From: Shewanella sp. NFH-SH190041
Lineage (GTDB): Bacteria > Pseudomonadota > Gammaproteobacteria > Enterobacterales > Shewanellaceae
Direction of reading: 5' to 3'
Length of the DNA stretch: 64,000 nucleotides
Assembly (NCBI RefSeq): GCF_024363255.1
Contig: NZ_AP026070.1
Coordinates: forward strand, 1,054,001-1,118,000
Under the pieces are notes generated by a model, which made no database searches, was not told the origin of the DNA, and saw nothing but the letters and a program-made list of their open reading frames with translations. This document shows positions 1-64,000 of this stretch, piece after piece; position 1 is the stretch's first letter, and each line of letters begins with the position of its first letter. The translations under genes were made by a program, and so were the position numbers.

Positions 1-671
1 GCATTACTTAAATCGAAGCGGATGATTGCACTGGAGTTGTTCTTTGAAAGCTCTTCTTCGTCTTCTGCCACCTCTTGCTTGTCAGCAGGCGCAAGCAAGA
101 ATGCATTGAGAGAGCCGTCATCTATGCCGGACATACGGGCGAATGAAGTGAATAGATCGGCAACAATATGTGGGATATCATCAGTTTTGCCATCTTCATC
201 TGATGAAAGGAGAATGATGCGGTTACCTGCACCGCCAATATACCCGCCATCCCGATAGAGTTGAACTCGACGCTTAGCTTCTCTATTGAATACTTTGGCA
301 TCGTCACAAAGAGGGTTGTTGCCATTTGCTCCTTTTGCTGTTGCTCGACGAAATACACGAGGTGATGACCAAATTTCGTTGATGATAATTTTATTGGATT
401 TATCACTCCAGTCTTCCGGATCACCAGTATGGAACATGGTGTTAAATCCGGTTATGTGGTCTGCGTCTGGGTGAGTAAGAACAAACACATCCACATAAGG
501 GCGACCATCTTCGTCAGTGTTCAAGCGCTCTCTCAGGCGCTCTTCTAAGTAGTTGTAGCTAGAGCCTGATCTCCTATAGCAGTCAATCAAGATCTTTTTT
601 TTATTTTTGGTGGTGATTAGGGTCATGTCACCGTTGCCAACGGGAAAAACCTCTATTGATGGTGCTGTCAT
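1..671 (-). CDS. ComEC/Rec2-type metallo-beta-lactamase-fold hydrolase, 3' end off the window
   Basis: The frame is open from an ATG at 671 to the left edge, giving about 223 residues and no stop. GGAG lies 7 nt upstream of the start. The N-terminus carries a VGNGD motif, then LIDC, then THPDADH at residues 66-72, which is the HxDxDH metal-binding signature of this fold. Near the window edge NNSSAII resembles the late strand of ComEC-type domains. No membrane segment is visible, so this is a free-standing domain and not the competence channel. The substrate is unknown; relatives are predicted phosphodiesterases or nucleases. It is the only visible cargo gene beside the GMT recombination genes, so a role in defence or offence is possible but inferred. 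Confidence 0.75.
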   Translation of the reverse strand, partial: MTAPSIEVFPVGNGDMTLITTKNKKKILIDCYRRSGSSYNYLEERLRERLNTDEDGRPYVDVFVLTHPDADHITGFNTMFHTGDPEDWSDKSNKIIINEIWSSPRVFRRATAKGANGNNPLCDDAKVFNREAKRRVQLYRDGGYIGGAGNRIILLSSDEDGKTDDIPHIVADLFTSFARMSGIDDGSLNAFLLAPADKQEVAEDEEELSKNNSSAIIRFDLSN

Positions 672-953
672 AAATGTGCTCCATAAAGAAGATGAGAGAA
701 GAATGAATACGTCGTTTGATATGCATATCAGACCATTAGAAAAAGTGAAATACAACTCTTGACAAATACTGATTTAAGGATGTTTTTTTGTTTTTAATCA
801 GCAACTTACGAGGCAGTAAGCCGTAATGAGTTTCCCAGCCTGATAGGTGTAATGGTGTTAGCTAAAGAAGTTGATTTGTTGATGCAGGGGGATGAAAAGC
901 GAAAAACGTGACCCACCTCACACATAAGATTTGCGGTTTGGTTGGAATTTATT

Positions 954-996
954 AATAGGTATCTGAGAGCACTGCTATGCAGTGCAGGTGCCTATT
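954..996. repeat. long imperfect palindrome
   Basis: GCACTGC at 969-975 pairs perfectly with GCAGTGC at 979-985 across TAT. The outer arms AATAGG (954-959) and CCTATT (991-996) also pair. A further ATAGG copy near 1010 repeats the arm. There is no T-run, so a simple intrinsic terminator is unlikely. A recombination site or structured RNA element is possible. Confidence 0.5.
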
Positions 997-1255
997 CACA
1001 TCCAATAAATAGGCAACTCTCACCGCGGAATTCCTAACAGGCATTACAACGAGGGGTGTGGAAACGACAGTAACGGATATTTGTATTACGAGACTGCTCG
1101 TTTATCTGAATGATGAGATGTGTCGTTATCTCGCTATACCAGCAACATGAATAGAAGAAATATTATCACTAACACGTTGGATAACTGACAGTTTTATGAT
1201 TGTAATCAATATTTCCGTGAACTGTGTTGAGAAGGTGGCAGGCGCAATTCCTGTT

Positions 1256-1373
1256 TTATCCGATTTAACGGGATAACCGGTTCATGTAAGTAACTTTGGG
1301 GCACTTCTGAGTCTCTAAGTGCCATCTGTGAAGGTACGGGACAGAAATGTGTCAGAGCGGATCGTCCTGGCAC
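1256..1373. ncRNA. candidate structured element: three successive stem-loops
   Basis: Stem 1 is TTATCC 1256-1261 with GGATAA 1271-1276. Stem 2 is GGCACTT 1300-1306 with AAGTGCC 1317-1323 (10-nt loop). Stem 3 is GTGTCAG 1349-1355 with CTGGCAC 1367-1373, including one G-T pair. All three fall within 120 bp of non-coding DNA. Whether it is transcribed, and from which strand, cannot be told. Confidence 0.3.
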
Positions 1374-1559
1374 GAGTTGGTAAAACTAAGCAGCCATTGT
1401 AGGGTAAGAGCACAATCCTTTTAGTCCATCAAAATTGTTGAAACACTAAAGAAAGTACTCTTTGCTTAAACTTACCCAGACGGAGTTTATCGGTACCACG
1501 TTCAATTGGTTCGGGAGTACTGTTGAGCTCGGGTAAAATGAATGTGTTTTGGTGAGAAT

Positions 1560-2234
1560 TCAAGATCCTTGCTTTTCGAGAAGTTTATTCAATACATGCA
1601 CATAGCCTCTGCGGTAGATCTCGTGCCCATATTTGTCTTTCACCTGCCCTGTTGGCGTTACAACCCATTCCATTGCCAGGATTTTTTCATCCGAAATGGC
1701 ATCTCGAATAGCTTCTAATTCTAACGGAGTCATTGCGCTATTTTGATGCTGTTTTTCACTGTCTAAGTGAGTATGAGATTGATTTATTGGCTGTGTTCTG
1801 TCGATAACGATATCGGCGTTTGCTTTGAGTACATTAAGTTGATCGCGGTATTTGTTTCGCTCTGCAATCAAAGAGCCGACTACGGCACGGATCACGGGAT
1901 CATCAATGGAATCGAGTATGTGCTGATCATTGCTGTTTAAAAGTTGCTTTTGCCTAACCGAGAGAGGCTTCTTACGCGTAGTTCCACTATACGCGGCCCA
2001 GGCATCTATCAATTGCTGAAAATGCTTACCTGTTCGATTACGGATGGTCTGAGTTGAGGGGCCACCTTGAGCTTTAGACAACCTACCAATAGTCACGATG
2101 GAAAAGTCTAACGGTTCGATTTGGCTCTGCTCAGCAAGTACGGCGCTAAGTGTCCTCAATGCCGACTCTGTGCGCGTTGTTGCTTGTGAGCACAACTCTT
2201 CAAGAACAATGTCCGGATGGATGAGTTCAGCCAT
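1560..2234 (-). CDS. gmtX: gamma-mobile-trio protein GmtX
   Basis: A 224-residue protein, the last gene of the minus-strand trio; its start overlaps the gmtZ stop by 8 bp, so the two are probably translationally coupled. The N-terminal 90 residues are helical, with a GRLSKAQGGPSTQTIRNRTG segment that looks like a small DNA-binding helix-turn-helix. The middle is basic and polar. The C-terminal part (EWVVTPTGQVKD, then YRRGYVHVLNKLLEKQ) looks compact. I see no catalytic motif. The name rests on position, size and company of two recombinases; its role in transposition, perhaps as a DNA-binding accessory factor, is inferred. Confidence 0.7.
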   Translation of the reverse strand: MAELIHPDIVLEELCSQATTRTESALRTLSAVLAEQSQIEPLDFSIVTIGRLSKAQGGPSTQTIRNRTGKHFQQLIDAWAAYSGTTRKKPLSVRQKQLLNSNDQHILDSIDDPVIRAVVGSLIAERNKYRDQLNVLKANADIVIDRTQPINQSHTHLDSEKQHQNSAMTPLELEAIRDAISDEKILAMEWVVTPTGQVKDKYGHEIYRRGYVHVLNKLLEKQGS

Positions 2235-4818
2235 TATCGTCTAATCCCTTCGTATTTTTTCCCGTTAAATCGGCAAGCCTTAGAATATTGATGCCCGTTT
2301 TAGTTTCAATGCCTTTTACTCCAGCCTCGAGTAGCCCTGCATCTTTCAGATATGCCTCCGTGTCTAAATAACCTGCAATTCGAGCCATTGCGCTGTATCT
2401 ATCCTGTTCACCAGTGGCGTTGAGCATCGCATTGACCATGGCATTGCCAGCCAACAACTGGGTTTCATCATCAAGTTGCAGTAAAAACGGCATATAACCC
2501 GATTTCATCAGCATATTGTTGAGCTTGTCACTGCGGTGAGCAATGGCGGTGGTTTTCCTGAGGTCGTCACGTAAATCTGTATAGAGTTCCGCATCATCAC
2601 AAATCTGAATCAGCTGCCTAAATTCGGACTCGGTATCCAAAAAACTAAAGAATGGCGAAATATCTTCTGGTGAGCCCAATGCTACTACTTTGTCTTTGGC
2701 ATCCCCCACCTCTCGCTGCTCTTCCAATGCCAATACTTTCCGGATGATCTGAAAGCACGCGACGAGATCTTTACAATATTCATCGGCATCGCTTTGTTGC
2801 CTTTCAAGGCGGCGCTCAAGCACATGCAAATATTGGTATTTAGTGAATGCTTGTCCATTAATTTCACAAAAATATTCTTCATCAAGTAGCAAGGATTGCT
2901 GCTGTTCGAGCTCTGCTGCTATTTTGGCTGACTCTGAGGCGTGATAGCTAAGGTTATTGAAATGCGCAGTTAACGCAGGTAGATAGCGTAAGTCTGTGAT
3001 GAACCAACGGCAGCGAACACAGTTTTCTAGGCCATGTGGTACCGGACCATAAAGATCCGCTTGATTTCGATTAGCTCGCTTTAGCCGCTCTCCGCCATTC
3101 CAACAACCAGGGATTGGGGTGTTCTCAGCTGAGGGTTGGGTATTGCCACCGGCTAAGCAGATCCCGATGGCTTTTTCTTGCCAACCTGCGGGGTTGCGAA
3201 CCCGAAAAATATTCTTCAACGCTTCCAAATCCTGATATGACGTCTGTAGCCCTATCGCTTCAATTGATTGAGTGGCAAGGAATGTTTGTAAACTCTGTTG
3301 ATCTTTTTCGGTAATCTTGTCCTCGGCCTGTTTCATCTTTCTAGCCATCATCACAGCACTAACTTTGGTGTAATGCAGTGTCATAATAAGACGACTATGT
3401 CCCACCAAAAGCTTTGAAAGAATGGGCGTTGGGATCTCGCCTTCGAGGGTATAACAGGTGATGAGCGAAACGCGCAGCGAATGAAGTGGAAATAGTGCCT
3501 TACGTGGATTCTTCGGATCAACAAAATGCACTTTGCCACCATCCGTTAAGGTGTGACCGGCTTTATAAACATCCTCTTCTAGCTTTCTGAGCAATTCAAG
3601 CCAGAGGGTACTGATAAACCCTGCTGTCAGGGGAAATGCTCTTTCTCGCTCAATTGGAGCGGATGCATTGCGAAAAAGAAAACAAATATTACCAATCTCA
3701 TCTCGCTGCGTTGTCGATTTGGTGCTGCCAAAGTGCTTGTAATCTAAATCATAGATTGAAGTCTGCTTGGTGATTGGATTGTACTTTTCTTGCCAATTGC
3801 GTAATTTTTCAAGCCAATACAGTACATCTTCATTCTGCCAAGGGATGACGTAACCTCGCGTGATTTCATCTTTGTTTCTATCGGCCGTTTTATTAGTATT
3901 GATGTACAAACCCGTCATGATATCACCGATGTCCGGCGTGACGATTCTGTGCATTGCACCTTTCCGCCATGGCCGTTTTTCATTGCCTTGAACAAAATCG
4001 TGTTTCTTGTTGGGCACCCATTGGCTACGCTCGTATCGCCAAGTATCCGCTTCGCCAGAATCTAACATTCGAACTTGATACGTCCTCAGTGGCAATTGCA
4101 GCTTCACAAAGAGCATCATGGCTCGCACTGGTGACCAAATCAAATGAAGCGATTCTCCCGCTTTGTAATGCTTTAAAACGCCATTGACTCGCATTGAACG
4201 ATCTTTATCAAGCTTGAACTCACGCCAAACACAATCGTGATCACTTGGGTCGATCATCGCTTTATCGACAATAAACCAATCTCTAGTATGTCTGCCGTTA
4301 AGCAAAAAAGCATCGGATTGTTCGATTGCCCAACACCAATCTGAAAAGTCTCCTCTTAAATCAGGACAAATTATTTTTCGCAGTTTTTTGATGTAGTAAA
4401 ACGGCAGAGTGTTGTAAACCGTTTCTTGATTGTTGATTGGATTGCTTTCTTTGCGGAACGGATTTTTAAACATCGGCACTGGTTCATCATTATCATCCGG
4501 CTGGGAATAATATGTCTCCAGTACCCAGTCGATAAATGTGCAAACCTCATTGTTTTGCCTAACTCGGTAACTCTCTGATAAATCAATTTTTGATAGAAAT
4601 TTATTGTAGTCCTGTGCGCCCATATCAAATAGCTCAACAGGGTCTGTAATGAATTGAGGCACTAAATACTCTTCCAGAAAACGGGTTAATGCATTCCGTT
4701 TATGGTCAATGCCGTATTTCTTTCCGTGCAACCATGTTGCCGCCAATTCACGCCAGGTCTCCCAACCAGAGCCATTATTTTGCGTGAACCAAGCAAATTC
4801 ATAATCGGTTGATCTCAT
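2227..4818 (-). CDS. gmtZ: gamma-mobile-trio integrase GmtZ (large tyrosine recombinase)
   Basis: An 863-residue protein. The catalytic core of a tyrosine recombinase is visible: candidate first Arg at R245 (LPLRTYQVR), box II HSLR at 446-449, VGH at H474 and the nucleophile candidate Y483 in HYTKVS. After this core lie about 380 further residues with a possible zinc site (C554, C572, C600 and C603 in the CVRC motif) and Glu/Gln-rich helices. That extension is far longer than in phage integrases and suits the large GMT or Tn554 TnpB-like recombinases. It sits 7 nt after gmtY and overlaps gmtX, so the three genes form one operon. It is presumed to act with GmtY on the island ends. Confidence 0.8.
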   Translation of the reverse strand: MRSTDYEFAWFTQNNGSGWETWRELAATWLHGKKYGIDHKRNALTRFLEEYLVPQFITDPVELFDMGAQDYNKFLSKIDLSESYRVRQNNEVCTFIDWVLETYYSQPDDNDEPVPMFKNPFRKESNPINNQETVYNTLPFYYIKKLRKIICPDLRGDFSDWCWAIEQSDAFLLNGRHTRDWFIVDKAMIDPSDHDCVWREFKLDKDRSMRVNGVLKHYKAGESLHLIWSPVRAMMLFVKLQLPLRTYQVRMLDSGEADTWRYERSQWVPNKKHDFVQGNEKRPWRKGAMHRIVTPDIGDIMTGLYINTNKTADRNKDEITRGYVIPWQNEDVLYWLEKLRNWQEKYNPITKQTSIYDLDYKHFGSTKSTTQRDEIGNICFLFRNASAPIERERAFPLTAGFISTLWLELLRKLEEDVYKAGHTLTDGGKVHFVDPKNPRKALFPLHSLRVSLITCYTLEGEIPTPILSKLLVGHSRLIMTLHYTKVSAVMMARKMKQAEDKITEKDQQSLQTFLATQSIEAIGLQTSYQDLEALKNIFRVRNPAGWQEKAIGICLAGGNTQPSAENTPIPGCWNGGERLKRANRNQADLYGPVPHGLENCVRCRWFITDLRYLPALTAHFNNLSYHASESAKIAAELEQQQSLLLDEEYFCEINGQAFTKYQYLHVLERRLERQQSDADEYCKDLVACFQIIRKVLALEEQREVGDAKDKVVALGSPEDISPFFSFLDTESEFRQLIQICDDAELYTDLRDDLRKTTAIAHRSDKLNNMLMKSGYMPFLLQLDDETQLLAGNAMVNAMLNATGEQDRYSAMARIAGYLDTEAYLKDAGLLEAGVKGIETKTGINILRLADLTGKNTKGLDDNG

Positions 4819-4825
4819 CCATCAC

Positions 4826-6289
4826 CTATCGAAATTTTGGGTATTTGCCCGCGAACAAACCATCAGGGTCGATATCTTCAAACCCCGCTTTCATGATCTC
4901 TTGCCAACTCAGTTCGACATCTTGTCGAAATATCGTATGTTCTTGCCTATCTAAGCGGGTCATTGCCTCTTCACACGCTTCTGTGACATCACGAATGCCT
5001 GGCTGTGTATAGACCGATTGCGATAACAGTGAAGCGTGATGAAGTGCTTTTTTGATCAGTAATGGATCAACTTTCGCATTCGATAACCGGCGTCCATATG
5101 CATGCCGGTGGGCATGTGGCGAACGGCCAGTTGGTTTAGAAACGGCTTGCTGTATTCGCGTCATCGCCGCTTTATAACTTTGATTAAACGCATTCAGCGT
5201 AAGTGACTGGCCGAGATGATGTTTTGAAAAACTAACAAATGCATACGGATGCGTTCGCTCTAATGGAAGTAAGAACAGCAAATATTTCCGCCATAGCTTT
5301 GCAAACAGCTCACCATAATAAGCTGGAAACCAATGCAGATGAATGAAATTATCACTGTCATCTACCACTCTGGTTTTCCAACCAATTCGCGCCGTGCCTG
5401 TTAGCTTATTGCGTGGTTTAAGATGATATTTCTCAGCTAAATACACCGCTCTTGTTGTCTGTCGCTTTCGACCTCGCCAGTTGTTTGGTGCTTTCCCATC
5501 TTCTGGGTGATAGAGCCTTACAATCACGCTGTTGATGTTTTCAGGATCATGAAAAACGTCATCAACCCACAAATGCAACGCATCGCTTTCTCTCACGCCA
5601 GCGCCATGCATCAATAACAAAATCAATTGGTCTCGTACTGCAACTCGCACATCTCTCGCAGAGCCAACACCATCGATAAAGAAAGACTTAAACAAATTTT
5701 CGGGAAAGGAAATGGCGTCACCATCGACTTTCAGTACATCTTGTTTTCCGCGCACTTTTCTGACTTTTTTGAGCATATCTGTCAGTGCGTTATTTTTGAT
5801 GTGACCAAGAAAATTATGCTGATTTTTTTTAAACCAAGCGGCGTAATTCAGACGTTCTTGATGACTTGTGGCTTGCTCAAATGGGTTGATGCTTTGGCTT
5901 TGGTTGTGGATCACCAACCAGTCGGTTAAACCGTTCAGTGATGAAAGAAGCTGATTCACGTTAGAGACTGATCGCGGCAACCAATAAAGCTGTGATGGGT
6001 CACTCCCATCCTTACCTATGGTTCCTGTCGATAGCTTTTGAACAAACGACAGAAATAATTTGCTGGGCTCTGAAAACAACCCTTTGTTCGCTTCCATATA
6101 TTCGAGAAGCAACTGACAAGAGAACACGACACGGTTCATCCAAGGAAGACTATTTCGGTGAGATTGACTGATGACGTAATCAAGTAGAGGTTCAAATACC
6201 CCTTGATGCGTCAACAAAACGGGAACTTCAAGAACGGTGCCTGAATGATCCGTTTTGATTTGAGCGGTGACTTTTACGATCCCAACCAT
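4826..6289 (-). CDS. gmtY: gamma-mobile-trio recombinase GmtY (tyrosine recombinase)
   Basis: A 487-residue tyrosine recombinase and the first gene of the trio, with an ATG at 6289 and no strong ribosome site. Catalytic residues are in place: R233 in GVRESDALHLWVDD, box II HAHRHAYG (H392/R395), H418 in LHHAS and Y427 in SVYTQP. An N-terminal SAM-like DNA-binding region precedes the core. The enzyme should cut and rejoin the island ends through a 3'-phosphotyrosine intermediate. The intact active site argues for a functional element. It lies at the outermost right edge of the island, next to short repeats at 6311-6328 that could be binding sites. Confidence 0.82.
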   Translation of the reverse strand: MVGIVKVTAQIKTDHSGTVLEVPVLLTHQGVFEPLLDYVISQSHRNSLPWMNRVVFSCQLLLEYMEANKGLFSEPSKLFLSFVQKLSTGTIGKDGSDPSQLYWLPRSVSNVNQLLSSLNGLTDWLVIHNQSQSINPFEQATSHQERLNYAAWFKKNQHNFLGHIKNNALTDMLKKVRKVRGKQDVLKVDGDAISFPENLFKSFFIDGVGSARDVRVAVRDQLILLLMHGAGVRESDALHLWVDDVFHDPENINSVIVRLYHPEDGKAPNNWRGRKRQTTRAVYLAEKYHLKPRNKLTGTARIGWKTRVVDDSDNFIHLHWFPAYYGELFAKLWRKYLLFLLPLERTHPYAFVSFSKHHLGQSLTLNAFNQSYKAAMTRIQQAVSKPTGRSPHAHRHAYGRRLSNAKVDPLLIKKALHHASLLSQSVYTQPGIRDVTEACEEAMTRLDRQEHTIFRQDVELSWQEIMKAGFEDIDPDGLFAGKYPKFR

Positions 6290-6310
6290 AAATCTACTTT
6301 GAACAAATCA

Positions 6311-6328
6311 GTTTTAGTAGTTTTAGTA
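6311..6328. repeat. tandem 9-bp direct repeat beside gmtY
   Basis: GTTTTAGTA occurs twice head to tail (6311-6319 and 6320-6328), 22 bp upstream of the gmtY start. It could be recombinase or regulator binding sites at the island end; chance in AT-rich DNA cannot be excluded. Confidence 0.4.
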
Positions 6329-6350
6329 CAATGAACGCTATAAATCTAAT

Positions 6351-6388
6351 AAAAAAAGCCAGAGTAAGAAACTAACCTCACTCTGGCT
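6351..6388 (-). terminator. intrinsic terminator, minus strand
   Basis: AGCCAGAGT at 6357-6365 pairs perfectly with ACTCTGGCT at 6380-6388. Read on the minus strand the stem is followed by seven T. It would stop transcription entering the island from the carboxypeptidase side. Confidence 0.7.
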
Positions 6389-6470
6389 CATAGCTACATA
6401 TAGTATAGTTTTATCTGCTATAGATATAACTTATGGGTTCAGCGACAGCGAATTAAGGGTAAACAAAGGC

Positions 6471-6512
6471 GGGATAACCGCTGGCAGTCGATTTACCACC
6501 AAGGGTTATCCC
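6471..6512. repeat. 9-bp inverted repeat, 24-nt spacer
   Basis: GGGATAACC (6471-6479) and GGTTATCCC (6504-6512) are perfect complements just downstream of the carboxypeptidase gene. It may be a weak terminator for that gene or mark the chromosomal side of the island junction. Confidence 0.4.
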
Positions 6513-6521
6513 TATATTGCG

Positions 6522-8003
6522 TTAAGCGTAACGTCGCGCCAGATGGGCCAGCAGGCTGTCGGCGGACAGTGCCTTGCCAGTAGCGGATAAGATTAATGCC
6601 TCTGTGCTCATCAAACTGGCGTGTTGCCAGATCCTGCGCTGCAGAAAAGCAAAGATGTCATTGATTTGCCCCTGTGCCAGCAGGGTATCCATATTGCCCA
6701 GCTGTTGTTCCAGTGCATCTCGCAATTGGGCGGCAATCATGGCCCCCAGAGTGTAACTTGGGAAATAGCCTAGCTCGCCCACGGTCCAGTGGATGTCTTG
6801 CATGCAGCCATCTTTATCATTGCCCAATGTACTGACGCCTAACATTTGGCTCATATTGGCATGCCAGAATTCAGGTAATTCGGCCACTGTCAGGTTTCCT
6901 GTCACCAGAGCCTGCTCGGCTTGGTAACGTAGCAGGATGTGACATGGGTAGGTCACTTCATCGGCATCAACCCGGATAAGTCCCGGGGTCACCCGACTAA
7001 AGCCATGTTGCAGTTGCTCTAGGGTAAAATGGGTTCCAAGGTGCTGGTTTATCAGGGGATGTAGCTGCTGTAAAAAGCCGTGACTACGACCCAGTTGCAT
7101 TTCAAAAAACAAGCTTTGACTTTCATGGACCGCCATAGAACGTGCCATGCCGGCCGGTTGGCCCTGCCATGTTAGCGGTAGCCCTTGCTCATATCTGGCA
7201 TGGCCAGTTTCATGTATGGTGCTCATTAACGCAGCACTGAAATCTGATTCATCATAGCGGGTGGTAATGCGGGTATCACCCGCGGCACCGCAGGAAAATG
7301 GATGGGAACTGCTATCCAGCCTTCCCTGATTAAAGTCAAACCCCAGCAGTGTCATTACCTGACGGGATAATTGCTGCTGTGCTTGAGCTGGATAGTGACC
7401 ATTAAGATGTACGGGCTGCTCATTGACCTGTTTTTGCTGAACCTGTTGGATAAGACCCGGTAATTGTTGTCGCAATGGGCTAAATAGCGCATCGAGCTTG
7501 GCGCTGGTCATGCCGGGTTCAAATTTATCCAGTAAGGTGTCATAGGGGGCTATGCCCAGCGCTTGACTGCGGATCTCTGCTTCTTGGCGTACTAAGGCGA
7601 TTACCTTTTCTAAATTGGGGCGAAAACCGGCCCAGTCATTATTTTGCCGTTGCGTGCGCCAGGCATGTTCACAGGCCAGCGCCGCACGGGTTTTGGTTTC
7701 GACCAGTTCAGCGGGGATCAATGTTGCCTGCTGCACTGTTCGAGTCATTTCCGTTAGATTGGCTCGTTGATTATCGGTGAGGGGCTCATCAGTGGCGGCG
7801 TTGATGGCTTCATTTAACCAAGGTGCCGTGCGCAGTTGATGAATATGACCACTGAGGCTGGCCATCGCTTCAGCCCGCTGTTGACTGCCTGCTGGTGGCA
7901 TCATGGTGGCCATATCCCAGTCACCCAGGGTATTGAAGTGTTCAAAATGGCTGATAGTGGCAAAATGCGCACTTAAACGAGCGTATTGTGTGGTTGTTGT
8001 CAT
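6522..8003 (-). CDS. M32-family metallocarboxypeptidase (thermostable carboxypeptidase Taq type)
   Basis: A 493-residue cytosolic zinc carboxypeptidase that removes C-terminal residues from peptides. The active site is complete: HETGH at residues 264-268, the third ligand in HESQS (E294), plus the M32 signatures SHPF (about 233-236) and DTRITTRY (about 243-250). I start at the ATG at 8003 because AGGA lies about 8 nt upstream; a slightly longer frame has no such site. Length is normal for the family. It is the first core gene beside the mobile island and diverges from the next gene, with about 190 bp between them. Confidence 0.93.
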   Translation of the reverse strand: MTTTTQYARLSAHFATISHFEHFNTLGDWDMATMMPPAGSQQRAEAMASLSGHIHQLRTAPWLNEAINAATDEPLTDNQRANLTEMTRTVQQATLIPAELVETKTRAALACEHAWRTQRQNNDWAGFRPNLEKVIALVRQEAEIRSQALGIAPYDTLLDKFEPGMTSAKLDALFSPLRQQLPGLIQQVQQKQVNEQPVHLNGHYPAQAQQQLSRQVMTLLGFDFNQGRLDSSSHPFSCGAAGDTRITTRYDESDFSAALMSTIHETGHARYEQGLPLTWQGQPAGMARSMAVHESQSLFFEMQLGRSHGFLQQLHPLINQHLGTHFTLEQLQHGFSRVTPGLIRVDADEVTYPCHILLRYQAEQALVTGNLTVAELPEFWHANMSQMLGVSTLGNDKDGCMQDIHWTVGELGYFPSYTLGAMIAAQLRDALEQQLGNMDTLLAQGQINDIFAFLQRRIWQHASLMSTEALILSATGKALSADSLLAHLARRYA

Positions 8004-8191
8004 GGCTAACATCCTGAAAAACTAGCTAAATCGATATGATATTGTCCGCAGCCGTTGTGGCATGAGCGCCAGTGTAGCACAGGGACAGCTCTGGCAAATG
8101 TGTGCTGAATTGCTCCCCATGGTTGTAAGTGCTGACAGTTTTTTAACTGATAGGGTAAAATCACCCTCCCTGTGTAACGTCCTGACATTTT

Positions 8192-8836
8192 ATGACATAC
8201 AAGCAAGCGATATTATTAATGGCCCGCGAAGGCTTAGACGCCCTGGCGCAATCTGCGTTGGCCCGTAAACAGCCTACTCCTGCCCAGGAAAGTCACTTTT
8301 TGTGTAACTGGATGGCCGATGCACTAAAAAAGAAAACTTACCCTAAATTTCTGGCCGCTGATTTAACTGCTTGGGTGCGCGATGGCCGAAGTTTGGGCGC
8401 CGGTGCGCAGTTAAAACAATTGCTGCAGCGCATTGTTTATCAGTACGGTCAACTGGAAGGGGACAATGTGGCGCTGGGGCTGGCATTGCGTGGGTGGCTG
8501 GAACAATTGAGCGCAGATGAAGTGTTGGTGATCACTGATACGCCAGTAACGGCCAAATTAAAGCTGGATAATGATGGTTTGCCCAGCGTTATTATTTCTG
8601 CGCCGGAATTTGCCCAGTCGCTGGCGGGGGATGAACTGGTTAAGCCGCTGACACTGCATATCCGTGCCGATGAGCCTATGCTGGCTGAGACGGCGTTGTC
8701 CAGTGGTTTATTGCTCAGCCAAGGGGATAAGAAAGCCAGTTTGATCAAACACCATAAGGCTTATCGACTGTATCCCGGCAATGAACTGCCGAGTTTGGCG
8801 CTGTTGATCCCCGCGCAGGTTATGCCAAGCTGTTGA
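8192..8836 (+). CDS. conserved hypothetical protein, possibly DUF2913
   Basis: A 214-residue soluble protein with no signal peptide, membrane segment or recognised catalytic motif. An N-terminal all-helical half (FLCNWMADALKKK, then DLTAWVRDGRSLGAG) is followed by a beta-rich half with an ITDTPVTAKLKLD segment. The overall pattern resembles what I recall of the DUF2913 family of marine gammaproteobacteria, but this is not certain. It stands alone between a divergent carboxypeptidase and a convergent helicase and is followed by a strong terminator. Function unknown. Confidence 0.7.
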   Translation: MTYKQAILLMAREGLDALAQSALARKQPTPAQESHFLCNWMADALKKKTYPKFLAADLTAWVRDGRSLGAGAQLKQLLQRIVYQYGQLEGDNVALGLALRGWLEQLSADEVLVITDTPVTAKLKLDNDGLPSVIISAPEFAQSLAGDELVKPLTLHIRADEPMLAETALSSGLLLSQGDKKASLIKHHKAYRLYPGNELPSLALLIPAQVMPSC

Positions 8837-8881
8837 TAATGCATCAAGAGCATATCTTTTTCTCTGCATAAGCAGATACAA

Positions 8882-8909
8882 AAATGCCTCCGTGATGGAG
8901 GCATTTTTA
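8882..8909. terminator. bidirectional intrinsic terminator
   Basis: AAATGCCTCC (8882-8891) pairs with GGAGGCATTT (8897-8906) across a 5-nt loop, with A and T tracts on either side. It serves the plus-strand hypothetical gene and the convergent rhlE. Confidence 0.85.
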
Positions 8910-8949
8910 TGACTAAACTTGGCAGTTACTTACGGCAGAAAAGGTGGCG

Positions 8950-10245
8950 TTACTTCAGTTTTTTCGGTTTGATACCGCTTGAGCCAACTTTCACTTTGAC
9001 CCGGCGGCCAGACATGCTCTTTTCTGCAGAGATCTGGGCAACGGCTTCATCATCACGCAGTTTTTTGCTGAAGCGACGGCGTTGCAGGTGTTTTAGCAAG
9101 GACTCGCGGCGGGATACTTCATAACCCGGTACGGTAATGCGTTTGATACGCTGGCCGATCAGCTTTTCAATATCAGCCAGCATGCGTTCTTCTTCCCGGC
9201 TAACAAATGAGATAGCGACCCCGGATTTCCCGGCCCGGCCAGTACGGCCAATACGGTGAATATAATCTTCAGCTAAAAATGGCAGGTCGTAGTTCACCAC
9301 GTATTCCAGTGCTGGAATATCCAGCCCTCGGGCGGCAACTTCAGTGGAAACCAGTACTCTGAGTTTGCCGTCAACAAAGTCTTTCAGTGCCCGGCGACGA
9401 CTGCCATGGGCTTTTTCACTGTGGATTACCCCGGTAGGAATACCGTCCATATTCAGCTCTTTGGCCAGCTGTTCACAGTCTTCCCGTGTAGCGGAAAACA
9501 CCAGTACTTGATGCCAGTTTTTACGACCGATCAGCTCTGACAGCAGTTCACGCTTGCGGCGCTGCTCCACCGGATAAATTACCTGGCTAACTGTGCTTGC
9601 GGCAGTGTTGTGTTTATCTGCCGTAATCATTTGGTAGCCGGGCATGATCTCATCAGCCAGTTTACGTACACCGCCAGAGAAAGTGGCAGAGAACATCAGT
9701 GTCTGGCGCTGCTTATTACATACCTGCAGTACCCGTTGGATGTCTTTGATAAAACCCATATCCAGCATACGGTCAGCTTCATCCAATACCAGATATTCAA
9801 TTTCTGACAGGCTCAGGTTACAGGCTTGCAGCTGCTCAAGTAGACGGCCTGGGGTTGCAACCAGAAAGTCGGTTCCCTGTTTTAGCTTACGGGCTTGAGA
9901 TTCAGCACTTTTACCACCTGTCATCAAACGGACATTGATTTTCAGGTATTTGCTGTATGCCTTAAGGTTATTAGCGATCTGCTCTGCCAACTCCCGAGTT
10001 GGGGTCAGGATCAGTGCCCGTGCCCGGCCGCTGGTGAGCGGCTTGGGTTGATCATGCATTTTCTGCAGGATAGGCAGGGAGAAGGCTGCAGTTTTCCCTG
10101 TGCCGGTCTGGGCGCTGGCCAGGACATCCTGACCCCGGCGAACAGCCGGAATTGCCTGGCGCTGAATAGGCGTCAGGGTAGTGTAGCCGCAGTCAGATAC
10201 GGCATTGAGTATCTCTGGGGCAAAACTGAAGGATTCAAAGTTCAT
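8950..10245 (-). CDS. rhlE: ATP-dependent DEAD-box RNA helicase RhlE
   Basis: A 431-residue DEAD-box helicase with the full motif series: Q motif (TPIQRQAIP), Walker A AQTGTGKT, PTRELAEQ, TPGR, DEAD, SAT, and C-terminal ARGLDIP and HRIGRTGRAG. The N-terminal pattern and the short basic tail fit the RhlE group (ribosome assembly, RNA degradation) better than SrmB, DbpA or CsdA. The tail is rich in Arg/Lys. The gene stands alone, convergent with the upstream hypothetical and divergent from molA. Confidence 0.88.
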   Translation of the reverse strand: MNFESFSFAPEILNAVSDCGYTTLTPIQRQAIPAVRRGQDVLASAQTGTGKTAAFSLPILQKMHDQPKPLTSGRARALILTPTRELAEQIANNLKAYSKYLKINVRLMTGGKSAESQARKLKQGTDFLVATPGRLLEQLQACNLSLSEIEYLVLDEADRMLDMGFIKDIQRVLQVCNKQRQTLMFSATFSGGVRKLADEIMPGYQMITADKHNTAASTVSQVIYPVEQRRKRELLSELIGRKNWHQVLVFSATREDCEQLAKELNMDGIPTGVIHSEKAHGSRRRALKDFVDGKLRVLVSTEVAARGLDIPALEYVVNYDLPFLAEDYIHRIGRTGRAGKSGVAISFVSREEERMLADIEKLIGQRIKRITVPGYEVSRRESLLKHLQRRRFSKKLRDDEAVAQISAEKSMSGRRVKVKVGSSGIKPKKLK

Positions 10246-10484
10246 CTACTTATCCCATTATTACGAAAATGGTGGCAAAAATAGCCCAAGGTGAGGGCGG
10301 GCGCGGAGTATAGCAAATTTCTGCTGTGATACGTACCACTGATGTACTTTTTAACCAGTGATGATGGCGATTGACATCATCAGTTTGAATTTAGTTGTTT
10401 GTCGAGCCAAGTATTATCGCGATATGACAGAGCTTGATAACGATATGATTAGGGAAGATGAGTATTTTCTTGTCAGCCGCTAAC

Positions 10485-10511
10485 ATCGATATATAATTAA
10501 GTATATATCGA
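10485..10511. promoter_or_regulatory. ModE-like operator (molybdate/tungstate regulator box)
   Basis: ATCGATATATA (10485-10495), six spacer bases, then TATATATCGA (10502-10511). This near-perfect palindrome matches the layout of ModE/Mop boxes (ATCG-TATATA-N6-TATATA-CGAT). It lies about 22 bp upstream of molA, a position suited to repression when molybdate or tungstate is plentiful. Confidence 0.75.
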
Positions 10512-10532
10512 AAACTTCATGTTCGCTTTATC

Positions 10533-11597
10533 ATGTCCAATATCAAAACATTTTCTGCCGCTGTATTTTTGTTCATCGGCTTGCTAAGTCATAGTGCTAT
10601 GGCATCTCAGCAGGTAACCGATCAACTTGGGCGCAGCGTTATCTTGCCAGACCATATCAGCCGAGTTGCTGTTTTACAGCATCAAACCCTTAATATTCTG
10701 AATCAATTGAATGCTCTAAATGATGTTGTTGCGATTCAATCCAGCTGGAAAAAATCTCTTGGCGCTCATTATGTGAGATTGGCCCCTCAATTAGCCTCCT
10801 TACCCATGCCTGGTGACTTAACCCAAGTGAATATTGAGAGTTTATTGGCGACTCAACCTCAGGTTGTTTTTGTGGCCAATTATGCGCCTCAAGAAATGAT
10901 CGAGCAGATTGAAAAAGAGGGCGTGCCTGTTATTGCTATTTCACTGCGACAGGCTCCGACTAGTGAGAAGAGTAAACTTAATCCAACCCTGAGAGATGAT
11001 AAGTCAGCTTATGATAATGGTTTAAAAGAAGGTATTCGGCTGATTGCGCAAATCGTTAATAAAAAAGCAGAAGGCGAAGAACTTATAAAGGCTACGTTTG
11101 CGAATCAACATTTGATTCAGCAACGCTTAGCCAACATTCCTGCTCAGGAAAGGGTACGGGTTTATTTGGCGAATCCAGATTTATATACCTATGGGAAGGG
11201 CAAATATACTGGTGTGATGATGGAAAGATCTGGTGCATATAATGTCGCAGCAGCAGATTTAAAAGGGTATCAATCCGTTTCAATAGAACAAATATTAGCA
11301 TGGGACCCTAAGACTATTTTTGTTCAAAATCGCTTTCCCAAAGTCGTTTCTACAATAAAAGCCGATCCTAACTGGCAATGGATCAGCGCGGTTAAAAATC
11401 AGAATATATATCTTATGCCCGAGTACGCGAAAGCCTGGGGTTATCCTATGCCGGAAGCAATTGCCCTAGGTGAATTATGGATGGCTAAAACGCTATATCC
11501 TGCTCAGTTTGAAGATATTGATTTAGATAAAAAAGTTCATGATTACTATCAGCATTTTTATCGTGTGGCATATCAAGAAAATAAATTAAACGATTAG
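10533..11597 (+). CDS. molA: periplasmic substrate-binding protein, MolA-type molybdate/tungstate importer
   Basis: A 354-residue class III binding protein (BtuF/FepB fold) with an N-terminal signal peptide ending near MASQQ. The start QVTDQLGR is typical of cluster A-II proteins, and VLQHQTLNILNQL and NIESLLATQPQVVFVANYAP follow. Sequence pattern and gene order resemble Haemophilus MolA (HI1472), a molybdate/tungstate binder often annotated as a siderophore protein. The ModE-like operator directly upstream supports an oxyanion substrate. The gene is markedly AT-rich against its neighbours. The start lacks a clear ribosome site; an earlier ATG at 10519 is out of frame. Confidence 0.75.
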   Translation: MSNIKTFSAAVFLFIGLLSHSAMASQQVTDQLGRSVILPDHISRVAVLQHQTLNILNQLNALNDVVAIQSSWKKSLGAHYVRLAPQLASLPMPGDLTQVNIESLLATQPQVVFVANYAPQEMIEQIEKEGVPVIAISLRQAPTSEKSKLNPTLRDDKSAYDNGLKEGIRLIAQIVNKKAEGEELIKATFANQHLIQQRLANIPAQERVRVYLANPDLYTYGKGKYTGVMMERSGAYNVAAADLKGYQSVSIEQILAWDPKTIFVQNRFPKVVSTIKADPNWQWISAVKNQNIYLMPEYAKAWGYPMPEAIALGELWMAKTLYPAQFEDIDLDKKVHDYYQHFYRVAYQENKLND

Positions 11598-11601
11598 TGT
11601 T

Positions 11602-12606
11602 ATGTTAAGTTCATTTTCTTCTTTTAAAATGATTAATATCGTATTGATTATAATAATGATATTAATCATTTTATTTTCCTTGACTTTGGGGCAATATCCT
11701 ATTTCATATAGTCAGTTGGCTTTATATGGGATAGGTAAACAGTCTCTTTCTCCGCTAGATGAACATATTATTTGGTCAATTCGATTGCCACGAATTATTA
11801 TGGCATTAGGGGTTGGCGGGGCACTTGCCTATTGTGGTACAATCTTACAAGGGGTGTTTCATAATCCTTTAGTTGATCCCCATATTATTGGTGTTACTTC
11901 AGGTGCTGCTTTTGGTGGAACGTTAGCTATTTTATTAGGTTTTTCTACCTTTGGCTTAATGAGTTCGACATTTTTCTTTGGGCTTTTAGCATTAGTTGTT
12001 ATTTATATTTTAGCGGAAGTATTAGGTAAGAATGATCGTTTAATGCTTATTTTACTCGGCATTGTGTTGAGTGGCGTATTTGCTGCATTGGTAAATTTAA
12101 TTCAATATCTTGCTGATACAGAAGAAAAATTACCTAGTATTATTTTTTGGCTTCTAGGCAGTTTTTCGACTGTAAATTGGCATAAGGTTGGTTTAATGTG
12201 GTTTCCATTATGTATTGTGGGAAGTGTTCTTTACCGCTTACGTTGGCGAATCAATATTTTATCTCTTGGCGATTTAGAAGCTAATGCCTTGGGTATTAAT
12301 GTTTCAACACTGCGTTATTGTATCTTATTATTAACAGCAATTATTATTGCTGCGCAAGTTGCTGTAAGTGGTAGCATTGGGTGGATTGGTTTAGTTGTCC
12401 CTCACCTGGCCAGAACTCTTGTTGGTGCGGATCACCGCAGGTTATTACCAACCGCATTTATTTTGGGTGCAATCATCATGATGATTGTGGATGATATTGC
12501 GCGTACATTGAGTCAAGCAGAAATTCCTTTAGGAATAATAACCGCATTATTTGGTGCGCCGCTTTTTATTATATTGCTGGCGAAAGAACGGGCATGGAAG
12601 AAATGA
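11602..12606 (+). CDS. molB: ABC importer permease, FecCD/BtuC type (MolB)
   Basis: A 334-residue membrane protein with about ten hydrophobic helices in the BtuC/FecCD pattern. Typical blocks are RLPRIIMALGVGGALAYCG, NPLVDPHIIGVTSGAAFG and the cytoplasmic coupling region GLVVPHLARTLVGADHR. It forms the transmembrane channel of the importer. It begins only 4 bp after molA, without its own ribosome site, implying translational coupling. GC content is visibly low. FecCD members also carry iron chelates and B12; substrate is inferred from the operator and neighbours. Confidence 0.8.
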   Translation: MLSSFSSFKMINIVLIIIMILIILFSLTLGQYPISYSQLALYGIGKQSLSPLDEHIIWSIRLPRIIMALGVGGALAYCGTILQGVFHNPLVDPHIIGVTSGAAFGGTLAILLGFSTFGLMSSTFFFGLLALVVIYILAEVLGKNDRLMLILLGIVLSGVFAALVNLIQYLADTEEKLPSIIFWLLGSFSTVNWHKVGLMWFPLCIVGSVLYRLRWRINILSLGDLEANALGINVSTLRYCILLLTAIIIAAQVAVSGSIGWIGLVVPHLARTLVGADHRRLLPTAFILGAIIMMIVDDIARTLSQAEIPLGIITALFGAPLFIILLAKERAWKK

Positions 12607-13343
12607 TAATGCTATCGGTAAAGAATCTCGTTTTTGGCCATAATACTTCATTATGTACGCCAATTTCGTTTGAGCTTGCTCAAGGCTGTGTATTAGCTGT
12701 TCTTGGCGCTAATGGGCGAGGCAAAACGACATTATTACACACTTTACTTGGTTCTCTCTCGCCCCAGTCTGGTGAGCTCTATTACCATGCAAAGTTGGGT
12801 TATGTACCTCAAAGTTGCCAGTTGAATTTTGCTTATACAGCATTAGATGTCGTATTGATGGGGTTGGCTCAAACCATAGGGCTGTTTTTTCATCCTAGCA
12901 AGTCTGATGAGGATAGGGCCTATTATTTATTGCAGCAATTTGGAATTGAATCACTCAGCACGAAAATATTTAATCAGCTATCGGGTGGGCAACAGCAGTT
13001 AGTATTATTAGCTAGAGCATTAATTGCTGATGCTGAAATAATATTATTAGATGAACCAACATCAGCTTTAGATTTTTCTAATCAGAAAAAGGTTTTACAA
13101 TGTATTTTAAGGTTAGCTAAACAAGAGGATAAGTGCATTATTTTTACCACTCATGATCCATATCATGCGCAGTTAGTTGCTGATGATTGTTTGCTTTTAT
13201 TACCAGAAAAACAATGGGCATTCTCACCCAAAGATGAGATCCTTAATGAGCAGATGTTACATAATCTCTATGGCGTGCCATTGAAAAAATTTGACATTTC
13301 TTCAAGCCAGAAAGCAATTTTACCGCTTTTTGATATCCACTAG
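12603..13343 (+). CDS. molC: ABC importer ATPase (MolC)
   Basis: A 246-residue nucleotide-binding subunit: Walker A GANGRGKTT, Q-loop VPQSCQ, signature LSGGQQQLVLLARAL, Walker B IILLDEPTSALD and the switch His in FTTHD. The chosen ATG at 12603 overlaps the molB stop (ATGA); ATGs at 12594 and 12609 are alternatives. The sequence resembles Haemophilus MolC more than FepC or BtuD. It powers uptake through MolB and closes the molABC operon, ending 4 bp inside the convergent next gene. Confidence 0.8.
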   Translation: MIMLSVKNLVFGHNTSLCTPISFELAQGCVLAVLGANGRGKTTLLHTLLGSLSPQSGELYYHAKLGYVPQSCQLNFAYTALDVVLMGLAQTIGLFFHPSKSDEDRAYYLLQQFGIESLSTKIFNQLSGGQQQLVLLARALIADAEIILLDEPTSALDFSNQKKVLQCILRLAKQEDKCIIFTTHDPYHAQLVADDCLLLLPEKQWAFSPKDEILNEQMLHNLYGVPLKKFDISSSQKAILPLFDIH

Positions 13344-14059
13344 AGAAGTGTTTTATAACCATATAACGTGAAGATCTCTTGGCATTGGGTGGAGCACAAA
13401 TAATCTACAATGGGTGCAATCATTTTTTGTTGGTAAGCTAACCCATAAATAATATCGATATTGTCTTTGTCAGGGATGGATATGCTAGTTAGCGCTGAAT
13501 GTTGGGCAATGATATTACGGTAGTGATTATAACCAATGAAAATATCCGCATAATTGTTCTCTAATAGCCAAGTTGCCGCTATATGATCAGGCGGAATTGC
13601 TATGGTGTTTATTCCTCCAACAAGGGGTAATACCCTATGTTTAAGTTTGTTCCCTAATCCTTGTTGTTGCTGTTCTATTTTGTCAAATAACTGCCAAGTA
13701 TAATCGCCAGAGGGATCTGTTATAGGAGTAGAGGTTGCAATTCTTAATGTTGAATGCTGCAAGTAACTTAACCAATTGACTTCTTGTTCAAAATATTGCT
13801 TTTTAATTGTAAGACATAAACTATTACGGGTTAAATCTCTGTAATAGGAGAAAATTCCTTTGTTAATTATTCTTCTACAGTGTGCTTGATTGGCTGATAA
13901 GAATAAATCACAAGGGGCTCCTTGTTCGATTTTTTCTCGTAATAATCCTGCTGGACCAAAATGTAAGATAATTGATTTTTGTGAAATAGCTTCTAAGCTA
14001 GGCGCTATTTCTGTTAATACGCTTTTTAAGCTACCTGCAGCATAAATTATAATTGGCAT
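13340..14059 (-). CDS. ModA-like oxyanion-binding protein without signal peptide
   Basis: A 239-residue protein related to molybdate-binding ModA. It starts at the first strand (PIIIYAAGSLKSVL), then EKIEQGAPCDLFLSANQ and a conserved central SDP-like block (ITDPSGDYTWQLF). The usual Ser cluster of ModA is replaced by FGPAGLL. No signal peptide exists: an in-frame stop lies three codons before the ATG at 14059, so a longer start is excluded. It should therefore be cytoplasmic, perhaps a molybdate sensor or store. It is convergent with molC (4-bp overlap) and shares its AT-rich composition, suggesting co-transfer. Confidence 0.72.
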   Translation of the reverse strand: MPIIIYAAGSLKSVLTEIAPSLEAISQKSIILHFGPAGLLREKIEQGAPCDLFLSANQAHCRRIINKGIFSYYRDLTRNSLCLTIKKQYFEQEVNWLSYLQHSTLRIATSTPITDPSGDYTWQLFDKIEQQQQGLGNKLKHRVLPLVGGINTIAIPPDHIAATWLLENNYADIFIGYNHYRNIIAQHSALTSISIPDKDNIDIIYGLAYQQKMIAPIVDYLCSTQCQEIFTLYGYKTLL

Positions 14060-14261
14060 AAATGCTTAAATTTAAATGATGATTTTAATCATATCCTAAA
14101 GTCATCCAGAAATACTACCAGTTACTGATTTTTAAATGTAAGTCAATACTCAATACCATGTACTTGTAATGTTTTTATATTTTTTTTACTTGTTACGCTA
14201 CTGAATATATTATTCATTAAAACAGGCTATGAAAATGAGATGATTCTTTAGATGAATAGAA

Positions 14262-14289
14262 CAAGCCATCAGAATATTCTGATGGCTTG
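14262..14289. terminator. perfect 28-bp palindrome, probable mntH terminator
   Basis: CAAGCCATCAGAAT (14262-14275) is immediately followed by its exact reverse complement (14276-14289). On the minus strand it follows mntH by 26 bp, but the trailing T-run is weak. Confidence 0.55.
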
Positions 14290-14315
14290 GTAATACGAAA
14301 GGCTTTTATTGATAC

Positions 14316-15584
14316 TTAATGTGCTATTAAGCTGTAGAGCAGATAAGCGTTAAGCGCCAAAACCAGTACTACGATTACCTGACCTAAGCGTTGCATCCAT
14401 ACTGGGTTGTGGAATTTCCCCATCAGGTCTTTGTTAGCGGTGAACATTAATAGTGGAATTAACGCCAGTGCAATACCAAAGCTCAATACAACCTGACTCA
14501 TCACCAGAATTTCTGTGGTATTGAGTCCGAGGGCGATAACCACAAATGCTGGTGCCATGGTGATGGTACGGCGTAGCCACAATGGAATGGCAAAGCGGAC
14601 AAATCCTTGCATTACCACCTGACCGGCGAGCGTACCAACCACGGAGCTCGAAATCCCAGAGGCAATTAGTGAGATACCGAATAGTAGTGCTGCACTGTGC
14701 CCAAGCAGAGGTGTCAGGGTCATATAAGCGGTTTCAATTTCAGCCACATGTTGATTGCCGGAGTAATGAAATACCGCAGCTGCCATGGCAATAATGGCGA
14801 TATTAACAAAGCCTGCGACAGTCATGGCTAAAATGACATCGGTACGGGTTGAGCGCAGACGTTGATGGGTGCTAGCCCGGGTCTTTTCGCCAAATAGGGC
14901 TGAGTGCAAGTAAATGACATGGGGCATCACTGTCGCCCCTAAGATACCGGCTGCTAAGTAAATTTGTTGCGGATTACTGAACCCCGGGATCAACATACCC
15001 TGCATAAAATCGGTGGCAGCAGGTTTAGCCATATACAGTTCAGCAATATAGATACCGGCGACCAGCAGCAATAATGCACCGATGATCAATTCCAGAGGCT
15101 TTTGGCCTTTCCGACTAAACAGTAAAATCCCCATGGTTAATACTGCAGTGATCCCCGCCCCTTCCAGCAACGAGACACCAAATAACAACTGGAAGCCCAC
15201 CGCAGCGCCGATAAATTCAGCCAAATCAGTTGCCATGGCAATGACTTCAGCTTGTAACCAGTAAGGCACCACCGCCCAGCGGGGAAGACGGTCACGCAGA
15301 TGCTCTGCCAAGTTTTTACCGGTGACAATACCAAGTTTGGCAGAGAGGTACTGGATAACCATGGCCATCAGGTTGGCCCAGAGCACAACCCAGAGCAGTT
15401 TGTAACCGAAACTGGAACCCGCTTCGATATTGGTGGCGAAGTTACCGGGATCGATATAACCGATGGCGGCGATAAAAGCAGGACCCAGAAGCAGTAGCTT
15501 GTGTTTCAGCTGAGTGATGCGTGGTGCGGGAGTGGCGTCGGGTGATTGCGAAACCGGTACTGTCTGCTGGGTTAAAGTCGCCAT
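14316..15584 (-). CDS. mntH: NRAMP-family Mn2+/Fe2+:H+ symporter MntH
   Basis: A 422-residue inner-membrane divalent metal importer with about eleven hydrophobic helices. The metal-binding signatures are intact: DPGN at residues 45-48 in the first helix and [11 protein letters not shown] in helix six. The ATG at 15584 is preceded by AGGA about 9 nt upstream, so it is preferred over a longer TTG start. A Fur-like box at 15635-15649 lies about 50 bp upstream, as expected for an iron- or manganese-controlled importer. It follows a permease gene transcribed the same way. Confidence 0.93.
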
Positions 15585-15634
15585 AACGTATGTATCCTGA
15601 AGTATCAATTGAGCCAGTCTATTTTAAATCTAAA

Positions 15635-15649
15635 TGAGAATCAATATCA
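15635..15649. promoter_or_regulatory. Fur-like box upstream of mntH
   Basis: TGAGAAT-C-AATATCA matches the Fur 7-1-7 pattern TGATAAT-N-ATTATCA at 12 of 14 positions. It is set in a longer symmetrical TAAATGA/TCATTTA context. Confidence 0.65.
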
Positions 15650-15769
15650 TTTAGATGATTCGATAGATCAACTCGTTCGCTTTTTCAGATACACCCACTG
15701 AGAGTGGCACAATACCGGTATGCTATTCATTGTAAGGCCTTACGTTTCACGTGCCGACTATATTTGCTG

Positions 15770-17044
15770 TTACATCGTCATGGTGTTGCCATTTACTTGG
15801 CGGCCCAGGCGGTAGTACCAAAGTGACAATGGGATGAAAATCAGATTCATCAAGGTGGTTATATTCCAGCCAAATCCAGCTTGATGCAGAGTATGCAGAC
15901 TTTCTCGCGATAGCTGCCAGCCAAACGCCCAACATAGCCAGTCAATTAACAATCCTGTCAGTAAGATGGCAATAAAGAGTAGGGCCACCATCCAGCGCGC
16001 GGGTGTTTTGCCGTAATAATTGCGATACACCCGGGTCATCGGGATGGTTAGCACATCAGCCAGAATAAAGCCCATCACGCCACCAAAGGAGATGCCCCCG
16101 TGCCACAGTGCGGCCGCTAACAGTAGATTACCGACAGAGCAGACATAGGCCAGTACCGCCACCGCAATACCGATCACCACATCCAGTGCTGAATGCAAGG
16201 CCGCTGGCAGTTGACTGTTATTGCCAATAAATAATTCCCGCCACCAGTTATCCGGCATCAGGGCTATCAGGAGGGATGAAATCACCACTCCGATGAGGAT
16301 CTCTTTGCCAATCATGGCGATATCCATTTGGAAAAAACCGGCACTGCGGCGAACCTTGGCCATCAACGGGCTGGGCGTTGAGCTGGTTGCTGGCGACGGT
16401 GATGCAGAGGATTGCGCTGCATGATTGCTGTCATGCCTCATCGGCATTGCCATATCGCAATGCTCTGGCATAGACGGTGATGTCGATGACATCGCTGACA
16501 TATCCATGCCGCAGTCCATGGTTGTCGCTTCCTGTGTATGATGCATCGGCATATCACAATGAACGGCTTGAGGTGGCGTATTGTCAGCCAGTTTGGCTCG
16601 CAGGGCTCGCTCCTGGGCGGCAGGATAAGCTTTAAACAGCAGTGCCACCAGAATAATCAAGATGATGCCGCCGGTGATCTCTCCCCAAAGAAACTGCCAT
16701 CCCAGCAGAGAAACCAGCACAATAAACATTTCCAGAATTAGGTTCGTACTGGCAACCAGAAATGCCATGGCATTGGCCAAACTGGCTTTTTTAATCAGCA
16801 GGGTTCTTGAAAGAGAGGCTGCGGCATAAGAGCAAGAAGAAGAGACCATGCCCAGTAGCGTGGTCAGCAGTAGGCTTTTAGGCGTGGTGCGTCCGAGGTG
16901 GTGTACCACAGTATCGACCGGCAAAATATGACGCAAAACGGATGAAAGCATTAGCCCAAACGCTAGTGGCCAGTAGATTTGCCACACCATACCGGTAAAG
17001 GTGTCAGCAATATGCAGCACAGATTGCAGTAGATCAGTTGCCAC
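15770..17044 (-). CDS. ArsP/YraQ-type permease with Met/His/Cys-rich loop
   Basis: A 424-residue membrane protein with about eight to ten helices in two halves. The SSSCSYAAASLSRTL block is the hallmark of the permease family containing ArsP and YraQ. Between the halves, residues about 140-215 form a long hydrophilic loop with three related clusters: HCDMPMHH, DCGMDMSAM and HCDMAMPMRH. Such Met/His/Cys clusters often bind soft metals (copper, silver) or metalloids. Start is GTG at 17044 with AAGGGGGA just upstream. Family members export organoarsenicals; the substrate here is unknown. It is next to, and co-directional with, mntH. Confidence 0.8.
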   Translation of the reverse strand: MATDLLQSVLHIADTFTGMVWQIYWPLAFGLMLSSVLRHILPVDTVVHHLGRTTPKSLLLTTLLGMVSSSCSYAAASLSRTLLIKKASLANAMAFLVASTNLILEMFIVLVSLLGWQFLWGEITGGIILIILVALLFKAYPAAQERALRAKLADNTPPQAVHCDMPMHHTQEATTMDCGMDMSAMSSTSPSMPEHCDMAMPMRHDSNHAAQSSASPSPATSSTPSPLMAKVRRSAGFFQMDIAMIGKEILIGVVISSLLIALMPDNWWRELFIGNNSQLPAALHSALDVVIGIAVAVLAYVCSVGNLLLAAALWHGGISFGGVMGFILADVLTIPMTRVYRNYYGKTPARWMVALLFIAILLTGLLIDWLCWAFGWQLSRESLHTLHQAGFGWNITTLMNLIFIPLSLWYYRLGRQVNGNTMTM

Positions 17045-17169
17045 ATTTCCCCCTTATTTATACCACCCCGGCATGAGCTTGCCTGGCGGTGTTCAATCTT
17101 TTAAGAGGTATCCTATGCCTGCCCTTTAGCCTACTCAACTAAATTAACATGCCTTAAATTTAATCTGAT

Positions 17170-20100
17170 TCAGTCATTTATTTCACTTTGTTGTAAAGCC
17201 GGAATGGCAGGAGCAAACGCTTGGCGCAGCAACAGACACTGTTGAATCCAAGTGATATGGGCACTGACAGCTTGATACAGGGGAGGCGGTAAAGGCTGGC
17301 GCTGCAGTTGCTGCAGTTGGTACAGCCCGAGATGACTGCAGTTCGCTGGTGTTAATCCTGCGGCAATATCCAGCGGTAAATTAACTTGGTCGGTTTGCGC
17401 TGATGCGTGTTTTGCGTTATGGCCGCTAAGAGCCGCTATACGCATATCACTGCTGGCGGCACTGAGTAACTGTTGCTCTGGTGGATACAGATTAGCCGCA
17501 ACGGCTTGCCGAAGTGATGGCGACATAGTTGACAGTTGGGCCAGTAGCTCACGCTTTATTTTGGCACTGGGGATGACGGCCTGTAATACCTTTTGTTGTT
17601 GCAGGCTAAGTGGGTGATCGCCATAGCGGCGAATAAGCTTGTCCACTGCGGGGTAGTCAAATCGTTTCAGTTGCTGCAGTACGGCAAAACGTTGTGCTGC
17701 AGACAAGCGTGGCAAGTGTTGACTGCCGACAGGGCGGGCTAACAGACTGGCCAGATGCGCCAGTTCTCCAGGTCGGTTTGCTAAGGTGATATAGGTATTG
17801 AGCCAGGCTTGTTGTAACTGGGGCTGAGCTGAGGTTTCCATCGCCCGCTGTAAGCAAAGTTCTGCTAATGCTGTCATCGCATGGGCAGCATCACTGCCAT
17901 GGTGGGGCTGGGTAGCCGCCAAGAGTTGATACAGGGTGGTGATTTGTCGAGTTAACAGGGCCGTTAAGGCGGGGTCGGTTATCTGTGGCGCATTGACCAG
18001 TAAGGCGGCTAGATAGTGTTTAGCCGGATAATGGCCATCGAGGACATTATGCCACAGGCTGCGCCATAGCTGTTGCGCGACCTTGGGATCACTAAACTGG
18101 CCTAAACGGTTAAAACTACGCCCGAGAGAATGTTTATCCGGTATGACACGGATATCACTATTATCGGTTAAATCCGGCCAGATAAAGTCTGGGCAGAGCC
18201 GGTTTTTGGCGGCCTGTACTTGGGTTTGCGCACCATTAAGTGCTACGTCTATGTGCCGATTGAGGTGAATGCCAGCTCTGTCTGTCACAAATAAGCCGAT
18301 AGACAAGGGCTGTCGGCGCAATGCTTGGTCGTTCTCTGGTTGCTGCGTGATGGTGAGTTTTGTGATTACGCCGCCCTCACATTGCAGCGATGCCTGGATA
18401 ATACTGCGCCCCTGACGGTAAACGGCATCTTGTAGCCAAGGGCGAATATCCCGGCTCGTTGCTTTTTTTGCCGCTTGGATAAAGTCAGTATTGCTACTGG
18501 TTTGCCCGGTACCGCGGGCAAGATAGTATTGCAGCGTCTGGTTTAGCCCTTGCGTACCAAGTTGCGATAACAAGTGTTTAAGCGCCATGGCCGGTGAGTG
18601 CTGCATCATGCTGCCGCTATCAGGCAGGGTATATGTTGGCATGACTGCCGTTTGCAATACCCAGTCGTTGTCAGTTTTTGTGTTGATGTCAGTATCAGAG
18701 GCTTTCTGGGCCTGGCTATTCATGTCCCTACTTGCCACGATAGCAGCGCTGTTATTGATGTTATTTGTGCTTGTGTTTGTACTTGTATTTGTGTCGATAT
18801 CAATCTTTAGCGCTTGGGCGGCATGCTGAGGGCGGTGCAGGTGGTTTTTATCTGAAGCGGGTTCCACCGCTTGCTGCGCCAGATTAAGGGCGAGCGCCTT
18901 GCTAAGCGGGGCATCGAGCCATTGGCTGTAGGCTCCGGTGGGGGTGGTTAGCTGTCCAAACCATTGACGTAACAATGCCGTATCTCGCTTGAGTAGTCCG
19001 TCGCGGTAGAGTCTGGTTGCATCAGTGTCAGGCCGGGCGTCTTTGGACGTGTTGTTAGCAGGCGCTGGCAGTGATAAAGCGCTGACCCCAGCTGTGGATA
19101 GGGTGCCAAGATGCCAGTTAGCCGGTAGCAATATTTGGTCGTATTTGCCAAAAGGTAAAGGCTGTTGCAAACGCATTTGTAGCTGCTGAATACGTTTGGC
19201 ACTTTGTTGCAGTAATAAGCGGTTCCAAGTGGGGGCTTCTGTGGGAACAGGCGCTTTTGGTGCCAGTGGGGGCGACGTTGTTAATCCGCTTTCTAAGCTT
19301 GAGTCAGTCTCAGGTTGTTTCGAGGTCGCTGTGGCATTGGTATTGGTAACCTCTGGCTCAGATATAACAGTGCTAGTTACATCAGCAGTTATTTGCTGCT
19401 GATGTAAAGCAGGTTTAGCTGTTGCTGGTATTGGCAATAATCGATGGGCATCACTTGCCGTGAGATATAGGCCCAATTGAGGCTGCGTATTCAGGGCACT
19501 GCGAACAAAGGGCCCAGTATAGAGGCTTAGTCCTGCTGGCGGCAGACTCGCAGCGCTGAAACTGTGGCACTGTTGTTGGAGCTGGGTCTGAGGCTGAGAC
19601 GTCATTTGAGATTGCGACTGGGGCGCGGAAAGTGAACAGGATGTTGGTGTGGAAATACTGATCACTTGCCAGTTAGCTGGCGCGGTAACATCCAGCTGAA
19701 AAGCGGCACGTAGCCCAGGGCTGTCAAATAAAGGTAAAAAGTTACCGGCTCCAGTGGGCCGAAATTTTGGATAGAGATAATGGTGCTGATCTCGGGGATC
19801 AGTGATGATATTTAGCCCCGGCTGCTGTTTACGGTAATGGCCTTTAAATAACAAGCTGACATTATTACTCCCTCGTGTCAGTAAGGCGGCAGGCAAAGTC
19901 AGTTGTCGGCCATCGTAATCCGGATACAGGGCTGCGCCATTAATACTGACTTGGCGAATTTGCATCTTGCCTAAGTCCAATTGTAGCGACTGCGGGGGGC
20001 GTTTTAGGTTAAAGCGAATTGTTGCCTTACCATCAAACCCGCTGGTACTGAGCGTTAGACGATAATGGTAGCGAATATCACTCAGTAACATTGCGCGCTG

Positions 20101-20307
20101 GCGAGCCTGTATCTGTATGGCGTCGGTGGCGGTTTTATCTGTTTCTTCTTTTTGCAGCTGGTGGCGATTATGCTGCAAAACCCCATTTTGTGTGGTTGGG
20201 GCGCAGCCAGATAGTAACAAGGTTGTCAGTAGCGCCAGCATAGCTGTTATGGCGGACACGTGAGGGTAAAAGAAGTAAGACAAAACAGAATAACGCAGTG
20301 ATGACAT
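17170..20307 (-). CDS. M1 aminopeptidase-like lipoprotein lacking the catalytic site
   Basis: A 1045-residue envelope lipoprotein (lipobox LLSGC near residue 35). The N-terminal beta domain (RYHYRLTLSTSGFDGKATI, later RPTGAGNFLPLFDSPGLRAAF) and the FGKYDQILLP block identify the M1 fold. The GAMEN motif is replaced by GTLST (about residue 400). The zinc helix reads TALLRQWFGQL (about 443-453), so both His and the Glu of HExxH are gone, and the downstream NExxA Glu is also missing. A long helical C-terminal domain is retained. Two low-complexity insertions, rich in Ser/Thr/Gln and in Thr/Asn/Asp, interrupt it. Probably a scaffold or binding protein. It precedes the META/TPR-free gap to mntH-side genes and lies directly after lpoB. 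Confidence 0.75.
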   Translation of the reverse strand: MSSLRYSVLSYFFYPHVSAITAMLALLTTLLLSGCAPTTQNGVLQHNRHQLQKEETDKTATDAIQIQARQRAMLLSDIRYHYRLTLSTSGFDGKATIRFNLKRPPQSLQLDLGKMQIRQVSINGAALYPDYDGRQLTLPAALLTRGSNNVSLLFKGHYRKQQPGLNIITDPRDQHHYLYPKFRPTGAGNFLPLFDSPGLRAAFQLDVTAPANWQVISISTPTSCSLSAPQSQSQMTSQPQTQLQQQCHSFSAASLPPAGLSLYTGPFVRSALNTQPQLGLYLTASDAHRLLPIPATAKPALHQQQITADVTSTVISEPEVTNTNATATSKQPETDSSLESGLTTSPPLAPKAPVPTEAPTWNRLLLQQSAKRIQQLQMRLQQPLPFGKYDQILLPANWHLGTLSTAGVSALSLPAPANNTSKDARPDTDATRLYRDGLLKRDTALLRQWFGQLTTPTGAYSQWLDAPLSKALALNLAQQAVEPASDKNHLHRPQHAAQALKIDIDTNTSTNTSTNNINNSAAIVASRDMNSQAQKASDTDINTKTDNDWVLQTAVMPTYTLPDSGSMMQHSPAMALKHLLSQLGTQGLNQTLQYYLARGTGQTSSNTDFIQAAKKATSRDIRPWLQDAVYRQGRSIIQASLQCEGGVITKLTITQQPENDQALRRQPLSIGLFVTDRAGIHLNRHIDVALNGAQTQVQAAKNRLCPDFIWPDLTDNSDIRVIPDKHSLGRSFNRLGQFSDPKVAQQLWRSLWHNVLDGHYPAKHYLAALLVNAPQITDPALTALLTRQITTLYQLLAATQPHHGSDAAHAMTALAELCLQRAMETSAQPQLQQAWLNTYITLANRPGELAHLASLLARPVGSQHLPRLSAAQRFAVLQQLKRFDYPAVDKLIRRYGDHPLSLQQQKVLQAVIPSAKIKRELLAQLSTMSPSLRQAVAANLYPPEQQLLSAASSDMRIAALSGHNAKHASAQTDQVNLPLDIAAGLTPANCSHLGLYQLQQLQRQPLPPPLYQAVSAHITWIQQCLLLRQAFAPAIPALQQSEIND
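18764..18793 (-). repeat. hexanucleotide tandem repeat inside the M1-like gene
   Basis: Five 6-bp units alternate TTTGTR and CTTGTR, encoding a Thr-Asn-Thr-Ser run near residues 505-515 of the lipoprotein. The unit is a multiple of three, so changes in copy number would keep the frame. Confidence 0.7.
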
Positions 20308-20370
20308 AGAGATATAGCCGGCCGGGTAGGCTTACCGGGGTTTTAAACCCGGTAAGAAAATGCAGTGAGA

Positions 20371-20961
20371 TTATAGCCCGAGGAAGGCTTTGGATTTGAC
20401 TTTACGGATCTCTTTTTCGTCTGACCATTCGATCAATCCGGTATCGAGATCCATCAGTCGCATGGTCATTTTGTAATACACATCCTTGGTGCCGCCAGCT
20501 TGTTTAACAATGCTGGATAGATTGCCATACAGCATATATTGTGCCCCGATTTGGCGGCCGAAGCGAATCGCAGTGGAAGGATCGACCATGCCGGAATTGT
20601 GCTGATAATCCAGTTGCTTGCGCACAGCATCAACGCGGGTCATATCGATAAAGCGGAATTTGCCGGAACGTAATAGTTTGGTGCTGATGGAATCCGTTAC
20701 TGACTCAGTATCAATGTGCTCAGAGGTTTTGTTTTTAATACCGTCAACAAAGATGACAGGTCGCTGGGCACTGAGGCTCTGTACCGGTGGAAATTCCAAC
20801 ATACTGTCAACCATTTTGGCCGTAATGGCTTGCAGATCGGCTGAGCCGAAGTGTTCGTTGACTGTCTCGACCTCGTTGGCATCTCCGTATTCCACTTTAG
20901 ACTGACAGGCGGTAAGTCCGATGACCGCGGTCAAGACAAAAATCAGTTTAGCGTGTTTCAT
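20371..20961 (-). CDS. lpoB: penicillin-binding protein activator LpoB
   Basis: A 196-residue outer-membrane lipoprotein (signal MKHAKLIFVLTAVIGLTAC). In enterobacteria LpoB reaches through the periplasm to stimulate PBP1b. Characteristic blocks are RPVIFVDGIKNKTSEHIDTE, LLRSGKFRFID, RFGRQIGAQYMLYGNLSS and LMDLDTGLIEWSDEKEIRK. The linker before the folded domain is short. It lies between a TPR lipoprotein gene 23 bp upstream and the M1-like lipoprotein gene 63 bp downstream, all on the minus strand, so the three are probably one operon. Confidence 0.9.
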   Translation of the reverse strand: MKHAKLIFVLTAVIGLTACQSKVEYGDANEVETVNEHFGSADLQAITAKMVDSMLEFPPVQSLSAQRPVIFVDGIKNKTSEHIDTESVTDSISTKLLRSGKFRFIDMTRVDAVRKQLDYQHNSGMVDPSTAIRFGRQIGAQYMLYGNLSSIVKQAGGTKDVYYKMTMRLMDLDTGLIEWSDEKEIRKVKSKAFLGL

Positions 20962-20984
20962 TTTTGTTTTCCGTTAATTAACAA

Positions 20985-22370
20985 TCAGATGATTATTGAA
21001 TAAAAATGGGTGTAATTGCCAGTGTTCATCGCCCAGACCAAGGTGGTTTTCCCCGGACTGACAGTAATGGTCTGTGCCTGTTGTCGGGTAAATTGCACTT
21101 GGTACTGTCCCGGAGGTAAAGATTGCTCAGCAATACCCACTTGTCTTGGCAAACTGAGCCAACTGCGGCGGTCCGCCTGCTCCGAGACGAGGTTAGCAAT
21201 TTGACTTGCCACAGCCAATAAATCGGTTTGCCGGGCAGATTGTTGATTGATTTGTGCTTTAGCATAGGCCCGTGAGGCTTGGCGCAGCCAAATAGCGGGC
21301 AGTTGTTCCCGTAAGGCTGTTATTGCCAATGGCGCCAGATCCACCAGTGGTGCGAGCACTAACGGTTGAGGTAATCCGCTCACCTGTGGTAAAGGGGCTG
21401 GAGTCAAAGGTGTGGCATAGGTAGGCAGAGCAATACTTTGCCAGTAGTTATCCACCCTAAAAGGAACAGTAAAGGCTTGCTTAGCCGGGATAAATCCTTG
21501 CTCGTACAGCATGATCAGATGACCATTTTTATGTCGGGGCGGTTGGTGTTGAAGATAGTTTGCCGCTGTTGGCCACAGAGATTGCCACTGGCGGTACTCT
21601 GGCATTCCCAATTGTTGCGCCAGTTGCAGTAATGCCCGCTGTAAAAAGGCATTATCCGGTGAGAGTCTGATGGCCTTGCGATAGTCGATAAAGGCATCAT
21701 TGGGTTGGTTGGCCAGCGCATAGATAAGTCCTGTTAGGGTATAGCTATAGGCATTAAGTAAATTATTGCGCTCATCGCTGGCCTCAGTCAGTCGGGCAAG
21801 CTGGGCATTAACCTGGCCATTATTTATATCCTGCGCTGGTTGAGAATTGGCATACCGTTCGGCGGTCAGTGCTTGCAACTCTCCTGCGCGACGCACTTCC
21901 ACTAAGGCGCCAGGCATATCCTTGTCAAAGAGATAATTTAACGCTTGATACTGGTGCAGCATAATGCGTTCAAATGGATTGCCGTGGTAGGGAATGGCGT
22001 TGTCGTTGAGCAATACTGCACCTGAATTTGCCCCCAGCGCAGAGAGGCTGATATAGGCCCTACCATCCTCACGTTGGTAATCAGCAATCGCCTGATTAAA
22101 GAGACGCTTGCTATGTTGAAAATCACCAGCGATTTGAACGCTGCGACCTGCCTCCTGCGCATAAAGCAGCGCATCATTACCATTGAGACCCGCACTTAGG
22201 CGTGGCACAGCCTGTTGTGGTGCAGGGCTGTCTAATAAGGGGCGAATATCGGCCATCTGGCGAGGATAACTGGTAAACAGACTGCTCCCCGCACAACCAG
22301 ATAAAAATATTGTGGTCAGTAAGAAGAAAAACCAGAAAGAAAAGCCGAATAAATGGTGGTGTCTGCGCAT
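20985..22370 (-). CDS. TPR-containing lipoprotein (COG3014-like)
   Basis: A 461-residue predicted lipoprotein. The ATG at 22370 is chosen because AAGGA lies 4-5 nt upstream; a longer frame exists. The signal ends in LSGC at about residue 27. TPR-like helices occupy the middle (ALLYAQEAGRSVQIAGDFQHSK; LTGLIYALANQPNDAFIDYRKAI). A C-terminal beta region with LPPGQYQVQF ends the protein. Homologues of this type accompany lpoB in marine gammaproteobacteria. It is 23 bp upstream of lpoB, suggesting a partner in envelope or peptidoglycan control, which is inference. Confidence 0.78.
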   Translation of the reverse strand: MRRHHHLFGFSFWFFFLLTTIFLSGCAGSSLFTSYPRQMADIRPLLDSPAPQQAVPRLSAGLNGNDALLYAQEAGRSVQIAGDFQHSKRLFNQAIADYQREDGRAYISLSALGANSGAVLLNDNAIPYHGNPFERIMLHQYQALNYLFDKDMPGALVEVRRAGELQALTAERYANSQPAQDINNGQVNAQLARLTEASDERNNLLNAYSYTLTGLIYALANQPNDAFIDYRKAIRLSPDNAFLQRALLQLAQQLGMPEYRQWQSLWPTAANYLQHQPPRHKNGHLIMLYEQGFIPAKQAFTVPFRVDNYWQSIALPTYATPLTPAPLPQVSGLPQPLVLAPLVDLAPLAITALREQLPAIWLRQASRAYAKAQINQQSARQTDLLAVASQIANLVSEQADRRSWLSLPRQVGIAEQSLPPGQYQVQFTRQQAQTITVSPGKTTLVWAMNTGNYTHFYSIII

Positions 22371-22432
22371 GGGGTCCTTATGCGTTACTTCTGTCCTCAA
22401 TCCGGCCAATATAATGGTTTTTAACCTTGGGG

Positions 22433-22648
22433 TTAATAGTGAGGAGGGGGTGTTTCTTCTGCTTGGGTGGCAATATTGCTTGGTTCCATCGCCAACAGTT
22501 TATCGACAATCAGCTGCATCTGGTATTGCTGCCGCGCAACCAAGTCATTGAGTTTAATCACTTCCTGATTCAGTTCTTCAATGGTGGCATCCTGGAAGGC
22601 AATTTTGGTTTCCAGCTCATCAATTTGGGATTGTAATGCGTTATTCAT
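22433..22648 (-). CDS. slyX: SlyX family protein
   Basis: A 71-residue, mostly coiled-coil protein ([36 protein letters not shown]) with the acidic, Pro-rich C-terminal end ETPPPHY typical of SlyX. Its molecular role is not known. It follows the WD40-like lipoprotein gene after 3 bp, so they are co-transcribed. The slyX-fkpA neighbourhood is conserved with enterobacteria. Confidence 0.9.
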
Positions 22649-22651
22649 CCT

Positions 22652-23611
22652 TTACCTCTTCGCGGATGGCAGCGGCCAAGTTTCCAGCAAGCCATTGCTG
22701 CTGATGCTGATAACTCGGTCCGGGGCAGATTTGGCAACAGAGTATACAACGGCGCTATTGATTTGCCCCCTTTTCGTTACCTTCGCCTGCCAACTGGCCA
22801 CTTTTTTACCATTTTGACTATGCCAGAGGATGATTTCCCGGCTCGGTGTCCCGGTTAACAGTCGGGCGCCATCATCAATAAAGCGGGCGCAGGAGAAGAT
22901 TTGTTGTCGCACCGGAATGTGCAGTTGACTGATCGTATGGCCGGAGCGGTTATCGATAATCAGGGCCGTATTCATGCTGTTGGCGGCAAAACTAAAGTGG
23001 GCATTGTTGCTGATGGCAAGGCGACTGATGCGAGAGCCAAGTTGCCAGGTGTGTAATGCTTGGCTGGTATCCGTTTGCCAAAGCCATACCTGACCATCTT
23101 GACTACCACTGAGAGCGAGACGGCCATCGGGGCTGAGCGCAACGGCGCTGATGCTATCACTGTGACGGTTGAAAGTGCGAAATGCCTTTTGTCCCGGTGT
23201 GATAAACAGGACCTGGCCATCGGGTAATCCGGTTAACAAGCTACCGTTGTTGGCGAGGGATAAGGTCTGTGATCTGGCTGGTAAGATCCACTGTTCAACC
23301 ATGCGCCGATCATCCAATTGCCATAGTGTGATGTTATTGCGACTTATGCCTGCGCCATACTGGCCATTGGCAGAAATGCTGACATTTAGGGCGGCTGCTT
23401 TAGGCGCACTGAGGGAGGAGGCTACGGTACGGGATAATAATTGGGATTGCAGTGATATGCCCTTTGCTGTGCTGAGGAGTGCTTGAGTACCGTTATCGTT
23501 GAGGCTGGCAGCATAAAGTGGCTGACTGGTTAACGATACGCTGTTGATCGATGAGGGGCGGCAGGCAGTCAGTGCCAGCGTTGAAAAAAGCATCAGTTGT
23601 AACATTTTCAT
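22652..23611 (-). CDS. WD40-repeat-like lipoprotein
   Basis: A 319-residue lipoprotein (signal MKMLQLMLFSTLALTAC). I start at the ATG at 23611 because GGAGG sits 6 nt upstream; the longer frame lacks this. The rest is a beta-propeller of WD40-like blades, clearest at HSDSISAVALSPDGRLALSG with SQDGQVWLWQTD and at RFIDDGARLLTGTPSREIILWH. Likely a periplasmic or outer-membrane scaffold of unknown partner. It is immediately upstream of slyX and divergent from the fkpA-like gene. Confidence 0.8.
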   Translation of the reverse strand: MKMLQLMLFSTLALTACRPSSINSVSLTSQPLYAASLNDNGTQALLSTAKGISLQSQLLSRTVASSLSAPKAAALNVSISANGQYGAGISRNNITLWQLDDRRMVEQWILPARSQTLSLANNGSLLTGLPDGQVLFITPGQKAFRTFNRHSDSISAVALSPDGRLALSGSQDGQVWLWQTDTSQALHTWQLGSRISRLAISNNAHFSFAANSMNTALIIDNRSGHTISQLHIPVRQQIFSCARFIDDGARLLTGTPSREIILWHSQNGKKVASWQAKVTKRGQINSAVVYSVAKSAPDRVISISSNGLLETWPLPSAKR

Positions 23612-23843
23612 CTTTGCCTCCGAACTTTCACGAAATCCCGCGGTCAGTGGATAGCGGCCGCAGAAAAAGTGCGGCATGATGAACAGAATGTCATTGGTAT
23701 AACAGGGTTAACTAGTATAAAGTGACATCCGGTTGTGTCAGGTCAAAATGCTGTTGGTATGGACGCCACTTACGTATTTTGAGGTGGCATGCACACCCTA
23801 TTATTGATTATTTTAACGGCAAACGGATGCTGAGGAAGCGTTA

Positions 23844-24650
23844 ATGAAAGCGATTTATAAATTATCACTGGTTGCTCTGGCGGTAGTTGGATTGGCAGGC
23901 TGTAATCAGGAGAAGGCAGAAGCACAGCAGGCTCAAGCACCTGCGGCTCAAGTGCAGACTGGCGCACAACAAAAAGGCGCATTGGCAACCCAGGAGCAGA
24001 AAGAATCATACAGCATCGGTGCTTCGCTGGGTGACTATATGGCCAACTATATTGCCGAGCAGGAATCTCTGGGCATGCCAGTTGACAAAAAACTAATTGT
24101 TCAAGGCTTTACCGATGGTTTGGCCCAGGAACTGCTGCTGAACAAAGATGAAATGCAATCTGTGCTGCAGAATATGGATAAAACCCTGAACGAGAAGCGT
24201 ATGGCTCAGGCTCAGGAGTTGGCGAAAAAGACCATGGATGAAGGTAAAAAATTCATGGCAGAAAATGCCCAAAAACCTGGCGTAAAAACCACTAAATCAG
24301 GTCTACAGTATCAGGTAATCACTGAAGGTAAAGGGCCTAAGCCAAAAGCAACCGATACCGTGATTGTTGATTATAGCGGGACTTTGGTTGATGGCACCGA
24401 GTTTGATAGCTCTTACAAGCGTGGCGAGAGCATCACTTTCCCATTGGATCGCGTTATCCCAGGCTGGACTGAGGGCCTGCAGCTGATGCCTGTGGGTTCT
24501 AAGTTTAAGTTTGTGATTCCACCAAAACTGGCTTATGGCGACCGTGATACCGGCTCTATTCCTGCCAACTCAACACTGGTATTTGAAGTTGAGCTGAAAG
24601 GGATTGAACCTGCTCACCATGCTGATGCAGCTAAACCAGCCACAAAATAA
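23844..24650 (+). CDS. fkpA: FKBP-type peptidyl-prolyl isomerase, FkpA/Mip type lipoprotein
   Basis: A 268-residue periplasmic proline isomerase and chaperone. The signal ends with LAGC, so it is probably a lipoprotein, unlike E. coli FkpA. A Gln/Ala-rich linker and a helical dimerisation domain (SYSIGASLGDYMANYI to EGKKFMAENAQK) precede the C-terminal FKBP domain, which shows VDYSGTLVDGTEFDSSY, IPGWTEGLQLMPVGSK and LAYGDR. Slightly over usual length. Divergent from slyX, a conserved arrangement, and followed by a strong terminator. Confidence 0.9.
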   Translation: MKAIYKLSLVALAVVGLAGCNQEKAEAQQAQAPAAQVQTGAQQKGALATQEQKESYSIGASLGDYMANYIAEQESLGMPVDKKLIVQGFTDGLAQELLLNKDEMQSVLQNMDKTLNEKRMAQAQELAKKTMDEGKKFMAENAQKPGVKTTKSGLQYQVITEGKGPKPKATDTVIVDYSGTLVDGTEFDSSYKRGESITFPLDRVIPGWTEGLQLMPVGSKFKFVIPPKLAYGDRDTGSIPANSTLVFEVELKGIEPAHHADAAKPATK

Positions 24651-24666
24651 AAGCTGAGTTGTGATC

Positions 24667-24697
24667 AAAAAAGGCGCTGAAAGCGCCTTTTTTTGTG
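24667..24697. terminator. bidirectional intrinsic terminator
   Basis: AAAAAAGGCGCT (24667-24678) pairs with AGCGCCTTTTTT (24682-24693) around GAA. It lies between convergent fkpA and zntB. Confidence 0.9.
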
Positions 24698-24711
24698 GGG
24701 GCTTAACACCA

Positions 24712-25686
24712 TTAACGTCGTAACCAACGGAAGCGGTACAACAATAAAATTTGTATCAGCAGTAATCCACCGAGCCCGAGACAGAAATAGGCGAATGCTT
24801 TGGGATCGTTGACGCCAGGAATACCGCCGATATTGACACCCAGCAGCCCGGTAAGAAATCCCAGTGGCAGAAAAATACTGGTGATAAGCGACAGTAGATA
24901 CAATCGCTGATTAAGTTGCTCTGTTTGTCGGCTAGCCAGCTCTTCATGGGTGACAATTGCCCGATCCCGAATCGCATCTAAATCTTCAATCACCCGCTGC
25001 AGCGTACTGTAGATTTCATGCATATGTATTTTTTCCTCTGCTGACATCAAGCAGGGGGTGTCGACTACCTTCATAAAGGCTTCTTTCTGTGGCAATAGAT
25101 GTCGACGTAAGGCGATGGCTCGTCGTCTCAACTCAGCTAGCCCAGATCTGGCTTGGGACGGCGTATCATGCTGTAGCACCATGTCTTCTAGATCTGCTAA
25201 TTGATCTTCTAATGCATCAATCAGTTCAAGTTTGTTGAGCGTTAGGCGGCGACACAATTCTAAGACGAAACTCCCCGGTTTGGTGGGGCCTTGCCCTTTG
25301 ATAAGGAGATTGGCCATATCGCCAATAGCATTAAGTTGCCGATCGCTGGTGGTGATGATGCGATGGTTATCAGCGTAGATGCGCAGGGCGATCATGTCTT
25401 GGGCTGGACTTTCCTGTTCCAGATTAATACTGCTTAAAGTCATCATCAGTCGTTCTGGGGAAATATCCACCCGGGGACGCGGGGTTGGTGTCAGAAGAGC
25501 CTGTACATCGAGTTGTGGTAAATCTGCATTATTCACCCATTGACGGGCGATGGGATTTTGGTAATTCATATGCAGCCAGAGAATTCCCTGGCCAGGTTGC
25601 CATTGTTGCACCTGCTCTTCAGTCAGTTCCGTTACTGTGCCCTGCTGTGTATCCAAGAGTAAACTGAGTAAAAAGCCGTTTGGCAT
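24712..25686 (-). CDS. zntB: CorA-family zinc transporter ZntB
   Basis: A 324-residue two-helix membrane transporter. A large cytoplasmic domain (WLHMNYQNP; LTPTPRPRVDISPERLMMTL) is followed by helices carrying GLLGVNIGGIPG. The GVN in place of the CorA GMN motif is the mark of ZntB, a zinc uptake or efflux protein. I use the ATG at 25686; a longer frame would need a TTG start. It ends close to a shared terminator with fkpA. Confidence 0.88.
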   Translation of the reverse strand: MPNGFLLSLLLDTQQGTVTELTEEQVQQWQPGQGILWLHMNYQNPIARQWVNNADLPQLDVQALLTPTPRPRVDISPERLMMTLSSINLEQESPAQDMIALRIYADNHRIITTSDRQLNAIGDMANLLIKGQGPTKPGSFVLELCRRLTLNKLELIDALEDQLADLEDMVLQHDTPSQARSGLAELRRRAIALRRHLLPQKEAFMKVVDTPCLMSAEEKIHMHEIYSTLQRVIEDLDAIRDRAIVTHEELASRQTEQLNQRLYLLSLITSIFLPLGFLTGLLGVNIGGIPGVNDPKAFAYFCLGLGGLLLIQILLLYRFRWLRR

Positions 25687-25830
25687 AGCTATCTCACTGT
25701 CATTATAAAGTTTGTTAGGGTAACGCCCCAACTTAGTCTCTTTCAAGAAAATCTTATGTTGCTCACCGTAGGCGGCGCGGTAGGGTTACGGTAGAATTGC
25801 AACAATCAGCTAACTGTAGAGAGATAACCG

Positions 25831-26202
25831 ATGGAATATGAGTTTCGCCGTAATTCCCTTGATGGCACCGTGCTGGCTCTGTTCAGTATGGATCATGAAG
25901 TGATCGGCCGCTGGCTGACTGAAGAGTTGGGACAGAACACGACTGCGATTGCTGAGCTGCTGGATGTGATTGCCGCGTTACAACAGAATCGGCGCAGCCA
26001 GTTTCGACTGGTTGGGCGGGATTTGACCTTGGAGTTGGATACTGAGCAGGCTTGGATCCGGGCCAATGTGCTGGGATATGAACAGGATTTCGAGTTAGAA
26101 GAGGCGATGTCGCTGTATGACTGTGAGTCTGAAGCGGGATGTGGCCTAGAGGATTTTGAGCAGGTACTGCTTAGCTGGCAAGATTTTTTGGCAGGCCGTT
26201 AA
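25831..26202 (+). CDS. yacL: UPF0231 family protein YacL
   Basis: A 123-residue acidic cytosolic protein. MEYEFRRNSLDGTVLALFSMDHEVIGRWLTEEL at the start (given here only as its general pattern) and the later ANVLGYEQDFELEEAM and CGLEDFEQVLLSW segments match the E. coli YacL family. Its function is unknown. It is monocistronic, with GAGA-rich leader, and ends before a GC-rich hairpin. Confidence 0.85.
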   Translation: MEYEFRRNSLDGTVLALFSMDHEVIGRWLTEELGQNTTAIAELLDVIAALQQNRRSQFRLVGRDLTLELDTEQAWIRANVLGYEQDFELEEAMSLYDCESEAGCGLEDFEQVLLSWQDFLAGR

Positions 26203-26208
26203 TAGAGA

Positions 26209-26227
26209 GGGCCGCAAGGAGCGGCCC
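26209..26227. terminator. GC-rich hairpin, probable yacL terminator
   Basis: GGGCCGC (26209-26215) pairs with GCGGCCC (26221-26227). A T-run follows only about 10 nt later, so strength is uncertain. Confidence 0.5.
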
Positions 26228-26248
26228 TGTTATGTTGAATTTTTTTGA

Positions 26249-26878
26249 TTAGTGGTTTAAATACCTGACGGCCATTTCAGTACGGGACTTGGCATTGGCT
26301 TTACGCAGCAGGTTTTTGACATGGACTTTAACTGTCCCTTCACTGATGTGCAGTTCTTCGGATATGGACCTGTTGCTCATTCCTTCTGCTAAATGTTGCA
26401 GGATCTGCAGCTCCCTTGGCGTCAGGCTGTCAATCCAATCTTGTTGTTCGGAATTATTGTTTAACTCAAACAGGTAATCGGCCACATCATCGCTGACGAC
26501 CCTATGTCCCTGCATGGCATTTTTCAGCTGCTCCAGCAGCAAATCTGGTTCGGTATCTTTTAACAGATAACCGTCGGCACCTGCACGCATTAATCGAATA
26601 ACATCCTGTTTGGCATCTGACACAGTTAGGATCACGATTCGGGAGGTAACACTCTCTTGTCGTAAAGCTGTCAGGGTATCCAAGCCCGTCATGCCCTTCA
26701 TATTCAAGTCAAGCAGTACTATATCCGGTTCATCTGTACTTACTGCTGATAATGCGTCCAGCCCATTTCCGGCCTCCCCGAATAAAGTGAAATCTTCATC
26801 GGAGGCAATTAGCTGACATATCCCCCGCCGCAGCAGGGGATGATCGTCAACAACTAGTACGGAATAAGGCTTACTCAT
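26249..26878 (-). CDS. narP: nitrate/nitrite response regulator NarP
   Basis: A 209-residue NarL/FixJ-family regulator. The receiver domain keeps the phosphoacceptor Asp in DIVLLDLNMKG, the switch Thr in ILTVSD and the Lys in LLKD. The C-terminal LuxR-type helix-turn-helix shows LTPRELQILQHLAEGMSNRSI and ISEGTVKVHVKNLLRKA. It overlaps narQ by 8 bp. With nrfA divergent upstream, it is expected to activate nitrate and nitrite respiration genes in response to NarQ. Confidence 0.9.
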   Translation of the reverse strand: MSKPYSVLVVDDHPLLRRGICQLIASDEDFTLFGEAGNGLDALSAVSTDEPDIVLLDLNMKGMTGLDTLTALRQESVTSRIVILTVSDAKQDVIRLMRAGADGYLLKDTEPDLLLEQLKNAMQGHRVVSDDVADYLFELNNNSEQQDWIDSLTPRELQILQHLAEGMSNRSISEELHISEGTVKVHVKNLLRKANAKSRTEMAVRYLNH

Positions 26879-28580
26879 ATGATGAGATCTCCTGAGGTGG
26901 AAAACGGAGACATACTGTAGTGCCTCCTTTGTTATTGCTGGTAAATTCTACTTCACCGGCCAATTTTGCAGCACGCTCGTGCATAATGCCGATACCAAAA
27001 TGCTGCTCCCGCTCTTTGAGGTGGGTCAGGCCGATACCATCATCACTGATGGTGATCTCTAGCATGCCATCATCTGCGCTATAACAGCAAATGCTAATAT
27101 GACTAGCTTTGGCATGTTTGATGGCATTTAGTGTTGCTTCACGGGTTAATTGCAGAATATGTATATGCTGATTAGCCCCTAATTGCTGTGATGGTAGGCG
27201 GTAATCTAAGGTGATTTCTGCCTGACTCTGCGCCCGTAATGGGGTGAGCATCCCCTCCAATGCGCCGCTCAGATTAGGTTCTTTGATGGTTAAGCGGAAA
27301 GTTGATAACAGCTCCCGCAGTTGCAGATAAGCTGTGTTAATTCCCTCGTTAATTTCATTGAGCTGTTGTTCAACGGTTGCTTTGTCATGGCCTTTGGTAA
27401 TGGCTTTGCGTAGGAGGCTGATTTGGATTTTTAGAAAAGAGAGTACTTGTCCCAGAGAATCGTGCAATTCGCGGGCAATAATGCTGCGTTCTTCCATCAA
27501 TGCTAATTGCTGTCGCTGTTCTACGGCATTGTGGATCAAAATTGAGCGAGCCAACATCATGGCATAATTATTTAATAGCGCTTGGTTGGGGCTGTGATGA
27601 TCAATGATGTCTAAAAATCCCAGCTCAGTGCTGTCAAATTTCAGTGGATAACGGTAATCAACCTGGGCTGATGCAGGCCAGCCAGCTTCATCGGTAACAA
27701 TATCTTCGCTGCCATCATCATATTTCAGCACCAAACGAATATGTTGCAGTTGCTGGTGTTGACGTAACTCGCTCAGGGCATCAGCTAAGGTAAGATGATC
27801 AACTGGCCGAGTGTGTAGTATGACCAGACTTTGATAAAGAAAACTCAGTTCATTGTGCGCTTGAGTCAGTGCTTGGGTTTTTTCTGCCACCTGATGTTCC
27901 AGATTATGGTACAGAGCCGATAATTCCCGGGCTGTTCCTTGTAGTGCATCACTCAGTGCCGTCAGTTCAATATATTCCGTTTTCGGCATCGCCAGTTCAA
28001 ATTGCCCCCGGGAGATTGATTGGGCTGAGCGCATCATCTGTTGCAGCGGCATGACGACACGTTTGCGGGTATAGCGCACTGCAATCAGTGCGACCACGAG
28101 CATCAGTCCTAGGCCGATAAGTTGACTGACGGCCAGAATTTTTAATTTAAACTCAGCATGGTGTTCCATTTCTCTAACAAGCAAATCTATGGTACTGACA
28201 AAATTTTTCAGCGATGCGGCATATTCGCGGGCGTTTTCATGCTCAATATACCCTTTCATGATTTGCCACTTTTTTTCCACTAAATGGTATTGATCGGATA
28301 GGGCTTTGGGCGCTGACCAAGACACAGCATGTTCTAACTCAGGGGAATAGAGCGTTTGTTCAAATTGTTGTACTTTTTGTTGGGTTTCTGGACTACCTGA
28401 GTTGGCAAAAAACATTAAGCGATAGCTTTGCATCCGCAGTGAGCCGGATGCATTGATGGCTCGGGCATCACCCAAGCTGTAAGCCAGATTGGCAATGGCA
28501 AAAGTTGCTAGCCCGCTGGAAAGCAAGATGAGCACCAGCATTACCCCTAAAATGGTAGAAGTTAGACTGCCTTGTTTCAT
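26871..28580 (-). CDS. narQ: nitrate/nitrite sensor histidine kinase NarQ
   Basis: A 569-residue HPK7-type kinase. Helix one (about residues 10-32) is followed by a periplasmic four-helix sensor holding the P-box-like INASGSLRMQSYRLM. A second helix leads to HAMP, a coiled-coil/GAF-like region, the phosphoacceptor His in RELHDSLGQVLSFLK, and an ATPase domain with ISDDGIGL and GGTTV. It senses nitrate or nitrite and phosphorylates NarP. AAGGTAA precedes the ATG. narQP alone, without narX/narL here, fits a Shewanella-type system. Confidence 0.92.
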   Translation of the reverse strand: MKQGSLTSTILGVMLVLILLSSGLATFAIANLAYSLGDARAINASGSLRMQSYRLMFFANSGSPETQQKVQQFEQTLYSPELEHAVSWSAPKALSDQYHLVEKKWQIMKGYIEHENAREYAASLKNFVSTIDLLVREMEHHAEFKLKILAVSQLIGLGLMLVVALIAVRYTRKRVVMPLQQMMRSAQSISRGQFELAMPKTEYIELTALSDALQGTARELSALYHNLEHQVAEKTQALTQAHNELSFLYQSLVILHTRPVDHLTLADALSELRQHQQLQHIRLVLKYDDGSEDIVTDEAGWPASAQVDYRYPLKFDSTELGFLDIIDHHSPNQALLNNYAMMLARSILIHNAVEQRQQLALMEERSIIARELHDSLGQVLSFLKIQISLLRKAITKGHDKATVEQQLNEINEGINTAYLQLRELLSTFRLTIKEPNLSGALEGMLTPLRAQSQAEITLDYRLPSQQLGANQHIHILQLTREATLNAIKHAKASHISICCYSADDGMLEITISDDGIGLTHLKEREQHFGIGIMHERAAKLAGEVEFTSNNKGGTTVCLRFPPQEISSYE

Positions 28581-28823
28581 GGGTTACCTTTTATTTACGG
28601 ATTAGCATACAGCTTGTTTCTATCCGGCTAATTATATTAGAAAACGCTTCATTACATTCACAAAAAATCCAAAACGTGATCCGACACTTGACGAGATATT
28701 GATCTGGCGCAAATTCCATCATGGTTATCTCTATGTAGGTATATTTTTGTTGTGTTTGTCTCTTTAACGTTAGTGCTGCAGGGTCGTGTTGCACCAAACA
28801 ATAATACAAAACACGGAGATGAA

Positions 28824-30224
28824 ATGATGAGAACGTTAGCAGGTAAAAGCATTGCAATTAGTGCACTTTTTGCCGCCGGATTTATGGCCGCAGGCGTGAT
28901 GGCTAGTGACCAAACTGAGCCTCGCAATGAAGTGTATAAAGATAGATTTAAAAATCAGTATGCAAGTTGGCACGATACGGCCAAAAGTGAAGAGATCACC
29001 GATGTGCTAGCGCAGGATCCAAACTTGGTGATCCTGTGGGCGGGTTACGGCTTTGCTAAAGATTACAATAAAGCACGTGGTCATATGTATGCGGTAACTG
29101 ATGTCCGCCATACCCTGCGTACCGGTGCGCCGAAAAGCGCAACCGATGGGCCGATGCCGATGGCATGCTGGAGCTGTAAGAGCCCAGATGTCCCGCGGAT
29201 GATAGAAGAACAGGGCGAAGATGGTTATTTCAGTGGCAAATGGAGTAAAGGCGGCGCTGAAATCGTCAATACCATAGGCTGCAGTGACTGCCATGAAAAA
29301 GGTTCGCCTAAATTACGAATTTCTCGACCATTTGCTGAACGTGCATTGGATAGTATTGGCCGGCCGTTTGATGAAGCATCCCGTAAAGATAAACAGTCTA
29401 TGGTCTGTGCCCAGTGCCATGTGGAATATTATTTTGAGAAAAATGATGCCCATAAAGGTTGGGTAAAATTCCCGTGGGATCAGGGGGTCACTGTTGAAAA
29501 TATGGAGGCTTACTATGACGCCTTACAGTTCGCTGACTGGACCCATGCTTTGTCAAAAGCACCGATGCTCAAAGCTCAGCACCCTGGTTATGAAACTTGG
29601 ATGCAGGGCGTACATGGCAAGAATAATGTCAGTTGTACTGACTGTCATATGCCAAGGGTGACCAATGATAAGGGACGTAAATATACCGATCATAAAGTGG
29701 GTAACCCCTTTGACCGTTTCGATGAGACCTGTGGTCGCTGTCATACCCAAGATAAAGATTTTATTCTGGCCATTACCCAAGACCGGCAGCAGAAAGTTAA
29801 AGCACTGCAGCTAAAAGCGGAAAAACAATTGGTTCAAGCGCACTTTGAAGCGGCAGCTGCTTGGCAGGCTGGTGCGACAGACGCGGAAATGGCTGCTGTA
29901 TTGACGAATATCCGTCATGCTCAATGGCGCTGGGATTATGCGATTGCATCCCATGGTGTGGCAGCCCATGCGCCGGAAGAAGCGTTGCGAATTTTAGGGT
30001 CTGCGGTTGATAAAGCGGCTGATGCCCGAGTGCAACTGGCGCAGATTTTGGCGCGCCATGGTGTGACTCAGCCAGTCAGTATTCCAGATATTTCTACCAA
30101 AGCGAAAGCTCAGACGGTACTTGGTATGGATATGGAGAAAATGCGGGCAGAAAAAGCCCAATTTATTAAAAATGTGGTTCCCGAGTGGGAGAAGCAAGCT
30201 CAGCAGCGGGAAGCCGCATACTAA
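28824..30224 (+). CDS. nrfA: pentahaem ammonia-forming cytochrome c nitrite reductase NrfA
   Basis: A 466-residue periplasmic enzyme that reduces nitrite to ammonium with six electrons. After a signal peptide (cleavage near VMA-SDQ) it has the special catalytic haem motif CWSCK at residues 115-119 and four CxxCH motifs: CSDCH, CAQCH, CTDCH and CGRCH. The Lys-ligated haem is diagnostic. GGAG lies about 5 nt before the ATG at 28824, so the longer frame is not used. Divergent from narQP, which probably controls it. No nrfBCD follows; in Shewanella CymA supplies electrons. Confidence 0.97.
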
Positions 30225-30257
30225 CTTCTGATACTGATCCCCAACTCAGCATCATTT

Positions 30258-30283
30258 GCCCCATCTGCGGATGGGGCTTTTTT
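30258..30283 (+). terminator. intrinsic terminator of nrfA
   Basis: GCCCCATC (30258-30265) pairs with GATGGGGC (30270-30277), followed by six T. Confidence 0.92.
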
Positions 30284-30298
30284 ATGCTTGCGCCGGGA

Positions 30299-30640
30299 TT
30301 ACTCGTCGCGGGTTAACACTTCCAGCAGTTCAATTTCGAATACCAGATCAGAGTTAGCCGGGATTTTATCGCCAATTTGACGCTCGCCATAGGCTAAATG
30401 TGCAGGTACCGTCAGCTTACGCTTGCCACCAACCTGCATGCCCATAATGCCCTGATCCCAGCCTTTGATAACCCGACCTGTGCCAATGACAACTTGCAGT
30501 GCGCGGCCGCGGTCGTAGGATGAGTCAAATTGGGTGCCGTCGGTCAGGCAACCACGGTAATTTACGGTGATCAGTGCGCCTTTTACTGCAGCCTTGCCTT
30601 CGCCAACAGTTAAATCTTCAATAATCAGTTCCTGAGTCAT
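30299..30640 (-). CDS. small FKBP-type peptidyl-prolyl isomerase
   Basis: A 113-residue single-domain FKBP of the FKBP12 type, with no signal peptide and so cytosolic. Active-site blocks are VNYRGCLTDGTQFDSSYDRG, VIGTGRVIKGWDQGIMGMQVGGKRKLTVP, and AYGERQIGDKIPANSDLVFEIELLEV (shown in parts). It catalyses cis-trans isomerisation of prolyl bonds. It is monocistronic, convergent with nrfA, and divergent from glnK. Confidence 0.9.
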   Translation of the reverse strand: MTQELIIEDLTVGEGKAAVKGALITVNYRGCLTDGTQFDSSYDRGRALQVVIGTGRVIKGWDQGIMGMQVGGKRKLTVPAHLAYGERQIGDKIPANSDLVFEIELLEVLTRDE

Positions 30641-30894
30641 GCTATTTATCTCGGGTAAGAAAAAGTGCCGCAGTGTATCACGAAGCCTGCATTTGCGCCC
30701 AGTGAGGCTCAGCGGTGTTATTTATCCTCGCGATTTGAGCGCAGTAAGCCATTGTGTTTTTTCGGTCTTAATCTGTCTTTGCTAACGCTTATTTTTGTCA
30801 CTGTTTTAGGTGAAATACTGAGCCTTAGTAGTGTGCGCAGGGGTCGCCTGCGATGCTCTCAGTGCTAAAACGCTGGTGCAGAGCCGGTTATTTT

Positions 30895-30911
30895 TGCACC
30901 AAGATGGTGCT
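30895..30911. promoter_or_regulatory. NtrC-binding-site-like palindrome
   Basis: TGCACCAAGATGGTGCT matches the NtrC consensus TGCAC-N7-GTGCA at all but the last base. It lies about 80 bp upstream of the -24/-12 promoter, a normal enhancer distance. Confidence 0.75.
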
Positions 30912-30974
30912 TGATAATAACCCGTTATAACTTTTGTGATTATTAAGTTGTTGAAAATTAGTTAGTTATATACC

Positions 30975-30990
30975 TGGCCTGATGTTTGTA
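30975..30990 (+). promoter_or_regulatory. sigma-54-type -24/-12 promoter for glnK-amtB
   Basis: TGG at 30975-30977 and TTTGTA at 30985-30990 place GG and GT exactly 10 bp apart. The consensus has GC at -12, so this is one base off. The expected transcript start is about 30 bp before the glnK ATG. Confidence 0.55.
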
Positions 30991-30999
30991 ACGCTATGA

Positions 31000-31368
<369 letters not shown>

Positions 31369-31380
31369 GGGAGCAGACAG

Positions 31381-32631
31381 ATGGACGCGTTAACGCAATT
31401 GGGCCTGACGGTCACGGAATTAAGATTTGCCTTGGATACATTTTATTTTCTTTTGTCCGGGGCGCTGGTGATGTGGATGGCGGCAGGATTTGCCATGTTG
31501 GAAGCTGGGCTGGTGCGCTCAAAAAACACGACGGAAATCCTCACTAAGAATATCTGCCTTTACTCTATTGCCTGCATTATGTATCTGCTGGTGGGTTACC
31601 ACATTATGTATGTCGATAATGCTGAAGCGGGTTGGCTACCGAATTTTGGCACGCTAATCGGTACCCAGGCGGCAGATGCGGATCATGCGATTGAGTCTGA
31701 CTTTTTCTTCCAGGTGGTTTTTGTGGCAACGGCGATGTCGATTGTCTCCGGTGCGGTGGCAGAGCGGATGAAATTGTGGGCTTTTTTACTCTTTACCGTG
31801 GTGCTGACCGGGGTGATTTATCCGGTGGAAGGTTACTGGACTTGGGGTGGCGGTTTTCTGGCTGAGGCAGGTTTTGTCGACTTTGCTGGCAGTGGCATTG
31901 TGCATATGGCTGGCGCCAGTGCGGCGATTGCCGGGGTCCTTTTGCTCGGGGCAAGAAAAGGCAAATATGGACCTAAAGGACAGATTAATCCCATTCCCGG
32001 CTCTAACTTACCCTTAGCAACTTTGGGTACCTTTATTTTGTGGATGGGCTGGTTCGGCTTTAACGGTGGGTCTCAATTGTTGGTCTCTGATGCTGATAAT
32101 GCTTCTGCGGTGGCGAAGATTTTTGTTAATACCAATTCCGCTGCCGCTTTTGGCGCCGTGGCCGCATTACTGGTGTGTCGATTTATCTGGAAAAAGGCTG
32201 ATCTGACCATGATCCTCAATGGCGCGCTGGCCGGGCTGGTGGCGATTACGGCCGATCCTTTATCACCGTCGTTGGCGATGGCTGCTGTAGTGGGCACGGT
32301 TGCCGGAGGATTGGTGGTGTTTTCGATAGTGGCACTGGATAGAGCACGGATTGATGATCCTGTTGGGGCGATTTCAGTCCACGGTGTAGTGGGCTTTTTC
32401 GGCTTGATGTTAGTTCCCTTGTCGAATGGGGAGGCCAGTTTTGCGGCGCAGCTGCTTGGCGCTGGCGTCATTTTTGCCTGGGTATTTGTCGCCTCGCTGT
32501 TGGTGTGGGCGGTGCTGAAAATGACCATGGGCATCCGGGTATCAGAGGAAGAGGAATATCAGGGCATGGATGTTTCTGACTGTGGCATTGATGCGTATCC
32601 CGAGTTTGTTTCTGTGAAAAGTACCACTTGA
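31381..32631 (+). CDS. amtB: ammonium channel AmtB
   Basis: A 416-residue ammonium transporter with eleven hydrophobic helices. Family blocks are MWMAAGFAMLEAGLVRSKNT, GSGIVHMAGASAAIAG (pore His), GWFGFNGGS and DPVGAISVHGVVGFFG (second pore His). No cleavable signal peptide is evident. It conducts ammonium/ammonia inward and is gated by GlnK, encoded 12 bp upstream. GGGAG precedes the ATG. The C-terminal cytoplasmic tail is short and acidic. Confidence 0.95.
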   Translation: MDALTQLGLTVTELRFALDTFYFLLSGALVMWMAAGFAMLEAGLVRSKNTTEILTKNICLYSIACIMYLLVGYHIMYVDNAEAGWLPNFGTLIGTQAADADHAIESDFFFQVVFVATAMSIVSGAVAERMKLWAFLLFTVVLTGVIYPVEGYWTWGGGFLAEAGFVDFAGSGIVHMAGASAAIAGVLLLGARKGKYGPKGQINPIPGSNLPLATLGTFILWMGWFGFNGGSQLLVSDADNASAVAKIFVNTNSAAAFGAVAALLVCRFIWKKADLTMILNGALAGLVAITADPLSPSLAMAAVVGTVAGGLVVFSIVALDRARIDDPVGAISVHGVVGFFGLMLVPLSNGEASFAAQLLGAGVIFAWVFVASLLVWAVLKMTMGIRVSEEEEYQGMDVSDCGIDAYPEFVSVKSTT

Positions 32632-32674
32632 TGGCCCCAGCACGACAATAACAACCACAGCCATGATGTGTTAT

Positions 32675-32710
32675 AGGCCGGGACGGCATCACTGTTCCGG
32701 CCTTTGTTTT
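32675..32710 (+). terminator. amtB terminator
   Basis: AGGCCGGGAC (32675-32684) pairs with GTTCCGGCCT (32694-32703) with one weak pair, followed by TTGTTTT. Confidence 0.75.
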
Positions 32711-32819
32711 GTGCTGCTTGCGCGCAGTATTTCCTCCTGTGCTTAACTCAATATTGGGTTAAGCGAATTGAGCTAAGAGACGCTTCGAGTTCAGAGCTGC
32801 ACGAAGCGACGGGGGAAAG

Positions 32820-34157
32820 ATGAATAGCAATGGCATTGTTAGCAAGTCCTGTCGTTTGTCAGTTATAACTGTGGCGTTACTTTGGCTTTGTGGCTGTCAG
32901 ACATTGCCTGAGCGCGGCCCGCAGCAGATTAACCATCTGTTTTATGATGAAAGATTTTTGGCCGTCGAGCTGCCGGTGGCTCCTGACACTATGTTGGCCT
33001 TGCCTGAAGCTGCACAGCAGTTGGTTCGTCAGGCATATCATCGGGACTTGGAATTATCTCGCCTGACTCACAGCGGTCGATTCAGTGGCCGGCACAGTAA
33101 TGACGCGCATATCTGGTTAGGACGGTATATCAATGCCGTATCTCGTAACCAAGCCGTTTATTCTTCTGCTCTTTCAGCCCCATCTGAGCCACATAGCCGA
33201 GCAGATCATCGAGGTGTTGCCTCTGATACCCAGGTGCCTGAGGAAGTGGCATTTCGTTACCGAGATAATCTGACTCAAGGCGCGGCGCAAACATTTGCCA
33301 GCCGGGAAGGTAATTGCCTTTCTCTGGTGCTGATGACGGCCGCATTGGCACAAACCTTGGGGGTGAAGGTCACTTTTCAGCAATTGGATATTGAACCGAC
33401 TTGGGATAGAGCCGGGACATTTTATTTAATTAATGGCCATATCAATATCAAACTGTTGCCTCCTAAGCGCCATGATGTGATTTCGCTGAGTCAATCTAGT
33501 GTCTTGGTGGATTTTCTGCCCCAGCGGGCGATTCGCGGTTACCGACGACGGGAAATTGATTTAGCGACGGTTTCGGCCATGTTTTATAACAATTTAGCGG
33601 CTGAGGCACTGGTGGCGGGACAATTGGATAATGCTTATGTGTTGGTTAAACGCAGTCTGTTTTATCAGGCGGATTTTGTCCCCGGGCTTAATACACTAGG
33701 GGTGATATACCGCCGCGCAGGAATGGATACGGCCGCGGAGCAGGTTTACCGGCATGTACTGGATTTTGCCCCGCAATCTCTGAATGTTCTAAGTAATCTG
33801 GCGTTATTGTTGTCAGCGCAAAATCGCTTGAGTCAATGGGCTGAAGTGCACCGCACACTTGAGCTTATCCGGTTGAAAAACCCCTTTTATTACTATGATA
33901 TGGCACAGTTGGCTTATCGCGAGCAGCGTTACCGCAAAGCGCAGACCCTGTATCGGCGAGCTATTGCGCTGGCGGACTACCGGGCTGAGTTTTTCTTTGG
34001 GTTGGCGCAAACGTATTGGCAATTGCAACAGCCGGAAAAGGCGCGTAGTCAGATGAAAAAAGCGCTGTCTTTAAGTCAAGACCCGCATCAACGCCAACAG
34101 TATCAATCTAAGCTAAGGGCGATAGATAAAGTGATGACTGCCACAGGGGCAAGCTGA
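32820..34157 (+). CDS. lipoprotein with transglutaminase-like and TPR domains
   Basis: A 445-residue predicted lipoprotein (signal ending LWLCGC at about residue 26). A transglutaminase-like core follows, with the Cys block SREGNCLSLVLMTAALAQTLG (about residues 160-180) and INGHINIKLLPP, a possible His. The C-terminal half has four TPR-like repeats (NTLGVIYRRAGMDTAAEQVY; MAQLAYREQRYRKAQTLYRRA; FGLAQTYWQLQQPEKARSQM). Whether the transglutaminase-like site is active as a protease is unknown. GGGGGAAAG precedes the ATG. It stands alone before aroG. Confidence 0.8.
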   Translation: MNSNGIVSKSCRLSVITVALLWLCGCQTLPERGPQQINHLFYDERFLAVELPVAPDTMLALPEAAQQLVRQAYHRDLELSRLTHSGRFSGRHSNDAHIWLGRYINAVSRNQAVYSSALSAPSEPHSRADHRGVASDTQVPEEVAFRYRDNLTQGAAQTFASREGNCLSLVLMTAALAQTLGVKVTFQQLDIEPTWDRAGTFYLINGHINIKLLPPKRHDVISLSQSSVLVDFLPQRAIRGYRRREIDLATVSAMFYNNLAAEALVAGQLDNAYVLVKRSLFYQADFVPGLNTLGVIYRRAGMDTAAEQVYRHVLDFAPQSLNVLSNLALLLSAQNRLSQWAEVHRTLELIRLKNPFYYYDMAQLAYREQRYRKAQTLYRRAIALADYRAEFFFGLAQTYWQLQQPEKARSQMKKALSLSQDPHQRQQYQSKLRAIDKVMTATGAS

Positions 34158-34338
34158 ATATATTTATTGCTTATAATGTATTTGTTATTTATTTAATTAA
34201 AAACAAATAGTTAAACTTGTTTTGTTGATATTTTACCAACTTAATTGCATTGTCAGGGTGGGGTGGTTAAATTAACAGCAAATAGTGTGAGTAATAGCAT
34301 GACTGACAGCAGATAAATGCAATGGAGACGCATAGAGC

Positions 34339-35403
34339 ATGACTTACCAGAATGACGATGTACGGATTAATCAGGTCAAAGAATTATTGCCGCCGGTGGC
34401 GATTTTAGAGCGATTTCCAGCCTCGAAGGCAGCATCTGCCACTGTGTATAACAGTCGTCAGGCTATTCATAATCTGTTAACCCATGTTGATGACCGACTG
34501 TTGGTGGTGATTGGCCCTTGTTCAATTCATGATCCTGACGCAGCGCTGGAATATGGTCAGAAACTCTTGGCTTTGCGCCAACGCTACCAAGATCAATTGG
34601 AGGTGGTGATGCGGGTCTATTTTGAAAAACCCCGTACCACGGTTGGCTGGAAAGGGTTGATTAATGATCCATATTTGGATGGCAGTTATCAGCTCAATGA
34701 TGGGCTGCGCCGGGCGAGAAGTTTGCTGCTGGCATTGAATGACAGTGGATTGCCTACCGCTGGCGAGTTTCTTGACATGATCACGCCCCAGTATCTGGCT
34801 GACTTAATGTGCTGGGGAGCGATAGGGGCGCGCACGACAGAATCTCAGGTTCATCGGGAGTTGGCATCCGGTCTGTCGTGTCCAGTGGGATTTAAAAATG
34901 GCACCGATGGCACTATCAAGATAGCTATCGATGCGATTGGTGCCGCGTCGGCACCACATCATTTTTTGTCAGTGACCAAGTATGGTCATTCAGCCATTGT
35001 TTCCACCTTGGGAAATCCGGACTGTCACATCATCTTGCGTGGCGGTCGGCAACCTAATTACCACAGTGATGATATCGCCAAAGTCTGTGCTGAGCTGCAA
35101 CAGGCTGACTTGACGGCGAATATTATGATTGATTTCAGCCATGCCAATAGTTGTAAAGATTACCAACGCCAAATGCTGGTGGCCGCAGATGTGGCTGGTC
35201 AGATTGCTGCCGGGGAGCAGTCTATTTTTGGTGTGATGGTGGAAAGCCATTTGGTTGCCGGGCGACAGGAACTGACCACAGGACAGGCGCTGAATTATGG
35301 TCAGAGTATTACTGATGCCTGTATTGGTTGGGAAGATACCGAAGTGTTGCTGGCACAGCTTAATGACAGTGTATTGGCGAGGCGTGCAGGCAAGTCTTGT
35401 TAA
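34339..35403 (+). CDS. aroG: 3-deoxy-7-phosphoheptulonate (DAHP) synthase AroG
   Basis: A 354-residue class I DAHP synthase that joins phosphoenolpyruvate and erythrose 4-phosphate at the entry to aromatic amino acid synthesis. MTYQNDDVRI at the start is close to the E. coli AroG N-terminus, and VVIGPCSIHDP, FEKPRTTVGWKGLINDP and GARTTESQVHRELASG hold the metal and substrate sites. The match is closer to AroG (phenylalanine-inhibited) than to AroF or AroH by recall. No clear TyrR box was found. Monocistronic. Confidence 0.9.
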   Translation: MTYQNDDVRINQVKELLPPVAILERFPASKAASATVYNSRQAIHNLLTHVDDRLLVVIGPCSIHDPDAALEYGQKLLALRQRYQDQLEVVMRVYFEKPRTTVGWKGLINDPYLDGSYQLNDGLRRARSLLLALNDSGLPTAGEFLDMITPQYLADLMCWGAIGARTTESQVHRELASGLSCPVGFKNGTDGTIKIAIDAIGAASAPHHFLSVTKYGHSAIVSTLGNPDCHIILRGGRQPNYHSDDIAKVCAELQQADLTANIMIDFSHANSCKDYQRQMLVAADVAGQIAAGEQSIFGVMVESHLVAGRQELTTGQALNYGQSITDACIGWEDTEVLLAQLNDSVLARRAGKSC

Positions 35404-35415
35404 GGTTAACTGGGG

Positions 35416-35438
35416 ATGCAGTGCGTCCTGCACTGCAT
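35416..35438. terminator. hairpin between convergent aroG and the small FNR-box gene
   Basis: ATGCAGTGC (35416-35424) and GCACTGCAT (35430-35438) pair perfectly around GTCCT. No T-run follows on either strand. Confidence 0.5.
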
Positions 35439-35467
35439 AATCATGTCACAGCCCTGTGAGATTAAAA

Positions 35468-35644
35468 CTATTTGTTTGACTGATTAGCGAGGTACTCATT
35501 GGCTTTGGCAAGGCTGCCAAAAGAGGCGATCAAGTTGCTTTTTCCTTTTTCCCGGATTTCCGGGTTGTCCGATTCAATCATCATCCAAACCCAAGTTTTG
35601 ATCAGTGGTAATGGCGGGTATTGAACATTTGTAGAATCCAGCAT
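35468..35644 (-). CDS. 58-residue conserved-looking small protein under an FNR-type box
   Basis: A short gene with ATG at 35644, AAGGA 7 nt upstream and TAG at 35468-35470. The product is MLDSTNVQYPPLPLIKTWVW at the N-terminus, then an acidic/basic helix (ESDNPEIREKGKSNLIASFG) and LAKANEYLANQSNK. No membrane segment, signal or Cys. A perfect FNR/EtrA-type box lies 18 bp upstream. I do not recognise a family. Strong ribosome site and operator make it a credible gene linked to anaerobic growth. Confidence 0.7.
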   Translation of the reverse strand: MLDSTNVQYPPLPLIKTWVWMMIESDNPEIREKGKSNLIASFGSLAKANEYLANQSNK

Positions 35645-35662
35645 AAATCATCCTTCAAATCG

Positions 35663-35676
35663 TTGATTGTAATCAA
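35663..35676. promoter_or_regulatory. FNR/EtrA-type box
   Basis: TTGAT-TGTA-ATCAA is a perfect match to TTGAT-N4-ATCAA. It lies 18 bp upstream of the small protein start, too close for classical activation at -41.5, so repression is more likely. It could alternatively act on the divergent ABC gene 260 bp away. Confidence 0.75.
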
Positions 35677-35938
35677 TTTTTAATTTTTATTGCCGTCTAT
35701 GTAGCAAGGTGTTGACGGCGTGAGCAAAGGGTATCAGATTCTTTGCGAAGGGATAATAGCCTGTGATGTAAATATTTCTACCCGATAGGAACCTACATTG
35801 TAAACCACTGAGGTAAAGGGTCATAAAGAAGTTAAAAATCAAAGGTAAAGAGTTGTTTTTAGCCATTTCTACCAGACGATGTTTGTCATAATAAAAATGC
35901 TGAATTGACAGCAATATCACATTTCTGGGGTGAAGATT

Positions 35939-37723
35939 ATGCGTCCTTCCCGTTACCTTGATGTGCCTGCCGATAAGATCCATTGGCAGGTGCTTGGGTT
36001 GTTATGGCCTTATCTGTTGGAATTTCGTTATCGGGTTGCTTTGGCGCTGGGGTGCCTTATCGCCGCAAAATTAGCCGCCATTGCCATGCCGTTTGTGTTG
36101 AAAGATTTGGTGGATACCCTTGATAGCAGTAAGACACCTGCGGCGTTGGCTGTGCCGGTGGCACTGGTGCTCGCCTATGGAGGCTTACGCTTTTTATCCG
36201 TCATTATTGGTGAAGTGCGCGATACCTTGTTTGGCCGGGTGACAGAGCGGGCGATTCGGCGGTTGGGGTTAACCGTGTTTACCCATTTGCATCGGCTAGA
36301 TTTGGCTTTTCATCTTGAGCGACAGACTGGCGGGCTGTCCCGAGATATTGAACGTGGTATTTCCGGTGTGTCGTTTCTGATGCGCTTTATGGTGTTCAAT
36401 ATTGGCCCGACTTTGCTGGAAATTGCCTTGGTGGTGGGCATTTTTGGCGTGAACTATGGTTGGCCATTTGCTTTAGTCACCTTAGTTGCTGTGCTGGCTT
36501 ATGGCACTTTTTCTGTTATCGCCACTGAATGGCGCACCGGTTATGTGCGTGATGCGGCGCTGGCGGATTCCACTACGAATACCCGGGCGATAGATAGCTT
36601 ACTGAATTATGAAACGGTCAAGTATTTCAATAATGAAGCTTATGAACAGCAGCGTTACGATGAGGCGTTGGCGCAGTGGGAAAAGGCTAAGCGTAATAAC
36701 CGATTATCTTTGTTTGCGCTTAACGCCGGTCAAGCACTGATTATTGCTTCGGCTATGACCGCCATGATTGGGTTGGCGGCTTATTACGTGGTTAACGGCC
36801 AGATGACTCTGGGAGATTTTGTGCTGGTTAATGCCTTTATGATGCAGCTGTTTATGCCGCTAAATTTTTTGGGATTTGTCTACCGAGAAATACGCGGCGC
36901 ACTGGCCAATATCGAACGGATGTTTTCTCTGTTGGATGTTAGGCCCGCTATTGTTGATCTTCCTACCCCCTTGATTTGTCCGGATGGGCCGGGAGAGATT
37001 GTATTTGATCGTGTGAGCTTTTGTTATGGTCAGCGGCAGGTGCTAGATCGCGTCAGTTTTACTGTCTCTCCCGGGGAAACGCTTGCTGTGGTTGGGGATA
37101 GCGGAGGTGGCAAGTCGACGCTACTCAAGTTGCTGCTGCGTTTTTATGAAGTGGGTAGCGGGCGTATTTTACTTGATGGGGTCGATATACGGCATGTATC
37201 CCAACAACAACTGCGTCGTCAGATCGCTGTGGTGCCACAAGATACTGTATTGTTTAATGATACCTTGGCAAACAATATTCGTTATGGCCGCCCTGATGCG
37301 TCGGATATAGCCATTGAGCATGCGCTGAATCTGGCACAATTGCAGCACTTTGTTACCCGTTTGCCCGAGGGGTTGGAAACCAAAGTCGGTGAGCGGGGAA
37401 TGAAGCTCTCCGGAGGGGAAAAACAGCGGGTGGCAATTGCGAGGGCAATATTGAAAGGTGCGCCAATTTTGCTATTTGATGAGGCTACTTCGTCCCTTGA
37501 TAGCCGGGCAGAGCAGGCTATTTTAACCGCAGTTAAAGCCGCAACGGCTGGACATACAGCATTGATGATTGCCCATCGTCTATCAACGGTAGTGGATGCT
37601 GACCGAATTTTAGTGCTCAAAGATGGCCAAATTGCTGAGCAAGGAGATCATTGCAGTCTGTTGGCGCAACGGGGGCATTATTACCATCTGTGGCAGCTAC
37701 AGCAGCATAGGCGTGATGAGTGA
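35939..37723 (+). CDS. Atm1-like ABC exporter (fused permease-ATPase)
   Basis: A 594-residue half-transporter. Six transmembrane helices (about residues 25-310) include RDIERGISGVSFLMRFMVFN and ALLNYETVKYFNNEAYEQQRYDEAL-type blocks (the NYETVK motif) typical of the Atm1/HMT1 family. The ATPase has Walker A GDSGGGKST, signature LSGGEKQRVAIARA, Walker B ILLFDEATSSLD and the His switch IAHRLSTV. Atm1 proteins export glutathione-linked sulfur or metal conjugates. The ATG at 35939 is used; a GTG three codons earlier is possible. Monocistronic. Confidence 0.88.
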   Translation: MRPSRYLDVPADKIHWQVLGLLWPYLLEFRYRVALALGCLIAAKLAAIAMPFVLKDLVDTLDSSKTPAALAVPVALVLAYGGLRFLSVIIGEVRDTLFGRVTERAIRRLGLTVFTHLHRLDLAFHLERQTGGLSRDIERGISGVSFLMRFMVFNIGPTLLEIALVVGIFGVNYGWPFALVTLVAVLAYGTFSVIATEWRTGYVRDAALADSTTNTRAIDSLLNYETVKYFNNEAYEQQRYDEALAQWEKAKRNNRLSLFALNAGQALIIASAMTAMIGLAAYYVVNGQMTLGDFVLVNAFMMQLFMPLNFLGFVYREIRGALANIERMFSLLDVRPAIVDLPTPLICPDGPGEIVFDRVSFCYGQRQVLDRVSFTVSPGETLAVVGDSGGGKSTLLKLLLRFYEVGSGRILLDGVDIRHVSQQQLRRQIAVVPQDTVLFNDTLANNIRYGRPDASDIAIEHALNLAQLQHFVTRLPEGLETKVGERGMKLSGGEKQRVAIARAILKGAPILLFDEATSSLDSRAEQAILTAVKAATAGHTALMIAHRLSTVVDADRILVLKDGQIAEQGDHCSLLAQRGHYYHLWQLQQHRRDE

Positions 37724-37809
37724 GCCTTTGTTACTAAGATATATTCAGATCAGGTTCAGCTGGTGTTCGCTACAGTGAGCTTAGCTTAGTGAAACAGGGA
37801 ATGGATACC

Positions 37810-38013
37810 ATGCTATTGGATGTTGCGATTGAAGGTGGTGATAGGCTTGGGCAGTTTGATTGGTGCCAAATTAGTCAGACATTGGCGCAGCGCGGCTTGA
37901 GTCATCAGGCGCTGGAAAATGTGTATGCGCAATTGCAGGCTGATATCAGAGTCTCTACCCGAGGACTAACATTGGCAAAGTGTGAGCAGCAAGCGGCAGT
38001 GAATAAATGCTGA
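37810..38013 (+). CDS. small hypothetical protein
   Basis: About 67 residues if the ATG at 37810 is used, with CAGGGA about 9 nt upstream; ATG 37801 and GTG 37789 are alternatives. The product has no signal or membrane segment. A helical central part (ISQTLAQRGLSHQALENVYAQLQ) ends in two Cys. It lies between the ABC exporter and a hairpin. No family recognised. Confidence 0.45.
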   Translation: MLLDVAIEGGDRLGQFDWCQISQTLAQRGLSHQALENVYAQLQADIRVSTRGLTLAKCEQQAAVNKC

Positions 38014-38034
38014 CAACATCATCGGGATAGGCAT

Positions 38035-38066
38035 TCCCGCCGGGAAGTCATCGCTAACCGGCGGGA
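38035..38066. terminator. hairpin between two convergent small genes
   Basis: TCCCGCCGG (38035-38043) pairs perfectly with CCGGCGGGA (38058-38066). There is no T-run, so it is only a possible terminator. Confidence 0.5.
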
Positions 38067-38075
38067 GGGTGATGT

Positions 38076-38273
38076 TTACAGGTGAAGCTTACCTGCTTGC
38101 CAAGCATCACAAGTCAGGGGTGACGGTGGCGCTGGGGTAAAAGCAGGCTTTAGACGGATAATTTTTCCATCACGGTAGCAAAGCATTTCTCCTTCCAACT
38201 CAGTGAAACGCAGACAGGTCCGGCAACTGGCACCGGCTGATTGGCATAACGACGTGGATTGAATGCTATTCAT
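38076..38273 (-). CDS. small four-cysteine protein, possible metal-binding
   Basis: A 65-residue protein with MNSIQSTSLCQSAGASCRTC at the start, CYRDGK in the middle and CDAW near the end. The spacing CxxC...C...CxxW resembles small zinc-ribbon or iron-sulfur proteins with CxxCxxF and CxxW motifs. AGGTG lies about 11 nt upstream of the ATG at 38273; an earlier ATG at 38280 meets a stop. It is isolated. I cannot name the family. Confidence 0.6.
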   Translation of the reverse strand: MNSIQSTSLCQSAGASCRTCLRFTELEGEMLCYRDGKIIRLKPAFTPAPPSPLTCDAWQAGKLHL

Positions 38274-38633
38274 TTCTCATTGCACCTTTTGTAGGGACAG
38301 TGTTACTCGCAAAATACCTTTTTTTGTGAGCTGACTCATGAAAACGGGGTGATAATATCCATGCTGCTGTGCAAATTCAAATCAATTTCATCACTTTATT
38401 TGAATTAACTCACATTGTTTTATTAATGTTTTTTGCATGTTTATTTATGTGTAATTTTCGTGTTTTTATATTGTAAATTTTAGTCTGGTTGTTTTTTCAT
38501 CGTCATTGTTTTGCTACGCGGTGAAAATATGGCTGTAAAGTTCCATGGTCAGAAAACCCATATTTAAATGGGGTGTTTGTCTGGCTGATAAAGGCATATG
38601 CTGGCAGGTAACAATGACTTAATTGGGGGTTAT
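38274..38633. other. AT-rich divergent intergenic region upstream of fpr
   Basis: About 360 bp without a supported gene. It is markedly AT-rich, holds the inverted repeat at 38374-38406 and must contain promoters for the small Cys protein and fpr. Confidence 0.6.
38374..38406. promoter_or_regulatory. 9-bp inverted repeat, 15-bp spacer
   Basis: AATTCAAAT (38374-38382) and ATTTGAATT (38398-38406) are exact complements. The halves are 24 bp centre to centre, a plausible two-turn regulator site. The regulator is unknown. Confidence 0.4.
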
Positions 38634-39377
38634 ATGTGGACAACCGGAACTGTAATTGAGCGGATTGATTGGAATGACAGACTCTTTTCTCTGCGAATTA
38701 AATCCGAACTGGCACCTTTTAAAGCCGGGCAGTTTATTAAGCTCAGTCAGGTGCAAGGGGATAAACGTATTGCTCGGGCTTACTCTCTGGTCAATGCGCC
38801 TGGCGCGCCTTGGCAAGAGGTGTTGGCCGTGACGGTAGAAGAGGGGCAACTCTCACCAGCACTGCATGAGTTGGCTGTTGGTGACAGTATCGATATTACC
38901 CCCAGTGCCAATGGCTTTATGACACTGGATGAATTACCAGAGAATATGGGACGACATCTTTGGTTGCTGGCCACCGGTACTGCAATCGGGCCTTTTATTT
39001 CAATGTTGGAAACGCCAGCACCTTGGCAAAGGTTTGAACAGATTGTGCTGGTTTATGGTGTGCGTTTGGCTGAAGATTTAGCCTATTGGACTCGGCTAGA
39101 GGAGCTAGCGGCGCTTTATCCAGGTCAATTGGTGCTGGTTCCTTGTGTAACGCGAGAGGCCGTTAAAGGGGCTCTTGGTTGTCGTATTCCAGCTGGCTTA
39201 GCTGATGGCAGTATCGAGCAACAGGCTGGGATTAACATCAATGCCCAGGATGCTCAGGTGATGCTGTGTGGTAACCCGGAGATGGTGGCTGATGCGTTGA
39301 TTGAACTACAGGGGCGGGGCTTGGTGAAGAACCTACGCCGGACACCGGGTCAGATTACCATGGAGAAATACTGGTAA
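38634..39377 (+). CDS. fpr: ferredoxin/flavodoxin-NADP+ reductase Fpr
   Basis: A 247-residue FAD enzyme that moves electrons between NADPH and ferredoxin or flavodoxin. The FAD motif RAYSLVNAP, the pyrophosphate block LATGTAIGPFISML, the NADP block VLCGNPEMVAD-like MLCGNPEMVADALI, and the C-terminal EKYW match E. coli Fpr. ATG at 38634 follows GGGGG; the upstream ATG at 38598 is weaker. Monocistronic. Confidence 0.93.
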   Translation: MWTTGTVIERIDWNDRLFSLRIKSELAPFKAGQFIKLSQVQGDKRIARAYSLVNAPGAPWQEVLAVTVEEGQLSPALHELAVGDSIDITPSANGFMTLDELPENMGRHLWLLATGTAIGPFISMLETPAPWQRFEQIVLVYGVRLAEDLAYWTRLEELAALYPGQLVLVPCVTREAVKGALGCRIPAGLADGSIEQQAGININAQDAQVMLCGNPEMVADALIELQGRGLVKNLRRTPGQITMEKYW

Positions 39378-39506
39378 CGCTTCACAGAGAGTGTTTGGCT
39401 TAGTTCAAGTTACATCACGCTAGGGGTGACTATCTTTTTGTCAGTAACACCTTATATGTTAATCAATTGTTGAACACCTGATTGCCTTTCTGTATCCTGC
39501 TTTGAT

Positions 39507-39521
39507 TGAGAACGATTATCA
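39507..39521. promoter_or_regulatory. Fur box upstream of fbpA
   Basis: TGAGAAC-G-ATTATCA matches the Fur 7-1-7 pattern at 12 of 14 positions. It lies 45 bp before the fbpA start, a promoter-overlapping position. Confidence 0.8.
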
Positions 39522-39566
39522 TTGTCCCCGGGTTGCTGTCGCGCCGCCCGGTTACAGGAGCAGGGA

Positions 39567-40586
39567 ATGAGCAGAGCAAGAACATTGATCATGGCAGGGG
39601 CTTTCTTCCTCGCCGGTGGGGTATCGCTGATAGCACAGGCTACTGAGAAGGTAACAGTATATTCGTATCGGCAGCCATTTTTGATTGAGCCTCTGTTGCA
39701 GGATTTTACGGATAAAACCGGCATTGATGTTGAACTGGTCTTTGCCAAAAAAGGCCTCACTCAGCGCCTCGCCCGTGAAGGGCGGCTATCGCCGGCGGAT
39801 CTGGTGCTGACATCGGATTTTTCCCGTTTGATGACATTGGTTGAGCGGGATTTGACCTCGCCGGTTAATAGCTCTGTGTTACAGCAAAATATTCCGGTGC
39901 AATTTCGGGCTGGGGATAATCAATGGTTTGCTTTAACAATGCGGGTTCGTAATATCTACTCTTCCAAAACACGGCTGGGGAAACTGGCGATCAATTATGA
40001 AGATTTAGCTAACCCAGAATACAAGGGCAAGATCTGCAGTCGCAGTGGTAAGCATCCTTATAATATCGCTTTAGTAGCCTCTATGATTGCCCACCATGGT
40101 GAAGCGGAAACCAAAACTTGGCTCACTGGGCTCAAAGCCAATCTGGCGCGCCGTCCTCAAGGTAATGACCGCGCTCAGGTTAAGGCCGTCGAGCAAGGAT
40201 TATGTGATTTGGCATTGGGTAACAGTTATTACCTTGGCAAGATGATTAATAATCCTAAGCAGCGAGCTTGGGCCGATGCTGTTGAAATTAACTTTCCTAA
40301 TCAAACTGGCCGTGGTGCCCATATCAATGTATCAGGGATGGCGTTAACCAAATATGCTCCCAATCGCCCAGCTGCGGTGAAGCTGATGGAGTATCTTGCA
40401 TCTGATCGTGCGCAGCAGCGTTATGCTGAAGCGAATTATGAATACCCGGTTAAACCTGGTGTGACAGAATCTGCGTTGGTCGCATCCTGGGGCGCGTTTC
40501 GTCCAGACAATTTACCTATTCAGGCACTTGCGGATTATCACAAGGCGGCGGTGCGCCTGCTTGATGAAGTCCGTTTTGATCTCTAA
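39567..40586 (+). CDS. fbpA: periplasmic Fe(III)-binding protein FbpA/FutA type
   Basis: A 339-residue periplasmic binding protein with signal peptide (MSRARTLIMAGAFFLAGG, cleavage near AQA-TEK). VTVYSYRQPFLIEPLLQDFTDKTGI is the family start, and the paired iron-binding Tyr are likely in GNSYYLG (about residue 225). It captures ferric iron for FbpBC. ATG at 39567 follows CAGGAGCAGGGA. The Fur box upstream indicates repression in iron-rich conditions. Confidence 0.9.
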   Translation: MSRARTLIMAGAFFLAGGVSLIAQATEKVTVYSYRQPFLIEPLLQDFTDKTGIDVELVFAKKGLTQRLAREGRLSPADLVLTSDFSRLMTLVERDLTSPVNSSVLQQNIPVQFRAGDNQWFALTMRVRNIYSSKTRLGKLAINYEDLANPEYKGKICSRSGKHPYNIALVASMIAHHGEAETKTWLTGLKANLARRPQGNDRAQVKAVEQGLCDLALGNSYYLGKMINNPKQRAWADAVEINFPNQTGRGAHINVSGMALTKYAPNRPAAVKLMEYLASDRAQQRYAEANYEYPVKPGVTESALVASWGAFRPDNLPIQALADYHKAAVRLLDEVRFDL

Positions 40587-40721
40587 ATGCGCTGCATTGA
40601 AGGTGCATCAACATGTTGGTATAAGCGTATTCGTGCAGCCGGTTATTGATGTACCGGGCGTTCGTGATGGTATCAGCCTTATTGCGGGGCTGATGGCGCA
40701 ATATCACAACGGAGCAGATCT

Positions 40722-42371
40722 GTGATCCCCGCATTGCCTCGGCGTTGGTCGCTACTTAGCTTTGGGCTGGCACTTTTATTATTGCTGCCGGCGTTTGCGT
40801 TATTGGGGCAGGCGCTATTGGGACAGGCCGAGCTTGGTCGCGATAATGTCTTTGCTCACCTATTAGCGACAGTGCTGCCCAGTTATATTGCTAATACTCT
40901 ATTGTTGATGTTACTGGTGTGTATTGGGGCGTTGTTGTTGGCCATTCCAGCCGCTTGGCTAGTTGCTCGCTGTGACTTTCCCGGGCGAGGTCTATTTCAA
41001 TGGGGGCTCTTGTTACCACTGGCCATGCCGGGGTATCTGGTTGCTTACGTTTATACCGATATGCTCGATTATGCCGGGCCGGTGCAACAATGGCTGCGAG
41101 CCATGTTCCATTGGCAGTCTGCTGACGATTACGTTTTCCCTTCCGTGCGCTCCTTGGGTGGGGCTGCTTTTATGCTGGCGCTGGTGTTGTTTCCATATAT
41201 TTATCTTTTGGGGCGCACCGCATTTATGGAACAATCGCTCAATTTGTTGCAGGCGACTCGGGTGATGGGGTGTCGCCCTTGGCAAAGTTTTTGGCGTTTT
41301 AGTCTTCCAATGGCAAGACCCGCATTGGCGGTGGGCGTGGCATTAGTTGCAATGGAGACGGCTGCCGATTTTGCCACTGTCAGTTATTTTGCTGTACCTA
41401 CCTTAACTACAGCTGTGTATGACACTTGGCTGGAATATGGCAGTTTAACTGCTGCGGCCCGTTTGTCCTTGATTATGCTGCTGGTGATTTTTGTCTTGAT
41501 TGGCTCTGAGCGCTACGCCAGGCGTCGGCAGCAGCTATTTCAGAAACCCGCTGCGACCCCATTGCCCCGTTATATGTTGCAGGGGCATTTGGCATTATTG
41601 GCCAGTGGTTACTGCGCGTTATTGCTGCTACTCGCCTTTGGATTGCCGTTTATGGCGCTGCTGCGTTATGTCTGGCTATATTGGGGCGAAACCCAAATGA
41701 TGCAGTTTTTTCACTATGGGTTGAATAGCCTATTGCTCGCGCTTGGTGTCAGTGTTTTGTGTATCGTTATGGCATTAGCGTTACTGTTTATTCGTCGCGT
41801 TAGCCCCAGAGTCGAGGACCAATTGCCAGTGCAGTTAGCTGCAACGGGGTATGCCCTTCCAGGAACCGTGCTGGCCATCGGGGTGCTAGTGCCTTTAACC
41901 CTGACTGATTTTGCTGTTAATGATTTGGCTGATTGGTTGGACGTAAGGGGACCGGGCTTGGTGTTGAGCGGTTCGATTCTGGCGCTGATTTTTGCGTTTT
42001 GTGTGCGCTTTTCTGCCATCGCCATCGGCAGTGTGGAGAGCAGTTATCGCCGCATCGCCCCATCATTGGATATGGCGGCTTTAACCTTGGGGCTGCGACC
42101 GGCAGCGCTATTTTTTCAGGTGCATTTACCTTTGCTGTGGCGGGGCATTTTTGCGGGCATGCTGTTGGTTTTTATTGAGGCGATGAAAGAATTACCTGCA
42201 GCGCTGTTACTGCGGCCGGTGGGGTATGAAAATCTGGCCACCTATGTATATCAGTTTGTCTCTGATGAGCAGCTGGAGCTGGGGGCCGTTGCGGCAGTTG
42301 TTATTGTGCTGTTGGGGCTGGTGCCTTTGGTGTATCTCAACCATTCTCTGGAGCGAAGCGAACATTCATGA
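40722..42371 (+). CDS. fbpB: Fe(III) ABC importer permease FbpB
   Basis: A 549-residue duplicated permease with about twelve helices and two EAA-type coupling loops (QATRVMGCRPWQSFWRFSLP and AALTLGLRPAALFFQVHLPL). Start is GTG at 40722, with GGAG about 8 nt upstream; 135 bp separate it from fbpA with no gene between. It forms the channel for ferric iron. Its stop overlaps the fbpC start (ATGA). Confidence 0.9.
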   Translation: MIPALPRRWSLLSFGLALLLLLPAFALLGQALLGQAELGRDNVFAHLLATVLPSYIANTLLLMLLVCIGALLLAIPAAWLVARCDFPGRGLFQWGLLLPLAMPGYLVAYVYTDMLDYAGPVQQWLRAMFHWQSADDYVFPSVRSLGGAAFMLALVLFPYIYLLGRTAFMEQSLNLLQATRVMGCRPWQSFWRFSLPMARPALAVGVALVAMETAADFATVSYFAVPTLTTAVYDTWLEYGSLTAAARLSLIMLLVIFVLIGSERYARRRQQLFQKPAATPLPRYMLQGHLALLASGYCALLLLLAFGLPFMALLRYVWLYWGETQMMQFFHYGLNSLLLALGVSVLCIVMALALLFIRRVSPRVEDQLPVQLAATGYALPGTVLAIGVLVPLTLTDFAVNDLADWLDVRGPGLVLSGSILALIFAFCVRFSAIAIGSVESSYRRIAPSLDMAALTLGLRPAALFFQVHLPLLWRGIFAGMLLVFIEAMKELPAALLLRPVGYENLATYVYQFVSDEQLELGAVAAVVIVLLGLVPLVYLNHSLERSEHS

Positions 42372-43396
42372 TGGCACTGTCGATTAGTGGCGTAAGCTGT
42401 GAATATCAAGGTTTTTCGGTACTCAAACGGTTAGATCTTGAGGTTAAACGTGGCGATATTCTCGCACTGTTAGGCCCCAGTGGGTGTGGCAAAACGACTT
42501 TATTGCGGGTGATTGCTGGGCTGCAGTCTATCAGTGGCGGACAAGTCGATATCCTTGGGCACTGTGTTGATGACGGTACACAGTGGCTACCCAGTGAACA
42601 GCGTGGCATTGGCATGATTTTTCAAGATTATGCGCTTTTTCCACATCTGGATGTGGCGGAGAACATTCTGTTTGGGGTGAGGAATGTGGGCAAGGCTGAG
42701 CGGCAGAGGTTACTGGATGAGATGCTGGCACTGGTGAAATTAACCGGTCTAGCCGACCGTTATCCCCATGAGTTATCGGGTGGGCAGCAGCAGCGAGTTG
42801 CGATTGCCCGGGCGTTAGCGTATCAACCGAAACTCTTGTTATTAGATGAGCCTTTTTCCAACATTGATGCTCAGGTGCGCACTGAGCTGATCCAGGAACT
42901 GCGTGAGATCCTGATCCGTCGTGGTATTACGGCGGTGTTTGTGACCCATAGCAAGGATGAAGCCTTTGTATTTGCCGATAAGTTGGCGCTGTTTAAAGAC
43001 GGACGCATTGTGCAGCAGGGCAGTGCGGAGAACTTATATTGGCAACCTGCAGAAAAATATGTCGCAGACTTCTTGGGGAGTGGAAATTATATGCCGGTTC
43101 AGGTGCGGGATAGTTTCCACGTTGATACTCCGCTAGGCCCTTTGGTGAGCACCAGTGCCTTACCCCATCCGGCCGCATACAGTGGTGAGCTTTTGCTGCG
43201 GCCTCAGCAACTAAAGTTGGAGCCGTCTGAGCAGGGCGTTGGCGTGATCCGGCAAAGGCGCTTTCTTGGGAACGTGTGCCACTATCAAGTTGAGATTGAT
43301 GCACTCTTGTTGGAAGTGCGTAGCCAATTAACCCAATTGTTGCCAGGGCAGAAAGTGATGTTACGCACCGATGCTCATCCCTTAGTGATTTTTTGA
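42368..43396 (+). CDS. fbpC: Fe(III) ABC importer ATPase FbpC
   Basis: A 342-residue ATPase: Walker A GPSGCGKTT, signature LSGGQQQRVAIARAL, Walker B LLLLDEPFSNID, switch VTHSKDEAF. A C-terminal regulatory OB domain (about residue 240 on) includes LLLRPQQLKLEP, as in FbpC/PotA-type proteins. The ATG at 42368 overlaps the fbpB stop; the adjacent ATG at 42371 is an alternative. Last gene of the Fur-controlled operon. Confidence 0.92.
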   Translation: MMALSISGVSCEYQGFSVLKRLDLEVKRGDILALLGPSGCGKTTLLRVIAGLQSISGGQVDILGHCVDDGTQWLPSEQRGIGMIFQDYALFPHLDVAENILFGVRNVGKAERQRLLDEMLALVKLTGLADRYPHELSGGQQQRVAIARALAYQPKLLLLDEPFSNIDAQVRTELIQELREILIRRGITAVFVTHSKDEAFVFADKLALFKDGRIVQQGSAENLYWQPAEKYVADFLGSGNYMPVQVRDSFHVDTPLGPLVSTSALPHPAAYSGELLLRPQQLKLEPSEQGVGVIRQRRFLGNVCHYQVEIDALLLEVRSQLTQLLPGQKVMLRTDAHPLVIF

Positions 43397-43545
43397 CAGG
43401 AATATGCCGTGTTGTAACTTGATTTTGCTAACCTGTGGATATGTATCACACTTTTTCATCTTAATGTGCTGTCTGTTTCAATATTGCGGTAAAGTTGCCT
43501 CTTAATGTTACTGAAGATAATGTAATGCACAAAGGTGAGACAAAA

Positions 43546-44481
43546 ATGGAAAATCAGGTTATGTCACGGGAACAGCTAGGAATTTGCGCCGAAGGAAATT
43601 TGCACAGTGTTTACCTGATGTTGAATGCCAATGATGGGGTAGAACAGCAGCTTCGACCCAGTATCGCCAATATTGCTCATTATATTCATGAATTAACGGA
43701 TCAGTATGCTGACTGTGCCTTTAATGGTTTTGTTGCCGTAGGTGCGAATTACTGGGATACGCTGTATCCGGCGTCTCGTCCGGCAAAGCTGAAGCCCTTT
43801 CCGGCAATGGAAGCCGGTAACCGTGATGCACCTGCACTGGAGCACGATCTGTTTGTCCATCTGCGGGCAGATCGATTAGATGTGCTGCACCTGGTAGCTA
43901 GTGATGTTTGCTGCATGTTGGAAGATTTAACTGAGCTGGTGGATGAAGAGCGGGGATTCCGCTTTATGGATAGCCGGGATTTAACCGGCTTTGTGGATGG
44001 CACGGAAAACCCTAAAGGGCTGCAGCGTCAGGCGGTTGCTTTAGTCGGGGATGAGGATAATGCCTTTGCCGGTGGCAGTTATATTCATGTACAGAAATAT
44101 GCTCATAACCTGACAAAATGGCAGCGTCTAGCTGTAAAAAAACAAGAAGATATTATTGGGCGTACTAAGCAGGATAATATTGAATATGCCTCTGAAGATA
44201 AGCCATTAACCAGTCATATAAAGCGGGTGAACCTGAAAGATGAGCAGGGGAACGCAATGGAGATTTTGCGTCAGAGCATGCCTTATGGCTCAGTTAAGCA
44301 ACAGGGGTTGATGTTTATTGCAACTTGTCGGACACCAGAGCATTTTGAAAAAATGCTGCAATCTATGGTTCATGGCGATGGGGAAGGAAACCATGATCAT
44401 CTGATGCACTTTACCAAAGCGATGACCGGCTCATCCTTTTTTGCACCATCGTTAGATTATCTGCTCAAATACGCGGAATAA
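43546..44481 (+). CDS. DyP-type haem peroxidase
   Basis: A 311-residue dye-decolourising peroxidase of the cytosolic class (YfeX/TyrA type). The GxxDG motif appears as GFVDGTENP near residue 150 with its catalytic Asp. The distal Arg sits in LRQSMPYG. The proximal haem His is probably in YIHVQKYAHNL. ATG at 43546 follows AAGGTGAG; the longer frame lacks this. It lies directly downstream of the iron importer, suggesting a link to haem or oxidative metabolism. A strong terminator follows. Confidence 0.92.
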   Translation: MENQVMSREQLGICAEGNLHSVYLMLNANDGVEQQLRPSIANIAHYIHELTDQYADCAFNGFVAVGANYWDTLYPASRPAKLKPFPAMEAGNRDAPALEHDLFVHLRADRLDVLHLVASDVCCMLEDLTELVDEERGFRFMDSRDLTGFVDGTENPKGLQRQAVALVGDEDNAFAGGSYIHVQKYAHNLTKWQRLAVKKQEDIIGRTKQDNIEYASEDKPLTSHIKRVNLKDEQGNAMEILRQSMPYGSVKQQGLMFIATCRTPEHFEKMLQSMVHGDGEGNHDHLMHFTKAMTGSSFFAPSLDYLLKYAE

Positions 44482-44499
44482 TGTTTCTTTAGATGATAA

Positions 44500-44536
44500 A
44501 AAACGCCCCAAACGGCTTATCAGTTTGGGGCGTTTT
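44500..44536. terminator. strong bidirectional terminator
   Basis: AAAACGCCCCAAAC (44500-44513) pairs perfectly with GTTTGGGGCGTTTT (44523-44536). It lies between convergent DyP and argR. Confidence 0.92.
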
Positions 44537-44551
44537 GCTATTTGTTGCGAA

Positions 44552-45022
44552 TTAATCATTGTAGTTAAACAGATTTTTTACGGTTTCTAATGTGTCTTCA
44601 ATATCATCAATATTAGACGGACAGATGAAAATTGTATCATCACCGGCAATGGTGCCTAAAATGCCTTCCGGTTTACCAATAGAGTCTAATAGGCGGGCAA
44701 TTAATTGTGCGGCTCCTGGACTGGTTCTAACCACAATCATGGTTTGGTTATGGTCAACGTCAATAACCAAATTTTTGACCGGACTGCTTGCTGTGGGAAC
44801 GCCTAGCTCGGCGGGCAGGCAATAAACCATTTCCTGTTTGGCATTGCGGGTACGCACTGCGCCAAACTTGCTCAGCATGCGGGAAACTTTTGATTGGTTA
44901 ATATTGCTGAACCCTTCTGCCTGTAGAGCATTGACGATCTCGCTTTGAGAGCCAAATCGCTCCTCTTTTAGCAGGGCTTTAAATACTTTGATGAGTTCAT
45001 CTTGGTTTTTGCTACTGGCCAT
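44552..45022 (-). CDS. argR: arginine repressor ArgR
   Basis: A 156-residue hexameric repressor. The winged helix-turn-helix ([36 protein letters not shown]) is followed by the arginine-binding core ([28 protein letters not shown]). The ATG at 45022 gives the usual length; an ATG seven codons earlier is possible. A perfect ARG box at 45102-45115 in the promoter implies self-regulation. Divergent from mdh. Confidence 0.92.
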
Positions 45023-45101
45023 AACTGTCTTTTTGTTATTCATATAAACAGATTTATTGTGAATATTTTCAGCAATAGTGTCAATGTGATAGCAGTTACA
45101 G

Positions 45102-45115
45102 TGAATAAAAATTCA
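45102..45115. promoter_or_regulatory. ARG box (ArgR operator)
   Basis: TGAAT-AAAA-ATTCA is an exact core match to the ARG-box pattern. It lies about 80 bp upstream of argR in the 296-bp argR-mdh intergenic region. Confidence 0.82.
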
Positions 45116-45318
45116 TTCTAAATATAGCTGATCATTTAGTTCTCCGGATGTTAGAGAATATAGATAAATTTTTGTGTTAATAAAAATTAAAAATACAGGG
45201 TGTTTGGTGAAAAATTGGTGTGTTTGATTGAAATTTTTGTGTTGCTGCAGTAATGTCAGCGTCAGGAAATTAGATGTATATCACATATATCAATAATGGA
45301 ATATAGACGGAGATAACG

Positions 45319-46254
45319 ATGAAAGTTGCTGTTCTAGGTGCTGCTGGTGGTATTGGTCAGGCGTTGGCATTGTTGTTGAAAGCCCAATTGCCTGCTGGCT
45401 CACAGTTATCGCTCTATGATATCGCGCCCGTGACTCCAGGAGTGGCGGTGGATTTGAGCCATATTCCGACTAACGTTGAGGTGAAAGGATTTGCCGGGGA
45501 AGACCCAAGCTCTGCTTTGGATGGGGCTGATATTGTGCTGATTTCAGCCGGTGTCGCCAGAAAGCCGGGGATGGATCGTAGTGATCTGTTCAATATTAAT
45601 GCTGGGATTGTTCGTAACTTGATTGAAAAAGTTGCCAAAGTTTGCCCTAAGGCACTGATTGGTGTTATCACTAACCCGGTGAATACAACCGTTGCGATTG
45701 CAGCTGAAGTGTTGAAGCAGGCTGGTGTTTACGATCCTAAGCGTTTATTTGGTGTCACGACTCTGGATGTTATCCGCTCAGAAACCTTTATTGCGCAGGC
45801 CAAAGGGTTGAAAGTAGAGGATGTACAGGTCAATGTGATCGGCGGTCACAGTGGCGTGACAATTTTGCCACTGCTGTCTCAGGTTAACGGCGTGACTTTC
45901 ACTGATGATGAAATTGCGGCGTTGACTCACAGGATCCAAAATGCGGGCACAGAAGTGGTTGAAGCAAAAGCCGGTGGTGGGTCAGCTACCTTGTCTATGG
46001 GGCAGGCGGCATTCCGATTCTGTATGTCTTTAGTTCGTGGCTTGCAGGGGCAGACTAATGTGGTTGAATGCGCCTATGTCGATGGTGGCAGTGAGCATGC
46101 TCAATTCTTTGCTCAACCTGTGTTGCTGGGGCGAAATGGGGTTGAAAAAGTGCTGCCCTATAGGGCATTGAGTGAGTTTGAAACCCAGGCCAGAGATAGC
46201 ATGTTAGATACCTTAACAGGAGATATCCAATTAGGCACTGACTTCATGAAATAG
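45319..46254 (+). CDS. mdh: malate dehydrogenase Mdh
   Basis: A 311-residue NAD-dependent enzyme interconverting malate and oxaloacetate. [20 protein letters not shown] holds the Rossmann Gly motif; [13 protein letters not shown] the mobile substrate loop Arg; the catalytic Asp/His pair is in the [10 protein letters not shown] (Asp) and IGGHSGVTI (His) blocks. Length and order match the E. coli-type enzyme. Divergent from argR. A terminator follows. Confidence 0.96.
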
Positions 46255-46326
46255 TGTCAAGTACAGTGACGATTTCAGCCTATTGTTAAGAACATAAAGG
46301 CTGATGTAAGGGGCACAAGGTTAAGG

Positions 46327-46359
46327 AAAAGCGAAGATGCTTGTCATATTCGCTTTTTT
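46327..46359 (+). terminator. mdh terminator
   Basis: AAAAGCGAA (46327-46335) pairs with TTCGCTTTT (46349-46357), followed by more T. Confidence 0.85.
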
Positions 46360-46377
46360 CTTGTCTGGGATTGAAGG

Positions 46378-47163
46378 TTACCAAGGTATCGATTCTCCCT
46401 GCCAGTCTAAAAAAGGGAGAGGAGCGTCAGTTAAGGGACTATGGTGCAGGGGGGCGAGGAATTGACAAAGATGTTGAGCCGTTTGCGCAGTTGTGCGTAA
46501 TTGCTGCGAGACAATATTGTGCTGAAACGGTTTAGATAATTTGGTATCTACCGTGCCAGGATGGTAGGCCAGCATTCTGAGCCCAGGCCAGTGATGAGCG
46601 TATTCGATGGCGGCCGTTTTTATTAGCATATTTAAAGCCGCTTTACTGGCTCGATAGCTATACCAACCACCTAGGTGGTTATCAGTAATACTACCAACTC
46701 TGGCGGTTAAAATGGCAATAGCAGCACGTGGGGTAAGAAGCCATGGCAGCTGTTGCAGGCACAGCGCCGGTATCACGCTATTGGCATAAAAAAGCTTGTT
46801 CAGATTGTCGGCGGATAAGTGCTCCAATCGTTTTTCTGCCATTGTATCTTGGCCTTGGAGTATGCCAGTACAGATGATGGCGCGATCAAATAAGCCATGT
46901 GTTTGGCATTGCTGCAAAGCAGTCGCAAGTTCAGAGGCTTGCCAGTTACATTTGATACTGTGTATTCGACGATTAAGGGCGAGCGGTTGGGGCAAAGGTG
47001 TGTGACTTAGGGTGGTAATGTTGATATTGGGATATTGCAGATATTGTTGGCAAAGTGCCTGACCAATTCCCCCGGCTGCACCGATAATCAACACTTGGTT
47101 TAGCTTTGTATTAGGCGATGCTAAGTGGTTGTCTGTAGAGTGGTTATATGTCACATTTGCCAT
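46378..47163 (-). CDS. short-chain dehydrogenase/reductase
   Basis: A 261-residue SDR. The cofactor motif GAAGGIGQ (near residue 28) and the active-site YSYRASK with a preceding Ser-region (LTARVGSITDNHLGG) are present. LRMLAYHPGTVDTKLSKPF follows, as in the C-factor/CsgA-like SDRs, which carry HPGWVxT. The substrate is unknown. It has a ribosome site AGGGAA and is divergent from folX, convergent with mdh. Confidence 0.85.
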   Translation of the reverse strand: MANVTYNHSTDNHLASPNTKLNQVLIIGAAGGIGQALCQQYLQYPNINITTLSHTPLPQPLALNRRIHSIKCNWQASELATALQQCQTHGLFDRAIICTGILQGQDTMAEKRLEHLSADNLNKLFYANSVIPALCLQQLPWLLTPRAAIAILTARVGSITDNHLGGWYSYRASKAALNMLIKTAAIEYAHHWPGLRMLAYHPGTVDTKLSKPFQHNIVSQQLRTTAQTAQHLCQFLAPLHHSPLTDAPLPFLDWQGESIPW

Positions 47164-47293
47164 GAGTATTCCCTGAGCCTTGTTGCTTTAATAGCAATAC
47201 GTGAGCAGACGGTCACAGGGATCGGTTTGAAAGCTGTGCAGATTGACTGGCATTACAGGGATAAGTATTCATCAGCGTTACAGGGGAGCAAAT

Positions 47294-47680
47294 ATGCTAT
47301 TTAGTCAAGCCATTATTAATGTTACGAATCTACGGCTGAGAACATATATTGGTTTTAATCCGGAGGAGCAGCGTAAGCAGCAGGATGTGGTCATTAATAT
47401 GGAAATACATTATCCGGCGGTCAAATCGTTTGCTTCTGATGATGTGGCGGATGCGTTGAATTACAAAGTCATTACCAAAAAAGTGATTCAGCATGTTGAA
47501 GAAGGCCGCTTTCAGTTACTGGAACGTTTAGTCGCTGATGTACTGAATATTTGCATGGAGCATCCCAGTGTGACTCTGGCGCGGGTAACCATAGATAAGC
47601 CTCATGCCCTCAGGTTTGCTGACTCAGTCTCCCTGACTTTAGAAAGCCGACGTGAATGCAATACTAACGACAAGGAATAA
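47294..47680 (+). CDS. folX: dihydroneopterin triphosphate 2'-epimerase FolX
   Basis: A 128-residue protein of the FolB/FolX fold. [20 protein letters not shown], with NPEE in place of the FolB pattern, and [29 protein letters not shown] and [20 protein letters not shown] sequence identify FolX. It epimerises dihydroneopterin triphosphate to the monapterin form. ATG at 47294 after GGGGAG. It heads a folX-folM pair, with 108 bp between the two. Confidence 0.88.
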
Positions 47681-47788
47681 CGCAATCGCGTATTAATAAC
47701 ATGGGTTCAAAGCAAAAGTTGAATATTGATTAGTTGGGGACTCAGGGGCATTGACATGAATCGCCTGGCTAATTTCAAGGATGAATAA

Positions 47789-48583
47789 ATGACAGCGGAT
47801 AATCAGTTAACTCACCCAGTATTGATTACTGGGGTTGGGCGCAGAGCCGGTTTTTTCCTTGCTCGTACCATGCTAGAGACCGGGCAAGCTGTTATCGGTA
47901 CTTATCGTTCCCAACGGGCTGAAATAGAGCAGTTGCTAGCGATGGGGGCACATCTTTATCCAGTGGATTTTTGTTGTCAGTCGCAAGTTGAACAATTTAT
48001 TGCGGTAATACAACGAGATGTCCCCGTGCTCAGGGCTATTATCCATAATGCATCACAGTGGTTACCTGATGATGTTGCTCTTTCTCACCACGAAATTATG
48101 CAGCAGATGATGCAAATCCATGTCAATGTGCCCTATCAAATTAATATGGCGTTAGCGGAAAAATTGATGGCCAGAGCAGATTTCTTTACTCATTCAGCGC
48201 CAAATAGTGTTACCTATCGTGGTGAAGTCCCTGATTCTGCAGCAATTGGTTGCGCTGATATTATTCATATCAGTGATTTTATTGTCAGCAAAGGCAGTCA
48301 AAAACATATTGCTTACGCTGCCAGTAAAGCTGCGCTGGATAATTTGACCTTGTCTTTTGCCGCGCAGTTGGCACCCAGTGTGAAAGTGAACAGTATTGCG
48401 CCGGCGTTATTGCGTTTTAATGATGGTGATACAGAAGCTTATCGACAAAAAGCTCTGCAAAAGGCGCTATTACCTAAAGAAGGATCGTTTGACGAGTTAT
48501 TCGCCATGGTGCAGTTGCTAATGGAGAGCCGTTATATCACCGGCCGGGTGATGCCGCTGGATGGCGGACGACATCTTAAATAA
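47789..48583 (+). CDS. folM: dihydromonapterin reductase FolM
   Basis: A 264-residue SDR that reduces dihydromonapterin to tetrahydromonapterin. It has TGVGRRAGFFLARTML at the N-terminus with the pteridine-reductase GxGRRxG pattern, and IHNASQWLPDD, MQIHVNVPYQIN, YAASKAALDNLTLSFA and PLDGGRHLK like E. coli FolM. A polar insert of about twenty residues lies before HISDF. AAGGATGAATAA precedes the ATG. Paired with folX, it completes the tetrahydromonapterin pathway. Confidence 0.9.
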   Translation: MTADNQLTHPVLITGVGRRAGFFLARTMLETGQAVIGTYRSQRAEIEQLLAMGAHLYPVDFCCQSQVEQFIAVIQRDVPVLRAIIHNASQWLPDDVALSHHEIMQQMMQIHVNVPYQINMALAEKLMARADFFTHSAPNSVTYRGEVPDSAAIGCADIIHISDFIVSKGSQKHIAYAASKAALDNLTLSFAAQLAPSVKVNSIAPALLRFNDGDTEAYRQKALQKALLPKEGSFDELFAMVQLLMESRYITGRVMPLDGGRHLK

Positions 48584-48750
48584 CTACAGCGAAAGTTTGA
48601 TTGCCGGTTGAAAATATCTTAATTCCCCTGTGCACTGAAAAATCCCTGCTATCCTAGATTTACAGGATAAAGACAGCGTCAGCAGTTACATGCGGCGTGT
48701 TGTAGCTGGCAGGGAGTTCACCTGTTGGCAAATCAAAACAGGGTCAGTGC

Positions 48751-50049
48751 ATGTTTAATTTCAATTCCAAACATCAACAGTCAGTCGATGAAAGCCTACT
48801 GCAGAGTGAGTCAATCATTCATTCCATTAAAGAGAGTGTGGCGACAATTGAATTTATGCCTGATGGCACTATTTTGGACGCCAACAGTCTGTTTCTTGGC
48901 GCTGTAGGCTATTCGCTGGAGGAGGTAAAAGGTAAACATCATAGAATGTTTTGCCCTCCTGAAGTCATTAACAGTGCGCAGTATCGCACGTTCTGGAGCG
49001 AACTGGCCCAGGGAAAAGCTTTTTCCGGGGTATTTTTGCGCAAAAATAAAGCTGGGGATGAAATGTGGCTACAAGCGACCTATTTCCCCATCAAAGTGAA
49101 AGGTGTTGTTACTAAGGTAATGAAAATTGCTGCAGATATTACCGAGCAGAAACACCACTCTGACAGTCAGGCAGCCATTTTTACCGCGTTAGATAGATCC
49201 CAAGCCATTATCGAATTTACCCCAGAGGGCATCATTCTCAATGCCAATGTTAATTTTCTTAATACCGTGGGCTACACCAAAGAGCAGATTGTAGGTAAAC
49301 ACCATAAAATATTTTGCGATGAGCAGTTTTATATTGATAACCCTACTTTTTGGGCGGAGCTTGCCAGTGGACAACCTAAAAGTGGGATGTTTCAGCGTCG
49401 CGGAGCCACAGGTCAAATCATTTGGCTGGAGGCAACCTATAATCCCATTCAGAGTGAGTCTGGCAAGATAGTTAAAGTGATTAAGTTTGCCTCTGATATT
49501 ACTGACCGAGTGATGCAGGATATTGCTGTGCGTGAGGCGGCGGATGTGGCTTACTCCACTTCGGAGGAAACTGCAAAAATTGCGATGCAGGGAGCAGGCC
49601 TACTGCACTCCAGTGTGGAAACATCCAATATTATTGCTGAACAGGTGAATAAAACAACAGAATCTATTAATTTGCTTAACGAACAGTCAAAAAGTATTGA
49701 GGCAATTGTGTCAACGATCAGTTCAATTGCAGAGCAGACTAATTTATTGGCATTGAATGCTGCAATTGAAGCCGCCAGAGCCGGAGATCAAGGCCGCGGG
49801 TTCGCCGTAGTAGCAGATGAAGTTCGTCAATTGGCTGCCAGAACCAGCCAATCTACCGATGAAATTGCCACTGTTGTGGCAGAAAACCGCAATCTTACCA
49901 CTGGTGCCACGGCGATGATGAACGAAGTCGCTCAAACCGCTGAAAACGGTAAACAGCAAATTGCCGAGGTGACCACTGTGATGGATGAGATCCGTAAAGG
50001 GGCTGAAAATGTGTCATCCACAGTATCTGGATTATCATCAACTGGTTGA
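48751..50049 (+). CDS. soluble two-PAS methyl-accepting chemotaxis protein (BdlA-like)
   Basis: A 432-residue chemoreceptor without membrane helices. Two PAS domains (about residues 25-130 and 145-260) share the [13 protein letters not shown] and [13 protein letters not shown] motif, which suggests duplication. A signalling domain holds the CheA/CheW hairpin [23 protein letters not shown] and is followed by [19 protein letters not shown]. Domain order and length resemble BdlA, the biofilm dispersion sensor of Pseudomonas. It ends soon after the hairpin (SGLSSTG). Ligand unknown; PAS domains could hold haem or flavin. Confidence 0.9.
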
Positions 50050-50384
50050 CATAACTGATTGCAACTGAATGTGAACTATCACAACAAGACACGATTAGTC
50101 GCTAAATAGGCTCTTGATAAAATTTCGTTAACTAAGAGATATGCCCTTTGGCCCGCCGCGCCTTTATCCGAGCCGGCGGGTCTTTTATTTTTTACGTTAT
50201 GCTTTGCAATCAGTGGCTTGGGGTTGCCTGGGGTTGCTTGGTTGTGAGATTCATGTTCATGAGGACTTTGGTTTAGGAATCCATCTTAGAAGCGATTACT
50301 GCTTTGGCATTTTCTGTTACCCGATCACCGCAAAATGGTACAATTCACGGTTTGGTTCAGTACCGATAACCTTTGAGCGTGATT
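50050..50384. other. intergenic region between chemoreceptor and rlhA
   Basis: About 335 bp with a terminator at 50152-50193 and otherwise no gene supported. Open frames here lack ribosome sites and family resemblance. The rlhA promoter should lie after 50200. Confidence 0.6.
50152..50193 (+). terminator. chemoreceptor-side intrinsic terminator
   Basis: CCCGCCG (50152-50158) pairs with CGGCGGG (50174-50180), followed by TCTTTTATTTTTT. Confidence 0.7.
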
Positions 50385-52280
50385 ATGTCCGGGGCTTTTG
50401 TGTCTACTTCAGAAAATCTTTCCCATCTTTCCAATCGGTTGGAGCTGTTGGCTCCGGCTAAAAATGCAGATTTCGGTATCGAAGCCATTAAGCACGGTGC
50501 TGATGCGGTCTACATTGGGGGGCCAGCATTCGGCGCTCGAGCTGCCGCTGGTAACAGTATTGAAGATATTGCTCGGCTGTGTTGTTTTGCCCATCAATAT
50601 CATGCTCAAGTGTTTGTGGCTCTGAATACCATTTTATCTGATGCGGAGTTAGCAGAAGCTGAAGCGCTGATATGGCAGATTTATCAAGCTGGTGCTGATG
50701 CCCTGATTGTTCAGGATATGGGAATTTTGTCCCTTAATCTCCCCCCCATTGCTCTGCATGCCAGTACTCAGATGGATAACCGAGATGCGGAGAAAGTGGC
50801 CTTTTTACAGCAGGTTGGTTTTACCCAGGTGGTATTGGCGCGGGAATTGTCTTTAGAGCAGATCCAACAAATCGCGCAACAAACTAATGTGCAGATTGAA
50901 TTTTTTATTCATGGCGCATTATGTGTTAGCTACAGTGGTCAGTGTTATATCAGTCATGCCTTTACCCGCCGCAGTGCCAACCGGGGAGAATGCTCCCAGA
51001 TGTGTCGCTTGCCTTGTAATTTAAAAACCCGCCATGGGGAGTCAGTAGCAGAAAATGCACATCTGTTGTCTTTGAAAGACAATAATCAGACTGAGAACCT
51101 GGAAGCATTAATTGATGCGGGAGTGCGCTCATTTAAGATTGAAGGTCGACTCAAAGATCTGAGCTATGTCAAAAATGTTACGGCCCATTATCGCCGGGAG
51201 TTGGATGCCATTATTGCTCGTCGACCAGAGCTTTATGCGTCATCCCATGGGCGGGTTGAAACCGGCTTTAGTGCTGATCCGGATAAAAGTTTTAACCGAG
51301 GTAAAACAGATTATTTTGTGCAGACCCGTCACCGAGATGTGGGAAATTTCAGTACACCGAAATATCTGGGGCAATCTGTTGGCCGGGTAATGAGTGTAGG
51401 GCGAGATTTTATCGATGTTCAATCTGATGCTGTGTTTGCCAATGGTGATGGGTTATGTTATTTCGCCCCTAGCCGGGCAATACAGCTGCAAAGTGATGAT
51501 ATGTTGCGTGGTATGCGCATTAACCGCGCTGATGGTTTGCGACTGTATCCGGCACAGATGCCCAAGGATCTACAACTGGGCTGTGAATTGTTCCGTAACC
51601 ATGATAAGGCATTTGAAGATTTATTGGGGCGGGAGTCGGCTAAGCGGCGGTTAGCGGTGACTATGCATCTTTCCGACACTGATGATGGTGTGTGTTTGAC
51701 CGTTAAGGATACATTTGGCTTTAGTGCTCAAGCGCAAATTAGCTGTGATAAAACGCCAGCTAATGATAGGCAGAAAACTGAAGCAAGCATACGTAAACAG
51801 TTGGCAAAACTCGGCAGTACTGATTTTGTTGCAACAGATATTGAGATTGCGACGGTGCAGCTATGGTTTATTCCTGCTGGGGCATTAAATGGGTTACGTC
51901 GTGAGGCGATTGATGCGCTTAATGCAGCTCGATTGGTAGGTTATCAGCGTCCTGCGCCGGGTCAATATCATGCTGATGCTCGTTATCCGGCTAAGCATCT
52001 TAGCTATCTAGGCAATGTTGCGAATCAGGCCGCGAAAGCATTTTATCTGCGTCATGGTGTGATGCAGGTAGAAGAGGCATTCGAACTTAATCGGGTTAAG
52101 GAAGATGTGCCATTGATGACGACAAAACACTGTTTACGCTACAGCTTTAATTTGTGCCCGAAACAACGTCCTGAATTAAAAGCTGAGCCTATGGTACTGG
52201 AAATGGGAGGGGATACTCTCAAACTGGTATTTGATTGCCATACATGTGAAATGATGGTGGTTGGACATAGCAAGCAGTAA
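50385..52280 (+). CDS. rlhA: 23S rRNA 5-hydroxycytidine synthase RlhA (U32 family)
   Basis: A 631-residue member of peptidase family U32 that hydroxylates a cytidine of 23S rRNA using prephenate-derived chemistry. LELLAPAKNADFGIEAIKHGADAVYIGGP-type opening, IEFFIHGALCVSYSGQCYIS with paired Cys, RGECSQMCRLPC, LSLKDNNQTENL and late CLRYSFNLCPK plus FDCHTCEM give the iron-sulfur Cys set. Length agrees with E. coli RlhA (YdcP), not with shorter TrhP/UbiU. ATG at 50385 chosen; ORF extends upstream with non-ATG starts. Confidence 0.9.
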   Translation: MSGAFVSTSENLSHLSNRLELLAPAKNADFGIEAIKHGADAVYIGGPAFGARAAAGNSIEDIARLCCFAHQYHAQVFVALNTILSDAELAEAEALIWQIYQAGADALIVQDMGILSLNLPPIALHASTQMDNRDAEKVAFLQQVGFTQVVLARELSLEQIQQIAQQTNVQIEFFIHGALCVSYSGQCYISHAFTRRSANRGECSQMCRLPCNLKTRHGESVAENAHLLSLKDNNQTENLEALIDAGVRSFKIEGRLKDLSYVKNVTAHYRRELDAIIARRPELYASSHGRVETGFSADPDKSFNRGKTDYFVQTRHRDVGNFSTPKYLGQSVGRVMSVGRDFIDVQSDAVFANGDGLCYFAPSRAIQLQSDDMLRGMRINRADGLRLYPAQMPKDLQLGCELFRNHDKAFEDLLGRESAKRRLAVTMHLSDTDDGVCLTVKDTFGFSAQAQISCDKTPANDRQKTEASIRKQLAKLGSTDFVATDIEIATVQLWFIPAGALNGLRREAIDALNAARLVGYQRPAPGQYHADARYPAKHLSYLGNVANQAAKAFYLRHGVMQVEEAFELNRVKEDVPLMTTKHCLRYSFNLCPKQRPELKAEPMVLEMGGDTLKLVFDCHTCEMMVVGHSKQ

Positions 52281-52489
52281 GCCTTATTCACTCACTGAGC
52301 TAAATTGACGGTTTAACCTGTGATTATAGTGGCGCAGGTTAATCGTCTCGGGCAATCAATTTGCCCCTAAATAGCCGCGATTTTAATCGCGGTATTTTTT
52401 GCCGGATATGATCGACCAAAGCGTAGTTAGTGAGTTTATTGCGATACACTGTCTCTTCGTTATCGCTAAGCATATCGGCAGGAGAAGAT

Positions 52490-52864
52490 ATGGGATTATT
52501 GGATGCCCTGATGGGCAATGCTTCTGAAGTGGATTTAATTGAACTACAGCAGGAATTAGAGCCAATCCTAGCAAATGATGAAGAGTTAGCCTTAGCATAT
52601 AAACTCATCCGGGATATGTTTGTGTTTACTAACAAACGGCTTATTTTGATTGATAAACAGGGCGTGACTGGGAAAAAAGTCACCTATCAGTCGATTCCCT
52701 ATAAATCCATTACCTATTTTGAAGTGGAAACTGCCGGTCGGTTTGATTTAGATGCAGAGTTGAAACTGTATCTTTCCGGCCAGAGCCAACCGTTAGTAAA
52801 AGAATTAAAACGGGGCACAGATGTGGTGGGAATACAACGGACCATCGCAAATTTTGCGCTGTAG
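52490..52864 (+). CDS. bacterial PH-domain protein
   Basis: A 124-residue cytosolic protein of the bPH (YvbH-type, PF08000-like) family. MGLLDALMGNASEVDLIELQ opens it; YKLIRDMFVFTNKRLILIDKQG and YKSITYFEVETAGRFDLDAEL are the core strands. Its function is unknown. ATG at 52490 after GGAGAAG gives a normal length. It is a single gene, with a strong terminator downstream. Confidence 0.85.
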   Translation: MGLLDALMGNASEVDLIELQQELEPILANDEELALAYKLIRDMFVFTNKRLILIDKQGVTGKKVTYQSIPYKSITYFEVETAGRFDLDAELKLYLSGQSQPLVKELKRGTDVVGIQRTIANFAL

Positions 52865-52898
52865 TTTGCTTAGCTGTGTAACGCTAGTTTGGTCTTTA

Positions 52899-52940
52899 CC
52901 CACCCCTGCGGGTTATGCTCAGTGCTGCAGGGGTGGGTTT
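52899..52940. terminator. bidirectional terminator
   Basis: CCCACCCCTGC (52899-52909) pairs perfectly with GCAGGGGTGGG (52927-52937), then TTT. It separates convergent PH-domain and csdE genes. Confidence 0.78.
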
Positions 52941-52951
52941 GTGTTAGTCGG

Positions 52952-53386
52952 TTAATTGCCTGTCAGCATTTTGGCGGCCATTGCCGTTAAGCCACCGGTT
53001 CGAGAGGGGCTTAGCTGCCCGGCTAAGCCCAGTGCTGCAAAATATGTTTGGGTATCAAATCCGGCAATTTCCGCTTCTGTTTTGCCTTGCAATTGGGCTA
53101 GCAATAGACCCGCAAGCCCTTTAACGATACGGGCATCACTGTCTATCAGCCAGTAATGGTGGTTATCAATACAATGATGGTACAGCCAAGCTTGGCTTTC
53201 ACAGCCATTAACCTTAGCGTTGTCCTGTTTCCATTCATCCGCTAACTGGGGAATATGTTTGGCCAATAACATAATTTGGCGGTATTTCTCTTGCCAGTTA
53301 TTGGCTGTGATAATGGCTTGGTGGGCACTGTGTATTGGTGCCATGTCAAACATAAATAAAGCTGGTGGTGGCAATAAAGCAGTCAT
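52952..53386 (-). CDS. csdE: sulfur acceptor protein CsdE/SufE
   Basis: A 144-residue SufE-fold protein. The acceptor Cys lies in KVNGCESQAWL (about residue 62), and WQEKYRQIMLLAKHIPQL precedes it. It takes persulfide sulfur from the adjacent cysteine desulfurase for Fe-S or thio-cofactor synthesis. I use the ATG at 53386; the frame opens earlier only with TTG. It is 11 bp downstream of csdA. Pairing with a CsdA-like desulfurase favours CsdE over SufE of a suf operon. Confidence 0.88.
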   Translation of the reverse strand: MTALLPPPALFMFDMAPIHSAHQAIITANNWQEKYRQIMLLAKHIPQLADEWKQDNAKVNGCESQAWLYHHCIDNHHYWLIDSDARIVKGLAGLLLAQLQGKTEAEIAGFDTQTYFAALGLAGQLSPSRTGGLTAMAAKMLTGN

Positions 53387-53397
53387 GGTATGTGGTA

Positions 53398-54609
53398 TCA
53401 ACTGAGTAAATCAATGACCCCTTTCAGGGCAGTAATAAAGGTATCAATATCTTGGCGTCGAGTATAAATCCCCACCGACGCGCGGCAACAACCTGTGATA
53501 TTCAAGCTGTTCATCAGCGGTTGGGCGCAATGGTGCCCACAACGTATCGCGATGCCCTGTTGGTCCAGCAATATGCCAACATCTTGATGATGCTCGCCCT
53601 TTAGATTAAACGCCACGGCGCCAGTATTATCGGGGTGGGCAGCATATAGGGTAATTTGTGGTACGCTTTGCAGCTGTTGTTGCAGATAGTTAAAAACCTC
53701 CTGTTCCTGCAACTTGGCCGTGGCGGGCAGGGCCATGATAAAGTCGATTGCCGCGCCGAGCCCGATAACTTCGGCAATCGGCGGTGTACCGGCTTCAAGC
53801 CGATTGGGTAACGCGCCATAAGTGGAGCCACTGAAGCTAACTGTTTCAATCATTTCGCCGCCTGTCATCAGGGGCTGTAATTTATCCAAATAAGCGTAAT
53901 GTCCCCAAAGCACCCCAACACCGGTCGGGCCATACATTTTATGACCAGAAAAGGCATAAAAATCACAACCTAGCGCCTGTACATCCACTGAGAGATGGGC
54001 AATAGCCTGTGCGCCGTCCACCGCAAGCAACGCGTTATGTTGATGGACTAACGCTGCCAAGACGGCAATATCATTAACTGTACCGAGCACGTTGGATACA
54101 TGACTGATAGCAACCAATTTTACCGGGTGGTTGACCAGTAGATGTGTAAGCTCTGTGTAATCTAATCTGCCTTGGGGTGTCAATCCAATCGGCATTACCT
54201 TTGCGCCAGTGCGTTTGGCCAGTTCCTGCCAAGGGACAATATTAGCGTGGTGGGCTGCGCTATCGACCAAAATCACATCGTTATTAGCCAGCATGCCACT
54301 TAGCCCCTGGGCAAGCAGATTTAGGCTATGCGTGGTACCTGAGGTATAGATAATTTCTTCTGCGCGCGGTGCATTAATAAAGTTCGCGATCTTATGGCGC
54401 ACCGCTTCATAAGCAGTTGTTGCTCTGGCCGACAGTTGATGAGCTCCTCGGTGTACGTTGGCATTATTGCTACGGTAATAATGATCCATGGCCTGCAAAA
54501 CGGACTCTGGCTTCTGGCTGGTAGCTGCGGTATCCAGATAGCACAGCGGGTAGCCATTAAGGCTCTGTTGCAGGGTCGGGAAAAGGGAAGTTAGTGGGGC
54601 ATTTATCAC
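53398..54609 (-). CDS. csdA: cysteine desulfurase, CsdA/SufS class
   Basis: A 403-residue PLP-dependent group II desulfurase. PLP Lys in FYAFSGHKMYGPTG (about residue 223), the VDGAQAIAH Asp, and the catalytic Cys in AIRCGHHCAQPL (about 358) are present. HHANIVPWQ carries the PLP-stacking His. It begins with GTG at 54609, with no strong ribosome site. It forms an operon with csdE. Not in a full suf cluster, so CsdA is preferred. Confidence 0.87.
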   Translation of the reverse strand: MINAPLTSLFPTLQQSLNGYPLCYLDTAATSQKPESVLQAMDHYYRSNNANVHRGAHQLSARATTAYEAVRHKIANFINAPRAEEIIYTSGTTHSLNLLAQGLSGMLANNDVILVDSAAHHANIVPWQELAKRTGAKVMPIGLTPQGRLDYTELTHLLVNHPVKLVAISHVSNVLGTVNDIAVLAALVHQHNALLAVDGAQAIAHLSVDVQALGCDFYAFSGHKMYGPTGVGVLWGHYAYLDKLQPLMTGGEMIETVSFSGSTYGALPNRLEAGTPPIAEVIGLGAAIDFIMALPATAKLQEQEVFNYLQQQLQSVPQITLYAAHPDNTGAVAFNLKGEHHQDVGILLDQQGIAIRCGHHCAQPLMNSLNITGCCRASVGIYTRRQDIDTFITALKGVIDLLS

Positions 54610-54797
54610 TGTCGGCGGTACCGGTTAATATCAAAGCGCAGCGATCTTGTGGGATTTACGGACACATTGCAAGTCCAGTCCGGTTTGAGTGTCATGGTTG
54701 CCGTGGCCGCAGGAGATACTGGTCTCTCTTTACCATGGCAATATAACTATTTCTGCGCGGTGGGTAGCAGATGAGATTTGAGATATGTGCGAACAGA

Positions 54798-55340
54798 TTA
54801 TGGTGTTAGCGTCAATAACATTGGTAGTTCGCAGGCATCATGGCCTGTATGACCCAGGGGAGCGGGTAAATGTTGAAACCCTAATGATAAATAGAGTTTC
54901 AGCGCGCCTTTTAGGGGCGCGGTGGTTTCCAGATAACAGTAGCGGTATCCCCGCTGGCGGGCAAAAGTCAGGGCATGCTGAACGAGTAATTTCCCTATTG
55001 CTTTGCCGCGTAGCGTGGGCAAAAAATACATTTTCTGTAACTCACAGTAGCCTGACTTGGTATCAACCCCAGCTAAGGGCGCGATTCCCGCGCCACCCAG
55101 AATATGTCCATTGAGACAAATAACCCAGTAACAGGCATCAGGTGATGGGTAACAGGCATTGAGGTTATCTAAATTGGGGTCTGCCACACCATAGCCTTTG
55201 GCTGCACTGAGGCCAAATTCACTCGATACCGTGCGGATCACTTCCGCCATCGCCGCATTATCATTTGCTGTCAGGCACCGTAACAGATATCCCCCCGGCA
55301 ATATTATCGGTTTGACTGGATTGACTGGGTTAGCGTCCAT
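54798..55340 (-). CDS. GNAT-family acetyltransferase
   Basis: A 180-residue N-acetyltransferase. The acetyl-CoA binding region is in LQKMYFLPTLRGKAIGKLLVQHAL (RxxGxG variant RGKAIGK), followed by YRYCYLETTAPLKGALKLYLSLGF. Substrate unknown; small-molecule or protein N-acetylation is possible. GGAGAGACAA precedes the ATG. It lies 34 bp downstream of yjjX on the same strand, so the two may be co-transcribed. Confidence 0.85.
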   Translation of the reverse strand: MDANPVNPVKPIILPGGYLLRCLTANDNAAMAEVIRTVSSEFGLSAAKGYGVADPNLDNLNACYPSPDACYWVICLNGHILGGAGIAPLAGVDTKSGYCELQKMYFLPTLRGKAIGKLLVQHALTFARQRGYRYCYLETTAPLKGALKLYLSLGFQHLPAPLGHTGHDACELPMLLTLTP

Positions 55341-55374
55341 TTGTCTCTCCTGTTGGGGCTGTGTGGATGATGGG

Positions 55375-55941
55375 TCAGCGCTGCGGCGGTGAGGGTAATT
55401 CTCCCCGGTATAATCCCGGATGTAGCAGTGGTGCCATGGCCAATAAAATAGCTTGGGTATAAATGCTGGCCCGGCTCGCCTCCCCCCGGGTTAGCAGACC
55501 AATGGCACCACCGGCCTGTTTAATATTATGGGTGTGAAATAGTCTATCCATCACAGCTCCTAATTCCTCACCATTGAGCAAATCGTCAAATACTTGCTGT
55601 GGCAGGGGCAGGTTAGCACTGCGGCCGACACTACGTCGACCATCGGCATCGGCCAAAGCTATATAGGCAAAAGTCGCCGGCCCATCGGCAAAATTATCAA
55701 CGCCGCCTTCCATCGTCAGATAATAATCTGCTGCTTGCTGTGCACAGCAATAATCCAGTCGGTTAAGGGCCCCCTGACGGGTTTTCTCTTCCGTGAGTGG
55801 TTGAGCAGGGACGCCAGAAGGAGCATTGATACCATGACAGATCAAAATAGCGTGGGGAAAATATTGTGCCATGGCATCTCTTGCAGCCTGAATTTTTACC
55901 GGGTTTTGTGATCCGACCAGTAGGTTGATTGTGTTGTTCAT
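55375..55941 (-). CDS. yjjX: non-canonical purine NTP phosphatase (ITPase/XTPase) YjjX
   Basis: A 188-residue house-cleaning enzyme that hydrolyses ITP and XTP. LLVGSQNPVKIQAARDAM (the substrate loop), GINAPSGVPAQPLTEEKTRQGALNRL-type block, LTMEGGVDNFADGP and GAIGLLTRGEASRAS match the family. ATG at 55941 gives the usual length; the frame is longer but without support. Possibly co-transcribed with the GNAT gene. Confidence 0.9.
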   Translation of the reverse strand: MNNTINLLVGSQNPVKIQAARDAMAQYFPHAILICHGINAPSGVPAQPLTEEKTRQGALNRLDYCCAQQAADYYLTMEGGVDNFADGPATFAYIALADADGRRSVGRSANLPLPQQVFDDLLNGEELGAVMDRLFHTHNIKQAGGAIGLLTRGEASRASIYTQAILLAMAPLLHPGLYRGELPSPPQR

Positions 55942-56254
55942 ATTGGATTCTTTCTTTTTGATAGTGGACGGGTAGGTAAAAGGTTGTTCTAATGTTTTTG
56001 TAGTGTAATGGATGCGTTTTTTTTTAGTAAAGTTAATAACTTTAATCAATACACTGCATTTTGCATCAACAGCTTTGCTGTTGCGTTCGGGTAACCGACA
56101 TGACGTTATTCCGATTGCTCCCCAGATTTGGCGTATGGCGGACTGGCAGATAGGGGTTAAAGCCTATTTATCTCAATACTCGCTATCCCACGACGGGTAT
56201 GCAATTACGGGCAGTCGGAATAGTGACGTTACACCAATAAAGAGATAATAAAAA
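55942..56254. other. regulatory intergenic region between yjjX and acylase
   Basis: About 313 bp. CAACAGC-TTT-GCTGTTG at 56067-56083 is a perfect hairpin. TATTCCGA (56107-56114) and TCGGAATA (56215-56222) are complementary. TGACGTTA recurs at 56101-56108 and 56224-56231. No gene is supported. Confidence 0.5.
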
Positions 56255-58807
56255 ATGGAATTCAACAAACTCAAGTTGGCAATGGGGATTGCCATAACCT
56301 CTATGCTTGCTGCCTGTGGCAGTGATTCAGACTCTACGCCCCCCACGCCAGTCAACCAATTAACCACATTTGCCCCGGATGGACTGTTACAGGCTGATAT
56401 CCGACGTACCACCTATGGCGTCCCTCATATTAAAGCGAACAACTTAGAAAGCCTGGCATTTGGTAGCAGCTATGCACAGGCACAAGATAATCTTTGTATT
56501 TTGGCCGATGGCTTTGTTAAAGCTAACTCCCAACGCTCCCAGTATTTTGGTCCCCATACATTGGATTTCACCACGGGACTACCTGCTCAAGCTGATAATG
56601 CTAATATCATCTCTGATTTTGCTTATAAGGCCCTGAAAATCAGGGAACTTGCAGAGCAGAAATTACCATTAATGAGTGAAAATTCCCGGGCAATGATCTC
56701 AGGGTTTGTTCACGGTTATAATCAATATCTGGCGGATATCACAGCAGCGAAAGCGGAAAATCCAGATCCATTCTGTGCCGGTAAGCCTTGGGTGCAGCCA
56801 ATTACAGACGTCGATTATCTCACTTATGTTTTTTCCATTACCGTATTGCCCGGTGCTGCCAATTTCCTCGATCTGATCTTTTTTGCCAATCCTGGAGATG
56901 GGGATGAGTATCTGCCGCGTCCTGTGGCAGTGGTGCCCCAGCAGGCTGATTTTGTTGCCCAGTTAGCTAAGTCACTAAAGGCGGGTATGGCATCATTGAC
57001 CACGCCAGAGCCTAATCAGAGTGAGCTTGGCTCGAATGGTTGGGGGCTGGGGCGGGATAAAACCGAAAATGGTCGAGGTATGGTGTTGGGTAACCCGCAT
57101 TTCCCCCACACCGGCAATTTACGTTTCTGGCAGTCCCATACTCAAATTCCTGGCCACATTAATATGATGGGGGGATCGTTAGTCGGTATGCCCGGGTTGG
57201 TAAATATCGGCTTTAATGAAGCATTAGCCTGGACCCATACCTTCTCAACTGCGGAGCATTTTGTGGTGTACCAGCTGACTTTGGACAGTACGGACAGGAT
57301 GCGTTATCTGGTGGATGGCAAAGCACATCACATCACCAAAGAGAGGGTAACGGTGAATGTGAATATGGGTAATAACACCATAGTGCCATTTGAAAAAGAT
57401 ATTTACCTGACCAATAACGGGCCAATGATGGAAGCTCCGCCAGCAAAGGCACCATTTGGCTGGGATGATAGCCATGCCTTTATGGTACAGGACGTCAATA
57501 TGGGCAATATGGATCCCTTGGATCACTGGTTGGCCATGAATCGGGCAACAGATTTGGCGTCATTTAAACAGACCTTCGTGGACTATGACGGCATGATTTT
57601 CAATAACACCATGTATGCTGATAAGGCCGGGAATACTTTTTATATTGATGACTCAGCCGTGCCTGGGCTATCTGATGCTGCAGTTGTATTGCTACGTACC
57701 TCTCCTGAGTTGAAAGCCCTGCGAGAACAAGCTGGCTTTACAATTTTACCGGGAGACACGGCGCTATTTAATTTTGATGGTGCCACTCCCCATAACTTAG
57801 TGCCTAAGCTTGAGCGCAGTGACTTTGTGCAAAACTCTAATGATTCTTTCTGGTCTACTAACTTGGCACAGCCGCTGAGCTATTACTCACCCATGTATGG
57901 TGAAGAAGCCGGTCAGCTTAGTCTGCGCACGCGACTGGGGTTGAAGATGATGGAAGATGCCGCAGGCAGTGATAAGAAGTTCAATTTAGATGAGCTGTCA
58001 GCCATGCTGACCAATAACCGGGTATTACTGCCAGAGTTAGTACTGACTGACTTATTGTCTCAGTGTCATGCCCAGGGAAGTGAGCCGGTACAGATCAGCG
58101 ATAGCAAGAGTATTGATATCACAGGGGCATGCATCGCACTACAACAGTGGAATGGTGCGCAGCATAATCACAGTATCGGTGGGGCGTTGATCCGTGAGTT
58201 TGCCCTCCTGTTTGATGAAAAGACTATGTTTGTGGTGCCGTTCGATCCTGCTAATGCGGCGACAACGCCTCATACCCTTAATCCTGATGGCAGTGCGCTA
58301 GTAGCTTTGGCTCGCGCTTATGCCAACTTAACGGAAGCCGGATTTAGTGCTGATGCGCCACTGGGGGATGTGCAGTTTGTTGAGCGCTCAAGGCCCGAGG
58401 GCACAGCTTCAGGGCATAAGTTGCCTTGGCCTGGCAGTCACCATGAAGAAGGCGGCTTTAATGTTTATGCTACCTGGCTTTCCGGTGATGACACCTTAAT
58501 CCCGCAGCATACTTACCCAAGCAGCTTAGATGTCGTGGACAACAAGCCATTGGCGTCTGGTCTTACGGCCGAAGGCTATCCGATCCGTTATGGTTCTAGC
58601 TGGATGTTTGTGGTGGGCTTTACTGATACTGGGCCTAAAGCGGAGGGGATTTTGACATACTCTCAGAGTACTAACCCGTGGCGGCCAGAATTTACCGATC
58701 AGTCTGAATTCTATTCCGAGTATGGTAAGTTGCGGCCTTTGTTGTATACCGAAGATGAGATTACGGCTGGGCAAATTTCACACATGATGCTGGAAAAACA
58801 GCAGTAA
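56255..58807 (+). CDS. penicillin-acylase-family N-terminal nucleophile hydrolase (lipoprotein)
   Basis: An 850-residue amidase with lipobox signal (MLAACGS at about residue 17-23). The Ntn nucleophile is Ser260 after Gly259 in LGSNGWGLG, where autocleavage would give alpha and beta chains. GMVLGNPHFPH and FNEALAWTHTFS match the PvdQ/AHL-acylase branch. Likely substrates are N-acyl homoserine lactones or other fatty amides; this is inferred. Lipid anchoring is notable, as PvdQ is soluble periplasmic. Signal, fold and length fit. A terminator follows. Confidence 0.88.
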   Translation: MEFNKLKLAMGIAITSMLAACGSDSDSTPPTPVNQLTTFAPDGLLQADIRRTTYGVPHIKANNLESLAFGSSYAQAQDNLCILADGFVKANSQRSQYFGPHTLDFTTGLPAQADNANIISDFAYKALKIRELAEQKLPLMSENSRAMISGFVHGYNQYLADITAAKAENPDPFCAGKPWVQPITDVDYLTYVFSITVLPGAANFLDLIFFANPGDGDEYLPRPVAVVPQQADFVAQLAKSLKAGMASLTTPEPNQSELGSNGWGLGRDKTENGRGMVLGNPHFPHTGNLRFWQSHTQIPGHINMMGGSLVGMPGLVNIGFNEALAWTHTFSTAEHFVVYQLTLDSTDRMRYLVDGKAHHITKERVTVNVNMGNNTIVPFEKDIYLTNNGPMMEAPPAKAPFGWDDSHAFMVQDVNMGNMDPLDHWLAMNRATDLASFKQTFVDYDGMIFNNTMYADKAGNTFYIDDSAVPGLSDAAVVLLRTSPELKALREQAGFTILPGDTALFNFDGATPHNLVPKLERSDFVQNSNDSFWSTNLAQPLSYYSPMYGEEAGQLSLRTRLGLKMMEDAAGSDKKFNLDELSAMLTNNRVLLPELVLTDLLSQCHAQGSEPVQISDSKSIDITGACIALQQWNGAQHNHSIGGALIREFALLFDEKTMFVVPFDPANAATTPHTLNPDGSALVALARAYANLTEAGFSADAPLGDVQFVERSRPEGTASGHKLPWPGSHHEEGGFNVYATWLSGDDTLIPQHTYPSSLDVVDNKPLASGLTAEGYPIRYGSSWMFVVGFTDTGPKAEGILTYSQSTNPWRPEFTDQSEFYSEYGKLRPLLYTEDEITAGQISHMMLEKQQ

Positions 58808-58825
58808 GATAAGCTTTGTCGGTAT

Positions 58826-58861
58826 TAAAAATCCCCGTTCTGAAAAGATGGGGATTTTTTT
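58826..58861 (+). terminator. acylase gene terminator
   Basis: AAAAATCCCC (58826-58835) pairs with GGGGATTTTT (58849-58858), followed by further T. Confidence 0.88.
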
Positions 58862-58936
58862 ACATTTGTTTTTCATTAGGTCGGAGAGTGAGCTAGTTAC
58901 ATCCTGTTTTCATTTCTATCTCTCATTAACACCTTA

Positions 58937-58958
58937 TAACGTGACTAATATCACGTTA
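58937..58958. promoter_or_regulatory. CRP-like palindrome upstream of sdaC
   Basis: TAACGTGA, six spacer bases, then TCACGTTA: a perfect 22-bp inverted repeat with the GTGA-N6-TCAC core of CRP/FNR-family sites. It lies about 320 bp before the sdaC start. Confidence 0.6.
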
Positions 58959-59277
58959 ATTTTCGCCTTTGTTTATTGTTGTCACAAAAAACAAAATTAA
59001 TCGATCTGTATCACGTTTTATCTCAGGTTGATTTAATCCGAAAGTTTTATAAAAAAACGCCTTGGTGAATAAGATGTATCAATAGTGGTGATATTATGAT
59101 TGTTTGTGTTTGTGGATTGATATTTCTTACTGCGAAATAATAGATCCCGATCCCAATATCAGTTGATTCTTAAATTCCTTTACCGAATATAGGGATAGAT
59201 CAACTTTTCATCTTGCTAAATCCTTATCCTTGTCGCCGAAATCAATTATTGCTGGCGACAGCGTTAAGGTAACTTTT

Positions 59278-60555
59278 ATGCAAAATAAAGCTATCAATTT
59301 ACAGGACAGCAAAGCGGCAAAGAACGCTAAATTGCCCTGGACTTCCCAGGATACTACCTGGATGTTAAGTCTATTCGGTACCGCTGTGGGTGCCGGTATT
59401 TTGTTTTTGCCAATTAACGCCGGTATGGGTGGCTTCTGGCCGCTGGTGGTCATGGCACTGATCATTGGCCCGATGACTTATCTGGCTCACCGGGGGCTGT
59501 CCCGTTTCGTTTGTACTTCCCGTATTGAAGGCAGCGACATTACTCAGGTGGTGGAAGAGCACTTTGGTAAAGGTGCTGGTAAAGCCATCACAGTGTTATA
59601 TTTCTGTGCTATTTACCCAATCGTACTGATTTACGGCGTCAGTATTACCAATGTGGTAGACAGCTTCATAGTTAACCAGTTGCATTTTGCACAAGTACCA
59701 CGCTGGTTACTGTCTGGTATTTTGATTATCGGTATGATGTCTGTGATGGTCGCCGGTAAGAACCTGATGCTGAAGGTCACTCAGTTGCTGGTTTACCCAT
59801 TGGTGATTATTTTGGCGTTCTTGGCGCTGTATATGGTACCGCACTGGAAAATTGATGCCCTGCTGACCTTACCTTCTGGTGGTGAGTTTATCGGAACGAT
59901 CTGGCTGACGATTCCAGTACTGATTTTTGCCTTCAACCACTCGCCAGCGATCTCCCAGTTTGCGGTATCCCTGAAGCGTGAGCATGGTGAAAATGCGTCT
60001 CGTAAGGCTGATGTGATTTTACGTAACACCTCTATGATGCTGGTTGGCTTCGTGATGCTGTTCGTATTCTCTTGTGTGCTGTCACTGTCTCCAGCTCAGC
60101 TGGCAGAGGCTAAAGCGCAGAACTTACCGATTCTGTCTTACCTGGCAAACGTATATGACAGTGCCTTTATCACTTACTTTGCACCATTTATTGCTTTCAT
60201 CGCCATTGTGTCTTCTTTCTTCGGCCATTACATGGGCGCCAGTGAAGGGATGCGCGGTATCATTACTAAGCAGATGGAATCCGCTGGTAAAGAGATTGAT
60301 GACAAGAAACTGAATAAAGGTATTCTGGCTTTCATGTTCATCACTATCTGGGGTGTTGCGATTATCGACCCAAGTGTGCTGACCATGATTGAAGCTCTGG
60401 GTGGTCCAATTATTGCCGCCATCCTGTATCTGATGCCAATGTATGCGGTTTATAAAGTTGATGCACTGAAAGCGTATCGCGGCCGTATTAGCAATATCTT
60501 TGTCATCATCGCCGGTCTGGCATCCATGACAGCAATTTTGTACGGCATGCTGTAA
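59278..60555 (+). CDS. sdaC: serine/proton symporter SdaC-like (HAAAP family)
   Basis: A 425-residue membrane transporter with about eleven helices. FGTAVGAGILFLPINAGMGGFWPL is the substrate-binding motif, and FNHSPAISQFAVSLKREHG and FFGHYMGASEGMRGI are SdaC/TdcC blocks. It carries L-serine (perhaps threonine) with H+. AAGGTAA precedes the ATG at 59278. It is followed by a serine dehydratase gene after a hairpin, forming a serine uptake and deamination unit. Confidence 0.9.
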   Translation: MQNKAINLQDSKAAKNAKLPWTSQDTTWMLSLFGTAVGAGILFLPINAGMGGFWPLVVMALIIGPMTYLAHRGLSRFVCTSRIEGSDITQVVEEHFGKGAGKAITVLYFCAIYPIVLIYGVSITNVVDSFIVNQLHFAQVPRWLLSGILIIGMMSVMVAGKNLMLKVTQLLVYPLVIILAFLALYMVPHWKIDALLTLPSGGEFIGTIWLTIPVLIFAFNHSPAISQFAVSLKREHGENASRKADVILRNTSMMLVGFVMLFVFSCVLSLSPAQLAEAKAQNLPILSYLANVYDSAFITYFAPFIAFIAIVSSFFGHYMGASEGMRGIITKQMESAGKEIDDKKLNKGILAFMFITIWGVAIIDPSVLTMIEALGGPIIAAILYLMPMYAVYKVDALKAYRGRISNIFVIIAGLASMTAILYGML

Positions 60556-60593
60556 GTATTAGAGCAAGTGATTTACCAGATTTAACAGTTCCT

Positions 60594-60631
60594 AAGGATC
60601 GGGTTGTTTAATCCGATCCTTTATTATTTTT
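60594..60631 (+). terminator. intercistronic hairpin between sdaC and serine dehydratase
   Basis: AAGGATCGG (60594-60602) pairs perfectly with CCGATCCTT (60613-60621), followed by TATTATTTTT. It probably limits read-through from sdaC into the downstream gene. Confidence 0.75.
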
Positions 60632-60644
60632 CGGGATGACATTT

Positions 60645-62012
60645 ATGTTTAGTGCATTTGATATTTTTAAGATTGGCGTCGGCCCTTCCAGCTCCCATAC
60701 TGTGGGACCGATGAAAGCTGCCAAAGAATTTATTGATGATCTGCGCAGCCAAGGAACACTGCGGGATATCACCCGAATCACCGTAGACGTATACGGGTCT
60801 TTATCGCTGACGGGTAAAGGACACCATACCGATATCGCCATCATTATGGGGTTGGGGGGAAATAGCCCTGAAACCGTTGATATTGAAGCAATTCCTGAGT
60901 TTATTCAGCGAGTGGAACAGACCGGCCGCCTGCCGGTAGGGCTGCATTGCCATACCGTAGATTTTCCTCTGGGTGCCTTGGTCTTTCACCCAGAAGCTCT
61001 GCCTTTGCATGAAAATGGCATGAAGATCCATGCCTGGATTGGTGAACAGTTGGCATACAGTAAAACCTACTACTCCATCGGGGGGGGATTTATTGTTGAT
61101 GAAGAGCATTTTGGTAAAGAAGATGAGACAGAGTTGGCTGTCGCATATCCATTTCATAATGCCGAAGAATTGCTGTCCCAGTGTAAAGAGCATGGTCTGA
61201 GCATCAGCAAGTTGATGCTGGAAAATGAAAAGGCTTTCCGCAGTGAAGAGGAAATTTACTCAGGTTTTGGCCGGGTATGGAAAGTGATGCTTGAAGGGAT
61301 TGAGCGTGGTTGCCATACCGAAGGTATTTTGGCCGGTCCTTTGAAAGTGCCGCGTCGTGCGCCAGCGCTTTATCGCCAGTTGGTGACCGGTGAACGTCTG
61401 TCTTCAGATCCTATGGTCATTATTGATTGGGTCAATATGTTTGCCTTAGCGGTGAGCGAAGAAAATGCCGCAGGTGGCCGGGTTGTCACTTCGCCAACCA
61501 ATGGTGCCGCAGGCATTATTCCAGCAGTATTGGCGTATTTTGATAAATTTATCCACAGTGTGGGCCAGAAGGAATGCACTAAGTTTTATCTGGCGGCTGC
61601 GGCCATTGGGTCGTTGTATAAGCGCAATGCCTCAATCTCAGGTGCTGAAGTCGGTTGTCAGGGCGAAGTGGGCGTTGCTTGCTCCATGGCGGCGGCTGGT
61701 TTGGCGGAGCTAATGGGAGCAAGTCCTGCTCAGGTATGTATTGCTGCTGAAATTGGTATGGAACACAACCTAGGGCTGACCTGTGATCCAGTGGCCGGTC
61801 AGGTGCAGGTGCCTTGTATTGAACGTAATGCTATTGCGGCGGTAAAAGCAGTTAACTCTGCCCGGATGGCGATGCGTCGTAACAGTGAGCCGACTGTAAG
61901 TCTGGATAAAGTCATTGCCACCATGTATGAGACAGGTAAGGACATGCTACCGAAATACCGGGAGACCAGTCAGGGTGGCCTGGCGATTAAGGTACTAAAC
62001 GTGTGCGATTGA
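60645..62012 (+). CDS. sdaA: L-serine ammonia-lyase, one-chain iron-sulfur type (SdaA/SdaB)
   Basis: A 455-residue enzyme deaminating L-serine to pyruvate. [19 protein letters not shown] is the N-terminal signature. The C-terminal catalytic domain shows [34 protein letters not shown] and [21 protein letters not shown], whose Cys residues bind the [4Fe-4S] cluster. SdaA and SdaB are not told apart here. ATG at 60645 follows GGGATGA. It completes serine catabolism with sdaC upstream. Confidence 0.94.
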
Positions 62013-62413
62013 TCGCCTAATTTATGATGAAAAGCCTGGCCGTGTTGCTGGGCTTTTTTATGGGAGTGAAGCTTTAAAATTCAGTCTGGACTTATCTGGT
62101 TTGATCTGTCGCACTGGTAGTCAAATAGAGAAATAGGGTTGGATATGGCGCAAAAGGTGATAAAACGACCTTTCATGTCGCATTAATTTTAATGAATCAT
62201 CAAAAAAACAGGCAATAATTTCAATATTCTATTGGCATATCTGGATTCATAGCCTCTGTGATCCGAATCAGACGGTGCAGATAAAGCATTATGCTAGACT
62301 GTCGCACCCGCAGATTATGCTGCGGTTGAGATAAGCCGGCACAGTTCGGTCTGCGATGTGGTACTCACCAAGGATGGGGTGAACCTCCTTTCAATAAATG
62401 AAATCAGGGTAAA
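62013..62413. other. intergenic region with terminator and 5' leader of the symporter
   Basis: About 400 bp. After the terminator at 62030-62058 it is AT-rich. Near the end, CCGCAG (62308-62313) and CTGCGG (62320-62325) form a hairpin, and TCACC with GGTGA near 62367-62383 another. No gene supported; a leader control is possible. Confidence 0.5.
62030..62058 (+). terminator. serine dehydratase terminator
   Basis: AAAAGCCTGGC (62030-62040) pairs with GCTGGGCTTTT (62047-62057), with two G-T pairs, then more T. Confidence 0.82.
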
Positions 62414-63751
62414 ATGATGAAGAAAACCTCCTTCCTCTCCCGGATGTTGGCACCACTTGGCCGACTCTGGAAACTTTGGATGTCAATTCCGCTTTGGCTG
62501 CAGATTCTTGTCGGTATGGTACTGGGGATAGGTGCCGGACTGGCATTGGGCGATCAGGCTACTTATTTAAAACCTATTGGCACTTTGTTCGTTAATACCA
62601 TCAAAATGTTGATTGTGCCGCTGGTCTTCTGCTCTTTGATTGTTGGGGTAACCTCAATGCAGGATACCGCCAGAATGGGGCGTATCGGCTTTAAATCATT
62701 TGGCTTCTATCTGGGCACGACCTCCATTGCGATTTCAGTGGGGTTGCTGGTTGGCTACATTATGAAGCCAGGTGCCGGGGTGCACATTACGGCTGAACAC
62801 GCCGTTGCCAAGGTGCAACAAGCGCCATCGGTAATGGATACATTAATCAATATTGTCCCTACAAACCCTGTGGCCGCATTGGCGAATGGCCAAATCCTGC
62901 AAGTAATTGTATTTGCAGTGGCGCTGGGCATTGCTTTGGTGTTGATTGGCGACCATGGTAAGCCTGCGGTACGACTGTTTGAGAGTTTGGCTGAGGCCAT
63001 GTACAAGCTGACGGATATGGTGATGAAAGGTGCACCATATGGGGTTTTTGGTCTGATGGCTTGGGTGGCTGGTGAATATGGCATTGAAATGTTGATGCCG
63101 TTAATTAAAGTGATCATTGCTGTCTATATCGGTTGTATCCTGCATGTGGTGGGTTTTTACAGCTTGATTCTGAAGGTGTTTGCTGGACTGTGTCCGCTGC
63201 AGTTTTTTAAGGGGATCAGCAATGCAATGGCTGTGGCATTTACCACCTCAAGCTCAGCAGGTTCTTTGCCTGCCAGTATGAAGTGTGCCAGTGAGTATCT
63301 GGGCGTTAACAAGAAGATTTCCAGTTTCGTACTGCCCTTAGGCACCACGATTAATATGGATGGTACGGCCTTATACCAAGGGGTGACTGCCTTATTTGTG
63401 GCTCAGGCATTTGGGATTGATTTAACTTGGGTAGATTACCTGACCATTATTTTAACCGCGACTTTGGCTTCTATTGGTACAGCTGGTGTGCCGGGGGCGG
63501 GTTTGGTCATGTTGACTCTGGTGCTGACGACGGTCGGATTGCCATTGGAAGGGGTCGCCTTGATTGCTGGTATTGACCGTATCTTGGATATGGCTCGCAC
63601 CGTGGTGAATGTGTCTGGTGATTTAGTGGCAACAACCGTGATTGCTAAATCAGAAAATGAACTGGATGAAGAGCACTACAATGCAGATATGGAGCAGAGT
63701 GTATTGATTGCTGAGCAGAATGAAGCGGCAGAAAACAGCGCTGCTGGGTAA
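62414..63751 (+). CDS. dicarboxylate/amino acid:cation symporter (DAACS family)
   Basis: A 445-residue membrane symporter of the GltP/DctA family. The re-entrant loop motif TTSSSAGSLPASM, the NMDGTALYQGVTALFVAQAF block, and GTAGVPGAGLVML are diagnostic. Glutamate/aspartate or C4-dicarboxylate transport with H+ or Na+ is expected; which one is unclear. The C-terminal tail is acidic (EAAENSAAG). AGGGTAAA precedes the ATG at 62414. Confidence 0.9.
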   Translation: MMKKTSFLSRMLAPLGRLWKLWMSIPLWLQILVGMVLGIGAGLALGDQATYLKPIGTLFVNTIKMLIVPLVFCSLIVGVTSMQDTARMGRIGFKSFGFYLGTTSIAISVGLLVGYIMKPGAGVHITAEHAVAKVQQAPSVMDTLINIVPTNPVAALANGQILQVIVFAVALGIALVLIGDHGKPAVRLFESLAEAMYKLTDMVMKGAPYGVFGLMAWVAGEYGIEMLMPLIKVIIAVYIGCILHVVGFYSLILKVFAGLCPLQFFKGISNAMAVAFTTSSSAGSLPASMKCASEYLGVNKKISSFVLPLGTTINMDGTALYQGVTALFVAQAFGIDLTWVDYLTIILTATLASIGTAGVPGAGLVMLTLVLTTVGLPLEGVALIAGIDRILDMARTVVNVSGDLVATTVIAKSENELDEEHYNADMEQSVLIAEQNEAAENSAAG

Positions 63752-63772
63752 GATAATATAGGATAACATAAT

Positions 63773-63799
63773 AAAAAACCGCCTGAGGGCGGTTTTTTT
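63773..63799. terminator. bidirectional terminator
   Basis: AAAAAACCGCC (63773-63783) pairs with GGCGGTTTTTT (63788-63798) around TGAG, between convergent genes. Confidence 0.92.
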
Positions 63800-63815
63800 A
63801 TTACTGAAATAAGCG

Positions 63816-64000
63816 TTAAAGTTTGGTCAGCGTCAGCAGCACTTTACCATTTTCCCCTTTCAGCTCCAGAATACCTTGATTCATTTGCGCTGTTTGCACC
63901 ATAGGCATTGCCTGGTTGACCATTTGCTCTTGAGCCATCAGAGCGTCAACGCAGGCTTTCATTGTTGTGCCACCTGGATTTAGGGTAAGTTTGTCACCTT
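63816..64000 (-). CDS. META-domain (HslJ-like) protein, C-terminal part only
   Basis: An open frame from the right edge to TAA at 63816-63818, about 61 residues: GDKLTLNPGGTTMKACVDAL, then MAQEQMVNQAMPM and ending in LELKGENGKVLLTLTKL. NPGGTTMKAC and the LxL...GKVLL end match the META domain of HslJ-like lipoproteins. The N-terminus, signal peptide and start lie outside the window. Confidence 0.75.
   Translation of the reverse strand, partial: GDKLTLNPGGTTMKACVDALMAQEQMVNQAMPMVQTAQMNQGILELKGENGKVLLTLTKL

Follow-up and report, generated by a model that had tools for sequence, protein, structure and literature searches.

Three genes lie side by side near the left edge of the window, by which we mean the whole 64,000-nucleotide stretch of Shewanella sp. 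NFH-SH190041 analysed here (G000:C1:1054001-1118000). A further 40 kb to its left was also read. All three genes are contiguous on the minus strand; the first and second are separated by 7 bp, and the second and third overlap by 8 bp.

4826..6289, minus strand: gmtY, encoding a tyrosine recombinase and lying nearest the right island end (487 amino acids; NF040693, 541.9 bits, cut-off 340)
2227..4818, minus strand: gmtZ, large tyrosine recombinase (863 amino acids; NF047926, 1015.5 bits, cut-off 600; Integrase_2, PF13009, 321.5 bits)
1560..2234, minus strand: gmtX, the small third protein of the trio (224 amino acids; NF040692, 214.5 bits, cut-off 40)

These genes were singled out in an initial annotation, made from the DNA letters and a list of open reading frames, as an intact Gamma-Mobile-Trio (GMT) recombination module. 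The coordinates, and the co-directional, close or overlapping layout, match three minus-strand open reading frames exactly. Searching with the GmtY, GmtZ and GmtX profiles confirmed the identity of the trio, since all three proteins score above the NCBIfam cut-offs. The ten tyrosine recombinase residues that had been named were also found: R233, H392, R395, H418 and Y427 in GmtY, and R245, H446, R449, H474 and Y483 in GmtZ. When GMT loci of the genus are aligned, the GmtZ residues are invariant in 13 of 13 rows. Four of the five GmtY residues are invariant in 17 rows; the fifth, H418, occurs in 16 of them and is replaced by glutamine in genome G097. A profile search places a XerC/XerD-type catalytic domain in GmtY. 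By DNA search, the trio is present as a single copy in its own genome.

An island between two host genes

The surroundings of the trio contain the following features.

6522..8012, minus strand: host gene to the right of the island, encoding what we take to be an M32 carboxypeptidase
C1:1048129-1048512: GNAT gene, the left flank of the island
6401..6429, no strand: right island end, on the gmtY side, forming one half of an imperfect inverted repeat; the partner, at the left end, starts at G000:C1:1048677 (blind scan, below)
6430..6435, no strand: predicted host 6 bp core CTTATG beside the right end, from the 6 bp rule in eight related islands (below) and alignment of the island's own ends
6358..6387, minus strand: terminator-like hairpin (by eye) lying upstream of gmtY, within the island end, with a run of T behind it on the minus strand

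The right flank is matched by 89 of 129 genus genomes, our own included. We compared 29 related loci, the best-scoring 29 of 88 matching relatives. The GNAT and M32 genes are neighbours in 28 of the 29, separated by 19-506 bp. The exception, G020 (L007), has another gene in the gap, flotillin-like by eye, and no GMT match. Since GNAT and M32 are adjacent in relatives, we conclude that the island sits in the gap between them. This bears out the earlier proposal that the trio marks one end of an island. That proposal was to be given up if the GMT profiles did not match, or if all relatives had the same genes at the same locus; the profiles match, and the island is absent from the relatives' GNAT-M32 gap. 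Note that the GNAT gene of our strain matches its relatives over residues 1-88 only and adjoins an IS3-type gene.

To locate the far end, we took 30 probes from the gmtY-side end and ran them, in a blind scan, against all of the downstream sequence. The top inverted match, at C1 ~1048680, scores 37, and the best of five shuffles 27. As a control, the scan was applied to four islands with far ends known by other means; it found those of L055 and L060 and missed those of L059 and L057. Looser alignment of the island's whole flanks as an inverted repeat is weaker evidence, since 24 of 2000 shuffles were equally good. The related island in genome G120 (L057, hereafter the sister island) has the same layout and aligns with ours at both ends. 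The island would thus occupy about 11.8 kb (G000:C1:1048677-1060429; 11,753 bp by these estimated ends), with its right end at window position 6429.

If the 6 bp rule applies here, the far-side 6 bp are CAATGT and the empty GNAT-M32 site is predicted to read TGTCGCTACAAG-CTTATG-GGTTCAGCGACA. In this predicted site, the 12 bp arms are alike at 8 of 12 positions, centred on the 6 bp. Among shifts from -20 to +20, only +18 also reaches 6 (6 of 12). The arms of the sister site agree at 7 of 12 positions at one register, in AT-rich sequence and with no shift control. For that reason, the arm symmetry may be due to chance. Despite these arms, the two sequences differ, and a common target for both islands was rejected. 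Folding of the predicted empty site into a hairpin is marginal, with 3.8% of 500 shuffles as stable. The hairpin at 6358..6387 could block read-through from outside; four other islands (L053-L056) have, by eye, a comparable hairpin at the same place. Rfam gave no match in C1:1048000-1054000 and, in window positions 1-7000, two snoRNA matches far under their gathering scores. A tRNA scan of the window found none.

Cargo operon and far end

Reading beyond the window showed that, as had been anticipated, the cargo continues to the left, with a defence-type operon. The genes and repeats found are listed below.

G000:C1:1053466-1054671, minus strand: MBL-fold gene (5' part at window 1..671, extending left out of the window); NF058524 6A-MBL_enzyme, 323.9 bits over its full length, cut-off 220
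C1:1051683-1053473, or from 1053530, minus strand: E2-E1 gene
C1:1051208-1051711, minus strand: JAB gene
C1:1050703-1051218, minus strand: gene for a 171-amino-acid protein, a membrane protein by eye
C1:1049618-1050172, plus strand: serine resolvase
C1:1048775-1049509, minus strand: 244-amino-acid gene without a family
979..1037, plus strand: 59 bp direct repeat, 90% identical to G000:C1:1050449-1050507 (self-comparison)

Against the fused Cap2-Cap3 model, with a cut-off of 320, the E2-E1 protein scores 64.6 bits and the JAB protein 52.9 bits; hence, both fail. With PADLOC, they score 381 bits (E1-E2 model) and 141 bits (JAB model). We found thirteen relatives of the E2-E1 protein, 66-84% identical to it and almost the same in length, including proteins from Photobacterium and Thaumasiovibrio. 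Relatives of the membrane protein occur in Vibrio, Aeromonas and Photobacterium. Because the MBL protein exceeds the 6A-MBL cut-off and the E2-E1 protein falls below that of the fused model, the E2-E1, JAB, MBL and membrane protein operon appears to represent a catalogued kind of defence, in a variant form that recurs and is mobile. The earlier suggestion of an undescribed system is therefore only partly upheld: the kind is catalogued, and the operon looks like a split-gene variant of it. Judged by family (the 6A-MBL assignment and the PADLOC E1-E2 and JAB matches), the operon would count as defensive cargo of the type that GMT islands carry.

The two copies of the 59 bp repeat bracket the four-gene cargo operon, and our guess is that they may have aided its entry. 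Between gmtX and the cargo lies 800 bp of repeat-like non-coding DNA. Both this stretch and the 59 bp repeat were considered as island ends and rejected, with weak, scattered matches in 5 of 129 genus genomes (our own included). No conjugation gene was found among island open reading frames of at least 90 amino acids.

A search of ~5.8 billion proteins returned two relatives of the 244-amino-acid protein outside its own genome. One is in Shewanella surugensis, on a 37,187 bp contig (G120:C51) with the sister island. The far end of that island has the same divergent pair, the resolvase and the 244-amino-acid protein being 67.6% and 55% identical to ours. Its cargo is different, comprising two genes for proteins of 576 and 571 amino acids that have no Pfam, NCBIfam or PHROGs match. 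The shared pair and different cargo define a subclade core, with gmtYZX at one end and the resolvase plus 244-amino-acid gene at the other. From these two islands, we infer that cargo is exchanged between the two core ends. In a GmtY tree, both islands are placed next to the terminator clade described below.

GMT islands and their targets in Shewanella

The GmtY cut-off is passed by 16 of 129 genus genomes and by 3 of 369 genomes in an even sample of the class, both counts including our own. Reading host DNA outward from gmtY, we found that target sites recur among islands; G010 and G097 are left out of this assignment. Seven islands interrupt greB, and all seven do so at the first base of codon 48. 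Four of them could be read in one piece, and these have a complete second greB 20-21 bp behind gmtX. In the other three, the order gmtZ-gmtX-greB is found on another contig. An eighth genome, G042, has a broken greB, gmtZ, gmtX and an intact greB, without gmtY. Overall, greB scores above cut-off in 127 of 129 genus genomes, with one intact copy in each of the eight greB-island genomes. G064 was also considered as a case of greB split by an island and rejected; both greB parts are adjacent, with no trio match.

Four further islands, with GmtY ~46% identical to ours, show host bases, then TTATATATAGTAAC, beside half of an intrinsic terminator. Terminators were judged by eye, and empty sites were compared for G112, G043 and G053. 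For G112, the empty site in G054 (flanks 96-97% identical) is a perfect bidirectional terminator hairpin; the island is in the loop, and both junctions were read. For G043, a terminator stands at the corresponding position in G017, G018 and G005 (94-95%); its loop is cut on the gmtY side, the only side read. A terminator is also found at the equivalent place for G053, in the more distant G011 (76%). Behind gmtX, these islands have genes of the VPA1267 family and for a RecD2-like helicase, assigned by family search on one island (L053, that of G091) and by homology in the other three.

The islands of G039 and G072 are inside the start of a radical-SAM gene. As judged by the first 36 residues, neither has a replacement for the broken gene, and we rejected the idea that every gene-breaking GMT island brings one. 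The same 36-residue peptide has no match in our own genome. In the GmtY tree, the seven greB rows, the four terminator rows and the two radical-SAM rows fall into a clade apiece, each with starred support. Hence, the target used (greB codon 48, terminator-hairpin loops or a radical-SAM gene) appears to depend on the GmtY clade.

A 6 bp footprint at island junctions

Both junctions could be read for eight related islands. The 6 bp blocks on the gmtY side and the far side, respectively, are given for each.

G044: TACACC / AATGAA
G016: TACACT / AAAGCG
G011: TACAAA / TGCAGG
V. pectenicida: TATCAC / TCTGAG
A. haemolyticus: TATCAA / TATCAA
Pseudomonas PSB18: TACACC / TGGGAG
Pseudomonas 3H7: TACACC / TACAAG
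G112: CAGTTA / AGCACT

In all eight islands, the gmtY side retains the native 6 bp of the host, judged from the greB reading frame in seven islands and from the empty site in one. The far side differs in seven of the eight; the identical blocks of A. haemolyticus fit this pattern but do not discriminate. We arrived at a spacer length of six by aligning the two inverted ends by eye.

greB islands across Gammaproteobacteria

We searched GTDB representative genomes with one GmtY of the greB clade. This returned 29 loci (L155-L183): Acinetobacter 10, Shewanella 6, Vibrio 2, Methylomonas 2, Pseudomonas 2, and one each in Photobacterium, Salinimonas, Aestuariicella, Pseudoalteromonas, Oceanisphaera, Stutzerimonas and a metagenome bin. 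The six Shewanella loci come from genomes already represented among the seven greB islands above. In one Acinetobacter, all three trio proteins are above cut-offs; GmtY proteins from Vibrio, Methylomonas and Pseudomonas also pass.

On the gmtY side, greB is cut at the same base in 27 of the 29 loci, from ten named genera and the metagenome bin, with the end motif against codon 48. Two Acinetobacter loci (L181 and L182) have 1-2 kb between the cut end and gmtY. All 27 genomes with a cut greB also have an intact one. For these loci, the intact copy is in view in 22, on another contig in three, and farther inside the island in two (both Pseudomonas). Considering all 29 loci, a full-length greB is inside the fetched stretch in 23. 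Every one of these 23 copies is an open frame of 156-168 amino acids with no stop, and 19 start 3-26 bp behind the gmtX match. The remaining four are 76, 296, 445 and 2754 bp behind gmtX, the last on the opposite strand. A. junii appears to have a broken gmtX. Two loci depart from the pattern. Stutzerimonas has no cut greB beside gmtY; its host greB is intact, a further copy is of the island type, and its gmt contig ends early. In Methylomonas LW13, the island is at another site, and the genome's own greB, elsewhere, is frameshifted at the 6 bp core. This is what an excision scar might look like.

In all 22 comparable loci, the island greB has a closer relative among the copies of other islands than in the fragment left in its own host. 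Three of the 23 copies, however, resemble the host greB of another species more than they do any of the other island copies. Island and host greB sequences do not form two clean clades, with six changes on the tree. From these sequence relationships, greB was probably picked up more than once.

Model and alternative explanations

We think it very likely that the three genes form the recombination module of a GMT island lying between GNAT and M32, operating in the mode of Tn554 and SE elements across a 6 bp core, with exchangeable cargo, targets set by GmtY clade, and a greB clade that replaces the gene it breaks. Briefly, the island would enter the GNAT-M32 intergenic region of the Shewanella chromosome. 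GmtY and GmtZ, with GmtX as an accessory, would join the inverted-repeat ends and exchange strands across the 6 bp core. The host's 6 bp would remain on the gmtY side and 6 bp from an earlier site would end up on the far side, as seen in relatives and predicted for our island. By analogy with Tn554 and SE elements, this would probably proceed via a circular intermediate made from one strand, with GmtX a putative counterpart of TnpC or Srap. Exchangeable cargo would lie between the trio and the far end, which carries the serine resolvase and 244-amino-acid gene. Judging by its family, the cargo operon probably conjugates protein as an anti-phage defence. The initial annotation took the island to be active; with its intact frames and catalytic residues, the island in the window may still be mobile.

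The XerC/XerD-type domain of GmtY, and the site specificity of the islands, would also suit an ordinary integrase island. Such an element, like phages and ICEs, would excise and integrate conservatively between identical direct repeats, with the trio serving as an integrase and its helpers. However, the ends are inverted repeats with no direct repeat, the 6 bp blocks differ in seven of eight islands, and the interior has no conjugation gene among the open reading frames considered above, a size limit that a small Xis-like gene could fall under. We regard this explanation as quite improbable. Some more weight, though still that of an unlikely alternative, goes to an inert relic, where the trio is intact yet immobile and the cargo is retained for its own sake. 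The single trio copy in the genome is consistent with this, as are the 800 bp of repeat-like DNA between gmtX and the cargo, and the partial match of the GNAT gene beside an IS3-type gene. Mobility is favoured by three intact frames with their catalytic residues, by the paired ends, and by a sister island with the same core but different cargo.

For the greB clade, replacement must be weighed against coincidence: the second greB could be chance cargo, and the broken greB simply an insertion hot spot. The radical-SAM islands of G039 and G072 have no closely similar second copy of the start of the broken gene; therefore, replacement is not a general rule. The Stutzerimonas genome, with two greB copies and no cut one beside gmtY, and the three island copies closest to another species' host gene, also point towards coincidence. 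Yet an intact greB accompanies the cut at codon 48 in 27 of 27 genomes. Moreover, 23 of 23 copies are open, 19 are in the same position close behind gmtX, and 22 of 22 comparable copies resemble another island's copy above the host's own fragment. Coincidence is, we believe, highly improbable, and we favour replacement for this clade.

We also offer, tentatively, a broader proposal. GMT islands may be Gram-negative elements of the Tn554/SE type, with each clade dedicated to a single kind of target. The first would cut greB, the gene of a transcript-cleavage factor, at codon 48 across Gammaproteobacteria and bring in a greB placed fourth in the island's operon; the host's working GreB would then be that of the island, and island loss would be costly. 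A second clade would enter the hairpin loops of intrinsic terminators, possibly recognising a folded single strand. With the 6 bp rule and clade-specific sites, the ends and cargo of islands could be found directly in raw genomes, and empty sites predicted, as done here. Capture of a transcription factor gene by a mobile element, across many genera, would be, if true, an unusual means by which a defence island resists loss. The greB site would also provide a simple laboratory assay for the GMT family.

Comparison with known systems

The founding description of GMT islands is reportedly that of Mahata et al. 2024, in Nat Microbiol. Our island resembles GMT islands in having all three diagnostic proteins above NCBI cut-offs and anti-phage-type cargo. 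Within the family, the terminator clade (L053-L056) has VPA1267-family and RecD2-like genes after gmtX, whereas the subclade of our island and that of S. surugensis lacks both and instead has the resolvase and 244-amino-acid gene at the far end. Leaving aside what the founding paper covers, what is added to the GMT picture is the 6 bp footprint, the binding of targets to clades and the replacement of greB. Our literature search, with the founding paper beyond its reach, found no described insertion rule for GMT islands and no account of greB as a GMT site; we therefore make no claim that the latter is unpublished. The same search found no paper on the 6A-MBL system (NCBIfam NF058523/NF058524). 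Our MBL protein is a member of that system, as scored above, but the E2-E1 and JAB proteins are separate and under the fused-model cut-off, and the 171-amino-acid membrane protein is an addition. GMT islands are described, in the available text of two reports, as spreading anti-phage and T6SS genes (PMC12039261, PMC12715929).

The Tn552-II element carries a homologue of the gene that it breaks, and rescue of the broken gene is mentioned in the portion of the source consulted (PMC12486829). Hence, the replacement trick is already known, from a Gram-positive element. Strand exchange via a circular intermediate has been proposed for both SE elements and Tn552-II, according to excerpts of the two papers concerned (PMC10214605, PMC12486829). 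SE elements (strand-biased circularizing integrative elements), as outlined in the accessible part of one of these, have four core genes, intA-tfp-intB-srap, with Tfp between two recombinases (PMC10214605). The same text lists a split attB, imperfect inverted repeats and a 6 bp spacer as SE criteria, and attributes this footprint also to elements related to Tn554 (PMC10214605). SE elements are further marked by strand bias and by leaving no empty site after recombination. A split attB is likewise kept in eight of eight related GMT islands, with imperfect inverted repeats and a 6 bp spacer; for the island in the window, this arrangement is predicted only. These eight islands are like SE elements in footprint (on the partial text of PMC10214605), and ours is unlike SE elements in that only 7 bp separate gmtY from gmtZ, with neither Tfp nor any other gene in between. 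The Tn554 family, on the same partial source, is alike in its three-gene layout and its footprint, with two tyrosine recombinases, a small protein and a 6 or 7 bp footprint (PMC10214605); it differs in hosts and targets. We conclude that our element is, by profile, a GMT island that probably works like Tn554 and SE elements, yet is not an SE because it has no Tfp gene.

Surroundings of the GMT island and its closest relative

On its left side, in the stretch next to the window (L004), the island is preceded by the following features:

G000:C1:1034024-1042520 (L004 24-8520), large repeat proteins, in two sets
G000:C1:1046948-1048512 (L004 12948-14512), adjoining IS3-type transposase and GNAT genes

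The GNAT gene aligns with its relatives over residues 1-88 only. Probably, it was broken by the IS3-type insertion sequence and not by the GMT island. In another genome, G020, the counterpart of the locus that holds the island is:

L007 (G020:C2, ~508.6-512.7 kb)

Here, the neighbour of the M32 gene is, judged by eye, a flotillin-like gene in place of GNAT. Judged by eye, the large repeat proteins (775 and 741 amino acids) resemble Sel1 proteins and begin with a J-domain-like part. Each set has an adjoining gene for 255-272 amino acids, and an Hsp70-like gene accompanies one of the two.

Within the island, one stretch lies between gmtX and the cargo:

window 756-1559, gene-free 800 bp

Parts of it are found again at C1:2079945-2080000 and in genomes G020, G055, G091 and G101. 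These pieces resemble remnants of small repeats.

The closest other island, in S. surugensis (G120), has different cargo:

L057 7469-10911, two neighbouring genes (576 and 571 amino acids)

Neither protein has a match in Pfam, NCBIfam or PHROGs, and the genes are a candidate undescribed pair.

GMT islands at greB and radical-SAM targets

In the greB and radical-SAM clades, GmtZ is long (910-1504 amino acids among the proteins seen). Examples are:

L121 133-4266
L059 3169-6450
L064 3356-7870

An N-terminal repeated unit is frequent in these proteins (~115 amino acids in L121). In some genomes of the two clades, the assembly breaks within the long GmtZ. Islands L058 (G039) and L063 (G072) interrupt a radical-SAM gene after ~36 codons; neither genome has a closely similar second copy of the start of that gene.

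Other loci concern greB:

L122 (G042:C12:14000-30000), GMT island without gmtY
L208 (G500:C1:2072100-2073100) and L211, Methylomonas LW13

The G042 island lies in greB and carries gmtZ, gmtX and an intact greB. Host greB is still cut. The Methylomonas LW13 island, adjoined by a short hairpin, also carries an intact greB and is ~1.4 Mb from the host copy. This host copy has a frameshift at the 6-bp core that islands of the greB clade use, which looks like an excision scar.
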